NCBI GenBank assembly: GCA_002346545.1
Contig: DEAA01000013.1
Coordinates: forward strand, 45,181-109,180
DNA length: 64,000 nucleotides
Direction: 5' to 3'
Origin: Acidobacteria bacterium UBA2994
GTDB lineage: Bacteria > Acidobacteriota > Vicinamibacteria > Vicinamibacterales > UBA8438
Shown here: piece by piece, positions 1 through 64,000 of the stretch
Position numbering within the stretch: position 1 is the stretch's first letter
Layout of the letters: each line of letters starts with the position of its first letter
Made by a program: the position numbers and the translations under genes
Notes under the pieces: model-generated
The model's database searches: none
What the model was told of the DNA's origin: nothing
What the model saw: the letters and a program-made list of their open reading frames with translations, nothing else

Positions 1-1
1 C

Positions 2-592
2 CGCGTCGCGTCGGCCTCCGGTGATGAGCGCGCGCGTCTCGAAACCCAGCTCCGCATCACCGCGGCGCACGCTGAGGCAGTCCAGGAGACCGTACCGACA
101 CCGCCCAATGTGACCTACAGCGACACACTGACGTTGGTGAAGGGTGGCCGCGAGGTGCAGTTGCACTTCCCGGGACGCGGACACACCGGTGGCGATACGC
201 TGGTGTTCCTGCCGGAAGAGCGTATCGTGTTCACTGGAGACTTTTTCGTCGGCAGCCCAGACGCTCACATGTTGCCCTACATGGGGGACGGGTTCGTGGA
301 GGAGTGGCCGGCGGCACTCGATGAGCTCAAGGCGCTGCAGTTCGATACCATCGTGCCGGGCCACGGCAACCCGTTTACCGACCGGTCGCAGATTGACCAC
401 CTGCAGGCATTTTTGCGAGATCTCAATGGTCAGGTGGCAGACTTGCACGCGCGCGGCGTACCGGTCGATGAGGCGGCCGCGCAGGTGGATCTAACTGCTC
501 ACCGCGAGCACTACAGGGCCCGTGCCGACCAGGCCGATCCGCGCGCCGTCGTCCGAATGTACGAACTGCTGCAGATCAAGATGCCGCACTAA
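2..592 (+). CDS. MBL-fold metallo-hydrolase, C-terminal part (5' end outside window)
   Basis: The reading frame is open from the first bases of the window, so the gene starts upstream and only about 196 C-terminal residues are seen. A GTG at 110 could be mistaken for the start, but in-frame coding continues before it. Visible metallo-beta-lactamase features are GRGHTGGDTLVF (third metal-binding His with the Thr-Gly-Gly turn), VFTGD (bridging Asp) and PGHG (last His). The HxHxDH motif must lie upstream. The family hydrolyses esters, thioesters or lactams with one or two metal ions. The substrate cannot be told, and whether it is exported is unknown because the N-terminus is missing. Its stop overlaps the stop of the convergent gene on the other strand by two bases, leaving no room for a terminator. 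Confidence 0.85.
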   Translation, partial: RVASASGDERARLETQLRITAAHAEAVQETVPTPPNVTYSDTLTLVKGGREVQLHFPGRGHTGGDTLVFLPEERIVFTGDFFVGSPDAHMLPYMGDGFVEEWPAALDELKALQFDTIVPGHGNPFTDRSQIDHLQAFLRDLNGQVADLHARGVPVDEAAAQVDLTAHREHYRARADQADPRAVVRMYELLQIKMPH

Positions 593-2196
593 GGGGCGCC
601 GAAAGACATGTTCGATCGGTTCACGGCGTAGCTCAGGGCAGTTTCGACGAATTGAGGGTTGTGGCTGGCAGGCCGTGATCGCGCGCAAGTTGTATATCTG
701 GCGCGTGTCCTACCGCTAGGCGTGGGATATCCAGGACCGTCTTCGGTCGGCGTCTTTTCGAGGTCGATTCCCGGCGGAAACAGCGGTTGCCCGCCGAACC
801 CGATCGTGCGGCTGGTCAGCGCCCAGCCGAACTGCGGATCCGGCGGTTCTGGTTCCCACGTGTAATCGTCCGCCGTGCTCCGTTCGACGTAGCCACGGAG
901 CACTTCATAGCCCTCGCGGCTGCTGAAGTAGTAGGCGTTACGCGCTTTCGACGGCACCACGTCTACGGCGTCGAAGAGCGCGTCAGCCATGCGGTACTCC
1001 GCTAGCACCGCGCCCCTCGCATCGGTGACCGCGATGATGACCTTGGCAGTCTGCCCGAAGGGCAGCCGCACCTGCGCCCGGGTGATGTCGGCGGTGGCGA
1101 GCGCCTGATTGACGATTTGCTCGACGTCGGCTCGCGTTAGTCCGCCACCTGGGCTTCCCCGCGGACCGATAAGATAGCCCTCGGGAGCGTCGGCGCCCGA
1201 TTGCGGTGGCACCAGCATGCTGCCTTGGCTAAATGACCCGGGCGCGGTGCCGCTCGGTCGGCCGTCAGCCTCTGCCTGGATACACCTCAGATTGGTGCCG
1301 CACGACCCGTAGAACGGCAGCCGGATCCCGTCGATAAAGACCGCGCCAGGGAATGGCAGCGCGTTTGGGAAGTCCAGCGCCGTCGTGAGTCCGCGTCCGG
1401 TGGCCGCCGCCGCCACCAGCGCCGCGTATTGAGCACGGTCTGGGGGTACTCCGGCGACGCCAATGCCACCGATCAGCTTGCCGCTGCGATAGAGCGGGAT
1501 TCCGCCCGGATCGACGTCCTCGAGACCGCCACCGGTGGCGGGGAATGCATTCGGCGAGTCCTCGAGGTTGGGCTTCCCGGTCGTGATACCAAGCGAGTAG
1601 ATAGGCGAGCCGTCCTGTCCCTCGATTGGTCCCCCGACCGCGCAGCCACGTGTGTCGCGTGGGTTGCAGGGAAGCGGCACGTTGCCCGCTCCGGTCCCGA
1701 CCGTGCCGGCCAGAGACCGCGGCCGCGGAATCGCGACCCCAGAGTTGAACGGGCCAAGGTCGCAGCCGCGGTTGATGTTTTCCACGCCGTAGAGTGCCGC
1801 CGGGGGGGTATTCGGTACTCCGGCCGGGAAGTGGATGCCGCTGATGAATCTCACCGTGCGAGATGACAACGGCGCTTGGTCGTTACTGAAGAATGCGGTG
1901 GTCCGTGCCAGTGACACCGCGATGTCAGGTGTCCGAGGCGGGGTGGCCGGCCGCCCGTATACGCCGAGGATGGCGCCTCGGCGGTCAACGACTGCTACGG
2001 CCAGCGAGCTGTCGTCGAGAGCCGTCGCCGCCGTCGTGATCAGCGCGGTGACGTCGGCGGCGGTGAGTACCTGCGCCGGCCCGCCGACTTGGGCGATTGC
2101 TGGTATGCCGGACGCCAGCAGGGAGACCAGTAGAAACGAGATACTGTGCCGGTTCCCGGGCCGGGACGGCGGGTCGGTTCTGAGCTTGATGCGCAT
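589..2196 (-). CDS. Secreted double GlcG/HbpS-like heme-binding domain protein
   Basis: This 535-residue protein has a signal peptide (hydrophobic stretch about residues 17-35 ending near IAQ). It contains two copies of a GlcG/HbpS-type fold, roughly residues 40-270 and 345-515. Each starts with an alpha-helical lead such as LTAADV or LTRADV, then a strand of the kind VAVVDRRGAILGVY or IAVTDARGAVLAEY, followed by a helix with SLARTTAFF or SKARNAYYF. Single-domain relatives (GlcG, HbpS, PduO C-domain) bind heme or corrinoid. The long first domain carries a Pro/Gly-rich insert with paired cysteines, which suggests an oxidised, extracytoplasmic location. The function is not known. The start gives a clean signal peptide, though the ribosome site is weak. 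Confidence 0.72.
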   Translation of the reverse strand: MRIKLRTDPPSRPGNRHSISFLLVSLLASGIPAIAQVGGPAQVLTAADVTALITTAATALDDSSLAVAVVDRRGAILGVYGRPATPPRTPDIAVSLARTTAFFSNDQAPLSSRTVRFISGIHFPAGVPNTPPAALYGVENINRGCDLGPFNSGVAIPRPRSLAGTVGTGAGNVPLPCNPRDTRGCAVGGPIEGQDGSPIYSLGITTGKPNLEDSPNAFPATGGGLEDVDPGGIPLYRSGKLIGGIGVAGVPPDRAQYAALVAAAATGRGLTTALDFPNALPFPGAVFIDGIRLPFYGSCGTNLRCIQAEADGRPSGTAPGSFSQGSMLVPPQSGADAPEGYLIGPRGSPGGGLTRADVEQIVNQALATADITRAQVRLPFGQTAKVIIAVTDARGAVLAEYRMADALFDAVDVVPSKARNAYYFSSREGYEVLRGYVERSTADDYTWEPEPPDPQFGWALTSRTIGFGGQPLFPPGIDLEKTPTEDGPGYPTPSGRTRARYTTCARSRPASHNPQFVETALSYAVNRSNMSFGAP

Positions 2197-2344
2197 GACG
2201 TATCTCGAGGGGGGCAGTCTAGCCTTGCAGATACCGGCTAACAGTAGTGTTCCCGTCGCTACTTCGCAACCCCTGTAGTACGAGGTGTGGCGACCCTCTT
2301 GTACCCTTGCGGCGGAGCACTAGAACGAATGGCGAATTCCCTGA

Positions 2345-3877
2345 CTAGAGTTCGAAGACCTCAACCGGCTCGGACCGGCCGCGGAGAGTAATGGGGCCAC
2401 GCGACCGTGCGGTTACTTGATCGCGGATCTGGTCATAGGTGGCGCGGCTGATGACGATATCTCCCGCGCCGGCGACCTGGGACTGGAGCCGGGACGCGGT
2501 GTTCACCACGTCGCCGAGCACGGTGTATTCCCGCCGTTTCGGTGAGCCGATGTCGCCCGTCATGACGAGGCCGCTGTTGATCGCGATGCGAACCGCCAGC
2601 GGGTCGTCCGGACGCTCGCGGTTCGCGGCGTCGAGCCTGTTCCGGATACCAGTCGCGGCCCGCACCGCCCGCAGCGCGTGGTCGGGCTGATCGAACGGCG
2701 CGCCGAACACGGCGAGCAGTGCGTCGCCCATGAATTTGTCGAGCATCCCATCCTGTTCGAAGACCGCTTCGCTCATCGTGCCCAGGCAGCCGTTGAGCAG
2801 ATGGGCCACTTCATTTGGTGGGAGCCGTTCGGCGCGACTCGTGAAGCCCACTAGGTCGGCGAACAGAACGCTCACCTCGCGCTCCTGCGCGAGGAAGGCA
2901 CCGTCACCGGCGTGGGCATCGTCCAGGATCCGCTCGACGACTGCCGGCGAATGATAGCGCTGCAGCCGTTCGCGTCGGCGCCTTTCTTCCAGCACCCGAT
3001 CGGCGAGTCGCGCCCGCTCGATCAGGACGGCGGCGGAGTTCGCCAGCGCGGTGAACAGATCGAGATCCGCGGCGACGAAGCGGTCCACCTCCGGGCTGTC
3101 GGCGTAGAGCACACCGATGACGTCGGTCCGGTTCCACAATGGCGCGCACATGAACGCGCGGATGTTCTGCATCTGGATGCTCTCGCCGGTAGCTAGCCGC
3201 GGGTCAAGCTGGGCGTTGGCCGCCAGCATCGCCACCTGATCCTGCTGGACGCGATTGATGATGGTCCGGCTGATTGACGCGTCTGCCGGGGGCTGGCCGT
3301 TTCGCTGCCGCACCACTCGCGGGCTGGGGATGTCGTCGGGACCGCCAAGCAGCAGATAGCACCGATCGGCTGGCACTGCGTCGAAGACCAGTTCGGCGAC
3401 TCGCTCGAGGAGGTCCGCGAGGGTATCGGTCTCGATCAGGAGGCGTCCCAGAGCCGAAAGGAGCGACAGTAGGCGTGGAGCGTCGACGCCTGACACCCTC
3501 GTTTCTGGGGTGCCCAGCTGGGACACCGACCGGGAGAGCGTGCGCTCCTCGTCGAGGACGACCACATCGTCGGTGAGCGTAAGTTGCTCCTCATGCGACT
3601 CGTGCACCTGGACCGGTAACTGCCCCAGCGTGAGTGTGTCGCCGCCGCCCACCGTGACCCGCGTCACCCCCCGGCCGTTACGATAGGTCCCGTTGAGGCT
3701 TCCCAGATCCCGGACCTCGCACGCCGTGTCGGTCACCGAAAATTCGGCATGGTGTCGAGAGATGCTCTGGTCTTCGATCAGCAGGTCGCACTCGGGCGCG
3801 CGGCCGACCAGCGTGGTGCCGGGCTGTAGCTGGTGCCGTCGGGCGACGCCGTTCTGGGTATAGCTCAGGATGAACAT
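2345..3877 (-). CDS. FHA-GAF class III adenylate cyclase
   Basis: The protein has 510 residues if started at the ATG complementary to 3875-3877. An in-frame start at 3979 is possible, but it would add 34 residues with no domain. Residues 20-90 form an FHA phosphothreonine-binding domain (GR at 25-26, SRHH 40-43, NG 62-63). Residues 130-290 form a GAF domain. A short helical linker leads to a class III cyclase domain at 330-510. Metal-binding aspartates are D341 (FADLVGFT) and D385 (KFMGDALLAVFG). K381 and D456 (YTVLGD) are the adenine-selecting pair, and N459/R463 are the transition-state residues, so it should make cAMP from ATP. No transmembrane segment is seen, so it is cytosolic. It is divergent from the NDH-2/cNMP-binding gene 340 bases away, an obvious candidate for the cAMP receiver. 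Confidence 0.92.
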   Translation of the reverse strand: MFILSYTQNGVARRHQLQPGTTLVGRAPECDLLIEDQSISRHHAEFSVTDTACEVRDLGSLNGTYRNGRGVTRVTVGGGDTLTLGQLPVQVHESHEEQLTLTDDVVVLDEERTLSRSVSQLGTPETRVSGVDAPRLLSLLSALGRLLIETDTLADLLERVAELVFDAVPADRCYLLLGGPDDIPSPRVVRQRNGQPPADASISRTIINRVQQDQVAMLAANAQLDPRLATGESIQMQNIRAFMCAPLWNRTDVIGVLYADSPEVDRFVAADLDLFTALANSAAVLIERARLADRVLEERRRRERLQRYHSPAVVERILDDAHAGDGAFLAQEREVSVLFADLVGFTSRAERLPPNEVAHLLNGCLGTMSEAVFEQDGMLDKFMGDALLAVFGAPFDQPDHALRAVRAATGIRNRLDAANRERPDDPLAVRIAINSGLVMTGDIGSPKRREYTVLGDVVNTASRLQSQVAGAGDIVISRATYDQIRDQVTARSRGPITLRGRSEPVEVFEL

Positions 3878-4062
3878 TGGCGGGATGCGACCCCTGAAGG
3901 GACCCGCGGACTGTATGGTAGCGTAACGGCCGACATCGGGATTGTTCGCTGGCGGCCCTCGCGAGATTATCCCGTCCACGAGTCATCTGGCCCGTCCTGG
4001 GAAGTAGAATTGTCTCCCGTCGGGATTCGCCCGGCGGCCGCGATCATCGCGCGAGGGATGCC

Positions 4063-4209
4063 ATGGTGACGGCCCACCCCGAAACCGACACCGGTCACGT
4101 CCGCAAGACCGAGGAAGACCTCCTGCTCTCCATTTTCGAGACCGAGCCGTTTCCCGTGGTCGAGGGCACGGGTGAACGCCTAACCGCGTGTTTCCGTGAA
4201 TCCCAGTGA
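4063..4209 (+). CDS. Possible 48-residue protein upstream of the NDH-2-like gene
   Basis: An ATG at 4063 preceded by GAGGG opens a 48-codon frame that stops at 4209, nine bases before the GTG of the flavoprotein gene and in the same reading frame. The peptide is acidic in the middle (TEEDLLLSIFETEPFPVVEG) and has no signal or membrane segment. I do not recognise a family. It may be a real small protein translated together with the downstream gene, or an extension of the flavoprotein N-terminus cut by a stop codon. The flavoprotein itself starts normally with its dinucleotide fold, so a separate peptide is more likely than a broken leader. Ribosome-site placement and codon use support translation only weakly. 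Confidence 0.4.
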   Translation: MVTAHPETDTGHVRKTEEDLLLSIFETEPFPVVEGTGERLTACFRESQ

Positions 4210-4218
4210 GCCGCGCCG

Positions 4219-5835
4219 GTGAATCGACAACGGATACTGATCCTCGGTGGCGGGTTCGCCGGGGTCTACGCGGCGATGCGGCTCGAGCGGCGGCTCAGGC
4301 GTCGAGACGACGTCGAGTTGTCACTCGTCAGCCGTGAAAACTACCTCATCTTCCAACCGCTCATCCCCGAAGTCGTCTCGGCCAGTATCGGGCTTGTCGA
4401 CACGATCGCACCGCTCCGTCGTCTGTGTCCCCGCACCCGGCTCTACACCCGGGAGATCGACTCCGTCGATCTAACGGCTCGTACCGTCACGCTGCGACCG
4501 GGCGTGCGCCCTCGGCCCGTGGTGCTCGGTTTCGATCATCTAGTGGTCGCGCTGGGCAACGTCCCCGCTCTTGGCGACCTTCCAGGAGGGCGTGAGCATG
4601 CCCTTCCGTTTAAGTCGTTGGGCGATGCGTTGCAAGTCCGAAATCACGTACTTAACGTCCTCGAGGAAGCCGCGGTGGAGATCGACCCGGAGGTCCGACG
4701 CGGGCTCATGTCGTTCGTCGTGGCTGGCGGTGGCTTCTCCGGAGTGGAGTTGGCGGCCGAGCTCAACGACTTCGTGCACGAAGTCGTCCGGGACTACCGA
4801 GGTCTCGATGCGGCCGAGCTTCGTGTGGTGTTGCTGCATTCCGGCGATCGGATTCTGCCTGAGCTCGATGAGAGTCTGGGCCGGTTCGCCCACCGGCTGC
4901 TGACCCGGCGGGGCATGGAGATCCGACTTGGCACCCGGCTCGAAGTAGCGACCGCTACGGGGGCACGAATGTCGACGGGCGATCGACTAGAGACCAGGAC
5001 AATCGTTAGTACCGTGCCTTCCGGTCCGAACCCGCTTCTCCAGACACTGCCGGTAGAGCTGCATCGCGGCCGGGTGCCGGTCGACGCGCATCTCGCGGTG
5101 CCTGGGTTAGATCGGGTGTGGGCAGTCGGGGATTGCGCGGCGGTGACCGAGACGCGCACCGGCCGGCCGGCGCCGCCGACCGCACAGCACGCTATCCGAG
5201 AGGCCCGTTGCGCCGCTGACAATATCCTTGCCGCGATCGATGGTTCAGCCCAGACTACGTTCTCGTTCTCGTCGCTTGGACAGCTCGTGTCGTTGGGACG
5301 GCGGTCGGCCGTGGCCCAGGTATTCGGATTCAAGCTCTCCGGATTGTTCGCCTGGTGGGTGTGGCGCACCGTTTACTTGCTCAAGCTGCCAGGATTGGAT
5401 CGCAAGCTCCGCGTGGCCACCGACTGGACGCTCGATCTGGTCCTGCGTCAGGACATCGTGCAGCTCAAGACCGACCGGACCAGTTCAATCTCGGCCGAGC
5501 ACTTCGACGAGGGAGAGGAACTGGTGCGCGAGGGTGACTTCGGTGACAAGTTGTTCGTGGTACGGACCGGTCGGGTGGCGGTGAGCCGCCGCGGTCTCGA
5601 CGGTCGGCCGGAGCGGCTGGCTGTGCTCGAGGCAGGAGATTACTTCGGCGAGGCGGCGCTCCTTGATGTGGTGCCTCGGAATTCGACTGTGACCGCCTTG
5701 ACGCCTGTCGATGTGCTGACGATTGGGCGGGGTGACTTCCGGACCTTGATCGCGACCTTCCCGGCGTTGGCCACGGTCTTCGAGGACCTGGCTCGCGCCC
5801 GACAGAATTCCCCGCGCCCGGACGGTCGCGAGTGA
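4219..5835 (+). CDS. NDH-2-like NAD(P)H dehydrogenase fused to a cyclic-nucleotide-binding domain
   Basis: This protein has 538 residues. Residues 1-415 are a type II NADH dehydrogenase-like flavoprotein. They contain the FAD-binding GGGFAG at 10-15, the NAD(P)H-binding GGGFSG at 170-175, WAVGDCA at 301-307 closing the FAD site, and a hydrophobic helix pair (about 368-392) of the kind that docks NDH-2 on the membrane to reduce quinone. Residues 425-525 form a cNMP-binding domain whose phosphate cassette is visible (FGEAALL 476-482, PRNST 486-490, with E478 and R487 as the ribose and phosphate contacts). The fusion implies that cyclic nucleotide controls electron entry to the quinone pool. The GTG start is set by the immediate Rossmann strand. 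The divergent neighbour is an adenylate cyclase. Standard NDH-2 proteins are about 400-430 residues and lack the second domain. Confidence 0.9.
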   Translation: MNRQRILILGGGFAGVYAAMRLERRLRRRDDVELSLVSRENYLIFQPLIPEVVSASIGLVDTIAPLRRLCPRTRLYTREIDSVDLTARTVTLRPGVRPRPVVLGFDHLVVALGNVPALGDLPGGREHALPFKSLGDALQVRNHVLNVLEEAAVEIDPEVRRGLMSFVVAGGGFSGVELAAELNDFVHEVVRDYRGLDAAELRVVLLHSGDRILPELDESLGRFAHRLLTRRGMEIRLGTRLEVATATGARMSTGDRLETRTIVSTVPSGPNPLLQTLPVELHRGRVPVDAHLAVPGLDRVWAVGDCAAVTETRTGRPAPPTAQHAIREARCAADNILAAIDGSAQTTFSFSSLGQLVSLGRRSAVAQVFGFKLSGLFAWWVWRTVYLLKLPGLDRKLRVATDWTLDLVLRQDIVQLKTDRTSSISAEHFDEGEELVREGDFGDKLFVVRTGRVAVSRRGLDGRPERLAVLEAGDYFGEAALLDVVPRNSTVTALTPVDVLTIGRGDFRTLIATFPALATVFEDLARARQNSPRPDGRE

Positions 5836-5865
5836 CCGTCCAGACGACACGGGTGCGTCAAGAAG

Positions 5866-6792
5866 TTAGGGCAGGTTACCGTCGATCGTCGGAATTAGGT
5901 TGAGTCCCACCCGGGTCGAGGCCACCGAGATGTTAGGCGCTGGGCCGGCGTTGGCTGGTGGGTTGTACCGCACGCGATACTGCACACTCACCAGCCCGTT
6001 CTTGCGGGCGATGTTCTCGGCCAGGGCCGTCAGGTTCGCCTCGAGGGTCGTCACGTCCGCGATGGCTTCGTAGGAGCCGCCCGGGGTCTGCTGGCCGATC
6101 GGGCCAACTAGCGCCTGCATGCTCTGATCTGCGTCGCCATCCTCGGTGTAGAGCAGTCGTGTATGCACGGTGCCGGCGTTTGTGGCCACGTTGTTTACCA
6201 TGCCCTCGAACGCGGCCTGGTCACCCTCGCTGCCCTCGTCCTTGTCGGTCGCCAGGTTGACGAATACCGGGAAGAACTCGCGCTCGGCTGCGGCCACTGT
6301 TGCGGCTGCCGCGATCATGGCGTCTAGGAAGTAGGCGTCGTCGTTGCCCCGTTCCATTTCGTCGACCCCGGCCGTCAGCGCCGCCTTGTCGCTGGTGTAG
6401 TCGGTCACGCTCAGCACTTCGTCAGAGGTAGCGACTAGCGCCATCTCGACGCCTTCGGGAAGCGCCGCGATGAACGCCTTTAGGCCGGCCCGGATCTGAT
6501 CGATGTGTTCGCGGCCGCCACGTCCGTTGTCGACCATCATGGTGACCTGGACCGGCCACTCGATTAATTCGAGTTCGACGATCTCGGTGTCCTCGCCGTC
6601 CCACTGCACGACGATTTCCTCGGCGGTGAGATCGGAGACCGGCGAGCCGGTGACCCCAGTCGCGCTGATGTAGAGCACCTGCTCCTGGCCGAAAGCGGTC
6701 GATGGCGTCGCTAGGGGCACTCCAAGGGCCAGAAGCGCAAACGCACCAAGCGGTGTCACGAGCCGCGACACGCGCGCGTTAAGGGTCGTCAT
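5866..6792 (-). CDS. Secreted von Willebrand factor A-like protein with degenerate MIDAS
   Basis: This is a 308-residue protein. The start at 6792 is chosen because TGGAGG lies ten bases upstream and a signal peptide follows (hydrophobic 12-28, cleavage near AFGQ). The body is a VWA-like fold: a first strand and loop with MMVDNGRGG where the metal site DxSxS would stand, a helix with RAGLKAFIAALP, a second strand with VEMALVATSDE, and further strands with FFPVFVNLATDKDEG and TVHTRLLYTED. The metal-site serines are replaced (D-N-G-R-G), so metal-dependent adhesion is doubtful. The protein ends with a short beta strand. It is convergent with the flavoprotein gene, 30 bases apart. Proteins of this type are frequent in Acidobacteriota and their role is unknown. 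Confidence 0.7.
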   Translation of the reverse strand: MTTLNARVSRLVTPLGAFALLALGVPLATPSTAFGQEQVLYISATGVTGSPVSDLTAEEIVVQWDGEDTEIVELELIEWPVQVTMMVDNGRGGREHIDQIRAGLKAFIAALPEGVEMALVATSDEVLSVTDYTSDKAALTAGVDEMERGNDDAYFLDAMIAAAATVAAAEREFFPVFVNLATDKDEGSEGDQAAFEGMVNNVATNAGTVHTRLLYTEDGDADQSMQALVGPIGQQTPGGSYEAIADVTTLEANLTALAENIARKNGLVSVQYRVRYNPPANAGPAPNISVASTRVGLNLIPTIDGNLP

Positions 6793-6947
6793 CTTGAGAG
6801 AGCCTCCAGTGTCTTTCAGGGTGCGCGTCCGATGCGAGCTGCCACATCGGTGTTCAGAAGCGCCCATTGTAGTGTGTGCGTCCACCTGGTTCTCGCTATT
6901 CTCGCCTTGTCGACAATCCGGTGTCCCGGCGCCCGAAGGAGCAACGC

Positions 6948-6953
6948 TATAAT
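6948..6953 (+). promoter_or_regulatory. Possible -10 element upstream of the MFS gene
   Basis: A perfect TATAAT lies 70 bases before the MFS start codon in a stretch that is AT-rich for this genome. I found no convincing -35 hexamer 16-18 bases upstream, so this is a partial promoter match only. Confidence 0.3.
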
Positions 6954-7022
6954 CGCTAACCTTTCTTTCCCGAGCCTGGCCACGATTCCAATCAGGAACG
7001 AGCGCCTGTAGCCTGAACCCTG

Positions 7023-8336
7023 ATGAGCGACAGAGAGCAGAAACCTGGCGTCCCGTGGTTCCGTGAAGTTAACGGCCAGCAGTGGCGCGCCTTCTTCGCT
7101 ACCTTTCTGGGCTGGCTGCTGGATGGTTTCGATTTCACCATCATGACGTTCATCCTGGTGGACATCCAGGAGAGTTTTACGGTGGATGCGGCGCTGGCCG
7201 GTGCGCTGGGGACGGTGACGCTGCTGTTCCGGCTAGTGGGCGGGCTCGGCGCTGGGATGATGGCGGATCGGTGGGGGCGCAAGCTTCCGCTGATGCTGTC
7301 GATCCTCTGGTTCTCGCTGTTCGCGTTCCTGAGCGGTTTCTCCACCTCCTACGCGATGTTGTTCGCATTTCGGGCCCTGTTCGGGATCGGCATGGGCGGG
7401 GAGTGGGCCGCCGGTATGCCGCTGGCGATCGAGCACTGGCCGACCCGCCTTCGGGGTCTGGCCTCAGGCCTGCTGCAGGGCGGTTGGTACTGGGGCTACA
7501 TCCTGTCGGCGCTCACCTTCTCTTATGTCTATCCGCTCTTCGAGGGGATGGCCGATCCGTTCAGCGACAATCCCGGCTCGTCGCTTGGGTGGCGGGTGAT
7601 GTTCTGGACCGGCGTGATCCCGGCGCTTCTCGTGTTGTGGATCCGGACAGGCGTCGACGAGAGTCCGATCTGGCTGGAGCGGCAGCGGTATTTGAAGGAG
7701 CGTGGAGGGCAGGAGCTGACGGACCGGGTCTCGATACTTCGGCTGTTTCAGCCGGACCTGCTGTGGGTGACCGTGCAGAGCTCGCTGCTGCTGTCGGCCT
7801 TCATGTTCTCCTACTACTCGATCTCGTTCTGGTATCCGACCTTCCTGCTTGATCTGGATCTGGACCCGTTGCGGTATGTGGTGGCGTTCAACGCGGCCGC
7901 CGTAGTAGGCATCGCCTTCTGGGGGCGCGTGTCGGAAGGGGTTCTGGGGCGCCGGGGGGCGGTGGCGCTGGCTGCGCTGACTGGGGTTGCCACCGTGCCG
8001 ATCTTCCTGGGCTCAACTAGCTCGACGGTGCTGTTACTCGGGTCGGTCGCCATGGGGGCTACCGGTGGCGGGATCTGGGGTATGGCGCCCGCGTATCTGA
8101 CCGAGCGCTTCCCGACGGCCGTACGCGGCGTGGGTCCCGGGCTTTCTTACCACGTGGGGGCGGCGGTTGGTTCGGCCACCCCGTTTGTGCTGGGGCAGCT
8201 CCAGGATGGCGGGATGACGACCGGCTCGGCGATGTCGGTCTGTATCGTCGTGTCCGGGTTGCTGGTGGCCGCCTTTATCTGGTTAGGCCCGGAAACCCGC
8301 GGGCGCCATTTCTCGGCGGTCGACGAGGCGGCCTAG
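7023..8336 (+). CDS. MFS transporter, SHS-like (organic acid/proton symport type)
   Basis: The protein has 437 residues with about twelve membrane helices. The N-terminal signature GWLLDGFDFTIMTFILVDI in helix 1, the loop MADRWGRK between helices 2 and 3, and FGIGMGGEWAAGMPL in helix 4 place it near the SHS group, which includes Jen1-type lactate/pyruvate and NanT-type sialate carriers. Sequence alone does not set the substrate. A small carboxylate is plausible because the window also encodes a lactate permease and a TctABC system. No ribosome site is evident before the ATG, but the next in-frame ATG would cut helix 1. It is followed after 32 bases by the next gene on the same strand. Confidence 0.85.
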   Translation: MSDREQKPGVPWFREVNGQQWRAFFATFLGWLLDGFDFTIMTFILVDIQESFTVDAALAGALGTVTLLFRLVGGLGAGMMADRWGRKLPLMLSILWFSLFAFLSGFSTSYAMLFAFRALFGIGMGGEWAAGMPLAIEHWPTRLRGLASGLLQGGWYWGYILSALTFSYVYPLFEGMADPFSDNPGSSLGWRVMFWTGVIPALLVLWIRTGVDESPIWLERQRYLKERGGQELTDRVSILRLFQPDLLWVTVQSSLLLSAFMFSYYSISFWYPTFLLDLDLDPLRYVVAFNAAAVVGIAFWGRVSEGVLGRRGAVALAALTGVATVPIFLGSTSSTVLLLGSVAMGATGGGIWGMAPAYLTERFPTAVRGVGPGLSYHVGAAVGSATPFVLGQLQDGGMTTGSAMSVCIVVSGLLVAAFIWLGPETRGRHFSAVDEAA

Positions 8337-8368
8337 TAGGCCGGTCCGGGCAGAATACGGAGTAGGAA

Positions 8369-9127
8369 ATGCTGAAGCGAACGTGGATGTTCCCGGTGCT
8401 CGTGCTGGTGGGATCGATAGTCGGTGGGGCGATGTCCTCGGCGCTGCTGAACCGTCCCGTGAAGGCGCAGGGCCACAATGTGGTGACGGCCAGCCAGATC
8501 AACATCGTCGATGGCGCCGGCACGCTGCGTGCGCTGCTGTCGGCGTCGGACGAGGCGGGACGGACCACGCTGGCGTTCTATGCCGCGACCGGCGAGCGTC
8601 GAGGATTCATCGGCGTCGACCTGGATGGCACCCCGCACCTCCAGTTCACCGATCCGACCGGGGCGCCCCTGCTTGAGGCGACCTTGTCCGGCGGCGATCC
8701 GTCGATCACGCTTGGTGACGCGCGGGCCAGGAACGTGACCCTGGGTGCGATCAACGAGACCCCGTTGGTGGCGCTGTCCCACGGTGGGCAATCGCGCATG
8801 CAGGCCACCCTGGCGCCCAGTGGGCGGCCGAATCTCAGTCTACAGGGCGAGCCCAGCATCGACCTGCTGGGCGCACCCGGACAGAGAGGCATCGGGTTGT
8901 CGGTGGGCAGCGACGGTGCGCCGTTTGTCTCGCTCTACGACGCCACCGGCGCCCAGCGGGTGGCGATGGGCGCCGTCCAGGGTACCGCGGTGGTTAATCT
9001 CGGCGATGGCTTGCGTCCCCGGCTGGTGCTGGGGGTGGCCCCAGACGGCCAAGGCAGCGTTGGCTACTACGATGCGGAAGGCGAACTCGTGCGGATCGAA
9101 GGGGAGGTGGCCACACCCTCCCAGTGA
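8369..9127 (+). CDS. Membrane-anchored beta-repeat protein of unknown function
   Basis: This is a 252-residue protein. Residues 7-25 form an uncleaved-looking signal anchor, followed by KAQGHN. The rest is a run of short amphipathic strands with recurring Gly-Asp turns, for example IVDGAGTLRALLS, FYAATGERRGFIGVD, YDATGAQRVAMGA and YYDAEGELVRI. The spacing is about 20-25 residues and resembles a beta-helix or beta-solenoid. A GGAGTAGG ribosome site precedes the ATG by three to four bases. It follows the MFS gene closely and precedes the dienelactone hydrolase, so the three may be cotranscribed. No enzyme motif is seen and I do not recognise the family. The repeats suggest a structural or scaffold role in the periplasm, which is inference. 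Confidence 0.6.
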   Translation: MLKRTWMFPVLVLVGSIVGGAMSSALLNRPVKAQGHNVVTASQINIVDGAGTLRALLSASDEAGRTTLAFYAATGERRGFIGVDLDGTPHLQFTDPTGAPLLEATLSGGDPSITLGDARARNVTLGAINETPLVALSHGGQSRMQATLAPSGRPNLSLQGEPSIDLLGAPGQRGIGLSVGSDGAPFVSLYDATGAQRVAMGAVQGTAVVNLGDGLRPRLVLGVAPDGQGSVGYYDAEGELVRIEGEVATPSQ

Positions 9128-9176
9128 TAGGGTAGGCCTGCCCTCAGTCGTCTCATAGCGGAGGAGTGATCCAGTC

Positions 9177-9857
9177 ATGCCAGGTTCGATGGTCACGTTT
9201 CCTGTCAACGGTAAGCCCGGAAACGGCTATCTGGCGGTGCCCGAGTCCGGCGGTGGTCCCGGCGTCATCGTCATCCAGGAGTGGTGGGGTCTGGTCGACC
9301 ACATCAAGGACGTGGCAGACCGTTTCGCTGCCGAAGGGTTCGTGGCGCTAGCGCCAGACATGTATCACGGCGAGAGCACGTCGAGCCCGGACGATGCCGG
9401 CAAGCTGATGATGGCTCTTGATATCGACCGCGCTGCCAAGGACTTGTCCGGCGCCATTGGCTATCTGCTGGGGCGTGATGAGGTGACCAGTAGCACTGTC
9501 GGGACAGTAGGCTTCTGCATGGGCGGGCAGCTCTCGCTGTATGCGGCATGCGAGAACGCGTCGGTGGGCGGCTGCGTTATCTTTTATGGCATTCACCCAA
9601 ACGTGAAGCCCAACCTATCTGCGCTCAAGGCTCCGGTGCTCGGATTTTTCGCCGAGAAGGACGAGTTTGTCCCGCCAGCTGCCGCAAAGCAGTTCGAAGC
9701 CGATCTCCAGGCTGCTGGCAAATCGGCCGACATCACCGTGCTCGAAGGTGTCGACCACGCCTTCTTTAATGACACCAGAGACGCGGTCTACGATCCGGCC
9801 CATGCGTCCACCTGCTGGTCGCGCATGCTCGGTTTCTACCGAGAGCATGTCCGGTGA
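9177..9857 (+). CDS. Dienelactone hydrolase family protein
   Basis: This 226-residue cytosolic alpha/beta hydrolase has the catalytic features of dienelactone hydrolase. These are IQEWWG with the Glu that activates the nucleophile, GFCMGG with Cys as nucleophile, the acid Asp in FAEKDEFVP, and the His in VDHAF near the C-terminus. Members hydrolyse cyclic lactones such as 4-carboxymethylenebut-2-en-4-olide in chlorocatechol or protocatechuate degradation, but many have broader ester substrates. The length is normal. GGAGG lies 13 to 9 bases before the ATG. The last 11 bases overlap the start of the next small gene, which suggests coupled translation. No other ring-cleavage genes are seen nearby. 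Confidence 0.9.
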   Translation: MPGSMVTFPVNGKPGNGYLAVPESGGGPGVIVIQEWWGLVDHIKDVADRFAAEGFVALAPDMYHGESTSSPDDAGKLMMALDIDRAAKDLSGAIGYLLGRDEVTSSTVGTVGFCMGGQLSLYAACENASVGGCVIFYGIHPNVKPNLSALKAPVLGFFAEKDEFVPPAAAKQFEADLQAAGKSADITVLEGVDHAFFNDTRDAVYDPAHASTCWSRMLGFYREHVR

Positions 9858-10029
9858 AGGGAGTCTCGTCGGTTGGCTTAACCGGCTTCGCTCGTGGCAG
9901 CTCTTCGTGCTGGCCGGCGGACTGTTTCTGGCCGATCTGTTTGTGCTCGACCCGATCCTGTTTGTTGACGAGGTCATGCTGGGGCTCACGACGCTCCTGT
10001 TCGCCCGGTGGAAGCGGCGTCGGGACTGA
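9847..10029 (+). CDS. DUF6116-like small membrane protein
   Basis: The ATG at 9847 lies inside the end of the dienelactone hydrolase gene (11-base overlap) and opens a 60-residue frame. The peptide has a leading amphipathic segment (LVGWLNRLRSWQLF), one hydrophobic stretch FVLAGGLFLADLFVLDPI, a second segment DEVMLGLTTLLFA, and a basic tail KRRRD. This arrangement and the motif ADLFV-DPI-F-DE match what I remember of DUF6116, a small inner-membrane family of unknown function. The overlap, the conserved look and the basic C-terminus support a real gene. The family assignment is from memory. Nothing is known about its partner. Confidence 0.6.
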   Translation: MSGEGSLVGWLNRLRSWQLFVLAGGLFLADLFVLDPILFVDEVMLGLTTLLFARWKRRRD

Positions 10030-10204
10030 GGCCTGTTTCGCGACCTGCGGTGCGGTGCCACGAGACAGCGGGAGGCCTGATGCCGGCATCATCCCGCTCC
10101 AAGCAGTGGCGGCCAGGCTCGCCGCATAGAGAGGGAACCGGGCCGTCGGAGTGGTGCGTATGCGTCTTCCTTGACGTGGCCACCAGCGCAATGGGCCTGA
10201 GCAG

Positions 10205-10855
10205 CTAGCGTAGAGATACGCCGGTCAGGGTTTCAAGTGAGGCAAGCGCCTCGGTCGGGTCGCCAACTTTGATGGTGGCCATCCCCATGGCGCGAGCTGG
10301 CTTCAAGTTCCCGCCGAGGTCGTCGAGGAACACCATCTGCGTGGGACGGGCGTTGAGGATCTGGCACGTCAGCTCGTAGATCCGGGGCTCCGGCTTCCGC
10401 ATGCCGACGCGGAACGATTCGATCACGGTGTCGAACCGACCCAGTACCGATGTCAGGCGGGCGCCGCGGTCAGGCATGTCCCAGGCGTTGGTCAGGGTCG
10501 CGACGCGTAGCCCGGTTGTTCGGAGTCGGTCGATCGCATCGAGCATCGCCGGGCGAGGGGTGGCAGCCTGCTCGATACGTCGAAGCAACTGGGGGGCCTC
10601 CATGCGGTGGCCGGCGGCCTCGGAATGGATGCCCAGCGCCGTGCCGAACTCGGCGACAGTAAGCTCGCCCCGCTCCAGGCGGGCCCACGGACCGTCGTTG
10701 CCGCTGTCTTGGATGAGTTGCGCGAGGAAGCCCGTCGGCGCACCCAGTTTCTGCTCGTAGTCGGTGATGGCCGGGAGCGGCGAGTTGAGGATGACGCCCC
10801 CGAGGTCGAACACGACCGCGCGCAGGTGGGCCCTGGGCGCTGGTTTAGTCGGCAT
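10205..10855 (-). CDS. HAD-family hydrolase (epoxide-hydrolase N-domain-like)
   Basis: This is a 216-residue protein of the HAD-IA group. Motif I reads VVFDLGGVIL, with the nucleophile Asp followed by L-G-G instead of the usual second Asp. This is the pattern of the N-terminal phosphatase domain of soluble epoxide hydrolase and ACAD10. Motif II is LTNAW, the motif III Lys is in GMRKPEPRIY, and motif IV is VFLDDLGGNLKPA. The missing second acid could lower phosphatase activity. The frame overlaps the upstream quinone oxidoreductase by 11 bases, so the two are translated as a pair. Human ACAD10 couples a HAD domain with acyl-CoA handling, but nothing here shows that link. The substrate is unknown. 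Confidence 0.88.
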   Translation of the reverse strand: MPTKPAPRAHLRAVVFDLGGVILNSPLPAITDYEQKLGAPTGFLAQLIQDSGNDGPWARLERGELTVAEFGTALGIHSEAAGHRMEAPQLLRRIEQAATPRPAMLDAIDRLRTTGLRVATLTNAWDMPDRGARLTSVLGRFDTVIESFRVGMRKPEPRIYELTCQILNARPTQMVFLDDLGGNLKPARAMGMATIKVGDPTEALASLETLTGVSLR

Positions 10856-11852
10856 GGCGGTCGGTGGTGAGGATGAGCTTGCCCACGGCTTCGCGCCGTT
10901 CGATCATGCCGAGCGCTTCGGCGGCCTCCTGCAGCGGGAACGTGCGCGCTACCAGCGGTCGGAGTTTGCCCGCATCGAGCCAGTCGAAGAGGCGAGCGAA
11001 GTTGGCCCGGTTGCCCTCCGGATCCAAGCTGGCAAAGGCGCCCCAAAACACGCCTACCACCGAACAGCCCTTCAGCAGCATGAGATTGGCGCGGGCCGAT
11101 GGGATGGTGCCGCTGGCGAAGCCCACCACCAGAAGGCGGCCGTTCCAGTTAATACAGCGGAGCGACTTCTCGAACACCTCCCCCCCCACCGGGTCGCAGA
11201 TTACGTCGGCCCCCTTACCACCGGTGAGTGCCTTGACCTCGTCCTTCCAGTCCGGGGTGGTGGCGTAGTTCACGACGTGTTCGACGCCGTAGTGGTCGGC
11301 GATCGTCGCCAGCTTCGCGTCGCTGCCGCCGGTGGCGATGATGCGGGCGCCCAGACATTGGCCTATGTCGACGCTGGCGGTGCCCACGCCGCCCGCAGCC
11401 CCGTGTACTAGCAGCGTCTCGCCGGTTGCCAGGACTCCGCGCTGGACCAGAGCGTAGATGCTGGTGCCGTAGGTCAGAGCCAGTCCGGCCGCAACGGTCA
11501 TGTCGACAGAGGCCGGGAGTCGTATGCAGCGGTCTGCTTTGACCACCGTCTCCTCGGCGAATCCGTTATAGCGGCACATACCGATGACGGCGTCGCCCGC
11601 GGCGAACCCGGTGACCTCGGCGCCGACCTCCAGCACCTCGCCTGCGACCTCGCCGCCTGGCGCGAACGGCGGCTCAGGCTTGTACTGGTACTTGCCTTCG
11701 ATGATGAGCAGGTCGGGGAAATTTACGCCCGCGGCATGGACGCCGATGCGGATCTCGTTGTCGGCCAGGGCGAGGCGGTCGATCTGGGTGAAGACGAGCG
11801 TGTCGGCCGGTCCGTAGGCCGAGCAGAGCATTGCTCGGGGTGCGCTGGACAT
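10845..11852 (-). CDS. NADPH:quinone oxidoreductase-like MDR protein
   Basis: A 335-residue medium-chain dehydrogenase/reductase of the zinc-free quinone oxidoreductase group. It shows the N-terminal GroES-like domain (GVNFPDLLIIEGKY and PPFAPGGEVAGEV) and the nucleotide-binding loop LVHGAAGGVGTASV. The zinc-ligand cysteines of alcohol dehydrogenases are absent. Members reduce quinones or enoyl compounds with NADPH. It is the first gene of a two-gene unit with the HAD hydrolase. Only 57 bases separate it from the divergent aroC, so the promoters of the two must lie in that gap. Confidence 0.9.
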   Translation of the reverse strand: MSSAPRAMLCSAYGPADTLVFTQIDRLALADNEIRIGVHAAGVNFPDLLIIEGKYQYKPEPPFAPGGEVAGEVLEVGAEVTGFAAGDAVIGMCRYNGFAEETVVKADRCIRLPASVDMTVAAGLALTYGTSIYALVQRGVLATGETLLVHGAAGGVGTASVDIGQCLGARIIATGGSDAKLATIADHYGVEHVVNYATTPDWKDEVKALTGGKGADVICDPVGGEVFEKSLRCINWNGRLLVVGFASGTIPSARANLMLLKGCSVVGVFWGAFASLDPEGNRANFARLFDWLDAGKLRPLVARTFPLQEAAEALGMIERREAVGKLILTTDRHAD

Positions 11853-11909
11853 GCCGTCATGCTACCTGACGCCGGGGGTACTGCTGGTTACGCTGATAAG
11901 ATCGTCGGA

Positions 11910-13031
11910 ATGCCAGGAGACACGTTCGGGCACACCTTCCGCATCACCACCGCGGGCGAGTCGCACGGGCCGGGCTATGTCGTCATCATCGACGGCTGTC
12001 CGCCGGGTTTACCGCTGGCCGAGGACGATTTCTCGAAGGATCTGGCCAGGCGCCGCCCCGGCCAAAGCCGGATCGTCACCCTACGAGACGAGGCCGACAT
12101 CCCTGAGATCCTGTCCGGAGTTTTCGAGGGGGAGACGACCGGCACCAGTATTGCGATTTTGATCAGGAACCAGGACCAGCGCAGCCGCGACTACAGTGAC
12201 ATCAAGGACAAGTACCGTCCGGGGCACGCTGACTATACCTACGACGCGAAGTACGGTCGGCGGGATTATCGCGGCGGTGGGCGGTCGAGCGCGCGCGAAA
12301 CCTCGGTGCGCGTGGCGGCCGGCGTGGTGGCGAAACGCCTGGTTGCCCATGCGTTCGGAGGGCAGGTCGTCGGCTATGTCAGGCAGGTGGGCGACATCAC
12401 CGCCGATGTCGCCGATCCGGCGTCAGTTACTGAGGAGATGGTTGAGCGGCTCCCGGACGGCGAGCCGAACATCATTAGGTGCCCTGACCCCGAGCGAGCT
12501 GCCGAGATGGTTGCTCTCATCGACCAAATGAGAGAGGCACGTGATTCCATTGGTGGCGTGGCCGAGATCGTGGCCACTGGGGTGCCCGCCGGGCTGGGCG
12601 AGCCGGTGTTCGACAAGCTGAAAGCCGACCTGGGGAAGGCACTCTTCAGCCTACCGGCGGTGTTGGGCGTGGAATACGGCGTGGGATTCGCCGTTGGAGG
12701 GCTCCGCGGAAGCGAGAACAACGATCTGTTTCAGGCCGCCGGCGAGCCGCCCGTGGTCTCGACCCGGTCGAACCGCCACGGCGGCATGTTGGGCGGCATC
12801 TCAAGCGGGATGCCGATTGTGCTCCGTGCCGCCGTCAAGCCGACCAGCAGCCTCCCACAAGAGCAGGACACGGTAACGCGAGACGGTCAGCCCACCACGA
12901 TCGCCACAAAGGGGCGACACGATCCGTGTCTCTTGCCCCGCTTTATCCCCATGGCCGAAGCCATGGTTGCCATCACGCTCGCCGACCACTGGCTACGCTG
13001 GCGAGCGACAGGTCACGGACCGGAGGCTTGA
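11910..13031 (+). CDS. aroC: Chorismate synthase
   Basis: This 373-residue protein makes chorismate from 5-enolpyruvylshikimate-3-phosphate using reduced FMN, the last step of the shikimate pathway. Diagnostic stretches are TAGESHGPGYVVIIDGCP near the N-terminus, DYRGGGRSSARET in the middle, and GLRGSENND with SRSNRHGGMLGGISSG-type sequence (here STRSNRHGGMLGGISSG) toward the C-terminus. The start at ATG 11910 is chosen because MPGDTFGHTFRITTAGESHG is the normal N-terminus. An upstream in-frame extension to 11736 would lie antisense over the neighbouring gene. No clear ribosome site is visible. No other aro genes are adjacent. Confidence 0.97.
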   Translation: MPGDTFGHTFRITTAGESHGPGYVVIIDGCPPGLPLAEDDFSKDLARRRPGQSRIVTLRDEADIPEILSGVFEGETTGTSIAILIRNQDQRSRDYSDIKDKYRPGHADYTYDAKYGRRDYRGGGRSSARETSVRVAAGVVAKRLVAHAFGGQVVGYVRQVGDITADVADPASVTEEMVERLPDGEPNIIRCPDPERAAEMVALIDQMREARDSIGGVAEIVATGVPAGLGEPVFDKLKADLGKALFSLPAVLGVEYGVGFAVGGLRGSENNDLFQAAGEPPVVSTRSNRHGGMLGGISSGMPIVLRAAVKPTSSLPQEQDTVTRDGQPTTIATKGRHDPCLLPRFIPMAEAMVAITLADHWLRWRATGHGPEA

Positions 13032-13055
13032 GTCTGGCGCGTGTCGCAGTAGAAT
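13028..13055 (+). promoter_or_regulatory. Putative sigma-70 promoter for the NHL propeller gene
   Basis: TTGAGT and TAGAAT are separated by 16 bases. The -35 hexamer overlaps the aroC stop codon. The expected start point lies about 60 bases before the downstream ATG at 13121, which itself has GGAGG. Pattern match only. Confidence 0.45.
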
Positions 13056-13120
13056 CTACCTCTGAAGTCCAACGCGCGTTCCGATGGGCGCGTCTTCTTG
13101 TCGTGGAGGTGTAATTCATC

Positions 13121-14296
13121 ATGCGCAAGCTGATTCTGGTGCTGTCCGTGGTGATGGCGGCCGGTGTCATTACTGGCCCGGTGTCGCTGCAAGAGCCACC
13201 CCCCCCGCCCCGGTTGAGGGACCTCGCACCTACGGTGCCCATCGCGTACGACATTGCCGCCGGGTGGCCGCAGGCGTTCGCCGATGACGGCTATGCCTGG
13301 GGTGGCAACTCAGGTGTGGCTATAGACAACGACGATCGGATTATCGTCCTCCAGCGCGGAGAGACCCGGTTGCCCGACCCGCTGCCCTCTGGATTCCAGG
13401 GCTGGGCCGGGTCGATCGACATCAACACGTTGCGGCAGACCGAGTACAAGGTCATCCAGAACGTGATCTATGTCGTCAATGGCGAGGGTGAAGTCCTTGA
13501 GGTGTGGGACCAGTGGGACCATCTGTTCCAGGGCGGCGACGGACCGGGTCCGCATCGTGTCCGGATCAGCCCTTACGACCCGGAACGCCGGGTGTGGGTT
13601 GTCGACGAGACCCAGCATCAGTTCTTCGTGTTCTCGAACGACGGCAGCGAGCTGCTACACACATTCGGTGAGAAAGGCGTGCCGGGGAACGACGAGGCGC
13701 ATCTCGACGGTCCGCAGGACGTTGCGTTCACCACGGATGGCCGCGTGATGGTGGCCGACGGCTTCAACAACGGCCGGGTGATGATTCTCGATGGCGACCT
13801 GAACTACATCACCGAGTTTGGTGGTGAGAAAGGCTCTGGACGGGGCCGCTTCGACGTGGTCCACTCGATCGCTATCGGTCCTGACGGCCGTATCTTTGTG
13901 GCCGACCGGAACAACCGACGGGTCCAGGTGTTCAACGAGAGCACCCGGTCGACTTGGTATCACCCGAACATTTCGCCGATTGGTACCTGGTCCGGTTTCG
14001 ACCTGCCGCTCGACATCCTCGTGAACCAGTACGACGTATGGGTGACGGATGTGGGCCAGGATGGCGCGTCGATCATGAAGTTCGACCTGAACGGCAACAT
14101 CCAGACGATTCAGCAGCTCCCACGGGAAGGGGCTGGTCGTTACACCGAGATGCATTCATTCGCCGTCGATAGCAACGGCGTGCTTTACGGCGCCGACAAT
14201 CAGCAGGGCCGCATCCAGAAGCTGGTGCCGAAGTCCGATGCCGACCCGACGCTGCTCGTGAAGTCGGCGTGGGTGGACGAATCCGCGGTTCCCTGA
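13121..14296 (+). CDS. Secreted NHL-repeat six-bladed propeller, peptidyl-alpha-hydroxyglycine lyase-like
   Basis: This is a 391-residue protein with a signal peptide (residues 1-20) and a short Pro-rich linker (PPPPPRLRDL). Repeats of the NHL type follow: PQDVAFTTDGRVMVADGFN, VHSIAIGPDGRIFVADRNN, HSFAVDSNGVLYGADNQQG. Each ends in the Asp-x-x-Asn turn that shapes one propeller blade. The arrangement is that of peptidylglycine alpha-amidating lyase-like proteins that are common in Acidobacteriota. Whether it has the Zn/Ca lyase site cannot be decided here. It probably acts in the periplasm. It has its own ribosome site GGAGG and a likely promoter in the aroC tail, and ends at a perfect palindrome. 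Confidence 0.8.
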   Translation: MRKLILVLSVVMAAGVITGPVSLQEPPPPPRLRDLAPTVPIAYDIAAGWPQAFADDGYAWGGNSGVAIDNDDRIIVLQRGETRLPDPLPSGFQGWAGSIDINTLRQTEYKVIQNVIYVVNGEGEVLEVWDQWDHLFQGGDGPGPHRVRISPYDPERRVWVVDETQHQFFVFSNDGSELLHTFGEKGVPGNDEAHLDGPQDVAFTTDGRVMVADGFNNGRVMILDGDLNYITEFGGEKGSGRGRFDVVHSIAIGPDGRIFVADRNNRRVQVFNESTRSTWYHPNISPIGTWSGFDLPLDILVNQYDVWVTDVGQDGASIMKFDLNGNIQTIQQLPREGAGRYTEMHSFAVDSNGVLYGADNQQGRIQKLVPKSDADPTLLVKSAWVDESAVP

Positions 14297-14318
14297 ATCA
14301 CGCGGAACCGACCGAGAG

Positions 14319-14356
14319 CAAAAGGGGGCGAGCGCATATGCGCTCGCCCCCTTTTG
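14319..14356. terminator. Perfect 38-base palindrome, bidirectional terminator
   Basis: The sequence between 14319 and 14356 is a perfect inverted repeat centred at 14337/14338. It has a GC core (GGGGGCGAGCGC) flanked by AAAA on one side and TTTT on the other. It lies 23 bases after the stop of the NHL gene and 160 bases from the end of the convergent esterase gene, so it can stop transcription from both sides. Confidence 0.8.
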
Positions 14357-14515
14357 TGTGCGGTGTATCGGTCGGAGTTCTTGCGTCTGGTTCGGCCGTA
14401 CGAACTCTGACCCCCGACGCCCAGGCGGGCGCGAAGCGGAGCCTGGCGTGGAGCCCAGTTATGACCTTCTTGAGTAGCTCTTGACGATGTGCCGGGGAAC
14501 GACGATGGGCGTCGG

Positions 14516-15376
14516 CTAGGGCTTTGGATGGCCGAGGAGCCACTCGATGACCAGGCGACTGAAGTGGGGCGAGAACTGCGGAACGTGCCCTCCATCCTGG
14601 ATGGTCCACAACTCAGCTGAGCCGCCCAGTCGGCAGCCTTCCGTGTAGCGTGTCACCGTTGATTCGGCGCCCGCCAGTCCAGACTCCAGATCGAGGGTGC
14701 CGGCGTCGACGCCTTCCACCGCACATCCGTTGTGGGCGGCCCAGTTCTCCACCGATTCGCGCGCTCCGGGGTGCCCGCCGCCAATAAACTCGCCGGGCTC
14801 GTAGGAGATGGCGTCGTCGGCCGTGCCATGAATCTGCAGGATGTGCACCGGCTCGGAGGGCGCGGACCGTTCCTCGGTCTGGTCCGCGCCGGCCAGGCTC
14901 GCGATGGCGGCGAGTGTCTCGGAACGCTCGTGCGCCATCAGATACGACATGAACCCCCCGTTCGAGTGGCCGAAGAGAAACACGCGCTTGTCGTCGATGG
15001 AGTACTCCCGCTTAAGCGCCGCGATCAGGTCCGAGAGATACGCCACATCGTCCACGTCGCTGCCGTGGAAGTTGCAGCAGGCCGTCGAGGCGTTCCAGAA
15101 CTGGTTGCCTGAGGCGTTCGACTCCTTGGTGCCATCCGGCGCCACGAAGATGAACCCGTAGTCATCGGCCAGGGGGCTGACCTGCATGTAGCTGTCCTGC
15201 CCCTGGCCGGTGCTCGTGTAGCCGTGAATGAGCATGACCAGTGGAGCGGGTTCGCCGGCATCGTAGCTATCGGGCACGATGACCGGCAGTGGGCCTCGAC
15301 CCGCGTCGATGGTCTGCGCTGTTGCGGGGCTGGTCACGAGCGACACGAGGGTGATGAGTAGCGCATACCTACGCAT
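14516..15376 (-). CDS. Secreted PHB-depolymerase/LpqC-like esterase
   Basis: This 286-residue protein has a signal peptide (hydrophobic 5-20, TAQ). It is an alpha/beta hydrolase of the esterase PHB-depolymerase (LpqC) family. The oxyanion region is LVMLIHGYTSTG, the nucleophile Ser is in GHSNGGFMS, the acid is in IHGTADDAI, and the His is in DGGHVPQF. Paired cysteines (ACCNFH and NGC-EGC) fit an extracytoplasmic fold. The family attacks polyhydroxyalkanoate or feruloyl/acetyl esters. The substrate is not defined here. It sits 43 bases downstream of the copper monooxygenase gene, probably in the same transcript. Confidence 0.85.
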   Translation of the reverse strand: MRRYALLITLVSLVTSPATAQTIDAGRGPLPVIVPDSYDAGEPAPLVMLIHGYTSTGQGQDSYMQVSPLADDYGFIFVAPDGTKESNASGNQFWNASTACCNFHGSDVDDVAYLSDLIAALKREYSIDDKRVFLFGHSNGGFMSYLMAHERSETLAAIASLAGADQTEERSAPSEPVHILQIHGTADDAISYEPGEFIGGGHPGARESVENWAAHNGCAVEGVDAGTLDLESGLAGAESTVTRYTEGCRLGGSAELWTIQDGGHVPQFSPHFSRLVIEWLLGHPKP

Positions 15377-15419
15377 TGTCGAATCCTCTCTCCACGTGGC
15401 GAGGTCCGTGTGTGCGGCC

Positions 15420-17018
15420 TCAGTTGCCCGCGCCGGCCCGGGCGCCCTCGAAGGTGGAGAATGGCGCGAAGCCGCCCCCCTGAGCCTCGAAATTCCCCTG
15501 GATTTCGCCGTCGGTAGCCACTTCTCCGGCTACCACGAACTGACCGCCGATTGGGCCCAAGCGCAGCTGTAGGTCGAAACGATAGCTGTCGCCGTCCCAC
15601 GCGATCGCCTCGGCCGGTAGCACCAGCAGGTTCCCGCGCATCGGGAGATACCAAGTCCCCTCGCCGGACCGGGGTAGATGGAGAGCGGTGGGGATGGTGC
15701 GGCCTCCCAGCATGGGCGCCGCCAGGTCGATCCGATAGGCGGCGTCCGCCGGCAGCGAGGCGATCAGCGCGTCGCGACGGCTTTCGTCCGTCGCCGGCAC
15801 GGGACTGACGCCTTCATCAGCCACGAACTCGAAGACGTTGAACATCATCTCGTCGGTCGTTTGCAGTCCGAAGCCGACGGCCTGGTCCGGGTTGGGATTG
15901 TTCGGGTTGGAGGCCGAGTTGTTGTAGTTGGCCACGATGTCGAGCCGGGTACCGGCGGGGAGCGGTACATGCTGCTCCGGGTAGTAGAACAGCTGCCAGT
16001 CGAAGTTGTACTCCGGCACGTTGATCAGCGACTGCTGCTCGCCATTTGGATAGTTGGCGATTAGGTCCATGTTCAAACCGCGGACGTGCATGTGCGGGAA
16101 GTAGGAGATGACATTCACGTCCTGGTCGACGATGTAGGACGCGCGCACTTCGTGGTTGCTGACGTTGGGCGGAATCTCGAAAGTCATGGTGCCGGCCAGG
16201 GCTGCCATGACCTCCTTCTGCATCTCGCCCTCACCAAAGTACAGGCCGATCTGTGTCTCGTCGCTTTCGGCGGTTCCGCTCGGGTGGTAGTGGGCGTTGA
16301 TGGTCCACTCCTGACCGGGATAGACCCACCGTCCCATCCCTTGGGGGAACTCGTGGGGGTTGGTGCCCACCGACCAGACGGCGAGTACGTCGAAGAAGCC
16401 GCTTTCCAGCCCGCGTCCTTCGGCGCCGCCGCTGCTGGTGAAGATCACCGAGTGATGGGCCACCTTGCGGTTGGAGGGGCGGACCTCGATTCCACGGATC
16501 CAGCGTTTCTCTGGCAGGTCGAGCGTGTGAGACAGGTCAGGGTAGTAGTCCGGGCCTTCCGCCGGGACGTCGACCTTCGGCAGAGTCACGACTAGGTCCG
16601 GCTCGCCGAGTTGCCAGCCTTCGGGGAAACTGGGCAGGGCCGGAAGCATACTTGGATCCCCCTGCGGGGCGCCGGCATCGACCCAGCGGCTGATGATCTC
16701 AACCTCGGTGTCTTCGAGCCGAAGGTCATTCTTGAAATAGCCCAGCGGCGACTCAGCGAACCAGGGCGGCATTTCGCCGCTGACCACCTTGTCGCGGATA
16801 CCGCGGGCCCAAGGGCGCACCTCGTCGTAGCTGCGAAGCGCCATGGGGGCGAGCTCGCCCGGGCGGTGACAGGATACGCAGTTCTCGTACAGGATGGGCG
16901 CCACGTCCCGGCTGAACGTGGGCTGGTCCTGGGCCAGCGCCGGGGCGCCGCCGATTCCGAGCACCATCAACACGGCGCCAACGATCCCGACGCGCGTTCG
17001 CACTGCGAGCTGTTCCAT
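15420..17018 (-). CDS. Secreted cytochrome c plus copper type II monooxygenase-like fusion
   Basis: A 532-residue protein with a signal peptide ending near ALA. Residues 33-110 look like a c-type cytochrome module with ENCVSCHRPGELAP as heme site and a distal Met in GEMPPW. Residues 150-420 resemble a copper type II ascorbate-dependent monooxygenase. They show VAHHSVIFTS, NAHYHPSGTAE and FPHMHVRGLN as copper-ligand clusters. The C-terminal 100 residues are beta-rich. Families of this build in Acidobacteriota probably hydroxylate a substrate in the periplasm, with the heme delivering electrons. That role is inference. The downstream esterase may act on the same substrate pool. GGAG lies upstream of the ATG. 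Confidence 0.85.
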   Translation of the reverse strand: MEQLAVRTRVGIVGAVLMVLGIGGAPALAQDQPTFSRDVAPILYENCVSCHRPGELAPMALRSYDEVRPWARGIRDKVVSGEMPPWFAESPLGYFKNDLRLEDTEVEIISRWVDAGAPQGDPSMLPALPSFPEGWQLGEPDLVVTLPKVDVPAEGPDYYPDLSHTLDLPEKRWIRGIEVRPSNRKVAHHSVIFTSSGGAEGRGLESGFFDVLAVWSVGTNPHEFPQGMGRWVYPGQEWTINAHYHPSGTAESDETQIGLYFGEGEMQKEVMAALAGTMTFEIPPNVSNHEVRASYIVDQDVNVISYFPHMHVRGLNMDLIANYPNGEQQSLINVPEYNFDWQLFYYPEQHVPLPAGTRLDIVANYNNSASNPNNPNPDQAVGFGLQTTDEMMFNVFEFVADEGVSPVPATDESRRDALIASLPADAAYRIDLAAPMLGGRTIPTALHLPRSGEGTWYLPMRGNLLVLPAEAIAWDGDSYRFDLQLRLGPIGGQFVVAGEVATDGEIQGNFEAQGGGFAPFSTFEGARAGAGN

Positions 17019-17076
17019 CGGGGCTCTCCTAGCGGAGTTCAGACAGGAGCGCAGGATACCACGCCGTGCGCGCTTA

Positions 17077-17865
17077 TTAAGGTTTCTTGCGGTCGATGAA
17101 CGCCTGCATCATGCGGGCCGGTTCATCGGTTTCGAAGGCGCTGGTGAACGACCTGACGCCCGCCTTCACGGCGTGATCTAGGGCGAGGTCTTCCCATTGC
17201 CTGGCTAGCGATTTCTGGAGCCGGATGGCCCGGGGGCCGCTGGCCGCGATCGAGTGCACCCATCGGTCCACGGCTTCGTCGAGCTGGGAGACGGGTACCG
17301 TGCGTTCGACTAGTCCCCACTGTTCAGCGCGGACCGCATCGATCGTGTCGCCGGTCAGCACGAGCTCTCGGGCGCGGCCTGTACCGATCAGCCGAGGGAG
17401 CAACGCCGCCTCGATGACCGATGGAATTCCAACGCGGACCTCCGGCATCGCAAAGATAGCGTCGTCCGCCGCCACCCGTAGATCGCACGAGGCGGCCACT
17501 TCGAGTCCGCCACCTAGGCAGTAGCCCTGGATGCGAGCGATGACCGGCACCGGACATTGGCGGATGGCCGCGCACGCCCCGTGCAGGCGCTCGATGAACA
17601 CCGGCGCCGAACGCCTTGTCAGCGAGCGCATCTCGGTGATGTCGGCCCCGCCGATGAAGGCGCGTTCACCGGCCCCGGTCAGCACTACTGCCTGCAGCTC
17701 GTCGTCTCTGCCCAGATGAGTGAACGCGTCGATCATGGCTTCGATCGAGACCGTGTTCAGGACGTTCAGTTTGTCCGGTCGGTTGATCGTAACTCGGGCG
17801 CATCGGCCGCCCTCGTCAAGGGACAGCAGATCGGTTCGGATTTGCGACGTGTGTGATGAAGGCAT
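17077..17865 (-). CDS. Enoyl-CoA hydratase/isomerase family protein
   Basis: This 262-residue crotonase-fold protein has VTINRPDKLNVLN as first strand, IGGADITEM as the first oxyanion segment and GYCLGGGLEVAASCD as the second. The active-site helix reads PEVRVGIPSVIEAALLPRLIG, with Glu in place of the usual Gly-Phe-Gly-Gly turn. I have seen this subgroup pattern before, though its substrate is unknown to me. It hydrates or isomerises a CoA ester in the cytosol. It is divergent from the SDR gene (56 bases), and the pair could share control. Confidence 0.9.
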   Translation of the reverse strand: MPSSHTSQIRTDLLSLDEGGRCARVTINRPDKLNVLNTVSIEAMIDAFTHLGRDDELQAVVLTGAGERAFIGGADITEMRSLTRRSAPVFIERLHGACAAIRQCPVPVIARIQGYCLGGGLEVAASCDLRVAADDAIFAMPEVRVGIPSVIEAALLPRLIGTGRARELVLTGDTIDAVRAEQWGLVERTVPVSQLDEAVDRWVHSIAASGPRAIRLQKSLARQWEDLALDHAVKAGVRSFTSAFETDEPARMMQAFIDRKKP

Positions 17866-17921
17866 AGTCTCTGTGCGGGGCGCCGGTCTGGCGGCGCCGG
17901 ACCATTTCAGCAGACGGCAGG

Positions 17922-18704
17922 ATGGAGCTCAAGGATCGGATCGTGGTGGTGACCGGCGGAGCGTTAGGGATCGGGCGGGCCCTGGTCCGGCGGTTTGCGA
18001 GCGAAGGCGCCAGGCACGTGGTCGTCGTGGACATAGATGGCGACGGGGCGCGCGATGTGGCGGCCGAAGTCGGTGGCACGGCCATTACCGCCGATGTCGG
18101 TCACGGGCCGGACATGAGTCGGGTGGTCCATCAGATCGAAGACGAGGTCGGTTCCATCGACCTGTTCTGTTCTAACGCCGGTCTATTCGTGCCTGGGGAT
18201 GCAGAGGTCAGCGACGAGTTGTGGGAGGCCAGCTGGCGAGTCAACGTGCTTGCCCACGTGCACATGGCGCGGACGCTAGTGCCGCGTATGCTCGAGCGAG
18301 GTAGGGGCTATCTGCTGCAGACGGCGTCGGCGGCCGGTTTGCTGAGCCAGATCGGGTCGGCGCCCTATTCGACGACCAAGCATGCCGCCGTGGGCTTCGC
18401 CGAATGGCTGGCGATCACCTATGGCGAACGCGGACTACGCGTGTCCGTGCTGTGTCCGCAGGCGGTCCGTACCCGGATGACCGAAGGTGTCGAGGTGGGT
18501 ACCGTCTCGGCCGTCGACGGGATGCTCGAGCCAGACGTGGTGGCCGCAGCCGTCGTGCGAGGTCTGGAGGAGGAGCGGTTCCTCATCCTGCCGCATCCGC
18601 AGGTCGAGGAGTACATGCGGCGCAAAGCGGCCGACTATGACCGGTGGCTGCGTGGGATGCGCAAGCTCAAGCAGAGATTCCCGGATGTTTCGGGGGACGG
18701 GTAG
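17922..18704 (+). CDS. Short-chain dehydrogenase/reductase
   Basis: A 260-residue classical SDR. The cofactor motif is TGGALGIG, followed by ADVGHGPD and the SNAG loop (CSNAGLF). The catalytic Ser is in TASAAG and the YSTTKHA motif holds Tyr and Lys. An acidic residue after strand two (VVVDIDGDG) favours NAD over NADP. The substrate is unknown. It is divergent from a crotonase and 74 bases upstream of an aminotransferase. Confidence 0.93.
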   Translation: MELKDRIVVVTGGALGIGRALVRRFASEGARHVVVVDIDGDGARDVAAEVGGTAITADVGHGPDMSRVVHQIEDEVGSIDLFCSNAGLFVPGDAEVSDELWEASWRVNVLAHVHMARTLVPRMLERGRGYLLQTASAAGLLSQIGSAPYSTTKHAAVGFAEWLAITYGERGLRVSVLCPQAVRTRMTEGVEVGTVSAVDGMLEPDVVAAAVVRGLEEERFLILPHPQVEEYMRRKAADYDRWLRGMRKLKQRFPDVSGDG

Positions 18705-18778
18705 GGCACGACGGCCGTTGGTGGGCGAGGAGGTGGTAGCCTCGATAGACGAGGTCGATCCGCCACGTTGGGAGACCG

Positions 18779-20107
18779 ATGCGACGCAACATTGTTCACA
18801 TAGGCGCTGGAGAGCTCAGCTACGCGATTCGCGAGATCGTCGAACAGGCCACTCGCCTGGAAGCGCTTGGGGTCGAGATGGCCTGGGAGAACATCGGCGA
18901 CCCGGTGGCGAAGGGCGACCGGATTCCTGGTTGGATCAAGGACATCGTGGCCGATCTGGTGCGCGATGACTCGTCCTACCGCTATTGCCCGTCCCGAGGA
19001 GAGTTGGCCACCAGAGAGTTCTTGGCCGGGCGCGTTAACGCCCGGGGCGGCGCGCAGATCGGTGCCGACGACATTCTATTCTTCAATGGTCTGGGCGACG
19101 CGGTCTCGAAGGTGTTCGGCTTTCTACGGCGTGAGGCCCGCGTGATCGGGCCTTCGCCGGCGTACTCCACCCATTCATCGGCCGAGGGCGCCCATGCGGG
19201 CGACCACCCGCTGACCTACACCCTCGATCCGAATCGCGGCTGGCAGCCGGATCTGGACGAGATGCGGGAGAAGGTCCGCTATAACCCGTCCATTGCCGGC
19301 ATCCTGCTCATCAACCCAGACAACCCGACCGGGGTGGTCTATTCCCGCGAGACGCTGCAAGGCGTGGTCGAGTTGGCGCAGGAGTTCGATCTGTTCGTGA
19401 TGTGCGACGAGGTGTACATCAACATCACCTACGGCGGCGCCGAGGCGGTGCATCTGTCCGATGTGATCGGTGACGTGTGTGGGTTCTCCCTCAAGGGCAT
19501 TTCGAAGGAGATTCCCTGGCCCGGATCTCGTTGTGGGTGGGTCGAGTTCTACAACCGCGAGCGTGATCCGGTATTCGAGCGGTTCGCGCAGAGCCTGCTC
19601 GGCGCCAAGATGCTCGAAGTTTGCTCGACCACGCTACCGCAGCGCGCCATTCCTCGCATCCTGGGCGACCCGCGCTATTCGGGTCACCTCGCGGAGCGGG
19701 CCCAGGAGTTCGAACGCCGGGCCGACGAGGCCTGCCAAGTTCTCCAGGACGTACCGGGCATCAGCGTGAACCGGCCTCAGGGGGCGTTCTACATGACTGT
19801 GCTGTTCGACCGGGACGCCCTCAACGACCGGATGGTGCTCGAGATCGCCAACCCCGAAGTGCGGGTGGTCATCGACGAGCTTCTCGAAGACACCACCGCG
19901 CTCGACTTTCGCTTCGTCTACCACTTGATGGGCGCCACCGGCATTGTCGTGGTGCCGCTCTCGTCGTTCGCTTGCGCCTATCACGGCTTCCGTATCACCC
20001 TGCTCGAGTGCGACACGGCGCGTCGTCGCTCCATCTTCGAGACCCTGGCCCGCAGCATTCGCGACTATCTGGCATCTGGCGCGCCAGCCGCGGCGAGTCA
20101 ATCCTAA
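18779..20107 (+). CDS. PLP-dependent aminotransferase, class I/II
   Basis: This is a 442-residue fold-type I enzyme. Visible features are the substrate-binding NPDNPTG, the MCDEVYINITY segment with the Asp that contacts the PLP nitrogen, SLKGISKEIPWPGSRCGW with the Schiff-base Lys in GISK, and the C-terminal Arg in FRITL that would bind the alpha-carboxylate. It resembles AlaA/AspC-type aminotransferases. The exact amino acid is not clear. GGGAG lies before the ATG. It is followed after 33 bases by a CNNM gene. Confidence 0.9.
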   Translation: MRRNIVHIGAGELSYAIREIVEQATRLEALGVEMAWENIGDPVAKGDRIPGWIKDIVADLVRDDSSYRYCPSRGELATREFLAGRVNARGGAQIGADDILFFNGLGDAVSKVFGFLRREARVIGPSPAYSTHSSAEGAHAGDHPLTYTLDPNRGWQPDLDEMREKVRYNPSIAGILLINPDNPTGVVYSRETLQGVVELAQEFDLFVMCDEVYINITYGGAEAVHLSDVIGDVCGFSLKGISKEIPWPGSRCGWVEFYNRERDPVFERFAQSLLGAKMLEVCSTTLPQRAIPRILGDPRYSGHLAERAQEFERRADEACQVLQDVPGISVNRPQGAFYMTVLFDRDALNDRMVLEIANPEVRVVIDELLEDTTALDFRFVYHLMGATGIVVVPLSSFACAYHGFRITLLECDTARRRSIFETLARSIRDYLASGAPAAASQS

Positions 20108-20140
20108 CCTCCGGCCGGGCGTCCGGCCCAGTGCGATTCC

Positions 20141-21112
20141 ATGGCGACACTTCTTGCGTTGACCGTCTGTTTCATCATCCTGTCCGGGCTCGTGGCGATG
20201 GTGGACGCCGCGGTCTTGAGTGTTTCGCGGGCGGAGACCGAGGAAGCGGTCGCGCACCGCCTCTGGGGCGCACCGCAGCTGCGCCGGATCACCGAGCAGC
20301 TCACCCGCTCGGTAGTGGTCATTGTGGTCGTCACCAACACCATCAATATTCTGGGTCCGATCCTCGTGGGCCAGGCGGCGGTAGCCGCCTTCGGTCCGGC
20401 GGCCATCGGTTGGATGACCCTGGTGTTGACGCTGGGCACCATCGTGTTCTCCGAGATCATCCCGAAGTCGCTCGGTACCCACTACGCCCCGCGGATCAGC
20501 CGGTTCGCGGCGTTGCCGATTCTCGGCCTCACCTATGCGCTTTATCCGCTGGTGTTGCTGCTCGACGCCTTTACCCGGCTCTTTCGCCGTGGCCGACGCC
20601 GCGTGGGGACCGAGGAGCAGATCCGTGCGCTGACTACGCTGGGCCGTAAGGCTGGCTATATCGAGGCCGATGAGGGTGTCCTCGTCCATAAGGCGTTCAT
20701 CCTCAACGACCGCACGGCGGCCGACATCATGACTCCGCGGGCCGATATCGCCAGCCTGCGGCTACAGTCCTCGGTGAGAGAGGCGGCTGACATCGTCATG
20801 AGGCAGCCGTTCTCGCGCTACCCGGTTTTCGGCGCCTCGCTGGACGATTTCCGCGGGGTGGTGCTGGCGCGCGACTTGCTTGAGGCGGTGGCGCGTGGCG
20901 AGGGAGACCGACTGCTCGAGTCGGTGCTTCGGGACGGGCTCGAGGTGGATGCCACGCGACGGTCAGACGCGTTGCTCCTTGAGTTCCGGTTGCGCAGGAC
21001 GCACCTAGCGGTGGTGCGGCGTGACGACGACACGATCGGGCTCGTTACGCTGGAGGACGTGCTCGAAGAGCTGGTGGGCGAGATTAGTGACGAGACTGAC
21101 GTCCAGTACTGA
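20141..21112 (+). CDS. CNNM-domain (DUF21) CBS-pair membrane protein lacking the CorC_HlyC domain
   Basis: This 323-residue protein begins with a DUF21/CNNM transmembrane domain (about 1-180). It includes the helix LLALTVCFIILSGLVAMVDA and the conserved ITEQLTRSVVVIVVVTNTIN. A CBS pair follows at about 195-320 (DIMTPRADIASLR and LVTLEDVLEELVG). Typical homologues of about 430 residues end with an extra CorC_HlyC transport-associated domain, which is absent here. The family is linked to Mg or Co efflux. The short form may be a natural variant. Confidence 0.88.
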   Translation: MATLLALTVCFIILSGLVAMVDAAVLSVSRAETEEAVAHRLWGAPQLRRITEQLTRSVVVIVVVTNTINILGPILVGQAAVAAFGPAAIGWMTLVLTLGTIVFSEIIPKSLGTHYAPRISRFAALPILGLTYALYPLVLLLDAFTRLFRRGRRRVGTEEQIRALTTLGRKAGYIEADEGVLVHKAFILNDRTAADIMTPRADIASLRLQSSVREAADIVMRQPFSRYPVFGASLDDFRGVVLARDLLEAVARGEGDRLLESVLRDGLEVDATRRSDALLLEFRLRRTHLAVVRRDDDTIGLVTLEDVLEELVGEISDETDVQY

Positions 21113-21126
21113 GGCCGCCTGGCTAC

Positions 21127-21813
21127 TCAGAACTGACGTTCGTAGCGCCAGCCGGCATCAAGCATCCAAATGCGGTGTCGGGGGCCGTCACAGTCAATGC
21201 GCCCGTTTTCGTACGCGCAGTCCTCGGCATAGAGCGCGACCTTCCCGCCGTCCGTTCGGTGGATGCGGCCGAGAAAATGTTCCCGCTTCCAGCCGTCGAT
21301 CGAGGTGAGCATGTCGGCGGCGCTCTCGTGATCCAAGAGCCGCGTGCTGAGAGCAAAGGTCGGGTTGGCGAACTGGACCTCGCCGGCGCGGTGGGCCTGT
21401 AGTGCCTCCTGGGGGCGCTCCCAGCGATAGTCGAGGATCTCGCTGCCGTCAACCTCGACCCGGTCGGGCGAGACTACTGCTGCAAAGAACCAGGTCGCAA
21501 AGCGGATGGGACTCGGTTCGGGGGTGGTCCACTCGCAAATCGGGTGCAGAGTGTTGGGAACGACCTCTACCCCGGCCTCTTCCTGCGCTTCCCGGGCCGC
21601 GGCACGCTTGGCCTGGGAGAACTCGTCGCTGGATGGTTCGATGGGCGCGTCGCTGGCTTCGATCCGCCCGCCGGGAAACACCCAGAATCCACCCATGAAA
21701 CGGAGATCGGGATTGCGGCGTAGATAGAGAATTTCAGGACCGTCGGCGGCGTCTCTGAGCAACAGTACTGAGGCTGCTGGTTTCGGAGTCACAGGGGCCG
21801 AGGAGTCATTCAC
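21127..21813 (-). CDS. NUDIX hydrolase
   Basis: This protein has 228 residues when started at GTG 21813. Extending further upstream gives a long Pro/Arg/Thr-rich run lying antisense over the TauE gene and is rejected. The Nudix box is GGRIEASD...AAAREAQEEAGVEV, with an insertion of about 15 residues between the Gly and the REAQEE part. That is typical of the larger CoA-pyrophosphatase/NUDT19-like subgroup. It cleaves a nucleoside diphosphate linked to another moiety, using Mg. It is convergent with the CNNM gene, 14 bases apart, and divergent from TauE by 37 bases. Confidence 0.88.
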   Translation of the reverse strand: MNDSSAPVTPKPAASVLLLRDAADGPEILYLRRNPDLRFMGGFWVFPGGRIEASDAPIEPSSDEFSQAKRAAAREAQEEAGVEVVPNTLHPICEWTTPEPSPIRFATWFFAAVVSPDRVEVDGSEILDYRWERPQEALQAHRAGEVQFANPTFALSTRLLDHESAADMLTSIDGWKREHFLGRIHRTDGGKVALYAEDCAYENGRIDCDGPRHRIWMLDAGWRYERQF

Positions 21814-21850
21814 TACTCCATGGTACGCTGGAAAGCTCGACCCGCCCCCG

Positions 21851-22576
21851 ATGTCCCCCCTCGATATCGCCATCGTGATGCTCGTCAGCACTGTGGGGTT
21901 CACCCTCCAGGGTGCGGTAGGTTTCGGTATGGGTATTCTCGGCACCCCGATCCTGATTCTGCTCGACACCCGGTTGGTGCCTGGGCCGGTGCTGGCCTCG
22001 ACGATGCTCTTCACTTTGGCTCTCGGATTGCGCGAACGGCGCGCCATCGATATCAGCGGGCTGCGCTGGGCCATGATCGGCCGGGTCGTGGGCACGGCGC
22101 CAGCCGCCTGGGTACTCGCGGCCCTGCCGGCCGACCAGCTGAGCCTCGTCTTCGGCCTGGTTGTCCTATTTGGGGTGTCGCTGAGCGTGTCCGGGCTTCG
22201 GGTGGATCCGCGGCCGCCGGCGCTGCTGGTGGGCGGCGTGCTTTCCGGTGTGATGGGCACGATTGCTGCAGTAGGCGGGCCGCCGCTGGCATTGATCTAC
22301 CAGCATGCCCCCGGAGCGCAGGTGCGGGGGACGCTCTCAGGGCTTTTCTTTTTCGGTACTATCGTGTCGCTTGCGGCGCTCCTCATGGTGGGCCGGTTCG
22401 GATGGGCCGAGCTGCAGTTCACCCTGGCGATGTTGCCCGGAGCACTGTTCGGGTTCGTGGTGTCTCGCCGTCTGGCGACACGTCTTGACCGCGGCTACAC
22501 GAGGGCTGGTGTGCTCGGCGTGGCGACCATCGCGGGAACGGTGGTCGTGGTGAGGTATTTCCTTGGTGGGGTCTAA
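21851..22576 (+). CDS. TauE/SafE family permease
   Basis: This is a 241-residue membrane protein with about eight helices in two halves. Each half starts with a Gly/Pro-containing TauE-type segment: LQGAVGFGMGILGTPILILLD in the first half and SGVMGTIAAVGGPPLALIYQ in the second. The family moves sulfite, sulfoacetate or other anions. The substrate is not set by the sequence. The start codon directly follows the divergent NUDIX gene region. Confidence 0.9.
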   Translation: MSPLDIAIVMLVSTVGFTLQGAVGFGMGILGTPILILLDTRLVPGPVLASTMLFTLALGLRERRAIDISGLRWAMIGRVVGTAPAAWVLAALPADQLSLVFGLVVLFGVSLSVSGLRVDPRPPALLVGGVLSGVMGTIAAVGGPPLALIYQHAPGAQVRGTLSGLFFFGTIVSLAALLMVGRFGWAELQFTLAMLPGALFGFVVSRRLATRLDRGYTRAGVLGVATIAGTVVVVRYFLGGV

Positions 22577-22622
22577 TGTGAGCCGTACCCAGTGCCGAGA
22601 CTACGGGCGGGTTGAAGCGTTC

Positions 22623-23372
22623 ATGACATTGTCGTTTCGGAGCGTGGCTGTCGTGTGGGGCCTGGGGGCCCTGATTGGGACGTTATGTGTGGCGTCAGCC
22701 GGGGCGCAGAGCCTACGGGGAAGCCGGACGTCACTCGACCGGCAGACACGCCAAGCGCACGGGCACGACTTCACCTATCTCGCGGGTCCGACCCAGCTCC
22801 GCCGTTTCGTTGACGCCGGTCTCCTAGTGCCGGTCGGCGACACGCGCGATTACCGCCTGGAGAAGGTCTCGTTCCCGGTGGCCCGTCCCGAGGTGAAGCT
22901 CTTCATCGAGCGGCTCGCGGCCCAGTATCGACGCGGGTGCGGAGAACAGTTGGTTGTGACCAGCCTGACCCGGCCACAATCGCATCAGCCGCGGAACGCT
23001 TCGGACCAGTCGGTGCACCCGACCGGCATGGCCATCGACCTGCGACGCCCGGCCGGTCGGTGCCGCAGCTGGCTTGAGGACACGTTACTTTCGCTCGAGG
23101 CGCAGGGCGTGCTGGAAGCGACGCACGAGCGGCGGCCGCCGCACTACCACGTCGCGGTGTTTCCCGAACCTTATGCCGAGCACGTCGAGCGGCTGACCAC
23201 GCGTGGCGACCGTCCGTTCGTGCCCCGGGCCTACACGGTCCGCCAGGGCGATACGCTATGGGGCATCGCTTCGCGGCACGGCCTCTCGGCGGGAATGCTC
23301 AGGCGCGTCAACGAGCTGCGGTCGTCACGGATTTATCCGGGACAGTCGTTGACGGTGCCCGTTGCTCGGTGA
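22623..23372 (+). CDS. Secreted DUF5715 (peptidase M15-like) protein with C-terminal LysM
   Basis: A 249-residue protein with a signal peptide (hydrophobic 9-26, ASAGAQ). Residues 95-185 carry VTSLTRPQSHQ, then SVHPTGMAIDLRRP and PPHYHVAVFP. This matches the SxHxxGxAxD and HxH zinc-ligand pattern of D-Ala-D-Ala carboxypeptidase-like enzymes and of DUF5715. Residues 205-247 are one LysM module (AYTVRQGDTLWGIASRHG and IYPGQSLTVP), which binds peptidoglycan. It is therefore likely a cell-wall peptidase or wall-binding protein of the periplasm. The ATG at 22623 is chosen because the signal peptide follows directly. Confidence 0.8.
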   Translation: MTLSFRSVAVVWGLGALIGTLCVASAGAQSLRGSRTSLDRQTRQAHGHDFTYLAGPTQLRRFVDAGLLVPVGDTRDYRLEKVSFPVARPEVKLFIERLAAQYRRGCGEQLVVTSLTRPQSHQPRNASDQSVHPTGMAIDLRRPAGRCRSWLEDTLLSLEAQGVLEATHERRPPHYHVAVFPEPYAEHVERLTTRGDRPFVPRAYTVRQGDTLWGIASRHGLSAGMLRRVNELRSSRIYPGQSLTVPVAR

Positions 23373-23378
23373 AATTCC

Positions 23379-23406
23379 TTGTGCGGCTTCCGTGCCTCGC
23401 TACAAT
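23379..23406 (+). promoter_or_regulatory. Putative sigma-70 promoter for the 23.4-26 kb operon
   Basis: TTGTGC and TACAAT are spaced 16 bases apart, just after the stop codon at 23372 and about 70 bases before the first gene of the hypothetical-family operon. Pattern match only. Confidence 0.45.
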
Positions 23407-23475
23407 AGAGCCTTGACAGTTTCTCGCGCTGGGCCGGATTTCCGGCTCGGTTCGAGCATAGCTATGGAGCATCGA

Positions 23476-24327
23476 ATGAAGTCAGTGGTCGGAGTGTGTG
23501 CGCTCGCCTTGGGGCTGTTCGTTCCCGCCTTGGGGACGGCCCAGGGGCTGCAGGATGAGATTCCCCGCCTGGCCAACGGCAAGCCGGACATGAGCGGTAT
23601 CTGGCAGACCAACAACGAGGCCAACTGGGACATCGAGCCGCATATCGCGCGCCACTCGGTTGAGATGCGTGAAGGGCCGGTCAACCCTGTGCCGTCGATC
23701 GCCACGCTCCGGATGGGCGCGGTTGCCTCGGTGCCAGGCAGCTTGGGCGTCATCGTTGGTGGCGGACGGATCCCGTATACGGATGAGGCACGAGCGCTCA
23801 AAGCAGAGAATATGGCGAATTGGCACGAGCGCGACCCCGAGGTGAAGTGCTTCATGCCTGGGGTGCCGCGGGCCACCTACATGCCGATGCCGTTCCAGAT
23901 CGTGGCGAGCGAGAACGACTTCTTTATCGCCTACCAGTTCGCTGGCGCGGTGCGTGACATCTACATGGACAACCCGGGGCCCTCCCAGGTCGACTCCTGG
24001 ATGGGGTGGTCGGTGGGGAGCTGGGACGGTGACACGCTCGTGGTGGATGTAAGCGGGCTGCTCGAGGGCACCTGGTTCGACCGGGCCGGCAGTCATCACA
24101 GTAACCAGCTGCACGTGGTTGAGCGCTACACGATGGTCAGCCCGAATCACATCGACTACGAGGCAACCATCGAGGACCCCGTGGTGCTGACCGAGCCGTT
24201 CACCATCAAGATGCCGATCTACCGACGCATTGAGGAGAGCGCGCGGCTCATGGACTTCCGCTGTGTCGAATTCGTCGAAGAGCTGATGTTTGGCGAGTGG
24301 CGGCGCAATCCGTTGCCACGCGACTGA
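23476..24327 (+). CDS. Secreted hypothetical protein, family with GKPDMSGIW and GWSVGSWDGDTLVV motifs
   Basis: This 283-residue protein has a signal peptide ending near GTAQG. The ATG at 23476 has GGAG six bases upstream and is preferred to ATG 23464. It is one of four related proteins in the window (others at 24346, 27136 and 63703). Shared blocks are an N-terminal R-A/S-x-G-x-P-D-x-S/G-G, a central GWSVGSWDGDTLVVDVSG, and a C-terminal hydrophobic plus aromatic segment. The mature part is beta-rich and has a few aromatic clusters, but no catalytic motif I recognise. Such proteins are common and hypothetical in Acidobacteriota. It is the first gene of an operon with 24346 and the DUF6152 gene. 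Confidence 0.75.
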   Translation: MKSVVGVCALALGLFVPALGTAQGLQDEIPRLANGKPDMSGIWQTNNEANWDIEPHIARHSVEMREGPVNPVPSIATLRMGAVASVPGSLGVIVGGGRIPYTDEARALKAENMANWHERDPEVKCFMPGVPRATYMPMPFQIVASENDFFIAYQFAGAVRDIYMDNPGPSQVDSWMGWSVGSWDGDTLVVDVSGLLEGTWFDRAGSHHSNQLHVVERYTMVSPNHIDYEATIEDPVVLTEPFTIKMPIYRRIEESARLMDFRCVEFVEELMFGEWRRNPLPRD

Positions 24328-24345
24328 TTGAGGGAGGTTGGAACG

Positions 24346-25470
24346 ATGCGAGGTCGAATCCCGTTCGCCGTCGGCGTGTTCGCTTTGGTATCGCTGCCCT
24401 TGGCTGTCCCGGTGGCCGCGCAGGGTGACGACATCCCCCGGACGTCGGCCGGCCGGCCAGACCTATCTGGCACCTATGACGTCTCCACGCTGACTCCGTT
24501 GCAGCGTTCGCGCGATTATGGTGAGACGATGGCGCTCACGGACGAACAGGCCGCCGAGATCGCCGCCGCCGAGTTGCAGCGCAACATCGAGCGCCAGCGT
24601 GACAGCGACCCGAATCGTGGAGCGCCGCCCCAGGGCGGTGACGGATCGCGGGGCGCGGCTGGCAACGTCGGTGGCTACAACACGTTCTGGATCGACCGTG
24701 GCTCTAGCGCCTTCAAGGTTGACGGCGAGTGGCGCACGTCGATCCTGATCGATCCGCCCGACGGCCGGTTCCCGTCGCCGAGTCCGGAGTTGGTGGCCGA
24801 GCGGCAGGCCCGGCGCGCAGCGCTGTCGGCCGGCGAGGCGCCCGTCATCCGGCGGCGTCAGAACGATGGTACAGCCTATTGGCTCGAAGCGGGTCTCGAC
24901 GCGCCCGGGCCCTACGACAACATGGAGCAGCGGCCGTTCGCCGAGCGGTGCATGCTGTCGTTCAGCTCGACCGGCGGTCCGCCGATGCTGCCGGCGCTCT
25001 ACAACAACCACAAACGCATCGTCCAGAGTGAGGACACCGTCCTGATTCTGATCGAGATGGTGCACGACGCCCGGGTGGTCCGGATGAACGCCGAGCATGA
25101 TCCGCCTCACATCAAGAAGTGGTTGGGCGATTCGATCGGCTGGTGGGAGGAAGACACCCTGGTGGTGGAGACCACCAACTTCCGTGACACGCCGGCGTTC
25201 TCTCAGGGGTCCGAGAACATGAAGGTGACCGAGCGGTTCCGGCTTGAGAGCGCCGATTCGCTGGTCTATACCTTCACGGTCGAGGATCCGACCGTCTGGA
25301 CCGCGCCGTTTACCGGCGAGTACTCATGGCCACGTACCGACAATAAGGTGTTCGAGTATGCCTGTCATGAGGCCAACTACTCGTTCGAGGGGATCATGAG
25401 GGGTGCGAGGCTGCTGGAGGCCGAGTTCAGAGGTGAGGAGCCGGAAGGGGTGGTCAATCCGACTCGTTGA
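24346..25470 (+). CDS. Secreted hypothetical protein, long member of the same family
   Basis: The protein has 374 residues. The start at 24346 follows GGGAGG and the signal peptide ends at VAAQG. It shares the N-terminal RTSAGRPDLSGTYD, the helix-rich ALTDEQAAEIAAAELQRN, the cysteine-containing ERCMLSFSSTGGPPMLPALYNN, GWWEEDTLVVETTNFRD, and the terminal VFEYACHEANYSFEGIMRGA blocks with the protein at 27136. The two Cys, in ERCML and YACHE, could form a disulfide. It lies 18 bases after the first gene, so the pair is cotranscribed. Function unknown. Confidence 0.78.
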   Translation: MRGRIPFAVGVFALVSLPLAVPVAAQGDDIPRTSAGRPDLSGTYDVSTLTPLQRSRDYGETMALTDEQAAEIAAAELQRNIERQRDSDPNRGAPPQGGDGSRGAAGNVGGYNTFWIDRGSSAFKVDGEWRTSILIDPPDGRFPSPSPELVAERQARRAALSAGEAPVIRRRQNDGTAYWLEAGLDAPGPYDNMEQRPFAERCMLSFSSTGGPPMLPALYNNHKRIVQSEDTVLILIEMVHDARVVRMNAEHDPPHIKKWLGDSIGWWEEDTLVVETTNFRDTPAFSQGSENMKVTERFRLESADSLVYTFTVEDPTVWTAPFTGEYSWPRTDNKVFEYACHEANYSFEGIMRGARLLEAEFRGEEPEGVVNPTR

Positions 25471-25534
25471 CCGCGGTCTCGTCAGAGGCTGATACACTGG
25501 TATGACTAGTTTCAATAACGGCAGGAGATACACG

Positions 25535-25987
25535 ATGCGCAGGCAGATTCGACTGACGTTCCGACTTGGCATGGCGGCGCTCGCCCTTGCTGCGTTGGTG
25601 GTGACGGCTGGCGTGCCGGCTAGTGCCCACCATGCGTTCGGCGCCGAGTTCGACCCCAACCGTCCCGTTGTGCTCCGTGGTCCGGTGGTGAAGGTCGAGT
25701 GGGTGAACCCGCACACCTGGATTCACATGGAAGTGACGGGTGAGGACGGGAGCACGCAGACGTGGATGGTCGAAGGCGGCACTCCGAATACGCTGCTTCG
25801 CCGCGGGCTCAGCCGAGATACGATTCCGGTCGGCGCCATGATCGTGGTCGATGGCTATCAGAGCAAGGACCGAAGCGCGCGTGCCAATGGCCGTGACGTG
25901 ACTTTTGAGGACGGGCGCAAGTTCTTCATGGGCTCCTCGGGTACCGGCGCCCCGCGCGACGGCCGCGACGTAACCGAGCCTGAGTAG
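25535..25987 (+). CDS. Secreted DUF6152 family protein
   Basis: The protein has 150 residues. The ATG at 25535 has GGAG upstream and a signal peptide ending at SAHHA. It matches DUF6152 in length and in the motifs AHHAFGAEFD, KVEWVNPHTWIHM, VEGGTPNTLLRRG and DGRKFFMGSSG. The fold is a small OB- or cupin-like beta barrel, and the function is not known. In Acidobacteriota and some Proteobacteria this family sits next to the large hypothetical family seen upstream, as here. The tail is acidic. It ends about 45 bases before a strong terminator. Confidence 0.82.
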   Translation: MRRQIRLTFRLGMAALALAALVVTAGVPASAHHAFGAEFDPNRPVVLRGPVVKVEWVNPHTWIHMEVTGEDGSTQTWMVEGGTPNTLLRRGLSRDTIPVGAMIVVDGYQSKDRSARANGRDVTFEDGRKFFMGSSGTGAPRDGRDVTEPE

Positions 25988-26030
25988 ACGGCACTGGGGC
26001 CCGCACGGGTCTCTCCCACAGTAGCGTTGG

Positions 26031-26063
26031 GCGCCCGGGGCCACCGTCCCGGGCGCTTTTTTT
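26031..26063 (+). terminator. Rho-independent terminator after the DUF6152 gene
   Basis: A nine-pair stem (GCGCCCGGG with CCCGGGCGC) around an eight-base loop is followed by seven T residues. It ends the 23.5-26 kb operon. Confidence 0.85.
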
Positions 26064-26073
26064 GTCTGCCGCC

Positions 26074-26979
26074 GTGTCTGCCGAACGTCCCTACCTGAGT
26101 TTGCCTGACGCCCTGCTGCTGCTTGTTGTCATCATCTGGGGCAGCAACTTCTCGGTCGTCAAGGTCGCTCTCGAGTCAATGCCCCCGCTGGGGTTCAGTG
26201 CCATTCGCTTGGTCATCGCGGCCACGGTTCTGCTGGTAGTGTCGCGTCGGGCGGGGTTCAGGATGCCGGCGGCCGCCGATTGGCGGCGCCTGCTGGCGCT
26301 TGGCCTCGCCGGTCACTGCGCTTATCAGCTGACGTTCGTCTCTGGACTGGCGCGCACCAGCGTCACCAACAGCTCGCTCATCGCCGGCTGTTTGCCAGTG
26401 ACTGTGCTCCTGCTCAACGCCGCGAGCCGAGACCGCGAGCCGGTGGGCTGGTTGCAGTGGGTGGGTGTGGGTCTGGCGTTCATCGGCCTCTATCTGGTCG
26501 TGGGCGCCGGCGCCGAACTCTCGCTGGATAGTCTCGAGGGTGACTTACTGGTGATGGCGTCAGTATGGTGCTGGGGCTGGTATACCGTCGGATCCCGAGA
26601 ACTGCTCGAACGCTACAGTCCCTTACAGGTCACCACCTGCACGATGCTGATCGGGACCCTGGGGTTTCTGCCCTTCGGCGTGCCGTCTCTGCTAGCGACT
26701 GACTGGACCGGCGTGGGCGTCTGGGCTTGGGTGGGGCTCGTCGCCTCAGGCGTGCTGGCGATTTCGTTGGGCCACGTGCTCTGGTACGTGGGCGTCCAGC
26801 GACTGGGTGGCGCCCGTACGGCGCTCTATTCCAATCTAATTCCCGTGGTGGCAATCGGCGTCGCCGCCCTGACCCTGCGCGAGCCAATCGGGACCGCGAA
26901 GGTCGTGGGGGCCGCGCTAGTGCTGGTGGCTCTGGCCTTGACTCGGTCGGAGCGCCAGCCGGCGCCGCGCCAGAGCTAG
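26074..26979 (+). CDS. EamA/DMT family transporter
   Basis: The protein has 301 residues. The start at GTG 26074 is preferred to a TTG inside the terminator T-run. Ten membrane helices form two EamA repeats. The first repeat has VIIWGSNFSVVKVALESMPP, and the second has LMASVWCWGWYTVGSR-type sequence (LLVMASVWCWGWYTVGS) with a long C-terminal helix ending in a basic tail. The family exports amino acids, purines or other metabolites. The start immediately follows a terminator, so it needs its own promoter, which I did not find. Confidence 0.85.
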   Translation: MSAERPYLSLPDALLLLVVIIWGSNFSVVKVALESMPPLGFSAIRLVIAATVLLVVSRRAGFRMPAAADWRRLLALGLAGHCAYQLTFVSGLARTSVTNSSLIAGCLPVTVLLLNAASRDREPVGWLQWVGVGLAFIGLYLVVGAGAELSLDSLEGDLLVMASVWCWGWYTVGSRELLERYSPLQVTTCTMLIGTLGFLPFGVPSLLATDWTGVGVWAWVGLVASGVLAISLGHVLWYVGVQRLGGARTALYSNLIPVVAIGVAALTLREPIGTAKVVGAALVLVALALTRSERQPAPRQS

Positions 26980-27135
26980 ACGCCACGGTGGTGTGTCCCA
27001 GCACCCACACTACGGTCATCGCGACGGTTCGTTCTCGAGCTGATGTCTGGTTAGCCCAGGCTGAGCCAAAAGGTGTCGGTCGGTGCTACCATTACCTGAT
27101 CGGTTCCATTCGAGATTGTCGAACGGGGGTAGAGG

Positions 27136-28125
27136 ATGCGTGGTCGATTCGGAGCAGGGATGTGCGTACTGGGGCTCATCGGAGTGATGGCCACCTCGGC
27201 TCAGGCTCAGTCGGACGCGGTACAGCGGACGCCGCACGGCGATCCGGACATTTCTGGCATGTTCACGTTCCGCACCATCACACCGTTGGAGCGTCCGTCG
27301 CAGTTCGCCGACCAGGAAACGCTCGACGCGGAAACAGCCGCGGCGTTCGAGGCATCTGAGCGGACCAGGCAGAATCGCGACCTGTTCGACCCCGAGAGCG
27401 GGGCGCCGAGCGCCGGCTATCAGTCTCGCGCCGAGGGCGGCGTGCTGTCCTACAACGAGTTCTGGTACGAGCGGGGTATTGAGCTCACTAGTGACAAGCG
27501 GACTTCGCTGATTACCGATCCGGCCGAAGGCCGCTTGCCCTGGAAGGAAGAAGCACGGGAGGCCCGTGCGGTCCGCCGGCTCAACCTCCGGAACGGCTTC
27601 GCGGATCACTACACCGACCGCAGCCTGGCCGACCGCTGTTTACTGGGCTTCAATTCGGGACCGCCGATGACGTCTGGCGCCTATAACAACAACGTGTTGA
27701 TCGTGCAGACGCCGGGTTACGTCACCATCTTCAATGAGATGGTGCACAACGTTCGGATCATCCCGCTGGACGGCAGTGAGCACGGAGGCGTTCGTCAGTG
27801 GGTGGGCGATTCCCGCGGGTACTGGGATGGTGACACTCTGGTGATCGAGACGATCAACTTCCGGGGCGAGACCGCGGCTCGAGGGTCGAGCGCGGACACG
27901 CACCTAATCGAGCGGTTCCGCCGTCTGGATCTGGACACGGTGGCCTACGAGTTTACGTTCACGGACGAGAACAACTTCACCCGTCCCTGGACCGCCTTGA
28001 TGCCGCTGCGGCGCACCGAGGGGCCGTTGTTCGAGTACGCCTGCCACGAGGGCAACATCGGGATGCACGGCATCATGGCCGGCGCCCGCCAGCTCAATAC
28101 TCAGAAGGTCGAGAGCATCCGCTAG
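27136..28125 (+). CDS. Secreted hypothetical protein, third member of the family
   Basis: A 329-residue protein with a signal peptide ending near AQAQS. It carries the family blocks RTPHGDPDISGMFTFRTITP, YNEFWYERG, DRCLLGFNSGPP, GYWDGDTLVIETINF and FEYACHEGNIGMHGIMAGA. Two cysteines stand at equivalent places to the 24346 protein. It is alone on its transcript, with a strong hairpin just after the stop. Function unknown. The C-terminal block shared with 24346 is longer than with 23476, so these two are the closer pair. Confidence 0.78.
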   Translation: MRGRFGAGMCVLGLIGVMATSAQAQSDAVQRTPHGDPDISGMFTFRTITPLERPSQFADQETLDAETAAAFEASERTRQNRDLFDPESGAPSAGYQSRAEGGVLSYNEFWYERGIELTSDKRTSLITDPAEGRLPWKEEAREARAVRRLNLRNGFADHYTDRSLADRCLLGFNSGPPMTSGAYNNNVLIVQTPGYVTIFNEMVHNVRIIPLDGSEHGGVRQWVGDSRGYWDGDTLVIETINFRGETAARGSSADTHLIERFRRLDLDTVAYEFTFTDENNFTRPWTALMPLRRTEGPLFEYACHEGNIGMHGIMAGARQLNTQKVESIR

Positions 28126-28137
28126 TTCCAGGGAGAT

Positions 28138-28164
28138 GCCCCGGCTGCCGCTGGCAGCCGGGGC
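28138..28164 (+). terminator. Strong hairpin after the third family member
   Basis: A perfect 12-pair stem with a three-base loop lies 13 bases after the stop at 28125. There is no T-run, so this may stabilise the message 3' end rather than terminate it. Confidence 0.5.
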
Positions 28165-28191
28165 GCCCGCTTCCGAGAACGCTGGTCGTTC

Positions 28192-29355
28192 ATGGACTGG
28201 TCCTCTTTCTCGGATTTCCTTCGCGTCCGTTCGGACGAGCTGCTCACTACAGACTTTGACCAGATCCGATTCGGGGATATCGGTCTGTCCTATCTCCTCG
28301 CGCTGGCAGTCGCCGCCGTGATCGGGGTGACGTTGCTTAGGCTCTGGGCGACCAAGCGCCGCCATTCGCGCGAGCACTCCGGGCACCAGATCGCACCACG
28401 GCACCAGCGCGGGATTTGGGGCAAGACGTTCTACAACCTGCCGAAGGTGCTGCTCGGGCTGTCACTGGCGACCTTGCTCGTGGCGATGGCCGACCCCTAC
28501 CTGACTGCCACCGAGGAGGTGTCCGGTGACATGGAGTCCCGGGTCCGGATCGACTTGGTCGACACGTCGCTTTCGATGGCCTGGGAACTGCCTGGCACGG
28601 GACGGTCTCGGGCGGAGGTGGCCCGCCAGGCTCACCTCCAGTTCCTAGAGATGCGTCAGGACAAGAACGACCGGGTCTCGTTGTGGCTGTTCTCGTCCTA
28701 TCCGTACATGGTCGATGACTTTGTCATCGACGACGAGCTGTATTTCTTTCAGGTGATGGACGCCCCGTTTGCCATCGTGCGGATTCTGGCCGCGCAGTCG
28801 GGTACCCCCATCGACCAGCAGTTCGTGCCGGACGACAAGGTGCGGATCATTGAAAGCGAGGGCAACACCAACATCGTGCGCGCGCTGCAGTCGGTGTTGC
28901 GTCACTTCGACCAGGACGCGGCGGTGATTGCCAATGGAACGCTCCCGGCGCGGGCCCTGCTCATAGTGACCGACGCCGATGTCGACGAGATTCCCGAGGC
29001 TGAATTCATCGAATTGAACAAGCGGAATATCGTGCCCTACATGATCTTCATCAATGCCCAGGAGCCGGCGTCGGCCACGGCTCGGTCTGGCCTGTCTCAG
29101 CAGGTAGGCAATAGCCAGGCGTTGATCGAGATGATTCGGGCCTTCGGGGGCGACTATTTCGACGTGACCGACGCCGACAGCCTGGCTCGCGCCTACGAGG
29201 CAATCGACGAAGCCGAGACCGTGTCGGTGGAGCTTTCACACCGCGCGGTTCGGGTGCCGATCTATGGCCGGTTCCTGTTGATCAGCATGGCCTTGCTCAT
29301 GGTGGGGATCCCGGCAGGTTTCGTGGCCGAGCTGATGTGGGGGACACACCCGTAG
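28192..29355 (+). CDS. Membrane-anchored VWA-domain protein (BatA-like)
   Basis: This 387-residue protein has membrane segments near residues 32-52, 85-101 and 362-382. Between them is a VWA domain beginning DLVDTSLSMAW at 121-131, with the intact metal site DTSLS at 124-128. Later strands carry RALLIVTDADVDE and a metal-coordinating Asp in TDADV. BatA and YieN-type proteins have this plan and work with MoxR ATPases in envelope or metal-centre assembly. Neither a MoxR gene nor a BatB or BatD neighbour is seen here, so the partner must be elsewhere or the role differs. The C-terminus ends with a TM helix and a short tail. Confidence 0.72.
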   Translation: MDWSSFSDFLRVRSDELLTTDFDQIRFGDIGLSYLLALAVAAVIGVTLLRLWATKRRHSREHSGHQIAPRHQRGIWGKTFYNLPKVLLGLSLATLLVAMADPYLTATEEVSGDMESRVRIDLVDTSLSMAWELPGTGRSRAEVARQAHLQFLEMRQDKNDRVSLWLFSSYPYMVDDFVIDDELYFFQVMDAPFAIVRILAAQSGTPIDQQFVPDDKVRIIESEGNTNIVRALQSVLRHFDQDAAVIANGTLPARALLIVTDADVDEIPEAEFIELNKRNIVPYMIFINAQEPASATARSGLSQQVGNSQALIEMIRAFGGDYFDVTDADSLARAYEAIDEAETVSVELSHRAVRVPIYGRFLLISMALLMVGIPAGFVAELMWGTHP

Positions 29356-29470
29356 GGGCGCGGGCGACTTCCCTTCACACCCGGCTTCAGGACGGTGCTC
29401 GGGTGTGTTTAGGCGTGAGGGCGAGACACGCGCCAGCCATAGCTCGAATTGAGCGCTTGTAGCCCTCGTG

Positions 29471-29503
29471 AAGCGGCGGGCCGGAAGCACCGACCCGCCG
29501 CTT
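29471..29503. terminator. Hairpin between convergent genes
   Basis: AAGCGGCGGG pairs with CCCGCCGCTT (10-pair stem, 13-base loop) between the VWA gene end at 29355 and the SGNH gene end at 29509. The T-run is weak on either side. Confidence 0.45.
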
Positions 29504-29508
29504 ATTCC

Positions 29509-30213
29509 TTACTGTCCGCTTGCCTTCGGCATTTCGAACTGGGCTTCGTGCTGCATCAAAACGTTCTTGATGGTCTTGGCCCAGATCATGTTGCCCTTAT
29601 CGTTCAGGTGCAGGCCGTCATCCACGAAGACGTCGTCCATCACCGTGCCGTCCGCATTGAGGAACGGGGTGGCGACGTCGATGAAGAACAGCCGCTCGTC
29701 GCTGGCGGCAATCTTCTTGTAGAGCGCGGTGGTCTCCTGGGCCTTGTCCCAGGCGTTGACGCGGGCCAGGCTCGGCTTCACCGACAGGAGGTAGACGCGG
29801 GTGTCTGGCGACGCGGCGTGGATCTTGGCGACGACCTGCTTGGCCTGTCCAGCGATCGTCATCGGGTCGACGCCGTAGAAGGTATCGTTGTCGCCCTCGT
29901 AGATGACGACGGCCCGTGGGGCATATGGTTTCACCAGCCGGTCGACATAGTGCAGCACGTCGGCCATCGTGCTCCCGCCGAACCCGCGCGGTACCACGGT
30001 CAGCGGTTCGAGGTCGGCTTCCATCGTTCTCCACCTGGCGAAGCTCGAGCTGCCGGTCAGCACGATGGCGCCCTGCGGGCGGTTGGGCGCGTCGGCATCG
30101 AACGCGTCGATGTCCTGGGCCCAGCGTGACGGGTCGCTCTGTGCGCTTGCCGATGGGACAAGACCGACGAATAGCAGCGCGACGGTGAGCAAAGCTGCGG
30201 TGCGGAGCTTCAT
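29509..30213 (-). CDS. Secreted GDSL/SGNH-type hydrolase
   Basis: The protein has 234 residues. The ATG complementary to 30211-30213 has GGAGG upstream, and the signal peptide ends near ASAQS. SGNH blocks are GSSSF (Ser nucleophile), GFGGS (oxyanion Gly), EGDNDTFYG (Asn) and DGLHLND (Asp-His pair). The first block has GSSS instead of GDSL, a common variant. The family hydrolyses esters or acetyl groups on carbohydrates. The preceding in-frame sequence up to 30447 is non-coding in look and is left out. Confidence 0.88.
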   Translation of the reverse strand: MKLRTAALLTVALLFVGLVPSASAQSDPSRWAQDIDAFDADAPNRPQGAIVLTGSSSFARWRTMEADLEPLTVVPRGFGGSTMADVLHYVDRLVKPYAPRAVVIYEGDNDTFYGVDPMTIAGQAKQVVAKIHAASPDTRVYLLSVKPSLARVNAWDKAQETTALYKKIAASDERLFFIDVATPFLNADGTVMDDVFVDDGLHLNDKGNMIWAKTIKNVLMQHEAQFEMPKASGQ

Positions 30214-30292
30214 GTTGTTCCTCCAGGGTCCCCGAAGACCGGTATTGAGTCGATATTCCATTATAGGCACGAAGGCGGTGTCTGACCCGCCG

Positions 30293-31699
30293 CTAGTAGT
30301 CTTCCGCAGCAAGGGAGTAGCGGACGACCTCCTCGTCATTGCGTACGATGATGTGCTTGTTGGCGTAGGCCGGGTGCGCCCATACGACCAGCCGGTCGCT
30401 GTAGCCGTGACGGGCGCGCCGCGCGGTGCCGACCCGTGAACCGCCATAGCCCGAGTTCGATGTTGGGGCGATCAGGTGGATGCGGTCGTACTCGACGAAC
30501 CCGTCCGGGTTGAACTGCACGATCATCAGCTCGCCGTTCTCGTTATAGACGAAGTAGCGATCTTCATGCTGCACGAAGTAGGCCGTGCCCCATCGCTCAC
30601 GATTGGTCAGGCCATCGGCTTCCCAGACCCGCTCGCCTGATTCGGCGAGGAGTCCCCGCACCTGTCCATGGCTGCCGATGCCGTAGATATAGTCTCCGAC
30701 CACCAACGGCGTGGTCATGATGGTGTGGAGACCGCCTTCCTCCGCGATCTCGACCCCGTCGTCGTCGAGGACACGGCTACTGGAGCCTTTCCAGAGGGGG
30801 ATGGCCCCGGGGCGATCGAGATCGAGGCGCATCATCATTGAGCCGCTGTAGAAGCCGGACACGAACAGATATGACCCGCTCCGTACCGCGTCGGCGATGG
30901 TCAGGTTGGCGCGTCCTTCGAACGGCTCTTCCCAGTAGAGCTCGCCCGTTTGCGGGTCGAGCGCGGCTAGGCCGCGCGGGTGCCAGACGATCAGCTGGCG
31001 AACACCGCCCGCCTCGATGATGTTTGGCTGGTGGTAGCCCATCTCGGTCCGGCTCTCGATGGCGCGCCAGACCTCCTGACCGGTCCGTTTGTCGAACGCC
31101 ATCACCAGACCGTCTGGTTCACCGCCCACCACGAAGATGGCGAGGTCGCCATCCACGAGAGCGGCGCTCGATGTGCCCCAGATCGGGATGTTGGTGTCGT
31201 ACTCGGCGACGGTGTCTTTCTCCCAGATGACGGCGCCGGTTTCCACGTCGAAGCAGAAGATGCGGCCGGTCGAGCCGGTGATGTAGACGCGATCGCCATC
31301 GACTGTGGGCGTCGCCCGCGGCCCAGTGGCGTAGGTGAACATCAACATCCGATAGGTGGTGGCCCACTCGTGGCGCCAGAGCTCTTGGCCAGTTTCTTCG
31401 TCGAGCACTAGCAGCCGCTCGGTGCCGTCCATGGTCCGCGGTTCGGTCTCGACGTAGTCCAAGACGAAGACGCGCCCGTCGGCGACGGCTGGGCCGGAGT
31501 AGCCAGCCCGCACCGGGACTCGCCAGGTCTCCTTAAGTCCGTTTTCGGGGAACTGCTCGAGGATGCCGGTCTCGGTCCACAGACCAAGCCGCTCTTCTCC
31601 CCGCCACTGCGGCCAATCCTTGGCAGAGATCAAGTCACCCGCTGTAACCGCAAGCAGCGACGTGGCCACGATGACGCCGACGAGGTGCCGTGGTCGCAT
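30293..31699 (-). CDS. Secreted PQQ-like beta-propeller protein
   Basis: This is a 468-residue protein with a signal peptide and then DWPQWRGEERLG, a typical start of the PQQ-binding-like propeller family in Planctomycetes and Acidobacteriota. Blade repeats include LLVLDEETGQELWRHEW, FCFDVETGAVIWEK, AFDKRTGQEVWRA and ALDPQTGELYWEEP. No Cys-Cys PQQ site or cytochrome motif is visible, so it may be a non-catalytic propeller. It is 79 bases from the SGNH gene and six bases from the cupin gene upstream, so the three are probably one operon. Confidence 0.85.
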   Translation of the reverse strand: MRPRHLVGVIVATSLLAVTAGDLISAKDWPQWRGEERLGLWTETGILEQFPENGLKETWRVPVRAGYSGPAVADGRVFVLDYVETEPRTMDGTERLLVLDEETGQELWRHEWATTYRMLMFTYATGPRATPTVDGDRVYITGSTGRIFCFDVETGAVIWEKDTVAEYDTNIPIWGTSSAALVDGDLAIFVVGGEPDGLVMAFDKRTGQEVWRAIESRTEMGYHQPNIIEAGGVRQLIVWHPRGLAALDPQTGELYWEEPFEGRANLTIADAVRSGSYLFVSGFYSGSMMMRLDLDRPGAIPLWKGSSSRVLDDDGVEIAEEGGLHTIMTTPLVVGDYIYGIGSHGQVRGLLAESGERVWEADGLTNRERWGTAYFVQHEDRYFVYNENGELMIVQFNPDGFVEYDRIHLIAPTSNSGYGGSRVGTARRARHGYSDRLVVWAHPAYANKHIIVRNDEEVVRYSLAAEDY

Positions 31700-31705
31700 G
31701 ATGTT

Positions 31706-32122
31706 CTACCGTCCGAGGTAGTCGTTGTCGCTGACCGGGCCTTCCCAGTTGGTTTGGCCGCTGCTGAAGGTGAGCTGCACCAGCCGCTCGTCTGCTGCCG
31801 CGCCGTGCCAGTGCACCACCCCGGCCGGGGTGTAGATGGGCACGCCGATTTCGAGCGCCACCACCGCTTCGCCGCGTCGCTGGGTTCGCCCCGAGCCGCT
31901 CTCGGCCATGATGATCTGGAAGTTGCCGTGGCTATGCCAATTCGATCGGGCGCCGGGCTGGAACGTCAGCCGTGAGGGGCGCACGTCGACGTCGCCGCGT
32001 GTCGGCGCGCCACCAACGAAGTTGGCCTGGCTGAGCTGTCCCATCGAGGGCGCCGCGGTGACGACCAGCAGGCAGAGGAGGCCTGAGGTCACAGCCAAGG
32101 CAATGCGTCCGTGGGTCTTCAT
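31706..32122 (-). CDS. Secreted cupin-domain protein
   Basis: A 138-residue protein with a signal peptide ending near SMGQL. One cupin barrel is visible, with metal ligands in WHSHGNFQII and VHWHGAAAD plus a Glu-rich strand. It may bind Mn, Fe or Ni and act as a periplasmic oxygenase or isomerase, but many such proteins have unknown functions. It begins the minus-strand unit containing the propeller and SGNH genes. Confidence 0.82.
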   Translation of the reverse strand: MKTHGRIALAVTSGLLCLLVVTAAPSMGQLSQANFVGGAPTRGDVDVRPSRLTFQPGARSNWHSHGNFQIIMAESGSGRTQRRGEAVVALEIGVPIYTPAGVVHWHGAAADERLVQLTFSSGQTNWEGPVSDNDYLGR

Positions 32123-32226
32123 CCTGTCTCCCGTCTCAGTGTAGATGTCGCGGCCATCGTAGCGCCGGTCGGACTCCGGGGCAATGTCTCAGTGGTATCC
32201 TCGACCAACCGCGAAAGGAGCTTCGT

Positions 32227-33126
32227 ATGGCACGCACACGCATCCTCGCCGCGTTGGTCACGGTCGGCCTGCTGTCGGTTGGCGCGGCCGCCTGGCAGCC
32301 GAGTCAGGGCGCCATCGACGGCGCCACGATCGAACAGGTCAAGGGTAACCTCTACGTGATCAAGGGCAACACGCCGGTCGATCGGTCGGTGTTCAGCGGC
32401 GGGAACGTCGGGGTCTTCGTGATGGACCGCGGCGTAGCCGTGGTCGACACCAAGTTGCCTGGATGGGGGCCGACGCTCCTCGAACGGATTCGTGAGGTCA
32501 CCAACAAGCCGGTAGTTACGATTATCAATACCCACACGCATGGCGACCATGTGGGCAGTAACGATGGCTTCCCCGACTCGGTCAATATCGTGGCTCATGC
32601 CAATACCAAGGCGAACATGGAGCGGATGGAGAACTTCCAGGGGGACGGCGCGGCGTTCCTGCCGGATCAGGTTTACGAGGACCGCCTAACCCTCGGCTCC
32701 GGGGCCGACCAGATGGACCTCTACTATTTCGGCGTGGGGCACACTAGTGGCGACACCTTTATCGTGTATCCGGCGCTCGGCGTGATGCAGACCGGCGACA
32801 TGTTCCCGTGGCGTGACGCGCCGTTCCTCGACGTCAACAATGGCGGCAGCGGTGTCGCACTGCCAGAGACGTTGGGCCGAGCGGTCGACACCATCGACGG
32901 TGTGGACACCGTCGTCCCTGGACACATCCCGGTCACCACTTGGGAGAGCTTGCAGGAGTTTCAGCGCTTCACCGCCGATCTGCTGGCCGCCGTGCGGCAG
33001 GCCAAACAGAACGGTCAGACCGCCGACCAGGCGGTTGTGGGAGTGGACCTGTCGTCGCGCTATCCCGAATACAACTCAACCCGGGTCGAGGCAGCGATCC
33101 GCGTGATCTACGACGAGTTGCCTTGA
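32227..33126 (+). CDS. Secreted MBL-fold metallo-hydrolase
   Basis: A 299-residue protein preceded by AAAGGAGC, with a signal peptide of about 20 residues. The full metallo-beta-lactamase set is visible: NTHTHGDHVGSN (HxHxDH), GVGHTSGDT, QTGD and PGHIP. The core resembles subclass B3 or quorum-quenching-like hydrolases. The substrate is unknown. It is divergent from the cupin gene. Confidence 0.9.
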   Translation: MARTRILAALVTVGLLSVGAAAWQPSQGAIDGATIEQVKGNLYVIKGNTPVDRSVFSGGNVGVFVMDRGVAVVDTKLPGWGPTLLERIREVTNKPVVTIINTHTHGDHVGSNDGFPDSVNIVAHANTKANMERMENFQGDGAAFLPDQVYEDRLTLGSGADQMDLYYFGVGHTSGDTFIVYPALGVMQTGDMFPWRDAPFLDVNNGGSGVALPETLGRAVDTIDGVDTVVPGHIPVTTWESLQEFQRFTADLLAAVRQAKQNGQTADQAVVGVDLSSRYPEYNSTRVEAAIRVIYDELP

Positions 33127-33201
33127 GAACGACGGCTATAGTACGAATCGACGTCCGTTGCTTCGGCGCGATGGTGGACCGGTAGCGCCGCCAGGTTTTT
33201 C

Positions 33202-34236
33202 CTACGGTCCGGGGATGACGCCCTCGGTTGACAGGTGGATCCGGTAAAGACCAGTGCTGGCGGTCATGAAGAGGGTGCTTCCGTCGCCGCCCCAGGCGAC
33301 GTTGGCCGTGACCTCACCCGGCTTGATCGTCCCGAGATGTGTGCCGTCGGGCGTGATTACCCACACCCCGCCAGGTCCGGTGGCGAACAGGTTCCCGTTC
33401 ACGTCCACTTTTAGACCATCGGCAGCCCCAGGTTCGGTCTGGTCGTTGATGTCGTAGAGCACTCGAGCATTCGACGTGCCGGAGTCGTCGATGTCGTAGG
33501 CCATCCAGACCTTATTCTCGGTATCAGAGTTCGCGACGTAGAGGATCGTCTCGTCCGGCGAGAGCGCGATGCCATTTGGCCGGGTCTGGTCCTCGACCAG
33601 CAGCTCGAGCTCGCCGTCGGCCGCAAGCCGGTAGACGCCGTTGAAGCCACGCCACTCGGGCGACTCTTCGAGCCCCTCAAGGCCGTAGGGCGGATCGGTG
33701 AAATAGAGCGACCCGTCTGAGGCGAACACGGCGTCGTTCGGGCTGTTCAGTTGGCCACCTTCGTAGGCCTCGACCACCACACTGCGCGACCCGTTGTCCT
33801 CCAGCCGTGAGATCCGGCGGTAGCCGTGCTCGCAGAGGATGAGGTTGCCGTCGGCGTCCATTGTCAGTCCGTTCGAGCTGACCGACCGTTTCCCGGTGCG
33901 GTCGCCCTCGAACACCGGATTGATGAACTCGCTGGCCCCGGCCGCTTCGCTCCACTGATGGATGTGGTTCTCGCGGACGTCAGAGAACAGCAGCCGGTTA
34001 TTCTGGCGGTCCCAAACCGGTCCTTCAGTGAAGGTGTAGCCGTCGCTCAGTTTCTCGATGACCGCGTTGGCTGGGACGAGCGCGTCGAAGCGCGGGTCGA
34101 GTCGCACGATCTCGCCGATCGCAGGTGCTTCCGCCGGCGTTGTCTCCTCGGCCGGTGCCTCTGGGGCACTTCCTCCACAACCGCTGATAACGACTCCGGA
34201 AACGATGACGCTCAATACTCGATAGCTCTGTTTCAT
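33202..34236 (-). CDS. SMP-30/gluconolactonase-like lipoprotein
   Basis: This 344-residue protein has a lipobox VISGC at residues 16-20, followed by an acidic Ala-Pro-Glu linker, so it is anchored to a membrane by lipid. The body is a six-bladed SMP-30 propeller with GLTMDADGNLILCEHG, SPNDAVFASDGSLYFTDPPYG, PNGIALSPDETILYVANSDT and GLKVDVNGNLFATGPGG. The Asn and Asp residues that hold the metal are in the usual places. Relatives hydrolyse sugar lactones. It is the second gene of the pair with the PQQ dehydrogenase at 34274. Confidence 0.9.
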   Translation of the reverse strand: MKQSYRVLSVIVSGVVISGCGGSAPEAPAEETTPAEAPAIGEIVRLDPRFDALVPANAVIEKLSDGYTFTEGPVWDRQNNRLLFSDVRENHIHQWSEAAGASEFINPVFEGDRTGKRSVSSNGLTMDADGNLILCEHGYRRISRLEDNGSRSVVVEAYEGGQLNSPNDAVFASDGSLYFTDPPYGLEGLEESPEWRGFNGVYRLAADGELELLVEDQTRPNGIALSPDETILYVANSDTENKVWMAYDIDDSGTSNARVLYDINDQTEPGAADGLKVDVNGNLFATGPGGVWVITPDGTHLGTIKPGEVTANVAWGGDGSTLFMTASTGLYRIHLSTEGVIPGP

Positions 34237-34273
34237 GGTTCTTCTACTTCGTTCAGGTGGTCGCTAGCGAATG

Positions 34274-36256
34274 CTACTCGGGTAGCGCTAGCGCGACGTA
34301 TTCGCTCCCCATGTCGTCCCAGCCGACTGTGACCAGGATGTACTGTCGTCCGCCGATCATGTAGCTGATGGGGGCCGCGGTGGTGCCACCGGACAGCTCC
34401 ATCTCCCACACAACTGCGCCCGTGGCCTTGTCGTAGGCTCGGAACATCTTGCCACCACTCCCGGGTGGAAGGAAGGCGGCGCCCACGTTCGCGCCTTCGC
34501 CGAGGAAGACGAGACTGCTGGTGACTAGTGGCGCGGCTCGGCCGCCCTGTCCGAGCGGCGGGAGGTTGAGATGGGCGATCGCCGGGTGGTCGCGCGGACC
34601 GTCCCCGTTGGCCACGCTCCAGAGGATTTGGCCCTGGTTAAGATCGATGGCCACCAGCCGGCCGTAGGGTGGCTTGAACAGCGGCAGGCCCTGCGGCCCT
34701 GGAATGTGACGCGCGCCCTTCAGGGTCCAGTCGACGTCTGAGCGTGGATGTTCGGATCGGCCGAGGCCGACCACTGTGCCGCTGTGTGCCGACGGGACAT
34801 ACAGAATGCCCGTTTCGGGGTCTACGCCGGCGCCGTTCCAGTCCGTGCCTCCCACCAGGCCGGGCACGACCATCGTGCCTTTGGTGCCGCCGGGGGTGTC
34901 GTCGATCAGTGTCGGTGGGGTGAAGAGCGGACCCCACACGTAGTCGTCGAGAATCTCGATCGCTTCAGCCCGTAGCGCCGGGGTGAAGTCGATCAGGTCG
35001 TCCATGGTGACGCCCTGCTGGTCGTAGGCCGGTGGACGGGTCGGGAACGGCTGCGTCTCGGCGTACCATTCCCCGGGGACGTTGCCCCGGGGGACAGGCC
35101 GCTCTTCGATCGGCCAGACCGGTTCGCCGGTGACCCGATCGAAGACGTAGGTGTGAGCCTGTTTGCTGACGAGGGCCACCGCCTTGATGGCTCGACCGTC
35201 CACCGTGATATCGACGAGGGTCGGCGCGGCGGGGAAGTCGTAGTCCCACAGCCCGTGGTGCACGGCCTGGAAGTGCCAGACTAGTGTGCCGGTCTCGGCA
35301 TCGAGACAGACCAGGCTTTCGGCGTAGAGGTTGTCACCCGGGCGGTGACCGCCGTAGTAGTCGCTGGTGGGTGTAGAGAGCGGGATGTACACGTAGCCCA
35401 GCTCCTCATCGGCGCTCGGAGACGCCCACATATTGGTGTTTCCGGTGTACTCCCACGAGGCCCGATCTTCGTTCAGTGCCGACAGCCAGGTCTCGTTGCC
35501 TGGTTCCCCTTCCTTCGGGATGGTGTGGAAGATCCAGCGCTGTTCACCGGTGCGGACGTCGAAGCCGCGGATGTCGCCCGGCGGCATCTCCTTGAGTGCG
35601 GCCATGGTGTGGTTAGTGATGTCGCCGATCATCGAGCCGACGACGACGATGTCGTTGACCACGAGGGGGGCCGACCGCCAGCGGAAACTGTCAACGCGCG
35701 GGTCGTCGTAGCCCTGGATTAGGTCGACGGCGCCGTTTTCGCCGAAGTCAGGATAGCGGGCGCCGCTGGCGGCGTTCAGAGCGACCAAAGTCGACCCTAG
35801 AATGGCCAGGATGCGGGTATCGCTGTCGTCGGTCCAGTAGCCCAGGCCTCGCACGGCGCTCGCCCGGCGGGGCGGCGCCCCGTCCGTGGATGGTGGGGGA
35901 GGGTCATGCCAGAGGAGCGCGCCCGTCGTGGCATCGAGGGCGGCCACGCGGCCGAGCCCCGTGCTGATGTAGAGCCGGCCATCGGCCATTAGCGGGGTGT
36001 TCTGCGACGCGCTGGGCGCGTCGACCGTACTGTCGCCGCGGGTGCCGTCTGGCACGGTCGATTGCTGCCAGACGACCTCAAGATTGCGAACCGTTTCGGC
36101 ATTGATCTGGTCGAGCGGTACGTACTTCGAGCTGGCGTGGTCGGCGGCGTAGGTCCGCCACTCCACGTCCTGTCCGATGGCCGGTTCAACACCCAAGCCG
36201 ATCACGCAACCGACAACGGCGGTTGTTCCGACGCTCACCCTTGAGAGTCTGCGCAT
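34274..36256 (-). CDS. Secreted PQQ-dependent dehydrogenase (quinoprotein glucose dehydrogenase type)
   Basis: The protein has 660 residues. The start complementary to 36254-36256 has GAGG upstream and the signal peptide ends at AIGQDV. The propeller opens with WRTYAADHASSKYVPLDQIN and has the blade motifs VAALDATTGALLWHDP, GFDVRTGEQRWIFHT, CLDAETGTLVWHFQ and MFRAYDKATGAVVWEME. These match quinoprotein glucose dehydrogenase-like enzymes, which oxidise sugars or alcohols and pass electrons to the respiratory chain. There is no cytochrome domain on this chain. The downstream lipoprotein would act on lactones of the kind such an enzyme produces, a sensible pair. Confidence 0.88.
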   Translation of the reverse strand: MRRLSRVSVGTTAVVGCVIGLGVEPAIGQDVEWRTYAADHASSKYVPLDQINAETVRNLEVVWQQSTVPDGTRGDSTVDAPSASQNTPLMADGRLYISTGLGRVAALDATTGALLWHDPPPPSTDGAPPRRASAVRGLGYWTDDSDTRILAILGSTLVALNAASGARYPDFGENGAVDLIQGYDDPRVDSFRWRSAPLVVNDIVVVGSMIGDITNHTMAALKEMPPGDIRGFDVRTGEQRWIFHTIPKEGEPGNETWLSALNEDRASWEYTGNTNMWASPSADEELGYVYIPLSTPTSDYYGGHRPGDNLYAESLVCLDAETGTLVWHFQAVHHGLWDYDFPAAPTLVDITVDGRAIKAVALVSKQAHTYVFDRVTGEPVWPIEERPVPRGNVPGEWYAETQPFPTRPPAYDQQGVTMDDLIDFTPALRAEAIEILDDYVWGPLFTPPTLIDDTPGGTKGTMVVPGLVGGTDWNGAGVDPETGILYVPSAHSGTVVGLGRSEHPRSDVDWTLKGARHIPGPQGLPLFKPPYGRLVAIDLNQGQILWSVANGDGPRDHPAIAHLNLPPLGQGGRAAPLVTSSLVFLGEGANVGAAFLPPGSGGKMFRAYDKATGAVVWEMELSGGTTAAPISYMIGGRQYILVTVGWDDMGSEYVALALPE

Positions 36257-36296
36257 GATGACCTCGCTAGTCTCCGATCCGGTCCGCGACGTGTTC

Positions 36297-36657
36297 TCAG
36301 TCTGGCGTGTCGCACTGTAGCAGCTCAGCGTGTGTTTGCCTGAGATCTCGCTTGAGCACTTTGCTGCTCGGGCTCTTCGGAAACCGGTCGACGATGACCA
36401 CTCGCTTGGGTCCTTGAATCCCGTCAGGTGTGTTCGGCAGTGTGCGGTGACCGCCTCGGCGCTTACCGTCCACCCAGGTCGCCGGCCGATACTCCGCGTG
36501 CTGCCAGTCCGAGTCCGAGCCGGGTGTAGAAAAGGTCGAACTCGGCGTAGTTCCACCTGGTGTTATCGCACGCCAGCACCGGTTCGTCCGGCGACCGCGC
36601 CTCGGTGCGCCGCAGCAGGTCGCCGAACGTCTAGCGATGGACGACGCTGAGAGCCAT
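36297..36657 (-). pseudogene. Remnant of an AMP-dependent acyl-CoA synthetase (internal deletion, stop and frameshift)
   Basis: Reading the minus strand from an ATG at 36657 that overlaps the GNAT stop (TGATG), the frame reads MALSVVHR, a TAG stop at 36631-36633, then TFGDLLRRTEARSPDEPV and WNYAEFDLFYTRLGLGLAAR, ending GVSAGDLGG. This is the start of an AMP-binding ligase. A few bases later, in another frame, AEAVTAHCRTHLTGFK appears. After a single-base shift comes GPKRVVIVDRFPKSPSSKVLKRDLR, the C-terminal domain of the same kind of enzyme. About 400 central residues are gone. The TAG may come from a CAG codon. Three independent lesions show that the gene is dead. It was probably translationally coupled to the GNAT gene. 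Confidence 0.85.
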
Positions 36658-37115
36658 CACCCGAAGATTTCCTGCATCACCAGATACGATGCGTCGTCCA
36701 TGCCCAGCCGGGCGTAGGTGGCCTGCGCCGGTGTGTTGTCCACCTCGACGTACAGCCGTAGTCCCACCACGCCGGGGGCGGTCTTTGCCAGCTCCTGCAG
36801 ATGTCGGTAGAGACCGGCGAAAACACCTCGTCGACGATGATCGGCGTGGACGTAGACACTCTGGAGCCACCAGATGTCGCCGTTGCGCCAGTCACTCCAT
36901 TCCCGAGTGTGCATGACCTGGCCCACCACCACGCCGTCGACACATGCCACGAAGTAACGGCCCTTGGCCGGATCCTCGAGTAGGACCTGCACTCCGGCGC
37001 GAAGTGTGTCGCGGTCGAGAACGGTATCTTCGGTCTCGGAGGCGATCCGGGCGTTGAAGTCGACGATGACGTCAAGGTCGTCCGCTGTGGCGGGCCGAAT
37101 GGTGAGATCGGACAT
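36657..37115 (-). CDS. GNAT family N-acetyltransferase
   Basis: A 152-residue GCN5-type acetyltransferase. It shows MSDLTIRPATADDLDVIV at the N-terminus, the strand VDGVVVGQVMHTREW, and LQSVYVHADHRRRGVFAGLYRHL with the acetyl-CoA pyrophosphate-binding loop RRRGVF. LRLYVEVDNTPAQATYARLGM closes the fold. The acceptor is unknown. Its stop overlaps the start of the dead acyl-CoA synthetase, so the two once formed an operon. Confidence 0.92.
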   Translation of the reverse strand: MSDLTIRPATADDLDVIVDFNARIASETEDTVLDRDTLRAGVQVLLEDPAKGRYFVACVDGVVVGQVMHTREWSDWRNGDIWWLQSVYVHADHRRRGVFAGLYRHLQELAKTAPGVVGLRLYVEVDNTPAQATYARLGMDDASYLVMQEIFG

Positions 37116-37305
37116 GCTACGCTGCCACCATACCTGATCGACATCAACGCGGCGGTCCCGCGTTTCTCTGTGAACGATCTAGTGGGTTGTGACCAGTACC
37201 CGTGTGAGGGCGGCAGGGACCGCGGGAGAAGGCGCGGTGTCAGCCCTGCCATACGGGGACGTGGAACTAGGGCCCCACCCTACAGAGTCCCCCAAACCCA
37301 AAGCT

Positions 37306-38940
37306 TTACGGCTGCGGTACGAGTCCCGGCAGCACGTAGGCGAAGATCATGGTCACGACCCCCATGAACAGGGCCAGCACGATGCTGTGCTTCAGGGTGA
37401 TCCGGAACAGACGTCCTTCTTCTGACGACGCCATGCCGGTGGCGGCGACGGCCACGGCGATGCTCTGCAGTGAGATCATCTTGCCCATGACCCCGGTGGC
37501 GGCGTTGGTCGATGCCGTCAGTATGGGATTCAGACCCAAGGCGTTGGCGGTCACCACTTGGAGGGTGCCGAAGAGAGCGTTCGACGAGGTGTCGCTCCCG
37601 GTCAGGAATACGCCGGTCCAGCCGAGCATGGCGCTGAAGAAGGGGAAGACGGCGCCGGTGGCGGCGAACGCCAGGCCCAGCGTCGAGGTCATGCCGGCGT
37701 AGTTCATGACGAACGCGACCCCGAGTACCGAGGCGATGGTCAGCAGCGGCATCGACAGCTGCTTGAGCACCGAGCCGACGACGCCCACGAATTTGGCCGG
37801 CGACATGCCGAGCACGAGCGAGGCGGCGAATGCGGCCAGGAAGCAGGAGCTGCCGGCTGCGGCCAGCCAGTTTACGTTGTAGACCGCGCCGTAGGGCGAG
37901 GGTTCGGCGGTCAGTGGCGGTACCCGCATGATCAGGTTGTGCAGGCCCGGCACATCGATGGCGAAGGTGACCGAGTTGACCAGGCTGGTAACCGGCGGTA
38001 GCAGCCGCCACGCAAGCACGAAGATGACCAGCAGCATGTAGGGGCTCCAGGCGAACAAGATCTGGCCCATGCTGTGGCTGTGGCCCTTGGCGGTGGCTTC
38101 GGTGTCGCCCTCGAGACGGAACACCTGGGCTGGCTGCCAGAACTTCATCACCAGAACCATCGAGATCAAGGCGGCAATGGAGGCGAAGATGACCGCGAGT
38201 TCAGGGCCCAGGGTGTTCGTGGCCCAGAAGAGTACGCCGGCGAACGAGATCGAGCAGGCCGCGATCGGCGGCAGTACCTCGAAGGCGCGCTTGAAGCCAG
38301 ACATGATCACCACCATGTAGGCGGGGATGATGATGGCGATCAGGGCGCACAGCCGGCCGGTCATCGAGCTGAGCGGGTCCATGTCGAGCCCGGTGATGCC
38401 CTGCAGGGTGACCACGGGGATACCGAGCGAGCCGAACGCGACCGGGGCCGTGTTGGCCACCAGGCAGATGAACGCCGCATAGAACGGCGCGAAGCCGAGG
38501 CCGGTCAGCATCGCGGCCGCCACCGCCACTGGCGTGCCGAAGCCGGCCGCGCCTTCGATGAACGCGCCGAACGCGAAGCCGATCAACACCGCCTGTAGCC
38601 GCCGGTCATCGCTGAGAGCGCCGATCGAGTCCTTGATGATCTCGAACTTGCCGGTGTCGAGCGTGACACGGTAGAGGATGAGCGACGCGATGACGATCCA
38701 GCCGATGGGAAACAGTCCGAAGGCAGCGCCATAGACCATCGAGGCGCCGGCCAGTCCGGCGGGCATTCCGTAGATGCCGACCGCGAGCACCAGCGACACT
38801 CCGAGGGCGCTGAGCCCGGCCACCCAGCTTGGCTTGCGGGCCACGCCGAGCAGGTAGAACAGGATCACCAGCGGAATCGCTGAGACCAGTGTGGACAGAA
38901 GAAGGCTCTCGCCAACCGGAACGTAATCGTGTTGCCACAT
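37306..38940 (-). CDS. lctP: L-lactate permease family protein
   Basis: A 544-residue LctP/LldP-type permease with about thirteen membrane helices. Signature stretches are AFIEGAAGFGTPVAVAAAML, NTAPVAFGSLGIPV, FLTGSDTSSNALFGTLQ and NAATGVMGKMISLQSIAVA. The family imports lactate or glycolate with protons. The start at 38940 drops six residues of an upstream ATG. No lactate dehydrogenase gene is adjacent, but a Tat-exported alpha-hydroxy-acid oxidase is encoded at 55.5 kb. Confidence 0.93.
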   Translation of the reverse strand: MWQHDYVPVGESLLLSTLVSAIPLVILFYLLGVARKPSWVAGLSALGVSLVLAVGIYGMPAGLAGASMVYGAAFGLFPIGWIVIASLILYRVTLDTGKFEIIKDSIGALSDDRRLQAVLIGFAFGAFIEGAAGFGTPVAVAAAMLTGLGFAPFYAAFICLVANTAPVAFGSLGIPVVTLQGITGLDMDPLSSMTGRLCALIAIIIPAYMVVIMSGFKRAFEVLPPIAACSISFAGVLFWATNTLGPELAVIFASIAALISMVLVMKFWQPAQVFRLEGDTEATAKGHSHSMGQILFAWSPYMLLVIFVLAWRLLPPVTSLVNSVTFAIDVPGLHNLIMRVPPLTAEPSPYGAVYNVNWLAAAGSSCFLAAFAASLVLGMSPAKFVGVVGSVLKQLSMPLLTIASVLGVAFVMNYAGMTSTLGLAFAATGAVFPFFSAMLGWTGVFLTGSDTSSNALFGTLQVVTANALGLNPILTASTNAATGVMGKMISLQSIAVAVAATGMASSEEGRLFRITLKHSIVLALFMGVVTMIFAYVLPGLVPQP

Positions 38941-39008
38941 GGGGCGAGACTGTAGCACGCCCAGTTGGCCTGGCGACCATAAACCGACGCCCGAGGTAAG
39001 CTTCGAAG

Positions 39009-39143
39009 ATGACCACGTCCCTGAGCGGATGGATTGAGCGTCTGCACACAGAGTTGGGCGTCGACGTTTGCTCGATCTACCTCCTCAGCCTGTGTTACGT
39101 GCCGGCTGCCGGTAGTCGGTCATCGGACATGCATCGACGCTAA
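39009..39143 (+). CDS. Possible small or decayed ORF (44 residues) upstream of EF-G
   Basis: The ATG at 39009 opens MTTSLSGWIERLHTELGVDV, which resembles the N-terminus of DUF6457-type small proteins. After this the peptide loses any family likeness and stops at 39143. It may be a truncated remnant. The stretch from 38941 to 39468 otherwise holds no gene that I can support. Confidence 0.25.
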   Translation: MTTSLSGWIERLHTELGVDVCSIYLLSLCYVPAAGSRSSDMHRR

Positions 39144-39227
39144 CGGGTTGAGGACGCCGAACATCCGGCCGTCAAGGGCACAGGCTTCTGGCTCCATACT
39201 TTTAGCCTTCCAGACACATAACCGCGT

Positions 39228-39305
39228 TACAATGAACAGGATGCGTCGGTCATACGCATCCCTGCGTGGGGGCTCTTGAGCGCGAAGGCGTCGGAGGACG
39301 CCCCC
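39228..39305 (+). promoter_or_regulatory. Putative -10 element and hairpin-rich leader before EF-G
   Basis: TACAAT at 39228-39233 has no clear -35. It is followed by a seven-pair hairpin at 39239-39261 (GGATGCG with CGCATCC) and a six-pair hairpin at 39287-39302 (GGCGTC-GGAG-GACGCC). The EF-G start is 160 bases further, so the message would have a long structured leader. I do not recognise a riboswitch. Confidence 0.3.
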
Positions 39306-39468
39306 GTCTGAAGCACGAGGTGCCCAACATCACACGGGTTCCTCTGAACACTCGACCCACTGGGAACGGTACGGCAACGCCGGTGAAGGCTGGCGACGGA
39401 CGCCGACCAGGTGGGTGTTTGTCGGCCACGATGCGCGACCGATGCCCGCCAGTGAAAGGTTAACGACC

Positions 39469-41565
39469 GTGATTAGCGACCTGACGACGATCCGCAATAT
39501 CGGGGTCTCCGCGCACATCGATAGTGGAAAGACGACCCTCAGCGAGCGCATCCTCTACTACACCGACCGGGTGCACGCCATTCACGACGTGAAGGGCAAG
39601 GATGGGGTCGGCGCCAAGATGGACTCGATGGAGCTTGAGAAGGAGCGCGGCATCACCATCGCGAGCGCTGCCACGCATACCTCGTGGCAGGACCATCACA
39701 TCAACATCATCGACACACCGGGCCACGTCGACTTCACCATCGAGGTGGAGCGGAGCTTGCGGGTGCTCGACGGCGCCGTGCTGGTGCTGTGCTCGGTGGC
39801 CGGCGTGCAGAGCCAGTCGTTCACCGTCGACCGCCAGATGAACCGGTACGCGGTGCCGCGGGTCGCGTTCGTCAACAAGTGCGACCGTGTCGGCGCAGAT
39901 CCGGTTCGCGTCCGCGATGCGTTGCGGGAGAAGCTCGGCCACAACGCCGTGTTGCTGCAGCTGCCGATCGGGCTCGAGGAGGACTTTGCCGGTGTGATCG
40001 ACCTGGTCCGGATGAAGGCCTATTACTTCGAGGGCGAATTCGGCGAGACAGTGGTCGAACGGGAGATTCCGGGCGCGCTCACGGCTGATGCCGAGAGCTA
40101 CCGCGAGGAGATGCTCGACGCGGTGTCGATGTTCTCAGACGAGTTGATGGAGGCGGTGCTCGAGGGTGAGGTCACCGAGGATCTGGTGCACAAGGCGGTG
40201 CGCGAGGGGACCCTTTCGCTGCAGCTCACACCGGTGCTGCTGGGGTCGGCCTACAAGAACAAAGGTGTGCAGAAGTTGCTGGACGCCGTCGTGGCGTACC
40301 TCCCGGACCCGACCAACATCTCGAACGACGCGATCGACCTCGACGCCGAGGACGAGGCCAAGGTCGGGCTCGAGCCGGACCCGGAGAAACCGGCCGTGGC
40401 GCTGGCGTTCAAGCTGGAGGACGGACGCTACGGACAGCTCACCTACATGCGTGTCTACCAGGGTCACCTGACCAAGGACACCGTCATCACCAACAGCCGA
40501 AGCGGCAAGAAGACCAAGGTTGGGCGCCTGGTGCGCATGCACGCCGATGAGATGGAAGACATCACCGAAGCTGGCCCTGGCGATATCGTGGCGATCTTCG
40601 GGCTCGACTGCCATTCGGGCGACACGTTCACCGACGGCGCGGTGAACGTCAGCATGACGTCCATCCACGTGCCGGCGCCGGTGATCTCGCTGTCGGTGAC
40701 TCCGGCCGACAACAAGTCGCAGACGAATCTGACCAAGGCGCTGCAGCGGTTCACCAAGGAGGATCCGACATTCCGAGCCGGGGCCGACCCCGAATCGGGG
40801 GAGACGGTCATCCACGGGATGGGCGAGCTGCAGCTCGACGTCTACATCGAGCGGATGCGTCGCGAGTATCAGGTGGAAGTGGAGGTGTCGCCTCCGCAGG
40901 TTGCCTACCGCGAGACGATCAGCCGGCGGGTCGACTTCGACTACACCCACAAGAAGCAGACGGGTGGGTCGGGGCAGTATGGGCGTGTGGTGGGCTACAT
41001 CGAGCCGCACACCGAGGCCGCATTCGAGTTCGTGGACGAGATCAAGGGCGGCGTGATTCCCCGACAGTTCATCCCGGCGGTGGAGAAGGGGCTGAAGTCG
41101 ATGCTGGCCAAGGGCCGGAAGCTCGGCGCACCGGTGGTGAACGTCCGGGCGGTGGTCAACGACGGGAATCACCACTCGGTCGACTCGTCCGATGTGGCGT
41201 TCCAGGAGGCGGCGCGCGGCGCCTGGCGCGAGGCCTACGACAGGGGCGCGCCGAAGGTGCTCGAGCCGATCATGCGGGTAGCGGTCGAAGCGCCCTCGGA
41301 GCACGCGGGGAACGTGCTGACCACGATCATGCAGCGCCGAGGTACCGTGATCGGCCAGCAGGAAGTGGGCGGCATGACCATCACCGAATCGGAGGTGCCG
41401 CTGGCCGAGATGTTCGGCTACGCGACCACGCTGCGGTCGGCGACGCAGGGCAAGGCGGACTTTACGATGGAGTTCTCCCGCTATCTGCCAGTCCCGGGAG
41501 CGGTTCAGGCCGAGCTGATCGAGGCCAAGGCGGCCGCCGACAAGGAGAAGGCGCGTGCGAGCTAG
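39469..41565 (+). CDS. Elongation factor G, mitochondrial EF-G1/spdEFG1-like
   Basis: A 698-residue translocase with the order G domain, domain II, III, IV, V. The P-loop reads AHIDSGKTT, with Ser where most bacterial EF-G have Ala, as in mitochondrial EF-G1 and the spd-type bacterial EF-Gs. Other GTP motifs are DTPGHVDFT and NKCDRVGAD. Domain IV contains [13 protein letters not shown] and domain V ends with [19 protein letters not shown]. The start at GTG 39469 is chosen for the AAAGG nine to twelve bases upstream and because the N-terminus then matches mitochondrial homologues. No rpsL, rpsG or tuf genes are adjacent, so it is outside the str operon. Which of the two known EF-G jobs it does is not determined here. 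Confidence 0.92.
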
Positions 41566-41653
41566 TGCCGAGGTGATTCAGCTCGATGCGGTGCGACCGC
41601 TTCATCAACGACGTGACCGGACACCCCGGTCGAGGGGGCAGGAGGCGCCCAGC

Positions 41654-42943
41654 ATGCAGCTTGATCAGGTCAACGAGAACAGCCCACTGCGCATTCTGGA
41701 GCGTTGCTGCCAGGAGGGCCTCGGAGAGGGCGAGCTCGGGGTGGTGATGGCGCGGGCCGGTGTTGGCAAGACCGCGTTCCTGGTGCAGATCGGGCTCGAT
41801 CACGCGCTACGGGGCCACTCGGTCCTGCATGTGGCGCTAGGCCAGGACCTCGAGCATGTGCGGTCGTGGTACGACGCGCTATTCGAGGATCTGGCCGACA
41901 CCACGGCACTCGACGACCGAGATGCCGTGCGTGCCGGCGTCGACACCCACCGCATCATCCAGGCGTATTCCGACGCGTCATTTCCCCACGAACGCCTCGA
42001 CGACCTGGTGGCGCTCTATGGACAGACCGGATTCAAACCGGATGTGATCATGGTCGACGGGCTGGACTGGGAGGGAGGCGGGGTTGTGGAGCGGGCGGCC
42101 GAGCTCGGCGCCCTGAAGCAGATCGCCCGCCGCCTTGGCGCTGTCCTGTGGATTGCGGCCCAGACGCATCGCGACCAGACACCGGCGCATCCGACGCTGG
42201 TGCCTCCTCCGTGTGCGCAATACGAGGCGCTGATCAACCTGGCCATCTTTCTCGAGCCGGAGGGCACCCACGTGGAGGTCAGGCTGCTGAAGGATCATCT
42301 CCGGGACGCCACCGCCGAGACGCATCTTCAACTGCATCCGGACACGATGCGGTTGGTGCGTGACGAGACGGCGACCGGCGTCGTGCGGCTGCCGGCCAGC
42401 GCCTACACGCTGTTGTCTGGCGGGGCCCGTGGCGCCGAGACCATCTTCGGCGAGACCGCTGAGCGATTCGGGGCGGGCGAGACAACCTTCTCGTTCGCCG
42501 GCCGCGACACCGAGCGGCAGCGCGGGCTGGTCGAACTGACGCCCACCGAGCTGCAGCGCGGCGCGGTGAGCGAGGCCTACATCACTGCGCAGCTGCATCG
42601 CTCGTTCCCCGAGACGCCCGCTTTCCAGACCCTCTTGCAATCGATCTGGCATCAGGTCGCGACCGCTGGCGAAGTGTTCGTCGTGGGCGAGGTGCTCGAG
42701 GACGACACCGTCAAGGGCGGCACCGGGTGGGGGGCCGAGCTGGCCAAGCACCTGCGAAAGCGCCTATTCGTGTTCGATCAGAAGCGGGAGCAGTGGTTGA
42801 CCTGGGGTGACGGCACCTGGGCGCCAGTCGACCCGCCGTGCATTGAGCGCACCCGATTCACTGGGACCGGGACGCGTTTTCTGAGTGACGCGGGGCGCCA
42901 GGCGATCGAAGATCTCTTTGAGCGGTCATTCGGCAACCGGTAG
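41654..42943 (+). CDS. RecA-like ATPase fused to a SLOG-like nucleotide-binding domain
   Basis: The protein has 429 residues. The ATG at 41654 follows AGGAGG by eight bases; in-frame sequence back to 41555 is not needed. Residues 1-240 are a RecA/DnaB-type ATPase, with Walker A ARAGVGKTA at 33-41, Walker B VIMVDGL at 131-137, and a conserved WIAAQTHRD after the next strand. Residues 255-428 look like a SLOG/DprA-like Rossmann domain, with VFVVGEV at 341-347, GGTGWG at 355-360, LFVFDQKREQW at 371-381 and FTGTGTRFL at 402-410. Such domains bind nucleotides or ligands such as NAD or ADP-ribose derivatives. I do not know a named family with this architecture. It lies 88 bases after EF-G and nine bases before a propeller gene. 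Confidence 0.7.
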   Translation: MQLDQVNENSPLRILERCCQEGLGEGELGVVMARAGVGKTAFLVQIGLDHALRGHSVLHVALGQDLEHVRSWYDALFEDLADTTALDDRDAVRAGVDTHRIIQAYSDASFPHERLDDLVALYGQTGFKPDVIMVDGLDWEGGGVVERAAELGALKQIARRLGAVLWIAAQTHRDQTPAHPTLVPPPCAQYEALINLAIFLEPEGTHVEVRLLKDHLRDATAETHLQLHPDTMRLVRDETATGVVRLPASAYTLLSGGARGAETIFGETAERFGAGETTFSFAGRDTERQRGLVELTPTELQRGAVSEAYITAQLHRSFPETPAFQTLLQSIWHQVATAGEVFVVGEVLEDDTVKGGTGWGAELAKHLRKRLFVFDQKREQWLTWGDGTWAPVDPPCIERTRFTGTGTRFLSDAGRQAIEDLFERSFGNR

Positions 42944-42952
42944 GAGGTCTCC

Positions 42953-44281
42953 ATGCGGCGGGTGGGTCTCGCGTTCCTGGCGGCGACGGCGCTATGCACG
43001 GTGAATGTGCAGGCCGAGGACTGGCCGCAATGGCGCGGTCCGGACGGGCGTCGCATTTCCACCGAGCAGAACCTTCCAGTCAGCTGGAGTCGGGACGCTG
43101 GCGTAGCCTGGCGCACGCCGCTGAACGGCCTCGGTGTGTCGTCTCCGATCGTGGTGGGTAACCGGGTGTTCCTGACTCAACAGCGCGGTCGCGGTCAGCT
43201 CCGTCCTGGAGGTCACCCTCAACTCGTGCGTGGTGGTGGGGCCGCGCCCGACCGACCGCTGGGCGGCGAGCGGGTCGACGGCCGTGGCGATGACGTCATC
43301 TTCATGGTCAGCGCGTTCGACCAGGCGGATGGGCAGTTGCTCTGGGAGTTCGAGCTGCCCGCCGACGGAGATCAGCCGCTCGGACACCTGAAGAGCAACA
43401 TGGCCAGCCCGAGCGCCGCCTCCGACGGCGAGCTGGTGTTCGGCTGGTTCGCGACCGGACAGATCGTGGCGCTAAGTCTCGACGGCGAGCCGGTCTGGCA
43501 GCGGCACCTGGCTCGCGACTACGGCCCCTACGAGATCGTCTGGGGCCACTCGAGTTCGCCCGTGCTCTACCAGGAGCTGCTCATTCTGCAGTCCGACCAC
43601 GAGAGCGGCGCCTACATCCTGGCGCTCGATGCCGCGACCGGCGAGGAGCGGTGGCGAGCCGATCGCGGACAGAACCTGCGCTCGTTCTCCACGCCGCTGA
43701 TCGTTCCCGGCCCGGCCGGGGACGAACTGGTGGTCAATGCCCGCGCCGGCCTCGATGGCTACAACCCCACGACGGGCGAGTGGTTGTGGCATGCCGACGG
43801 GCTGAACGACTATCCGGTGCCCTCGGCCACCCACGATGAAGACGGCGTGATCTACACCTCGCGCGGCCACCGGGCCGGGCCGTATCTGGCGCTTCGCCCG
43901 GGCGGTCGCGGCGTGGTCGACGAGACTCACCTTGTCTGGAAGGTGGAAACGGGCGCTCCGTACATTTCGTCGGTTCTCTACTACGACGGACTGGTCTACA
44001 TGGCCAACGGCGGGGGCATCGTCACGGCCGTCGACGCGGCCAGCGGAGACCGGGTGTGGCAGGACCGGATCGGCGGGGTGTTTTCCGCGACACCGCTGGC
44101 GGGCGACGAGAAGGTCTACCTCTTCAGCGAGACGGGTGAGACCGTGGTGCTGGCGGCCGGGTCGTCGCTCTCGATCCTCGCACGGAACGACCTTGGTGAA
44201 CCGGTCGTGTCGTCGCCGGCCGTCTCCGACGGCCGGATCTTCATCCGTACCGAGCAGGCCCTGATCGCGGTTGGCGAGTAG
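42953..44281 (+). CDS. Secreted PQQ-like beta-propeller protein
   Basis: This 442-residue protein is preceded by AGGAGG and has a signal peptide ending near VQAED. It opens with DWPQWRGPDGRR and has blades with SAFDQADGQLLWEFEL, ALDAATGEERWRAD and TAVDAASGDRVWQDRI. One blade carries an insert of about 25 Gly/Arg/Pro-rich residues (about 80-105), in frame and without a break. It is close to the propeller at 30293. No catalytic PQQ site is seen. The tight spacing to the RecA-SLOG gene suggests a shared transcript, although the functions look unrelated. Confidence 0.85.
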   Translation: MRRVGLAFLAATALCTVNVQAEDWPQWRGPDGRRISTEQNLPVSWSRDAGVAWRTPLNGLGVSSPIVVGNRVFLTQQRGRGQLRPGGHPQLVRGGGAAPDRPLGGERVDGRGDDVIFMVSAFDQADGQLLWEFELPADGDQPLGHLKSNMASPSAASDGELVFGWFATGQIVALSLDGEPVWQRHLARDYGPYEIVWGHSSSPVLYQELLILQSDHESGAYILALDAATGEERWRADRGQNLRSFSTPLIVPGPAGDELVVNARAGLDGYNPTTGEWLWHADGLNDYPVPSATHDEDGVIYTSRGHRAGPYLALRPGGRGVVDETHLVWKVETGAPYISSVLYYDGLVYMANGGGIVTAVDAASGDRVWQDRIGGVFSATPLAGDEKVYLFSETGETVVLAAGSSLSILARNDLGEPVVSSPAVSDGRIFIRTEQALIAVGE

Positions 44282-44293
44282 CGTCCGCCGACC

Positions 44294-45793
44294 TCAGGTC
44301 CTCGTTCTTGTCGCCCGCACTAGTGGTGGCAGGACCACTAACGCTAGGGCCAATCCCAGTAGGGCCGCCGAGAGCGGGCGGGTCAAGAACACGGTGGGAT
44401 CGCCGTCGGCGATGGCCAGTGCCCGGCGTGTGTACTGTTCGAGTAGTGGTCCGAGCACGGCGCCCAGCACCACCGGCGCCAGCGGAATCTCCTGGTGTCT
44501 CAGCACGACGGCCAACAGACCCAGCGCATAGACGACACCGACGTCGAAGAGGCTGCTGTTGAGCGTGTAGACGCCGACGGTAGCCAACGCGAGCACGGCC
44601 GCGTAGAGAAGGGCCGGTGGGACCTCCAGCAGGCGAACCCATAACCGGATTAGGGGCAGGTTCAGTAGTAGCAACAGGGCGTTCGACACATACAGGCTGG
44701 CGATGAGTCCCCAGACCAGCTCCGACTCCTGGCTGAAGAGCAGCGGGCCGGGCTGCAGGCCGTACATCTGGAACGCGGCCAGCATGACGGCGGTGGTGCC
44801 AGAGCCGGGCACGCCGAGCGCGAGCAGTGGCACCAGGCTACCCCCGGCGCTGGCGTTGTTGGCGGCTTCTGGTCCGGCGACCCCTTCGATGGCACCCTCG
44901 CCGAACTCCTCCGGCGTCTTCGATACCCGTCGCTCGACGTCATACGAGAGGAAGCTGGCCACCGTGGCGCCAGCGCCTGGCAGTACCCCGGTGAAGAAGC
45001 CGATGAGCGTCCCGCGGCCCCAGGCAGGCATCGACCGACGCCACTCCGATGGGGTCAGCCGCGCCGGCCCGTCGAGACGTGTCACGTTCGTAGGTGCGTC
45101 CAGTCGGGTGGCCGCATGCCAGAAGACCTCGCCCACCGCGAAGAGGCCCACGGTGACCAGCACGACATTCAGGCCCCCGAGCAGACCGGGCATACCCATG
45201 GAGAAACGCGCTTGTCCGGTTTGCACGTCGATGCCGACGGTGCCGAGGGCCAGGCCCACGAAGATGGCCAGTAGCCCGCGTGCTGGGTTGGCCCCGGCCA
45301 GACCTGCCACACTGGTGAGGGCTAGCACCATAAGCGCCGCGTAGTCGGCTGGTCCGAATCCGAGCGAGAGCTCGACCAGTGGCGGCGCCAGCAGCATCAG
45401 CATTACGGTGGCGAACGTGCCGGCCACGAATGACCCGATGGCGGCCGTGGCGAGCGCGGCACCGGCGCGACCACGACGGGTCATGGCGTAGCCGTCGACT
45501 GCGGTCATGACGCTCGACGTCTCGCCAGGCATTCGCACCAGGATGGACGTGGTCGATCCGCCATACATCGCGCCGTAGTAGATGCCGCCGAAGAGAATGA
45601 ACGTGCCGACCGGATCCATCCCGAAGGTGAGGGGAAGGAGCAGCGAGATGGTCAGCGCCGGCCCGAGACCTGGTAGCACACCGATCGCGGTGCCTACGGT
45701 GACTCCGACCGCGCCGAGCAGGAGGTTGGTGGGGACCAGGGCCGACGCGAACCCGGCGCCCAGCTGAGGGAGTAGGTAGCTCAGGCTGGACAT
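44294..45793 (-). CDS. tctA: TctA: tripartite tricarboxylate transporter, large permease subunit
   Basis: A 499-residue membrane protein with about twelve helices and the TctA signature GVLPGLGPALTISLLLPLTF (first repeat) and GFFTGVLPGAGATVASFLSY (second repeat). It carries solute across the membrane, probably driven by an ion gradient. It is the last gene of a tctCBA operon. Its ATG shares one base with the tctB stop (TGATG). Confidence 0.95.
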   Translation of the reverse strand: MSSLSYLLPQLGAGFASALVPTNLLLGAVGVTVGTAIGVLPGLGPALTISLLLPLTFGMDPVGTFILFGGIYYGAMYGGSTTSILVRMPGETSSVMTAVDGYAMTRRGRAGAALATAAIGSFVAGTFATVMLMLLAPPLVELSLGFGPADYAALMVLALTSVAGLAGANPARGLLAIFVGLALGTVGIDVQTGQARFSMGMPGLLGGLNVVLVTVGLFAVGEVFWHAATRLDAPTNVTRLDGPARLTPSEWRRSMPAWGRGTLIGFFTGVLPGAGATVASFLSYDVERRVSKTPEEFGEGAIEGVAGPEAANNASAGGSLVPLLALGVPGSGTTAVMLAAFQMYGLQPGPLLFSQESELVWGLIASLYVSNALLLLLNLPLIRLWVRLLEVPPALLYAAVLALATVGVYTLNSSLFDVGVVYALGLLAVVLRHQEIPLAPVVLGAVLGPLLEQYTRRALAIADGDPTVFLTRPLSAALLGLALALVVLPPLVRATRTRT

Positions 45794-46215
45794 CAGCCGA
45801 GCAGACCCTGCGGTAGTTGCACGCCCAGCACGAAGGTGAGCAGGCCGTGGACGGTGGTGGCTAGTAGTGCAGCGACGACGAGGTCACGGCGCCAGCGCTG
45901 GCTGCCGAGGACGCGCGCCTGGAGCACCACGAACGGTACCGTGGCTGGAAGGAAGCCGGCCATGGGCAAGAGCGCCAGGTAGGCCAGATAGGTTGCCGCT
46001 GCGCCACCGACGCCGCGCCAGTCCAGCGGGCTGGTAGTCCGGTCGGTGGCTGCTACCCAGCCGGCACATCCCACCAGCCCGAGGCCGATGATCATCGGAA
46101 ACACCCCTGGGCCAACCGCCGCGTACTGATCCTCGGGCGTGTCAATCTGGAAGGCGGCGGCGAGGTAGGTCAGCGCGGCAGCGACCAGCAGGGCTCGGGC
46201 CAGCGGTGGACGCAT
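45793..46215 (-). CDS. tctB: TctB: tripartite tricarboxylate transporter, small subunit
   Basis: A 140-residue protein with four membrane helices, matching the size and plan of TctB (FQIDTPEDQYAAVGPGVFPMII near the N-terminus, PATVPFVVLQARVLGSQRWR in the loop). It lies between tctC (nine bases) and tctA (one-base overlap). Its identity rests on gene order and the helix plan. Confidence 0.9.
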   Translation of the reverse strand: MRPPLARALLVAAALTYLAAAFQIDTPEDQYAAVGPGVFPMIIGLGLVGCAGWVAATDRTTSPLDWRGVGGAAATYLAYLALLPMAGFLPATVPFVVLQARVLGSQRWRRDLVVAALLATTVHGLLTFVLGVQLPQGLLG

Positions 46216-46224
46216 CGGGCCACC

Positions 46225-47253
46225 CTATCGCACTAGGCCAACCGAGCGAAGGACCTGGTCGGCGGTGGCACGTTCGTCGGCGAGGAACTCGTCGAGTGGC
46301 GCGCCGCTGAGGAAGCTGTCTTCCCACTCGTTGTCGGTGAGGATCTGCTGCCAGGCCGGGCTGTCACGCATGGCGTCGAGCGCGTCGGCAAGCCAGGCGC
46401 GCGTCATCGAGTCGGTGTCGGGTGGAGCCAGGACCCCGCGCCAGTTGGCCAGCACGACGTCCAGACCGTATTCCCGGAAGGTCGGTGTTTCGCTGTCGCT
46501 GAGTCGTTCGGCGGCCGAAATGGCCAGCGGTCGCATCCGTCCCGTGTCTACGAAGCCCTTCCATTCGCCAACCCCGGACACGCCGGCCGAGACGTGGCCG
46601 CCTATCACGGCTACGGCCGCCTCGCCGCCCCCGGCGTGTGCGACGTAGTTCACGCGAGCCGGGTCCACGCCGGCCGCCAGCGCGAGCAGCCCCACCAGCA
46701 TGTGGTCGATGCCGCCGGCCGAGCCGCCAGCCCAGCTGATTGATTCGGGTGCGGCTCGGAAGACCTCGATCAGAGCGTCCAGCGTGTCGAACGGCGAATC
46801 AGCCGGGACCGCCACCATCTCGTATTCGTTGAGCAGTCGCGCGATTGGGACCGTGTCGGCCACTGAGACCGGGCTGTTGTTGGTACGGACCGCGCCCAGC
46901 ATGACCTGCCCGAACACCATCAACGTCTGAGGGTTGCCCCGGTGGCGGCTGACGAGATCGGCCAGTCCGATGGTGCCGCCGGCGCCGCCCCGGTTGACCA
47001 CCTCCACCGGGACACCGAGTAACCCCGTGTCTCTGAGCACCTGCTGCAACTGGCGCGCAGTCTGGTCCCAGCCGCCGCCAGGGTTGGCCGGCGCAATTAC
47101 GGTGATCGGCCCATTGGGATACCCAGCCTCGGTGCGGGGAAGGGCGTTCGCGGGGGCGCTGGAGTCTGCGCTGCCACAGCCAACCGCTAGGTAGAGGCCG
47201 GTTGCGAGGAGGGTCGTGGCCAGCGTGTGGGCGCGACGAACGCCGAAGAGCAT
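46225..47253 (-). CDS. tctC: TctC: solute-binding lipoprotein of the tripartite tricarboxylate transporter
   Basis: A 342-residue protein. The lipobox LAVGC near residue 26 suggests a lipid anchor, which is less usual than a free periplasmic form. The Bug/TctC fold shows YPNGPITVIAPANPGGGWDQTARQ in the first lobe and VNRGGAGGTIGLADLVSRH with the ligand-binding Gly-rich loop. The citrate or tricarboxylate specificity is a family default and could be another carboxylate. First gene of the operon, divergent from the DUF1295 gene. Confidence 0.92.
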   Translation of the reverse strand: MLFGVRRAHTLATTLLATGLYLAVGCGSADSSAPANALPRTEAGYPNGPITVIAPANPGGGWDQTARQLQQVLRDTGLLGVPVEVVNRGGAGGTIGLADLVSRHRGNPQTLMVFGQVMLGAVRTNNSPVSVADTVPIARLLNEYEMVAVPADSPFDTLDALIEVFRAAPESISWAGGSAGGIDHMLVGLLALAAGVDPARVNYVAHAGGGEAAVAVIGGHVSAGVSGVGEWKGFVDTGRMRPLAISAAERLSDSETPTFREYGLDVVLANWRGVLAPPDTDSMTRAWLADALDAMRDSPAWQQILTDNEWEDSFLSGAPLDEFLADERATADQVLRSVGLVR

Positions 47254-47333
47254 GCGTCATTGTGGCCCAGAACCTGCGGGGTTGGCGCCGGCGTGGTCTG
47301 AATGCCACGGGGGGTGCGCGCTATGCTTTACCC

Positions 47334-48209
47334 ATGGACAAGCGGGCGCTACGGAGCCTGGTGGCGGTGGTGATCAGCGTGACGGTGGCCGCCGCGGTGA
47401 GCTGGGCGGGCAGCCAGCACGGCGTGTGGGTGGACGGCGCGCCGCTGTTCGCGCTGTGTGGGATGCTGTCCTTCGGCATCAACTGGCTCGTCTTTATCCC
47501 GGCCTACATCTGGCAGACCGAGCGGTTCTTCGATCTTACCGGCAGTCTGACCTATCTGACGGTGGTTGCCGTGGCGCTGGCGATGACCCTGGGAGGCGAC
47601 CCGCGGTCCTTGCTGTTGGCCGGCATGGTCTCGGTCTGGGCGGTCAGGCTGGGGAGCTTTCTGTTCCGTCGTATCAGGCGCGACGGTCACGATGGCCGGT
47701 TCGACGAACTGAAGCCCAGTTTTCCTAGGTTCCTGCTAACCTGGACCCTGCAGGCGCTGTGGGTGCTGCTGACCGTCTCCGGCGCCCTGGCCGCGATGAC
47801 GGCGATGCGTATCGAGCCGCTGGGATGGGTGGCCGCCGTTGGCGTCGTCATTTGGCTGGCTGGCTTCGGGATCGAGGTGACGGCCGACCGGCAGAAGGCG
47901 CGTTTTCGCCGGGACGCGGCCAACGACGGGCAGTTCATCACGACCGGCCTCTGGGCCTGGTCCAGACACCCGAACTACTTCGGTGAGATCTTGCTGTGGG
48001 TCGGAGTAGCGGTGGTTGCGCTGCCGGCGCTCCGAGGATGGCAGCACGTCACCTTGATTTCTCCGGTCTTCGTCTACCTTCTATTGACCAGGATCAGCGG
48101 GGTGCCGCTGCTCGAGGCGCGCGCAGAGGCTAGATGGGGCGAGCTGCCGAAGTATCAGGCCTATCGGAACGCCACGCCTTCACTGGTCCCGCGCCCGCCC
48201 AGAAACTGA
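47334..48209 (+). CDS. DUF1295/steroid 5-alpha-reductase-like membrane protein
   Basis: The protein has 291 residues with seven or so helices. The start at ATG 47334 is the first that keeps the first helix clean. The C-terminal part carries the ICMT/steroid-reductase-like motif SRHPNYFGEILLWVG and VPLLEARAEARWG, typical of DUF1295. The family binds NADPH or SAM in the membrane. The substrate is unknown. It is the first plus-strand gene before the ankyrin and DUF1592 genes, with a 23-base gap. Confidence 0.9.
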   Translation: MDKRALRSLVAVVISVTVAAAVSWAGSQHGVWVDGAPLFALCGMLSFGINWLVFIPAYIWQTERFFDLTGSLTYLTVVAVALAMTLGGDPRSLLLAGMVSVWAVRLGSFLFRRIRRDGHDGRFDELKPSFPRFLLTWTLQALWVLLTVSGALAAMTAMRIEPLGWVAAVGVVIWLAGFGIEVTADRQKARFRRDAANDGQFITTGLWAWSRHPNYFGEILLWVGVAVVALPALRGWQHVTLISPVFVYLLLTRISGVPLLEARAEARWGELPKYQAYRNATPSLVPRPPRN

Positions 48210-48232
48210 CAAGACTTGGTAGACTGTGCGGC

Positions 48233-49642
48233 ATGCTAACCCATGTCGGCCGCCTCGGTGCGGCCGCCATGCTCGGTGCCCTGAGCGCGGCGACGCCGAC
48301 GTCGGCCGAGGGTGACCTGCGTCTGGTCGACGCGGTCAAGGCACGTGACCTGCCAGCGGTGGAGCGTCTACTGGGTGCTGGTGTGCCGGTGGACTCGGCC
48401 ACGCCCGACGGCGCCACTGCTCTGCACTGGGCGGCCCACCGCGACGGCCTGGAGATGGCCAGCCGGTTGCTGCGGGCGGGCGCCGATCCCGATGTGATCA
48501 ATGAGCTGGGGGTGTCGCCCTTGGTTCTGGCATGCGAGAACGCCAGCGCCGCGATGGTCGGGCAGTTGCTCGCGCACGGGGCGGATCCGAACCAGGCCCA
48601 GCCCACCGGCGTGACGCCATTGATGGCGTGCGCGCGGACCGGGAGCGCCGCCGCGGTGGAGGCACTGCTGGCGAGCGGTGCCACTGTCGACCGCCGCGAA
48701 TCCGTGAGCGGACAGACGGCGCTGATGTGGGCGGTGGCAGAGCGCCATGCCGACGTCGTCTCGCACCTGATCGCGGCGGATGCCGACGTGGGGGGCGGGT
48801 CAGCGCGGGGTTTCACCCCCCTGATGTTCGCAGCCCAGCAGGGCGACGAGGCACTGGCCACCACGCTGCTGGCCGCCGGGGCAGACGTCGACCGGGCCAA
48901 TAACGGTGGCAGCGCGGCGCTTCTGGTGGCGACCGAAAGCGGGCATCTCGAGATGGTGCGCTTGCTCCTCGAGGCGGGTGCAGACCGGGATGCCGCCGGG
49001 ACCGGCCGAACGGCGCTGCACGGGGCGGTGCAGCACGAGCGGCCCGACATTGTCACCCTGCTGCTCGACTATGGCGCTGACGTCGATGCGCGCCTGACGG
49101 CCCGGCTGCCGAAGTTCGCCGGTGATCTCGCGAGCAACACCGGACCGGGCAGCATGGTGGGCGCGACGCCGTTCTGGCTGGCCACCAAGTTCACCGATGT
49201 TGACCTGATGCGTCTGTTCCGCGATCGCGGGGCTGACACGACGCTGGCTGCCGATGACGGGACGACACCGCTGATGGTGGCCGCCGGGATCATGTCGCTC
49301 GAAGGCTACGACCGCTACGGCCGGCTGGTCTTCGCCGACGACACGGCGCGCCGCCGGGAGCACGAGCTCGACACCGTCGAGCTGGCCTTCTCGCTCGGCG
49401 GGGATGTCGCGGTGGTGAACGAGCATGGACAGACCGCGATGCACGGCGCGGCCTACACCGGCAACGATGCCGTCGTGCGGTTTCTGTTCGAGCGCGGTGC
49501 CGTGGTCGATGTCGCGGACCTGACGGGCCTGACGCCGCTGGGCATCACCGAAGGGATCTGGATCAGCGGAACCTTTCTCGAGCGTCCGACGACCGAGGTG
49601 TTGCTCCGCGAACTGGGTGCCGGCAGGGGGGTGGTGCAATGA
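48233..49642 (+). CDS. Secreted ankyrin-repeat protein
   Basis: A 469-residue protein with a signal peptide ending near TSAEG. At least nine ankyrin repeats follow, for example DGATALHWAAHRDGLEMASR, GVSPLVLACENASAAMVGQL, GQTALMWAVAERHADVVSHL, GFTPLMFAAQQGDEALATTL and GRTALHGAVQHERPDIVTLL. Two repeats are interrupted by an insert of about 45 residues. Such proteins bind partners. The last base group ATGA overlaps the start of the next gene (DUF1592 type), so translation is coupled. In Acidobacteriota an ankyrin gene often precedes a DUF1592 gene. Confidence 0.88.
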   Translation: MLTHVGRLGAAAMLGALSAATPTSAEGDLRLVDAVKARDLPAVERLLGAGVPVDSATPDGATALHWAAHRDGLEMASRLLRAGADPDVINELGVSPLVLACENASAAMVGQLLAHGADPNQAQPTGVTPLMACARTGSAAAVEALLASGATVDRRESVSGQTALMWAVAERHADVVSHLIAADADVGGGSARGFTPLMFAAQQGDEALATTLLAAGADVDRANNGGSAALLVATESGHLEMVRLLLEAGADRDAAGTGRTALHGAVQHERPDIVTLLLDYGADVDARLTARLPKFAGDLASNTGPGSMVGATPFWLATKFTDVDLMRLFRDRGADTTLAADDGTTPLMVAAGIMSLEGYDRYGRLVFADDTARRREHELDTVELAFSLGGDVAVVNEHGQTAMHGAAYTGNDAVVRFLFERGAVVDVADLTGLTPLGITEGIWISGTFLERPTTEVLLRELGAGRGVVQ

Positions 49643-52083
49643 CCCGGCACGGGGTGCCGTGCGGTCGGCGAGCGTCCTGGTCGGTCGGGGTGCTGGTCGT
49701 CCTGGTCGTGGGTCTCGCGAATCCGCCGATGGCGTGGTCAGGGCAACCGAACACGGGAAACGACCCTTCCCGTGCGTTTCTCGACCGCCACTGCACTGCC
49801 TGTCACAACAGCCGGCGTCCGACGGCCCAGCTCTCGCTCGACGCCGAGGCGGTGGACCCCGGACGAGCGCCCGCGCATGCGGAGGTCTGGGAGAAGGTGC
49901 TCCGCAAGCTCCGGACGGGCGCCATGCCGCCCGTCGGGCGTCCCCGACCTGCCGCCGACGAGGTGGCCGCGCTCGTCAGGGGTCTGGAGACGAGCATCGA
50001 CCGCGCGGCCGCCAGCCGGCCGGCTGTGGGCCGCCCGCTTGCGCATCGGTTGAATCGGACCGAGTACGCCAATGCCGTGCGAGATCTGCTGGCGCTCGAC
50101 ATCGACGGGGCGGCGTTGCTGCCGCCCGATGACGCCGGGTTCGGCTTCGACAACATTGGCGATGTGCTGACCGTGTCGCCATTGCTCCTCGAGCGCTACA
50201 TGTCGGCGGCCGGCAAGGTGGCCCGGCTGGCAGTTGGTTCGGCAAAGGGGCCCAGGTCTCACACCTACCAGGTGTCGAAGTATCTGCGTCAGGACGATCG
50301 AATGGGCGAGGACCTCCCGTTCGGTACTCGCGGTGGGACCGCGGTGCGGCACACGTTCCCGGCCTCGGGCGAATATCTCCTAAAACTGCGGCTGCTCAAA
50401 AACCACCGGGATCAGATTCGAGGCGTCGATCAAAGGCACGATCTGGAGGTGCGTGTCGACGGCGCGCGGAAAGACCTGTTCACCGTCGGGTGGACGCCCG
50501 ACCTGGACATCGACCGCTCGACCTACCTGCTCCACGGGGATGCCGAGCTGAACACGCGTGTGCGAGTCGGTGCCGGTCCGCATCTCGTGTCGGCCGCCTT
50601 CCTGGCCCGTCCGACGATGCCCGAGGGGCCGCTGGGGCCGATCGTCTCGGTGGCGAGCTTCGGATTCAGCGCCGACCTGGCGGTGTCTGCCGAGGAGGCG
50701 CCCGCACTCTGGACCCTCGAGATCGAGGGGCCGCTCGGTTCGGCGGAAGAGCTGGCGGCCGAGGAGTCGCCAAGCCACGAGCGCCTCTTCGTGTGTCGCC
50801 CGACCCGGACGCTCGAGGAGCGGTTGTGTGCGACCGAGATTCTCGGTCAGCTCGCCCGACGAGCCTATCGGCGCCCCGTGACCGACGCGGACCTGGCGCC
50901 GTTACTCGAGTACTTCGAGGACGGGCGTCGGCGGGGTGGATTCGAGGGGGGCATCGAGCTGGCGCTGCGGAAGGTGCTCGTGAGCCCCGAGTTTCTCTTC
51001 CGGATCGAACGCGACCCGGTTGACGTGGGGCCCGCAGTGCCCTATCGGTTGAGCGACCTCGAACTGGCGTCACGCCTGTCGTTCTTTCTCTGGAGCACAA
51101 TTCCTGACGATGAGTTGCTGGCGGCCGCCGAGACCGGACGGCTCGGCGATTCGGCCGAGCTGCGGCGGCAGGTCGAACGGATGCTGGCTGACCCACGGTC
51201 CCGCGCGCTGGTCGACAACTTTGCGGGGCAGTGGCTATTTCTGCGAAACATGCGACTGGTGATGCCGGATCCCCAGGCGTTTCCGGAGTTCGACGACAAC
51301 CTGCGGGAGGCGTTTTCGGCCGAAACCGAGCTGTTTCTCCTGAGTCAACTCCGGGAGGACAAGAGCGTCCTCGACATGCTCACCGCCGACTACACCTTCC
51401 TAAACGAACGTCTCGCCCGGCACTACGGCATTCCCGGGGTTTACGGCAGTCACCATCGCCTTGTCTCATTGACCGACCCCAACCGACACGGGCTGCTCGG
51501 GCACGGCAGCGTGCTGACCGTGACCTCCTATGCCAACCGCACGTCGCCCGTGCTCCGGGGGAAGTGGCTGCTGGAGAACCTGCTCGGGGCGCCACCGCCC
51601 CCTCCGCCAGCCGACGTACCGGCGTTGAAGGAGATTGGCGAGGAAGGGGTCGCGCCCAGCTCGGTGCGGGAGCGTCTGGAACTGCACCGGCAGAACCCGG
51701 CCTGTGCCACCTGTCACGCCCAGATGGACCCGCTGGGGTTTGCGCTCGAGAACTTCGACGCGATCGGCCGCTGGCGGACGACGGGTGAGGGCGGTGCCCC
51801 GATCGATGCGTCGGCGACGACGCCGGATGGAACCACCATCTCGGGGCCGGGGGATCTGGCCCAGTTGCTGACGAGCCAGCCCGAGCTGTTCGCCGCCACC
51901 GTGGTCGAGAAGCTGATGACGTATGCGCTCGGACGCGGGGTCGAGCACTACGACGCGCCCGTTGTTCGGGCCGTGGTGCGGGAGGCTGCCGACGAGGGAT
52001 ACCGCTGGTCGGCGCTGATCTCCGGGATCGTGAGCAGCTCGCCGTTTCAGATGCGAATGTCGGCGACCGAGTCGGCTGAATGA
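49639..52083 (+). CDS. DUF1592/DUF1588-type secreted multiheme-like protein
   Basis: An 814-residue protein with a signal peptide. Residues 45-110 are a cytochrome c-like module with DRHCTACHNSRRP (heme motif CTACH). Then come DUF1587 (RLNRTEYANAVRDLLALD, DDAGFGFDNIGDVL), a carbohydrate-binding-like insert, DUF1595, DUF1592 (LSDLELASRLSFFLWSTIPD), DUF1588 (NRTSPVLRGKWLLENLLG and PACATCHAQMDPLG) and DUF1585 at the end (EKLMTYALGRGVEHYD). These domains always occur together and with a DUF1552 protein. Their role is thought to be in periplasmic oxidation, but no reaction is proven. The pair of CxxCH motifs supports electron transfer. Confidence 0.92.
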   Translation: MTRHGVPCGRRASWSVGVLVVLVVGLANPPMAWSGQPNTGNDPSRAFLDRHCTACHNSRRPTAQLSLDAEAVDPGRAPAHAEVWEKVLRKLRTGAMPPVGRPRPAADEVAALVRGLETSIDRAAASRPAVGRPLAHRLNRTEYANAVRDLLALDIDGAALLPPDDAGFGFDNIGDVLTVSPLLLERYMSAAGKVARLAVGSAKGPRSHTYQVSKYLRQDDRMGEDLPFGTRGGTAVRHTFPASGEYLLKLRLLKNHRDQIRGVDQRHDLEVRVDGARKDLFTVGWTPDLDIDRSTYLLHGDAELNTRVRVGAGPHLVSAAFLARPTMPEGPLGPIVSVASFGFSADLAVSAEEAPALWTLEIEGPLGSAEELAAEESPSHERLFVCRPTRTLEERLCATEILGQLARRAYRRPVTDADLAPLLEYFEDGRRRGGFEGGIELALRKVLVSPEFLFRIERDPVDVGPAVPYRLSDLELASRLSFFLWSTIPDDELLAAAETGRLGDSAELRRQVERMLADPRSRALVDNFAGQWLFLRNMRLVMPDPQAFPEFDDNLREAFSAETELFLLSQLREDKSVLDMLTADYTFLNERLARHYGIPGVYGSHHRLVSLTDPNRHGLLGHGSVLTVTSYANRTSPVLRGKWLLENLLGAPPPPPPADVPALKEIGEEGVAPSSVRERLELHRQNPACATCHAQMDPLGFALENFDAIGRWRTTGEGGAPIDASATTPDGTTISGPGDLAQLLTSQPELFAATVVEKLMTYALGRGVEHYDAPVVRAVVREAADEGYRWSALISGIVSSSPFQMRMSATESAE

Positions 52084-52093
52084 GGAAGACGCC

Positions 52094-53452
52094 ATGATCG
52101 TCACTAGCAAGCGGATGTCTCGACGGACGGTGCTGCGAGGCCTGGGGGCCACCATGGCGCTGCCATGGCTCGACGCCATGATGCCCGCTTTTGGTTCCGT
52201 TCGGCTCTCAGCGGCCAGCCCGATCCCGAGGCTGGTCACCGTATATGTGCCAAACGGTATGCAGATGGAACACTGGACGCCGTCCATCGAGGGACCAGCC
52301 TTTGAGCTGACGCGGACGCTGGCGTCGCTGGAGCCGTTTCGTGACCAGCTGCTCGTGGTGAGTGGGCTCGTCCACGAGACTGCCAACCCTCTGCCGGGCG
52401 AGGGCGCGGGCGACCACGCGCGGGCCGGCGCGTGCTATCTGACGGGCGTCCATCCGAGGAAGACCGAAGGCGCGGATATCCGCGCCGGCATTTCGGCCGA
52501 CCAGGTCGTGGCTCGCCACGTTGGGCAGGAGACGCAGCTCGCCTCGCTCGAACTGGGGTGCGACCCGAACTACTTCCTCGGTGCCTGCGACGCTGGCTAC
52601 AGCTGCGCTTATGGCAACACTTTGTCTTGGCGGGACGAGACCACGCCACTCCCGGTCGAGGTCAATCCGCGCGCCGTTTTCGAACGGATGTTCGGCGATG
52701 CCGAGGATACGAGCCCAGAGGTTCGACGTCGACGGATCGCCGAAGACCGGAGCATCCTCGACGGCCTACTCCGAGACGTGGCACGGCTGAAGTCGGATCT
52801 GGGCCCCGGCGACCGGCACAAGCTGGAGCAGTATCTGGCCGCGGTGCGTGATGCCGAGCGCCGCATCCAGGCGGCGGAGCGGCAGGCGGATCGGGAGCTG
52901 CCGGTCATCGAAAAGCCGTCCGGGGTTCCGGAGAACTACGCCGACCACGTCCGGTTGATGTTCGATCTGCAGGTGCTCGCGTTCCAGACCGATCTGACCC
53001 GGGTAACCACGTTCATGATGAGTCGAGAGGTGAGTTCGCGCACCTATCCGGAGCTTGGTATTCCAGACCCTCATCACCCGTTGTCGCACCACCAGGACGA
53101 CTCGGCGAAGATGGAGAAGTTGGCCAAGGTGAACGCCTTCCACGTCAGCTTGCTCGGGCATTTTCTTGAGCAACTCCGGCAGACCAGTGATGGCGACGGC
53201 ACGCTGCTGGACCAGGTGATGGTCACCTATGGCTGCGGCATCAGTAACAGCAACCTGCATCTTCACGACAATCTCCCAATGCTGGTGGCGGGCGGCGGTG
53301 CTGGCCAGTTGAAGGGCGGGCGCCACCTGCGCTATCCCGACGACACGCCGATGACCAACCTGCTGTTGACCCTGCTGGACAAAATGAAGGTGCCGGTGGA
53401 CCGACTCGGGGACAGCAGCGGGCGGCTTCGTGAACTATCGGAACTTGGCTAA
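52094..53452 (+). CDS. DUF1552 family secreted protein
   Basis: A 452-residue protein with a Tat-like signal (SRRTVLRGLGATMALPWLD). The DUF1552 marks are RLVTVYVPNGMQMEHWTP, HARAGACYLTGVHPRKTEGA, SLELGCDP and HLHDNLPMLVAGG. The family is related to sulfatase/phosphatase-like DUF1501 proteins and is found with DUF1592 genes, as here, ten bases apart. The function is not known. Tat export fits a folded, possibly metal-loaded protein. Confidence 0.92.
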   Translation: MIVTSKRMSRRTVLRGLGATMALPWLDAMMPAFGSVRLSAASPIPRLVTVYVPNGMQMEHWTPSIEGPAFELTRTLASLEPFRDQLLVVSGLVHETANPLPGEGAGDHARAGACYLTGVHPRKTEGADIRAGISADQVVARHVGQETQLASLELGCDPNYFLGACDAGYSCAYGNTLSWRDETTPLPVEVNPRAVFERMFGDAEDTSPEVRRRRIAEDRSILDGLLRDVARLKSDLGPGDRHKLEQYLAAVRDAERRIQAAERQADRELPVIEKPSGVPENYADHVRLMFDLQVLAFQTDLTRVTTFMMSREVSSRTYPELGIPDPHHPLSHHQDDSAKMEKLAKVNAFHVSLLGHFLEQLRQTSDGDGTLLDQVMVTYGCGISNSNLHLHDNLPMLVAGGGAGQLKGGRHLRYPDDTPMTNLLLTLLDKMKVPVDRLGDSSGRLRELSELG

Positions 53453-53486
53453 GCGGTCTGTGTTCAGGCCTCACGAGGAGAGAACG

Positions 53487-55394
53487 ATGGGTTGTGTGCG
53501 TAAGAACAACGTCGTCCGGGCCGGGCTCCGGCTGTCTGTCGCCGCGATCGGCATGAGCCTCCTGTTCGTGGCAGGCGCGCAGGCGGAAGTGCCCGGCACG
53601 GCAAGTGTTACCGGAACCGTCTCGGCTTCCGAGTCGTTTCAGGCCGCGCAGGTCTATTTGCGAAATGTCGACCGCGGTATCGTCTACCAGGTCTACACCA
53701 ACGGTGGGCAGTTCCGAGCCGTGGCGTTGTTTCCCGGGACCTACGAGGTGAGCGCTAGCACGAAACGGCTCGAGTCTGACGTGCAGACCATCACCGTGTC
53801 GGCCGGCGATTCCCCCGTGGTCAGCCTGACCCTGGGGCCGCTGTCTGGTGATGCGCCACCGCTCGTGATTCCAGCCGGTCGGACCGCCATGGAGCGCGGG
53901 ACGAGTGGCGAGGTCCAGTACGCCAGCTACGACGAGATCTATCCGCCGGGACCGGGGCGCGACGTGGCCGAGCAGGTTTGCATGGCCTGCCACGGCGAGA
54001 ACTTCTTCCCGACCCGCCCCGGGACACAGCGGCAGTGGGAGAGTTGGATCGACCACATGGTGGGGTCGACGCTGGGCGAGCAGGACCCGACCCGGTATGG
54101 CCAGGGGCTGCTGTCGTTCCGAGCTTCGATGTTCCGCTTCGGTCGCGAGGACCGGGACGCGTTGCTCAACTACGTGGTAGAGAACTTCGGGCCCGACAGC
54201 GGACGGCGCCGCGTAGCCATTGAGAAGCAGACGCCCATCGATGAGGAAGCGCTCGGCAACGCGATGTATATCGAGTATTACTTGCCGAAGGACAGCCCTG
54301 GCGAGGGTCAGAACGATCCGCAGTGGGCGCGCGACCGCGTCAGCCGTTATGGGCAGGACCCACGTTTCGATGCCGACGGCAACGTCTGGCTTGTCGACCG
54401 CGGCGTGCCGCATCGCCTGGTGAAGCTCGACCCGCGCACCGGTGAGCAGAAGGAGTGGCTCTATCCGGATCCGCGCAATGGCAACCACGAGATCCTGATC
54501 GACCCCGAGGGCATGATCTGGCTGCCTGAGCACCGTGGTCGCACCGGCGACAAGGAGAAGCGGTTACTCGGCTTCAACTCGAAGAACGAGCAGTGGGAGC
54601 ACGAGATCCTGATGGACCCGGACGACGTGGTCCGCAACCCGACCAAGTTCATGCAGTCGCTGGCGATGGACTCGAAGGGCAACATCTACGTGGGCTGGAT
54701 CATGGGCGGCGCGCTCAGCAAGTGGGAGAAGGCAACCGGTGAGGTGTCGGTCTTCCGTATCCCCACCCCGCACGCCATTCCCTACGGCGTGGTGGCGGAC
54801 AAGAACGACAACATCTGGATTGCGCTTTGGAGCGGCGGCAAGATCGTGAAGTTCGACACTTCGAACAACTCCTGGACGGAGTACACGGCGCCGACCTACC
54901 CGGCACATACCCGCCGGCTGAACGTCGACAAGGACAACAATATCTGGTGGGGCATCTACTCGGCCGGTAAGCGTGATGGCAAGCTGGTCAAATTGGACCA
55001 GTCGACCGGCAAGATGACCGAGTGGTCGATTCCGCAGCAGAACGCCGAACCGTATGACGTGGCACCTGATCCGGAGGGTAATATCTGGGCGGCCGACGTG
55101 GGCCAGCGGATCGATGGCGACTACGGGGCGACGATCTGGCGCTTCAATCCCAACACCGAGGAGTTCACCTTCTATCCGAAACCGCAGCGTCACGCCGACT
55201 CGCCAAAGATTCAGGTGACGGGCGACGGCGCGGTCTGGTATTCGCCCCGCGGTAGTCGTGAGGCGCCAGCCTTCGGCGTGCTTTATCCAGACATGGACAA
55301 GATCGATTCCTTGGCCGCGTACTACGAGTTTGGACCACCGGGGTATCCCTTCGAGGTGCCGTCGGCCGGGACGACCGACGACGACGGACAGTAG
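53487..55394 (+). CDS. Secreted carboxypeptidase-regulatory-like, cytochrome c and Vgb-like propeller fusion
   Basis: The protein has 635 residues; the start at 53487 follows GAGGAGAG. After a signal peptide, residues 36-118 look like a carboxypeptidase-regulatory-like beta sandwich (TASVTGTVSASESFQ). Residues 155-235 carry a cytochrome c heme site CMACH (165-169). The rest is a virginiamycin B lyase-like seven-bladed propeller with VWLVDRGVPHRLVKLDPRTG, NIWIALWSGGKIVKFDTSNN and NIWAADVGQ blades. The heme plus propeller arrangement suggests an oxidoreductase or sensor of the periplasm. It follows the DUF1552 gene by 34 bases and ends at a strong hairpin. Confidence 0.83.
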   Translation: MGCVRKNNVVRAGLRLSVAAIGMSLLFVAGAQAEVPGTASVTGTVSASESFQAAQVYLRNVDRGIVYQVYTNGGQFRAVALFPGTYEVSASTKRLESDVQTITVSAGDSPVVSLTLGPLSGDAPPLVIPAGRTAMERGTSGEVQYASYDEIYPPGPGRDVAEQVCMACHGENFFPTRPGTQRQWESWIDHMVGSTLGEQDPTRYGQGLLSFRASMFRFGREDRDALLNYVVENFGPDSGRRRVAIEKQTPIDEEALGNAMYIEYYLPKDSPGEGQNDPQWARDRVSRYGQDPRFDADGNVWLVDRGVPHRLVKLDPRTGEQKEWLYPDPRNGNHEILIDPEGMIWLPEHRGRTGDKEKRLLGFNSKNEQWEHEILMDPDDVVRNPTKFMQSLAMDSKGNIYVGWIMGGALSKWEKATGEVSVFRIPTPHAIPYGVVADKNDNIWIALWSGGKIVKFDTSNNSWTEYTAPTYPAHTRRLNVDKDNNIWWGIYSAGKRDGKLVKLDQSTGKMTEWSIPQQNAEPYDVAPDPEGNIWAADVGQRIDGDYGATIWRFNPNTEEFTFYPKPQRHADSPKIQVTGDGAVWYSPRGSREAPAFGVLYPDMDKIDSLAAYYEFGPPGYPFEVPSAGTTDDDGQ

Positions 55395-55407
55395 GGTGGC
55401 AGTCTCT

Positions 55408-55456
55408 GTACACAACAACGGCCGGACCCTTCGTGGGCCCGGCCGTTGTTGTGTAC
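55408..55456. terminator. Long bidirectional hairpin between convergent operons
   Basis: A perfect 18-pair stem (55408-55425 with 55439-55456) encloses a 13-base loop that can form a further three-pair helix. It lies 14 bases after the stop of the plus-strand gene and 15 bases from the stop of the minus-strand gene. Confidence 0.75.
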
Positions 55457-55471
55457 GAGCTTGCCGCGTTC

Positions 55472-56881
55472 CTACAGCCCGAAGCCCAGCCGGTTGTCCC
55501 GCATCATGATCGGCTGACCCTCGGTGACGAAGCTCGGCACGATCTGGTCGATGGCGGTGGTTCTGGTTTGGCGCATCACCATCCGGAACTCGTCCAGGAT
55601 GAGATCGAGCACCTTGTCGACGCCCGGCTCGCCAAAGGCGCCGAGGCCCCAGACGTAGGGACGCCCGATGCCGACGGCATCGGCGCCCAGCGCCAGCGCC
55701 TTGAAGATGTCGGCGCCGCGTCGGACGCCGCTGTCGATCAGCACTGGCACCCGCCCGGCCACACCTTCCACCACCTCCGGCAGCGCGTCGATGGTGCCCC
55801 GCATCATGTTCACGCCGCGACCGCCGTGGTTCGACACGAACACCCCGTCGGCGCCGTACTCGACCGCCAGTTCCGCCTCCTCGCGGGTGACGACACCCTT
55901 CACCAGCACCTTCATCTCGGTGTAGTCCTTGAGCCGCTTCAGGTAATCCCAGTCGTAGGGCGGACGCTCGCCGGCTGGGCCATCGAGGTCGCGTCGCATC
56001 GGGCGCTGGTAACCTTCGCGATGGTTGTGGCAGTTCTGGCAGAGTGCGGCCGCGGCGCCTTCCGACCCTGACGACCGTCGGCTCAGCTCTCGGTTGCTGC
56101 CGCCCAGCAGGTCGATGGTCCACACCATCACCGGACAGCCGGCCGCCTCGACCCGGTCGATGGACCGTCTGACCACGTTCCAATCGGGGCGGATGTAGAG
56201 CTGGAACCAGTGGGGCTCGCCGAACCCCTCGGCGATGTCCTCGTACGACTGCGAGCTTTCGTGCGATTGCACCGGCCACACGCCGTGGCGGGCCGCCGCC
56301 TTGGCCGCGGCTACCTCACCTTCGGTGTGGAACGCCTGAAGCGCCGCCACCGGGCAGGTGAAGAGCGGCGACCCGTAGGTCTTGCCGTAGAGCTCGACCG
56401 ACGTGTCGAGGTCGTTCATCGGTTGGCCGAGACGACGCGGACGCAAGGCGAGCCGATTGAAACCGGACCGATTTGCGTACCTGGTTTCGTAGTTGTCGAC
56501 GCCCAGGTGCAGGAAGGACCAATGTTCTGGCAGGTTGTTCGCGTGGGTGGTCATCTCCATGTCCCACACGTTGACTGCCAGCTCGGGCGAGTCAATGACC
56601 TGGCCAGTCATCTGCCCTTCAAGGAAGCGGTTCGGGTCTGGTATGGCGTCTTGCTGTGCACCCGCGCCACCCGGCGCCCCTGCCACCAGCGGCTGCCCAC
56701 AGGTGGAACAGATGCTGGCCGCTTTGGCCTTACGTTTGGCTTCTTGCGCCACCGCGGTCTGCCAGCTTGCCGGCAGGGCCGGGTAGGCGGCGGCCAGCAG
56801 CGGGCTGCCAGCCAGGAACTGGATGAAACGACGACGGCTCTCGCGCTTGAGCGCGTCCGGGTTGGTGCGCGTGTCAGGCAT
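55472..56881 (-). CDS. Tat-exported FMN-dependent alpha-hydroxy-acid oxidase with CxxC and CxxCH motifs
   Basis: A 469-residue protein. GGAGGAG lies upstream of the start at 56881. The N-terminus has a Tat signal (SRRRFIQFLAGS, 15-26). Residues 105-455 are the FMN-binding TIM barrel of lactate/glycolate oxidases: K328 (VLVKGV), SNHGGRG with H352 and R355 as the catalytic pair, DSGVRRGADIFKALALGADAV and IGRPYVWGL. Two features are unusual: CSTC at 58-61 before the barrel, and CQNCH at 281-285 in the active-site loop. The latter fits a covalent heme c or a metal site. It would oxidise an alpha-hydroxy acid in the periplasm, perhaps passing electrons to a cytochrome. It is last in a minus-strand unit with two tautomerases. 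Confidence 0.85.
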   Translation of the reverse strand: MPDTRTNPDALKRESRRRFIQFLAGSPLLAAAYPALPASWQTAVAQEAKRKAKAASICSTCGQPLVAGAPGGAGAQQDAIPDPNRFLEGQMTGQVIDSPELAVNVWDMEMTTHANNLPEHWSFLHLGVDNYETRYANRSGFNRLALRPRRLGQPMNDLDTSVELYGKTYGSPLFTCPVAALQAFHTEGEVAAAKAAARHGVWPVQSHESSQSYEDIAEGFGEPHWFQLYIRPDWNVVRRSIDRVEAAGCPVMVWTIDLLGGSNRELSRRSSGSEGAAAALCQNCHNHREGYQRPMRRDLDGPAGERPPYDWDYLKRLKDYTEMKVLVKGVVTREEAELAVEYGADGVFVSNHGGRGVNMMRGTIDALPEVVEGVAGRVPVLIDSGVRRGADIFKALALGADAVGIGRPYVWGLGAFGEPGVDKVLDLILDEFRMVMRQTRTTAIDQIVPSFVTEGQPIMMRDNRLGFGL

Positions 56882-56928
56882 GCCTGACTCCTCCTTGGTT
56901 GTGTGCGATTGGGCGTTGACGGTCGCGG

Positions 56929-57357
56929 TTAGCCGGAGACGGCAGCGTGCTCGTACCACTCGGCCGGCTCTTCACCCGGTTCAGGTAACACCTTGCCGGC
57001 TTCCATGGTCCACGACGCCGGAGCTTCGCTGATGCGGCCGCTCACCTGGTCTGTCGGCACGCCGGCAATGGCAGAGAAGCGCTTCAGCAGCCCGGCCAGG
57101 ATCTTGGCCTTCAACTCGGGTGGTCGGCCGCCGCGGTTGCCGCCCGCCACGAAGTAGGGCGTGTCGGCCTTGATGGTGCCGCTGCCATGCGTGTCGGGCA
57201 GTTCGAAGCCAGCCGTGGCTTCGAGAAACACCACCTGCACGAAGTTCCGCGGCGCCGCCGAGAGGCCGCAATGCACGTCGGTGAACGCGGTGGCGATCTC
57301 CGCGCGTTGGTCGTAGGTCAACGAGCCTTCAGGAATCACGCATCGGTAGACAGGCAC
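56929..57357 (-). CDS. cis-CaaD-like tautomerase superfamily protein
   Basis: This protein has 142 residues when started at GTG 57357. An ATG two codons upstream (57363) is too close to the AGGAG site, whereas the GTG has eight-base spacing. After Met removal it also gives Pro1, as the family needs. With that start, His falls at position 28 (DVHCGL), exactly as in cis-3-chloroacrylic acid dehalogenase. Two arginines in GGNRGGRPPEL (74 and 77) have the spacing of its Arg70/Arg73, and SEAPASW and LPEPGEEPAEW match its C-terminal segments. The family adds water or removes HCl or CO2 from short unsaturated acids. I cannot place the Tyr103 partner. The substrate is open. It lies 47 bases before the FMN oxidase gene. 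Confidence 0.82.
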   Translation of the reverse strand: MPVYRCVIPEGSLTYDQRAEIATAFTDVHCGLSAAPRNFVQVVFLEATAGFELPDTHGSGTIKADTPYFVAGGNRGGRPPELKAKILAGLLKRFSAIAGVPTDQVSGRISEAPASWTMEAGKVLPEPGEEPAEWYEHAAVSG

Positions 57358-57381
57358 AGCCATTTCTCCTGTGTTGAGGGC

Positions 57382-57714
57382 CTAGCCGGCCCAGCTCTCG
57401 TCCCGAGCCGAAATGACGAGGTCATGCGCCGTGGCGCCGGTCAGCCGGCACCATTCGTCCGCCATGCTCTTGAGCAGCCGTTCGCGAGTGTCCCGGTCGC
57501 ACCCGTCTGGAATGCGTCCGCGCACGAGCGACGTGTTCGACGGCTCGCCGCCTCGAAACCCGAACCCCTTCTTCACGACGACCCAGGAGAACTCGGCCGG
57601 TCCCGCGTCCGCTCCCAGCACGTCGAGACAGACGTCCTCGAGCGCCGTGGCCAGCTTGGGGCGCAGCGTCTCGTCGACGCAGCCCTCTTGCACGATGCAA
57701 TCAAACTTCACCAT
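57382..57714 (-). CDS. Tautomerase-fold protein lacking Pro1
   Basis: The protein has 110 residues. The ATG complementary to 57712-57714 is the only sensible start. The two beta-alpha-beta units of the tautomerase fold are visible (FDCIVQEG...LRPKLATALEDVCLDVLG, then VRGRIPDGCDRDTRERLLKSM with the strand AHDLVISARDESW). The second residue is Val, not Pro, so the normal nucleophile is absent. It could be a structural partner of the neighbouring cis-CaaD-like subunit, 24 bases downstream, or a separate enzyme. First gene of the minus-strand unit. Confidence 0.68.
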   Translation of the reverse strand: MVKFDCIVQEGCVDETLRPKLATALEDVCLDVLGADAGPAEFSWVVVKKGFGFRGGEPSNTSLVRGRIPDGCDRDTRERLLKSMADEWCRLTGATAHDLVISARDESWAG

Positions 57715-57802
57715 GAGCGTGATAATCCTACCTCCGATTGTCCGTCGGTTCAGCTGGCCCGTCGCCCTCGGGGCCGCTTCCGCGATATGCTGGCGCAGCT
57801 TG

Positions 57803-58555
57803 ATGGTGAGGAAGTCAGTCGCCGCTTCCGTTGTCGCTATCGCGGTTGGGCTGGGCGTTGTGTCCCACGCGCAACCGGTGGCGGTCGAGAACCGGGTCGC
57901 CGCACGTCTCGACGCGGGGCAGCCGGCGATCGGCACGTTCACCCGAGGGGCGCCCAACCTCGACTTCGTGGTGATCGACGCTCAGTATGGCGACTTCGAT
58001 CTGGACGCGATCGAGGGGCGGTTGCAGGCGTTGAAGGCTGACCGGAGTGCGTCGAGTGCGCTGCCGGTGGTGCGGATCCCGCTGAGCGCGGTGGAAGCGC
58101 CCGAGGCCGTCGTTGGCGCTCTGATCGAGCTGGGTGTGCCGGGCATTATGTTCCCGGACATCGAGACACCGGCCCAGGCGGTACGCGCCATTGCGTCCCT
58201 GCGGGACGCCTCGGAGGCGGGCGTGTGGCCCGAGGCGCCGTCGGGGCAGCTCCTGGCGATGGTTCAGATCGAGTCGATGGTGGGCATCGACCAGCTCGAT
58301 GCCGTGCTCGACGTGCCCGGCATCGGCGTGATCTTCCTGGGGCCCACCGACCTGGCCGGGGCGATTGGCGCCGACGGACCGGACGCCCCGGAGGTCGAGG
58401 CGCTGGTGCAGCAGGCGCTCGCCGTCTGTGTGCGGCGCGAGGTGGCGTGCGGTTATCCGATCGTGGCCCGCTCGGCCGCTGATGCCGAGCAGCAGCGCGA
58501 ACGGCGACTTGGCGAAGGATTCAAGGTGCTGGCGGTGATGACGGTCTCGCGATAA
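57803..58555 (+). CDS. Secreted HpcH/HpaI aldolase-like protein without the catalytic His
   Basis: A 250-residue protein. Residues 1-23 form a clear signal peptide ending SHAQ, which is unusual for this normally cytosolic family. The TIM barrel carries VVRIPLS (Arg91), MVQIESMVGID (metal ligand Glu157) and FLGPTDLAGAIG (metal ligand Asp183), as in HpaI. At the place of the family's DGEHAP loop stands IDAQYGDFD, so the catalytic Glu-His pair is replaced by Gln-Tyr. It may have another lyase activity or may bind a keto acid. It is divergent from the tautomerase unit by 88 bases, and 29 bases upstream of the PQQ dehydrogenase gene. Confidence 0.85.
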   Translation: MVRKSVAASVVAIAVGLGVVSHAQPVAVENRVAARLDAGQPAIGTFTRGAPNLDFVVIDAQYGDFDLDAIEGRLQALKADRSASSALPVVRIPLSAVEAPEAVVGALIELGVPGIMFPDIETPAQAVRAIASLRDASEAGVWPEAPSGQLLAMVQIESMVGIDQLDAVLDVPGIGVIFLGPTDLAGAIGADGPDAPEVEALVQQALAVCVRREVACGYPIVARSAADAEQQRERRLGEGFKVLAVMTVSR

Positions 58556-58584
58556 CAGGGGAACCAGCAGTGGAGCAGGCAGTG

Positions 58585-60303
58585 ATGCAGCGAATTCGAC
58601 ACGTGGGTCTGGTGGCGTGCGGAGCAATCGTGGTGCAGCTCGGCGTCGGAAGTCCGAGCGCCGCGCAGACGTCCAACTGGGAGGAGGTCACCGAAGAGCG
58701 GTTGCTGACCCCAGAGGACGGCGATTGGGCCAACTACCGCCGTACCTACGATGTGACCGGTTACAGCCCGCTGACCCAGATCAACCGCGTTAACGTCGGC
58801 GACCTCCGGCTGGTGTGGGCCCACTCGATGGGCGACACCAACCGCTGGGTGCCGACGCCGGTGGTATCGAATCATCTGATGTATGTGGCCGAGAGCGACC
58901 GCGTTACGGCCTTCGAGGTCGAGACCGGGGAAGTGGCCTGGGTGCATCAGCGGAGCTACCCCGAAGATATCCAGAAGTCGCAGGCGCTCGGGCGCTCGCG
59001 CGGCGTATCGCTCTACAACGACCTGGTCTACTGGGGCACCGCTGATTCGGCGCTGGTCGCCATCGACGCGGAGACGGGCGATCCGCAGTGGGAAGTGAGC
59101 ACCGGCGACTACAGCGACGGCCTGGGTCATGCCCATCCGGCTTTGATTGCCGACGGCAAGGTGATTCTGGGTTTCGCCGGCGGCGACAAGAGCGCGCGGG
59201 GCTTGGTGGTCGCGCACGATGCCGAGACCGGCGAGCATCTCTGGACTACCTACACCATCCCGGCACCCGGCGAGCCTGGCTACGAGACCTGGACCGAGCG
59301 CGAGTTGCCGCCGATGGGTGGCCTCACCTGGGGCACCATCAGCTACGACCCCGAGCTGAAGTTCATCTACCTGGGCACCGGCCAGCCGACCCCGTGGGCC
59401 TCGACCCTGCGCGGGCCGGGCGATGCGCTCTACACCAACTCGATCTTGGCGCTCGATATCGACACCGGCGAGCTGCAGTGGCACTTCCAGGTGGTGCCGG
59501 CCGACAACTGGGATCTGGATGCCGCCCATGAGAGCATGCTCGTGGATCTGGAGATCGGCGGTCGCGTGTTCAAAGCGCTGATCGAAACGAGCAAGATCGG
59601 CTGGGGCCTGGTGCTCGACCGCGAGACCGGCCGCTTCCTCCACGCATTCCGGACCGGTTACGACAACATCATCGAGGGCTGGACCGATACCGGCAGTCCT
59701 ATCTACAACCCCGAGCAGATCCCGACCATGGAAGACGTCGACTCGGGGAAGACGTTTGAGGTGTGTCCACATTTCCACGGCACCCGTAACCTGAACGCGC
59801 CCAGCTACAGCCCCGCAACCGGGTTCTACTACCTCGGGCTCAACAACAGCTGTATGGACGTGACCTACGTGTCGGAGGACTACCAGCCTGGACGTATCTA
59901 TCGAGGCATGGCCAGTCGCACGAAGATGGTGCCGGGCTATGACTACATTGGCGAGTTCGCTGCCTTTGATCCGAAGACGGGGGACCGTGCCTGGACCTAC
60001 GAGGTTCCGAATGGTGTAGCCGTCACCGCCTCGGCGCTGGCTACGGGTGGCGGGTTGGTATTCAGCGGCACCGCCGACCGGCGGCTCTTCGCCCTCGACC
60101 ACGAGACGGGCGACCTGCTGTGGGAGACACGCCTCAATGGCGATATCTCGGGTGCGCCGGTGACCTTCGAGGTGAACGGCCGGCAGTATTTGGCCGTCGG
60201 CGCCGGCGGCCGCATCGGAATGACTACCTCCTACGCGAACTTCACCGACACCAACATCCCGCAGGGCAGTGGCGTGATGTGGGTGTTCGCGCTGCCCGAG
60301 TAG
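58585..60303 (+). CDS. Secreted PQQ-dependent alcohol dehydrogenase-like protein
   Basis: This protein has 572 residues. The start is chosen at ATG 58585 over GTG 58570 because the GGAG fits its spacing. After the signal peptide (PSAAQT) the propeller starts with DGDWANYRRTYDVTGYSPLT, typical of the methanol/ethanol dehydrogenase group. It has CPHFHGTRNLNAPSYSPATG and YLGLNNSCMDV near the active site and blade motifs such as SALATGGGLVFSGTADRRLF. A vicinal Cys-Cys is not obvious. It would oxidise an alcohol or aldehyde in the periplasm. The stop abuts the stop of the convergent cupin gene with no gap. Confidence 0.88.
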   Translation: MQRIRHVGLVACGAIVVQLGVGSPSAAQTSNWEEVTEERLLTPEDGDWANYRRTYDVTGYSPLTQINRVNVGDLRLVWAHSMGDTNRWVPTPVVSNHLMYVAESDRVTAFEVETGEVAWVHQRSYPEDIQKSQALGRSRGVSLYNDLVYWGTADSALVAIDAETGDPQWEVSTGDYSDGLGHAHPALIADGKVILGFAGGDKSARGLVVAHDAETGEHLWTTYTIPAPGEPGYETWTERELPPMGGLTWGTISYDPELKFIYLGTGQPTPWASTLRGPGDALYTNSILALDIDTGELQWHFQVVPADNWDLDAAHESMLVDLEIGGRVFKALIETSKIGWGLVLDRETGRFLHAFRTGYDNIIEGWTDTGSPIYNPEQIPTMEDVDSGKTFEVCPHFHGTRNLNAPSYSPATGFYYLGLNNSCMDVTYVSEDYQPGRIYRGMASRTKMVPGYDYIGEFAAFDPKTGDRAWTYEVPNGVAVTASALATGGGLVFSGTADRRLFALDHETGDLLWETRLNGDISGAPVTFEVNGRQYLAVGAGGRIGMTTSYANFTDTNIPQGSGVMWVFALPE

Positions 60304-60840
60304 CTACTGCGTCTTTACGTCCATCACTTTGTGGGGGTCGCCCCTGAAGATGATGTAGCTGATCGAATCGGTGTCGATCTTGTGCCAGGCGTGCGGCATC
60401 CCTTTGGGAATGATCGCGATGTCGCCCGGTTCGACATACTGCAGGATGCCGCCGCGGATCCTGCCTCGTTCCATCGGTCCGAGGAGCGCGCTTTCGCTGC
60501 TCTGCACCTCAACGAAATCACCACCGTTCACCATCGTGCCGGTGCCCGACAGCACGTAGTAGATTTCGTCCAGGTCGGGGTGGGCGATGCCCGTCACGTT
60601 GTCTCTGATCTCCACTTTGCTTCGCTGCACCACCGACACGCCCAGATGCTCGTCGCCCACGTCGAGGTGACGGACGACGATGTCGCTCACCGTGCGGCCC
60701 GCGGCCAGGTTGTCGAGGCCCTGCAGTAGTACCTCGTTCACCTCCCGTTTGGGGATGATGGTGGAACCGCCGTCTTGCCCAATGGGGGTTGCCGCGGACA
60801 GGAGGATGAGCATCAGGCTAGAGAGTAGGGCACGCGGCAT
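60304..60840 (-). CDS. Secreted cupin-domain protein
   Basis: A 178-residue protein with a signal peptide (hydrophobic 5-19, SAATPIGQD). The cupin fold shows HPDLDEIYYVLSGTGTMVNGG as the first metal motif and IPKGMPHAWHKID as the second. Such proteins often bind Mn or Fe. It is convergent with the PQQ dehydrogenase gene and could act in the same pathway, which is inference. Confidence 0.85.
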   Translation of the reverse strand: MPRALLSSLMLILLSAATPIGQDGGSTIIPKREVNEVLLQGLDNLAAGRTVSDIVVRHLDVGDEHLGVSVVQRSKVEIRDNVTGIAHPDLDEIYYVLSGTGTMVNGGDFVEVQSSESALLGPMERGRIRGGILQYVEPGDIAIIPKGMPHAWHKIDTDSISYIIFRGDPHKVMDVKTQ

Positions 60841-60893
60841 TGGCGTTCTTCTTCGTGTCGAGGCGTCAGGTTGTACGCCTTGGGTAGCGCGGG

Positions 60894-63563
60894 TTAGCGG
60901 CCCATCTCCGAGGCCGTGGTTTTGGCGGTTGGTGTCGAGGGTTCCGGTTCACGTTGGACCGGGATACGCACGAACCCGGCGGCCGAGGTGACGTGGGTCA
61001 GCGCCCGGTCGAGCACGGCGACCAGCCGCGCGGTCTGCCAGGCCGTGCGTGCCGCGATGCCGAGGGTGGCGAGGCTGGCCACGGCCACGCCGACCGGAGG
61101 GGTGTAGAGCGCCATCGACGCCGCCATGCCGCTGGCAACCAGCCCGGCCAGCGTCATGCCGCGAAGGGTGCCGTTGAAGCTCGGCCGCAGGCGGCTCCGA
61201 ACCCGGCACAGACAGGCTCCCTGGGGAAGCTCCTCCACCAAAATGCCCACGTGGAGCCATCCCCATCGACCCACGGCCAGGCTGAGGTCCCGGTCTGGCA
61301 TCCAGCCCTCGTCGACGTCGACACGCGGCGCTGGACGGGCGGCTCGGAGTACGCCCACCAGCTCGCTGAGGAGCGTCGTGTGCGACGCCCAGCTCCCGCT
61401 CCAGAACAAGCGCTGACGGCCATCGCGCCCTACCAGGCGGAGGGCAGTGACCGCGTCGCGGAGGCTCGGCATCGGCATCTTCCAGGGATGCCGCATGACG
61501 TGTTGTGGTGCGACCGCTTCCGGTTGCGAGAGGCCGCGGAGACGTCCAACTGTTCGTGCCACCGGCTGGACCAGGTGCAGCCAGGCGATCAGCCCACGAT
61601 ACAACCCGCGGCTGAGCCGGCCCGGCAGGCCCCAGACCCGAGGCAGGCCGGTCAGGTCAGACAGCCATGCGTAACGGAGGCAGCCGCCCAGGGTCAGGAG
61701 CAGCGTCACGATGCCGGCGACCAGTGGCAGCCACGCCGCGTCCATGCCGGCCAGTGGTCCGATGGTGCCGATCAGTAGCAACGCGAGGGTGCCCGCCATC
61801 CAGCCCGTTGAATGTGGGAGATACGGTGTCTGCCGCGTCTGGGTGCTGTACACGGAGGGGAATGCGGCCGTGCCCCAGACCCCGGTGTTGACGCGCCGTT
61901 CGAGCCCCGCCCGCAGGAAGGGCAGGGGGCTGTATATCCGTCCATGCCAGACCATATGGCCGGCGAGAAACTTCTCCGGGTGATGCGCGTCGAGCCAGGT
62001 TTCTCCCTCGCCGTATCCGACCTGCTGCCGCCAGTAGGCGCCGACCGTGCCGCGGTGACGGTGCCAGACCAGGGCGGACGGGGCGAAGCCGATCTGGTGC
62101 CCGGCGGCCTGTAGCCGCCAGCAGATATCGACGTCGTCACCGGCGCGCAGGTACACCGGATTGAAGCCGTCGACCGCGAGCAGCGCTTCTCGCCGGAAGG
62201 CCATGTTGCAGCCAGGGACATGCTCGGCGATCCGGTCGTCGAGCATGACGTGGGTCGGGCCGCCCGGTGACCGGGCGACACATTGTGCCCTCCATGGATC
62301 GTCGGCCGGAACGACATTGGGACCTCCTACGGCCACCAGGTTTGAGCGCAGGAGCGGTTGCACCAGGTAGGTCAGCCAGTCCCGGTCGACCCGACAGTCC
62401 GCGTCGGTGTAGGCCACGATCTCCCCGGTGGCGGCGGCCAGTCCGGCATTACGCGCGGCGCTGAGGCCTCCGTTCAACAGGTCGATGACCTCCACCCCTG
62501 AATGCAGGCGGGCGATCTCGGCGGTCTCGTCCTGCGAGCCGTCGTTGATCACGATTAGCTGCGTACGGGGGTAGGTCAGCGTCTCGAGCGACGTCAGGCA
62601 CTCGTCGATGGTCTCGGCGGCGTTGTAGGCGCACACGATGACCGACACCTCCGGCCAGTCGGCCGCGTCGGCCACCGGGAACGGCGCTTCGTCGAACACG
62701 CGGGTCACGGCGGCAAGCGCGGGTTTCGGGCGGCGCGAAGCGTCGACAAGCCCGAATGCCCAGTCGTTGATCACGTTCCCGCCCCGCCACCACTCGTCGG
62801 TCCACGCGTAGACGATCGCCCCGCAGGCACCCTCTTCGAAGGCACATCGCAGCTGCATCACAGTGGTCTCGGCCTGTTCGTCCAGGCCTTCCCGCAGGCT
62901 GTCCGCGCCCGCTTCGGACAGCAGCAGCGGTCGATGACCGGCCACGTGCTGGAGCCGCACCAGATAGTCGCGCTGTGCCGACACCTCATGGAGGTAGACA
63001 TTGAAGGCGCAAACGTCGAAGTAGTCGAGTTGCAAGAACTCGGTGGGGGGGAAGTTCACGTACGTCAACAGACTGTCTGGCGCAGCCGACTTCACGTCGT
63101 CGTGGATCGCCCGGAGGAAGCGCTCGATCCGATGCGGCCCATGCCAGCGAACGATGCTGCCGGGGATCTCGTTGCCCACCGCGATGAGCAGCGTCGCCGG
63201 GTGGGCGGCAAGACGTCTCGCTTCATCGGTCGCTTCGTGCCGGATCCGCCTGGCCACGCGGAGGTCATCGAGAAAGGGGGTGTGTTGCGGCCATGAGAGG
63301 CCCGCCATGATCCGCAACTGGTGCCGGGACGCCGCATCGAGCACCCACTCGGGAGGCGGGGTGTAGGTGCGAACCGTATTCACACCCGCAGCCGCCATCT
63401 GGGCGAAATCGGCGTCGACCTGTTCGGCGGCTGGGAACTGCACCCCGTCGTCATTGGGCGCGAACGTGCCATAGGAAGCGCCGGCCACCAGGAAGCGTTG
63501 GCCATCGACCGCCAGGAACTTGCCGTCGACGGTGGCTCGGCCTGTCAAACCCATGCCTTGCAT
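60894..63563 (-). CDS. Glycoside hydrolase (TIM barrel)-glycosyltransferase 2 fusion with membrane helices
   Basis: An 889-residue protein. The start is at 63563 or, three codons in, at 63554; no clear ribosome site. Residues 10-300 form a GH2/GH5-like TIM barrel. Its general acid is E132 in AVGNEIPG and its nucleophile E217 in LLLSEAGA. Residues 305-560 are a GT2 glycosyltransferase: VSVIVCAYNAAETIDECL, NDGSQDETAE (DGS), YTDADCRVD (DxD), and GDDVDICWRLQAAGHQIGF. Residues after 600 hold four or more membrane helices around a cytosolic loop. The enzyme could build and trim a polysaccharide, or synthesise and release one. No other polysaccharide genes are adjacent, so the partner genes are elsewhere. 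Confidence 0.82.
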   Translation of the reverse strand: MQGMGLTGRATVDGKFLAVDGQRFLVAGASYGTFAPNDDGVQFPAAEQVDADFAQMAAAGVNTVRTYTPPPEWVLDAASRHQLRIMAGLSWPQHTPFLDDLRVARRIRHEATDEARRLAAHPATLLIAVGNEIPGSIVRWHGPHRIERFLRAIHDDVKSAAPDSLLTYVNFPPTEFLQLDYFDVCAFNVYLHEVSAQRDYLVRLQHVAGHRPLLLSEAGADSLREGLDEQAETTVMQLRCAFEEGACGAIVYAWTDEWWRGGNVINDWAFGLVDASRRPKPALAAVTRVFDEAPFPVADAADWPEVSVIVCAYNAAETIDECLTSLETLTYPRTQLIVINDGSQDETAEIARLHSGVEVIDLLNGGLSAARNAGLAAATGEIVAYTDADCRVDRDWLTYLVQPLLRSNLVAVGGPNVVPADDPWRAQCVARSPGGPTHVMLDDRIAEHVPGCNMAFRREALLAVDGFNPVYLRAGDDVDICWRLQAAGHQIGFAPSALVWHRHRGTVGAYWRQQVGYGEGETWLDAHHPEKFLAGHMVWHGRIYSPLPFLRAGLERRVNTGVWGTAAFPSVYSTQTRQTPYLPHSTGWMAGTLALLLIGTIGPLAGMDAAWLPLVAGIVTLLLTLGGCLRYAWLSDLTGLPRVWGLPGRLSRGLYRGLIAWLHLVQPVARTVGRLRGLSQPEAVAPQHVMRHPWKMPMPSLRDAVTALRLVGRDGRQRLFWSGSWASHTTLLSELVGVLRAARPAPRVDVDEGWMPDRDLSLAVGRWGWLHVGILVEELPQGACLCRVRSRLRPSFNGTLRGMTLAGLVASGMAASMALYTPPVGVAVASLATLGIAARTAWQTARLVAVLDRALTHVTSAAGFVRIPVQREPEPSTPTAKTTASEMGR

Positions 63564-63702
63564 CTTACTATCCGGGGAATCTGAGCCTGGTGCCGTGGCC
63601 CGCCATGAGTGGCAGGTGTGGTGTTGACGTCGGCCCTCGCTGCAGGCATCCTCGACCCACGTGGTGGCCGGCAGCGGCCACCGTTCGTGAGGAGGAGTCC
63701 AG

Positions 63703-64000
63703 ATGCCCAAGTTGTTCGTTGCCTTCGGTTGCGGTCTCGTGACGCTGCCGCTGATTGCTGTCTCGGCCATGGCCCAGACGAGCCCGGACGAGGTGCCCCG
63801 CACGGCGTGGGGTGCGCCCGACCTCGGTGGGGTCTGGGATTACAAGACCCGCACGCCGCTGGAACGCCCGGAACGCTTCGGCGACCGGGAGTTTTTGACT
63901 GCCGAGGAGGCTGCCGAGATCGCGGATAACGAGCGAGCCAGCCTGCAGGCGATGGAAGAACGGCCGGCCCAGCGTACGGTCGCCATACCGACTGCAGGCG
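63703..64000 (+). CDS. Fourth member of the secreted hypothetical family (3' end outside window)
   Basis: The ATG at 63703 follows GGAGGAG. The first 99 residues include a signal peptide ending near AMAQT, then EVPRTAWGAPDLGGVWDYK and TPLERPERFGDREFLTAEEA. These match the N-termini of the proteins at 24346 (RTSAGRPDLSGTYD) and 27136 (PDISGMFTF, TPLERPSQF). The remaining sequence is cut by the window edge. The helix FLTAEEAAEIADNERASL is shared with 24346. Function unknown. Confidence 0.75.
   Translation, partial: MPKLFVAFGCGLVTLPLIAVSAMAQTSPDEVPRTAWGAPDLGGVWDYKTRTPLERPERFGDREFLTAEEAAEIADNERASLQAMEERPAQRTVAIPTAG

Follow-up and report, generated by a model that had tools for sequence, protein, structure and literature searches.

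We identified in the window, the stretch of 64,000 nucleotides analysed here, a conserved gene that encodes a RecA-fold ATPase fused to a SLOG domain. The gene follows an EF-G gene on the same strand, the EF-G stop codon preceding its ATG by 88 nt. EF-G and the ATPase form a conserved two-gene unit that is near-constant within one phylum sample, and the linkage of the ATPase-SLOG gene to EF-G suggests a switch, so far undescribed, that controls translation. The features of the locus are listed below.

39415..41565, + strand: EF-G gene, predicted spdEFG1 / mitochondrial-EFG1 type (TIGR00484, 954 bits; exact start unsettled, GTG 39415 giving the longest reading)
41640..41645, + strand: ribosome-binding site AGGAGG of the ATPase-SLOG gene, 8 nt 5' of the ATG (from the sequence)
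41654..42943, + strand: RecA-fold ATPase and SLOG fusion gene, 429 aa (ORF, relatives, alignment and AlphaFold2 model)
41684..42370, + strand: DnaB/KaiC-like RecA-fold ATPase domain, residues 11-239
41750..41773, + strand: Walker A motif ARAGVGKT, residues 33-40 (K39 in 70/70 fused relatives)
41840..41842, + strand: residue 63, Gly at the place of the catalytic Glu of T4 gp41, E227 (ungapped alignment of residues 11-79 to 175-243)
42044..42058, + strand: Walker B strand, residues 131-135, with Asp 135 (D in 69/70; model strand E131-135)
42398..42934, + strand: SLOG domain, predicted YspA-like, residues 249-427 (hhalign to YAcAr, 91.6%, E 8e-7; phrog_768, 1.1e-4; model)
42416..42439, + strand: SLOG motif SGGARGAE (GxD/E), residues 255-262 (G256, G260 and E262 invariant in 70)
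42710..42742, + strand: SLOG loop VKGGTGWGAEL, residues 353-363 (G355, G356, T357, G358, W359, E362 and L363 invariant in 70)
42857..42877, + strand: FTGTGTR segment, residues 402-408 (variant forms in solo SLOG and phage relatives)

The translation from 41654 to 42943 is free of stops over its 429 amino acids, and the ORF is beyond chance because a protein search (7,995 scored) retrieved 1,185 relatives at E ≤ 0.001. The search covered proteins of approximately 236 to 750 residues, and part of the 1,185 may be without the SLOG half. In the best 120 of these relatives the query was covered to 92-100% and the length ranged from 398 to 504 residues; among the matches listed, the sources of full-length fused relatives include Acidobacteriota and Myxococcota. 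The alternative reading of 462 amino acids from GTG 41555 is less likely, and we prefer the ATG at 41654, because M1 is invariant across 70 aligned relatives. The first-pass annotation had described the gene as a RecA-like ATPase with a SLOG domain behind EF-G, and had offered no named family with this order of domains. The conserved frame, the motifs, the structural model and the position of EF-G bear out the description, and no model above its curated cut-off in Pfam, NCBIfam, PHROGs or PADLOC covers both halves.

The two halves of the protein

The protein matched AAA_25 above the Pfam cut-off and DnaB-like helicases in PHROGs (2.1e-15), and its RecA-fold domain is close both to the C-terminal domain of DnaB and to KaiC. 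Of the Walker A and B motifs noted in the first reading, K39 is present in all 70 aligned relatives and Asp 135 in all but one. A fold search with the whole AlphaFold2 model (mean pLDDT 89.2) recovered RecA-fold proteins, SLOG structures being absent among the matches listed.

The likeness to DnaB raises the possibility that the protein is a DnaB- or RadA-like DNA helicase or mediator of recombination, whose link to EF-G goes no further than a common transcript and whose SLOG half serves as a DprA-like DNA-binding part. We consider this quite unlikely. The DnaB_C model remained under its Pfam cut-off (15.9 vs 27 bits) and the N-terminal primase-binding domain of DnaB is absent, approximately 10 residues preceding the RecA fold in the sequence and in the model. 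Further, the DnaB-type catalytic Glu is missing at position 63 from all 70 aligned fused proteins, the window protein having Gly where T4 gp41 has Glu 227. This loss speaks for a switch that binds ATP rather than for a helicase, and is suggestive of ATP binding without hydrolysis in the fused proteins. At the 20 loci with solo ATPases, position 63, as read from the alignment, is Glu in 4 and Asp in seven, so some solo ATPases may hydrolyse ATP. The SLOG half does not align by profile to DprA (see below), and the gene partner is EF-G rather than a replication gene. Because EF-G is the constant partner, the replication-linked switch entertained in the first-pass annotation found no support either.

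The C-terminal half carries the GGxxGxD/E phosphate/nucleotide motif of the SLOG superfamily in the form SGGARGAE. In the AlphaFold2 model, residues 252-426 follow an alternating beta-alpha order with block-mean pLDDT values of 80-98, consistent with the Rossmann-type fold proposed earlier for residues 255-429, and the model shows no fold of another type there. The SLOG part folded alone and without an alignment reached a pLDDT of 40.5, and that model was set aside; searches of solved structures with the SLOG profiles returned no usable match.

Profile comparisons narrowed the type of SLOG domain. A wide SLOG profile of 30 rows, ten of them phage pieces, aligned by hhalign over 81 columns to a YAcAr profile of three sequences only (91.6%, E 8e-7), a fourth sequence of 382 aa having been left out of the latter. 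The match depends on the wider alignment because the shallow first profile (Neff 1.95) gave 27% before the ten phage pieces were added. In the comparisons run alongside, reversed controls scored 0.1% and the ATPase profile 0.5%; as a further control, DprA aligned to YAcAr at 94.1%. Against DprA itself (PF02481) the SLOG domain reached 0.3% and membership in that family was rejected. Thus, the SLOG part of the earlier assignment to a SLOG/DprA-type domain stood and the DprA part did not, with the counter-evidence that phrog_768, a family named DprA-like, matches 18 of 19 SLOG domains and the whole ATPase-SLOG protein (6.8e-4). By these profiles, the domain resembles the YspA type more than it does DprA. 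A sensor that reacts to nucleotide signals, one of the options in the first reading, is a plausible candidate role.

Matches to individual Pfam families were weak. PF10686 (YAcAr) had no match in the window protein, in its SLOG part or in the window's genome (G000), and matched 7 of 18 relatives weakly (best E 0.0029); PF02481 weakly matched one of the 18 (E 0.0081), and a separate DprA match lies elsewhere in the genome (G000:C72). The weak matches in SLOG domains were to YAcAr, LDcluster4, DprA, cpYpsA and nucleoside deoxyribosyltransferase, all of which we take to be SLOG families or near them. Unrelated families appeared in the same scans, at E-values comparable to or lower than those of the SLOG-type families: D5_N, in 5 of 19 SLOG domains (best 2.5e-4) and in 3 of 18 in a second set, and a domain of semialdehyde dehydrogenase, which matched 4 of 19. 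We judged these to be chance matches, as they fit neither in fold nor in motifs.

The SLOG domain also stands alone, with 6,483 relatives at E ≤ 0.001 (8,000 scored) and lengths of 181-206 residues in the best 120. Divergent relatives of the SLOG half were also present in 23 of 50,697 phage records, the matches being confined to residues 233-429 in the best 20 of the 23. In Klebsiella phage Pylas (MH899585.1; L152 3001-3528), a SLOG-type piece of 32% identity is part of a very large polypeptide that carries the annotation virion RNA polymerase, and a giant crAss-like phage protein (L153) has a similar piece. Caulobacter phage Cr30 (L155 2986-3528) carries a solo SLOG gene between two genes annotated as recombination endonucleases and a peptide deformylase gene.

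The EF-G partner and its pairing with the ATPase

The EF-G encoded upstream is, judged from its sequence, of the spdEFG1 / mitochondrial-EFG1 type. The solved structure that matches it best is a mitochondrial EF-G (766 bits, vs 678 for the best bacterial EF-G), and its switch I contains the KDG insertion reported to be specific to spdEFG1 (PMC3150367). The insertion recurs in 18 further EF-Gs of the 22 EF-G/ATPase pairs compared, with the variants RDG and KEG in one pair each (L060 and L059) and the region not covered in another (L053). In the published account (PMC3150367), spdEFG1 is one of the two halves of a split EF-G and occurs with spdEFG2 in the absence of EFG I. The window's genome departs from that distribution. 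Its second EF-G, 48% identical to the window's, is closer to bacterial EF-G (921 bits) than to mitochondrial EF-G (599 bits); its third (35%; 624 vs 401 bits) has the P-loop Gly that marks EFG II (PMC4342817). Thus, the spdEFG1-type protein stands here as a third EF-G beside bacterial-type and EFG II-like copies, with an ATPase gene attached.

We surveyed the pairing in 396 Acidobacteriota genomes, counting EF-G at identities of at least 58%. The ATPase was present in 55 genomes, the spdEFG1-type EF-G in 49 and both in 48 (Fisher p 5e-53, shared descent ignored). In 43 of these 48, the ATPase lies 26-101 nt behind EF-G, measured between alignment edges, on the same strand. EF-Gs cut by contig ends were traced in the sequence stretches around the ATPase loci, and in four genomes (G179, G330, G380 and G417) the C-terminal part of such a truncated EF-G is directly upstream of the ATPase. 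The ATPase is directly downstream of EF-G in 47 of the 51 decidable genomes, which span 13 families by their labels; contig ends placed G213, G234, G395 and G445 outside the 51, and weak short matches in G274, G203, G412 and G426 entered neither the ATPase count nor the SLOG count. The four exceptions fall into two families: G280 and G437 have the two genes on different contigs, and G247 and G268 have the ATPase and no spdEFG1-type EF-G in the stretches examined or among the EF-G matches listed. In one genome (G323), the EF-G lies at the end of a contig and the ATPase gave no match.

A few loci depart from the usual arrangement in other ways. The neighbours of the stray solo ATPases in G280 and G437 (L097-L100) and in G247 and G268 (L049, L102) could reveal a second role. 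A second solo ATPase copy in G417 (L163) has no EF-G within its 13-kb stretch, and G430 has a second, shorter match to the spdEFG1-type EF-G (C13:167088-168593, 63%).

The pairing extends well beyond the fused form. In 53 of the 55 genomes the match is to the ATPase half without the SLOG half, and these solo ATPases keep the pairing with EF-G at 25-43% identity to the window's ATPase. Distances among the ATPases correlate with those among their EF-Gs (r 0.92 over 22 pairs, species history uncorrected), a value reached in none of 2,000 permutations; three of the 25 ATPase loci were excluded from the comparison because their EF-G alignment was not nearly complete. Among 100 relatives of the window's genome, itself included, the fusion occurs in six (split across two contigs in G001) and a further 30 have matches that lie wholly or mostly in the SLOG half. 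An EF-G at least 83% identical to the window's is present in exactly the six fusion genomes; among the matches listed, the other 94 have none at E 0 and an EF-G identity of at most 50%.

Co-transcription could also reflect shared conditions of need, the ATPase serving some other process that is required when the alternative EF-G is. Operon neighbours need not touch, and the ATPase is apart from EF-G in the four exceptional genomes. Near-complete co-occurrence over 13 families and the correlated divergence of the two genes weigh against such an indirect physiological link, which we regard as unlikely. Near-constant pairing with one class of EF-G would also fit a catalytic modifier: the SLOG half would process NAD or a nucleotide, the pair would add a tag to EF-G or take one off, and the ATPase would serve for targeting or remodelling. 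Use of NAD has been predicted for SLOG families of this type (PMC7824862, PMC6459960). SLOG catalysis cannot be the core role, however, because 53 of 55 ATPase genomes match without that half, and a modifier of this kind seems to us improbable.

Fusion history and gene neighbourhood

Fused and solo forms separate cleanly in the trees of both halves. The ATPase-half tree, which sampled 35 of the 70 fused proteins and 24 of the best 120 solo ATPases, splits them with 100/100 support; the 20 solo-ATPase loci are outside this tree. The SLOG-half tree (24 of the 70 fused proteins and 36 solo SLOG proteins, with two long branches, L080 and L083) does so with 97/97 support. This clean separation fits a fusion that apparently arose once and then spread. 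EF-G together with the ATPase appears to be the older unit, onto which SLOG was later fused, because solo ATPases pair with EF-G whereas none of 16 solo SLOG loci, drawn from at most 66 such genomes, has an EF-G within approximately 6 kb. Solo SLOG and solo ATPase were found together in 4 genomes (at most 4 candidates scored per genome), vs about 5 expected. As this co-occurrence is not above chance, the fusion is no proof of an older functional bond.

In all four loci of the sister genus, an ABC-F gene lies directly behind the ATPase-SLOG gene (L064 7398-9008, L065 7405-9012, L066 4372-5982 and, in two pieces, L067 792-2400). ABC-F proteins are ribosome-associated, and their place in these loci counts in favour of a translation-linked role, with the split gene of L067 counting against it. 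The best NCBIfam model was the ABC-F family ATPase PRK15064 (638 bits, cut-off 762). Also on the negative side, a close counterpart is absent from the window's genome (best match 34%), and in the window a PQQ-type protein occupies the place behind ATPase-SLOG. Close downstream, on the minus strand, are genes for TctA, TctB and TctC of an ordinary tripartite tricarboxylate transporter (44294-47253). A survey of partner clusters at the 20 solo-ATPase loci, based on rough home-made gene calls, found no third constant partner: the largest cluster (5 of 20) was a wrong-strand reading over EF-G, and two further gene clusters comprised 3 loci each. ABC-F was confined to the sister genus.

The neighbourhood also bears on a role in defence. 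SLOG domains occur in nucleotide-signalling defence systems (PMC6459960), and the first-pass annotation had suggested a new defence module. That suggestion found no support in the neighbour survey, as PADLOC matched none of 10 proteins at the locus (ATPase-SLOG and nine neighbours). No match was found in 72,556 plasmid records, none of 50,697 phage records covers 80% of the ATPase-SLOG protein, and two peptide patterns detected no relative in viral contigs. Together with the stable pairing with a translation factor, these results make a part in a nucleotide-signalling defence system very improbable.

A possible nucleotide switch on an alternative EF-G

We tentatively favour, at somewhat less than an even chance, a role for the ATPase as a regulatory partner of the alternative, spdEFG1-type EF-G: a translation-linked ATP switch with a second nucleotide input through SLOG. 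The pairing with one EF-G class, the in-step divergence and the Glu-less site of the fused proteins argue for an ATP-reading partner of EF-G rather than a helicase. In such a switch, the RecA-fold domain would most likely bind ATP without efficient hydrolysis and may assemble as other RecA-fold rings do. One nucleotide state of the ATPase would engage EF-G or the EF-G-bound ribosome, and the ATPase would turn the second translocase on or off according to the energy state of the cell. In the fused lineage, SLOG would bind a nucleotide or a NAD/ADP-ribose-like ligand and so provide a second input. We infer that SLOG is a sensor added in one lineage rather than part of the core, because of the 53 of 55 ATPase matches that are without it.

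Described proteins offer partial parallels. ArlH (FlaH), the KaiC-like regulator of the archaellum motor, has a RecA fold, binds ATP without hydrolysing it and works on a motor ATPase as its partner (PMC8978795). Compared by description, it provides a working model of a RecA-fold switch; the partner here is instead a translational GTPase, and the ATPase is fused to SLOG. The YspA-type SLOG domains (PF10686) resemble the window's in the GGxxGxD/E motif and the aligned columns, whereas the window protein has an extra C-terminal hairpin and GTGTR strand, the ATPase fusion and no match to PF10686 itself. The SLOG protein YpsA of Bacillus subtilis shares the GxD/E motif, predicted there to bind substrate, and has links with nutrient state and with oxidative stress (PMC6459960). 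It differs in acting on cell division, and the passages of that paper on YpsA describe no ATPase part.

A literature search, with most subscription journals outside its scope, found no paper on the EF-G/ATPase pair or the ATPase-SLOG fusion among those listed. It is conceivable, although on balance rather doubtful, that the pair represents an undescribed form of elongation control. A RecA-fold ring, specific to a translocase of the mitochondrial-EFG1 type, would sense ATP and, when fused, the SLOG ligand, and would so decide when the alternative EF-G is used beside the normal one. The pairing bears on why bacteria keep extra EF-G genes and offers a handle on conditional elongation factors. Here, spdEFG1 appears as a surplus EF-G that has an ATPase partner of its own, the two remaining together across the phylum sample despite the divergence of the ATPase to 25-43% identity, and in the fused lineage a SLOG domain would be tied to translation instead of defence.
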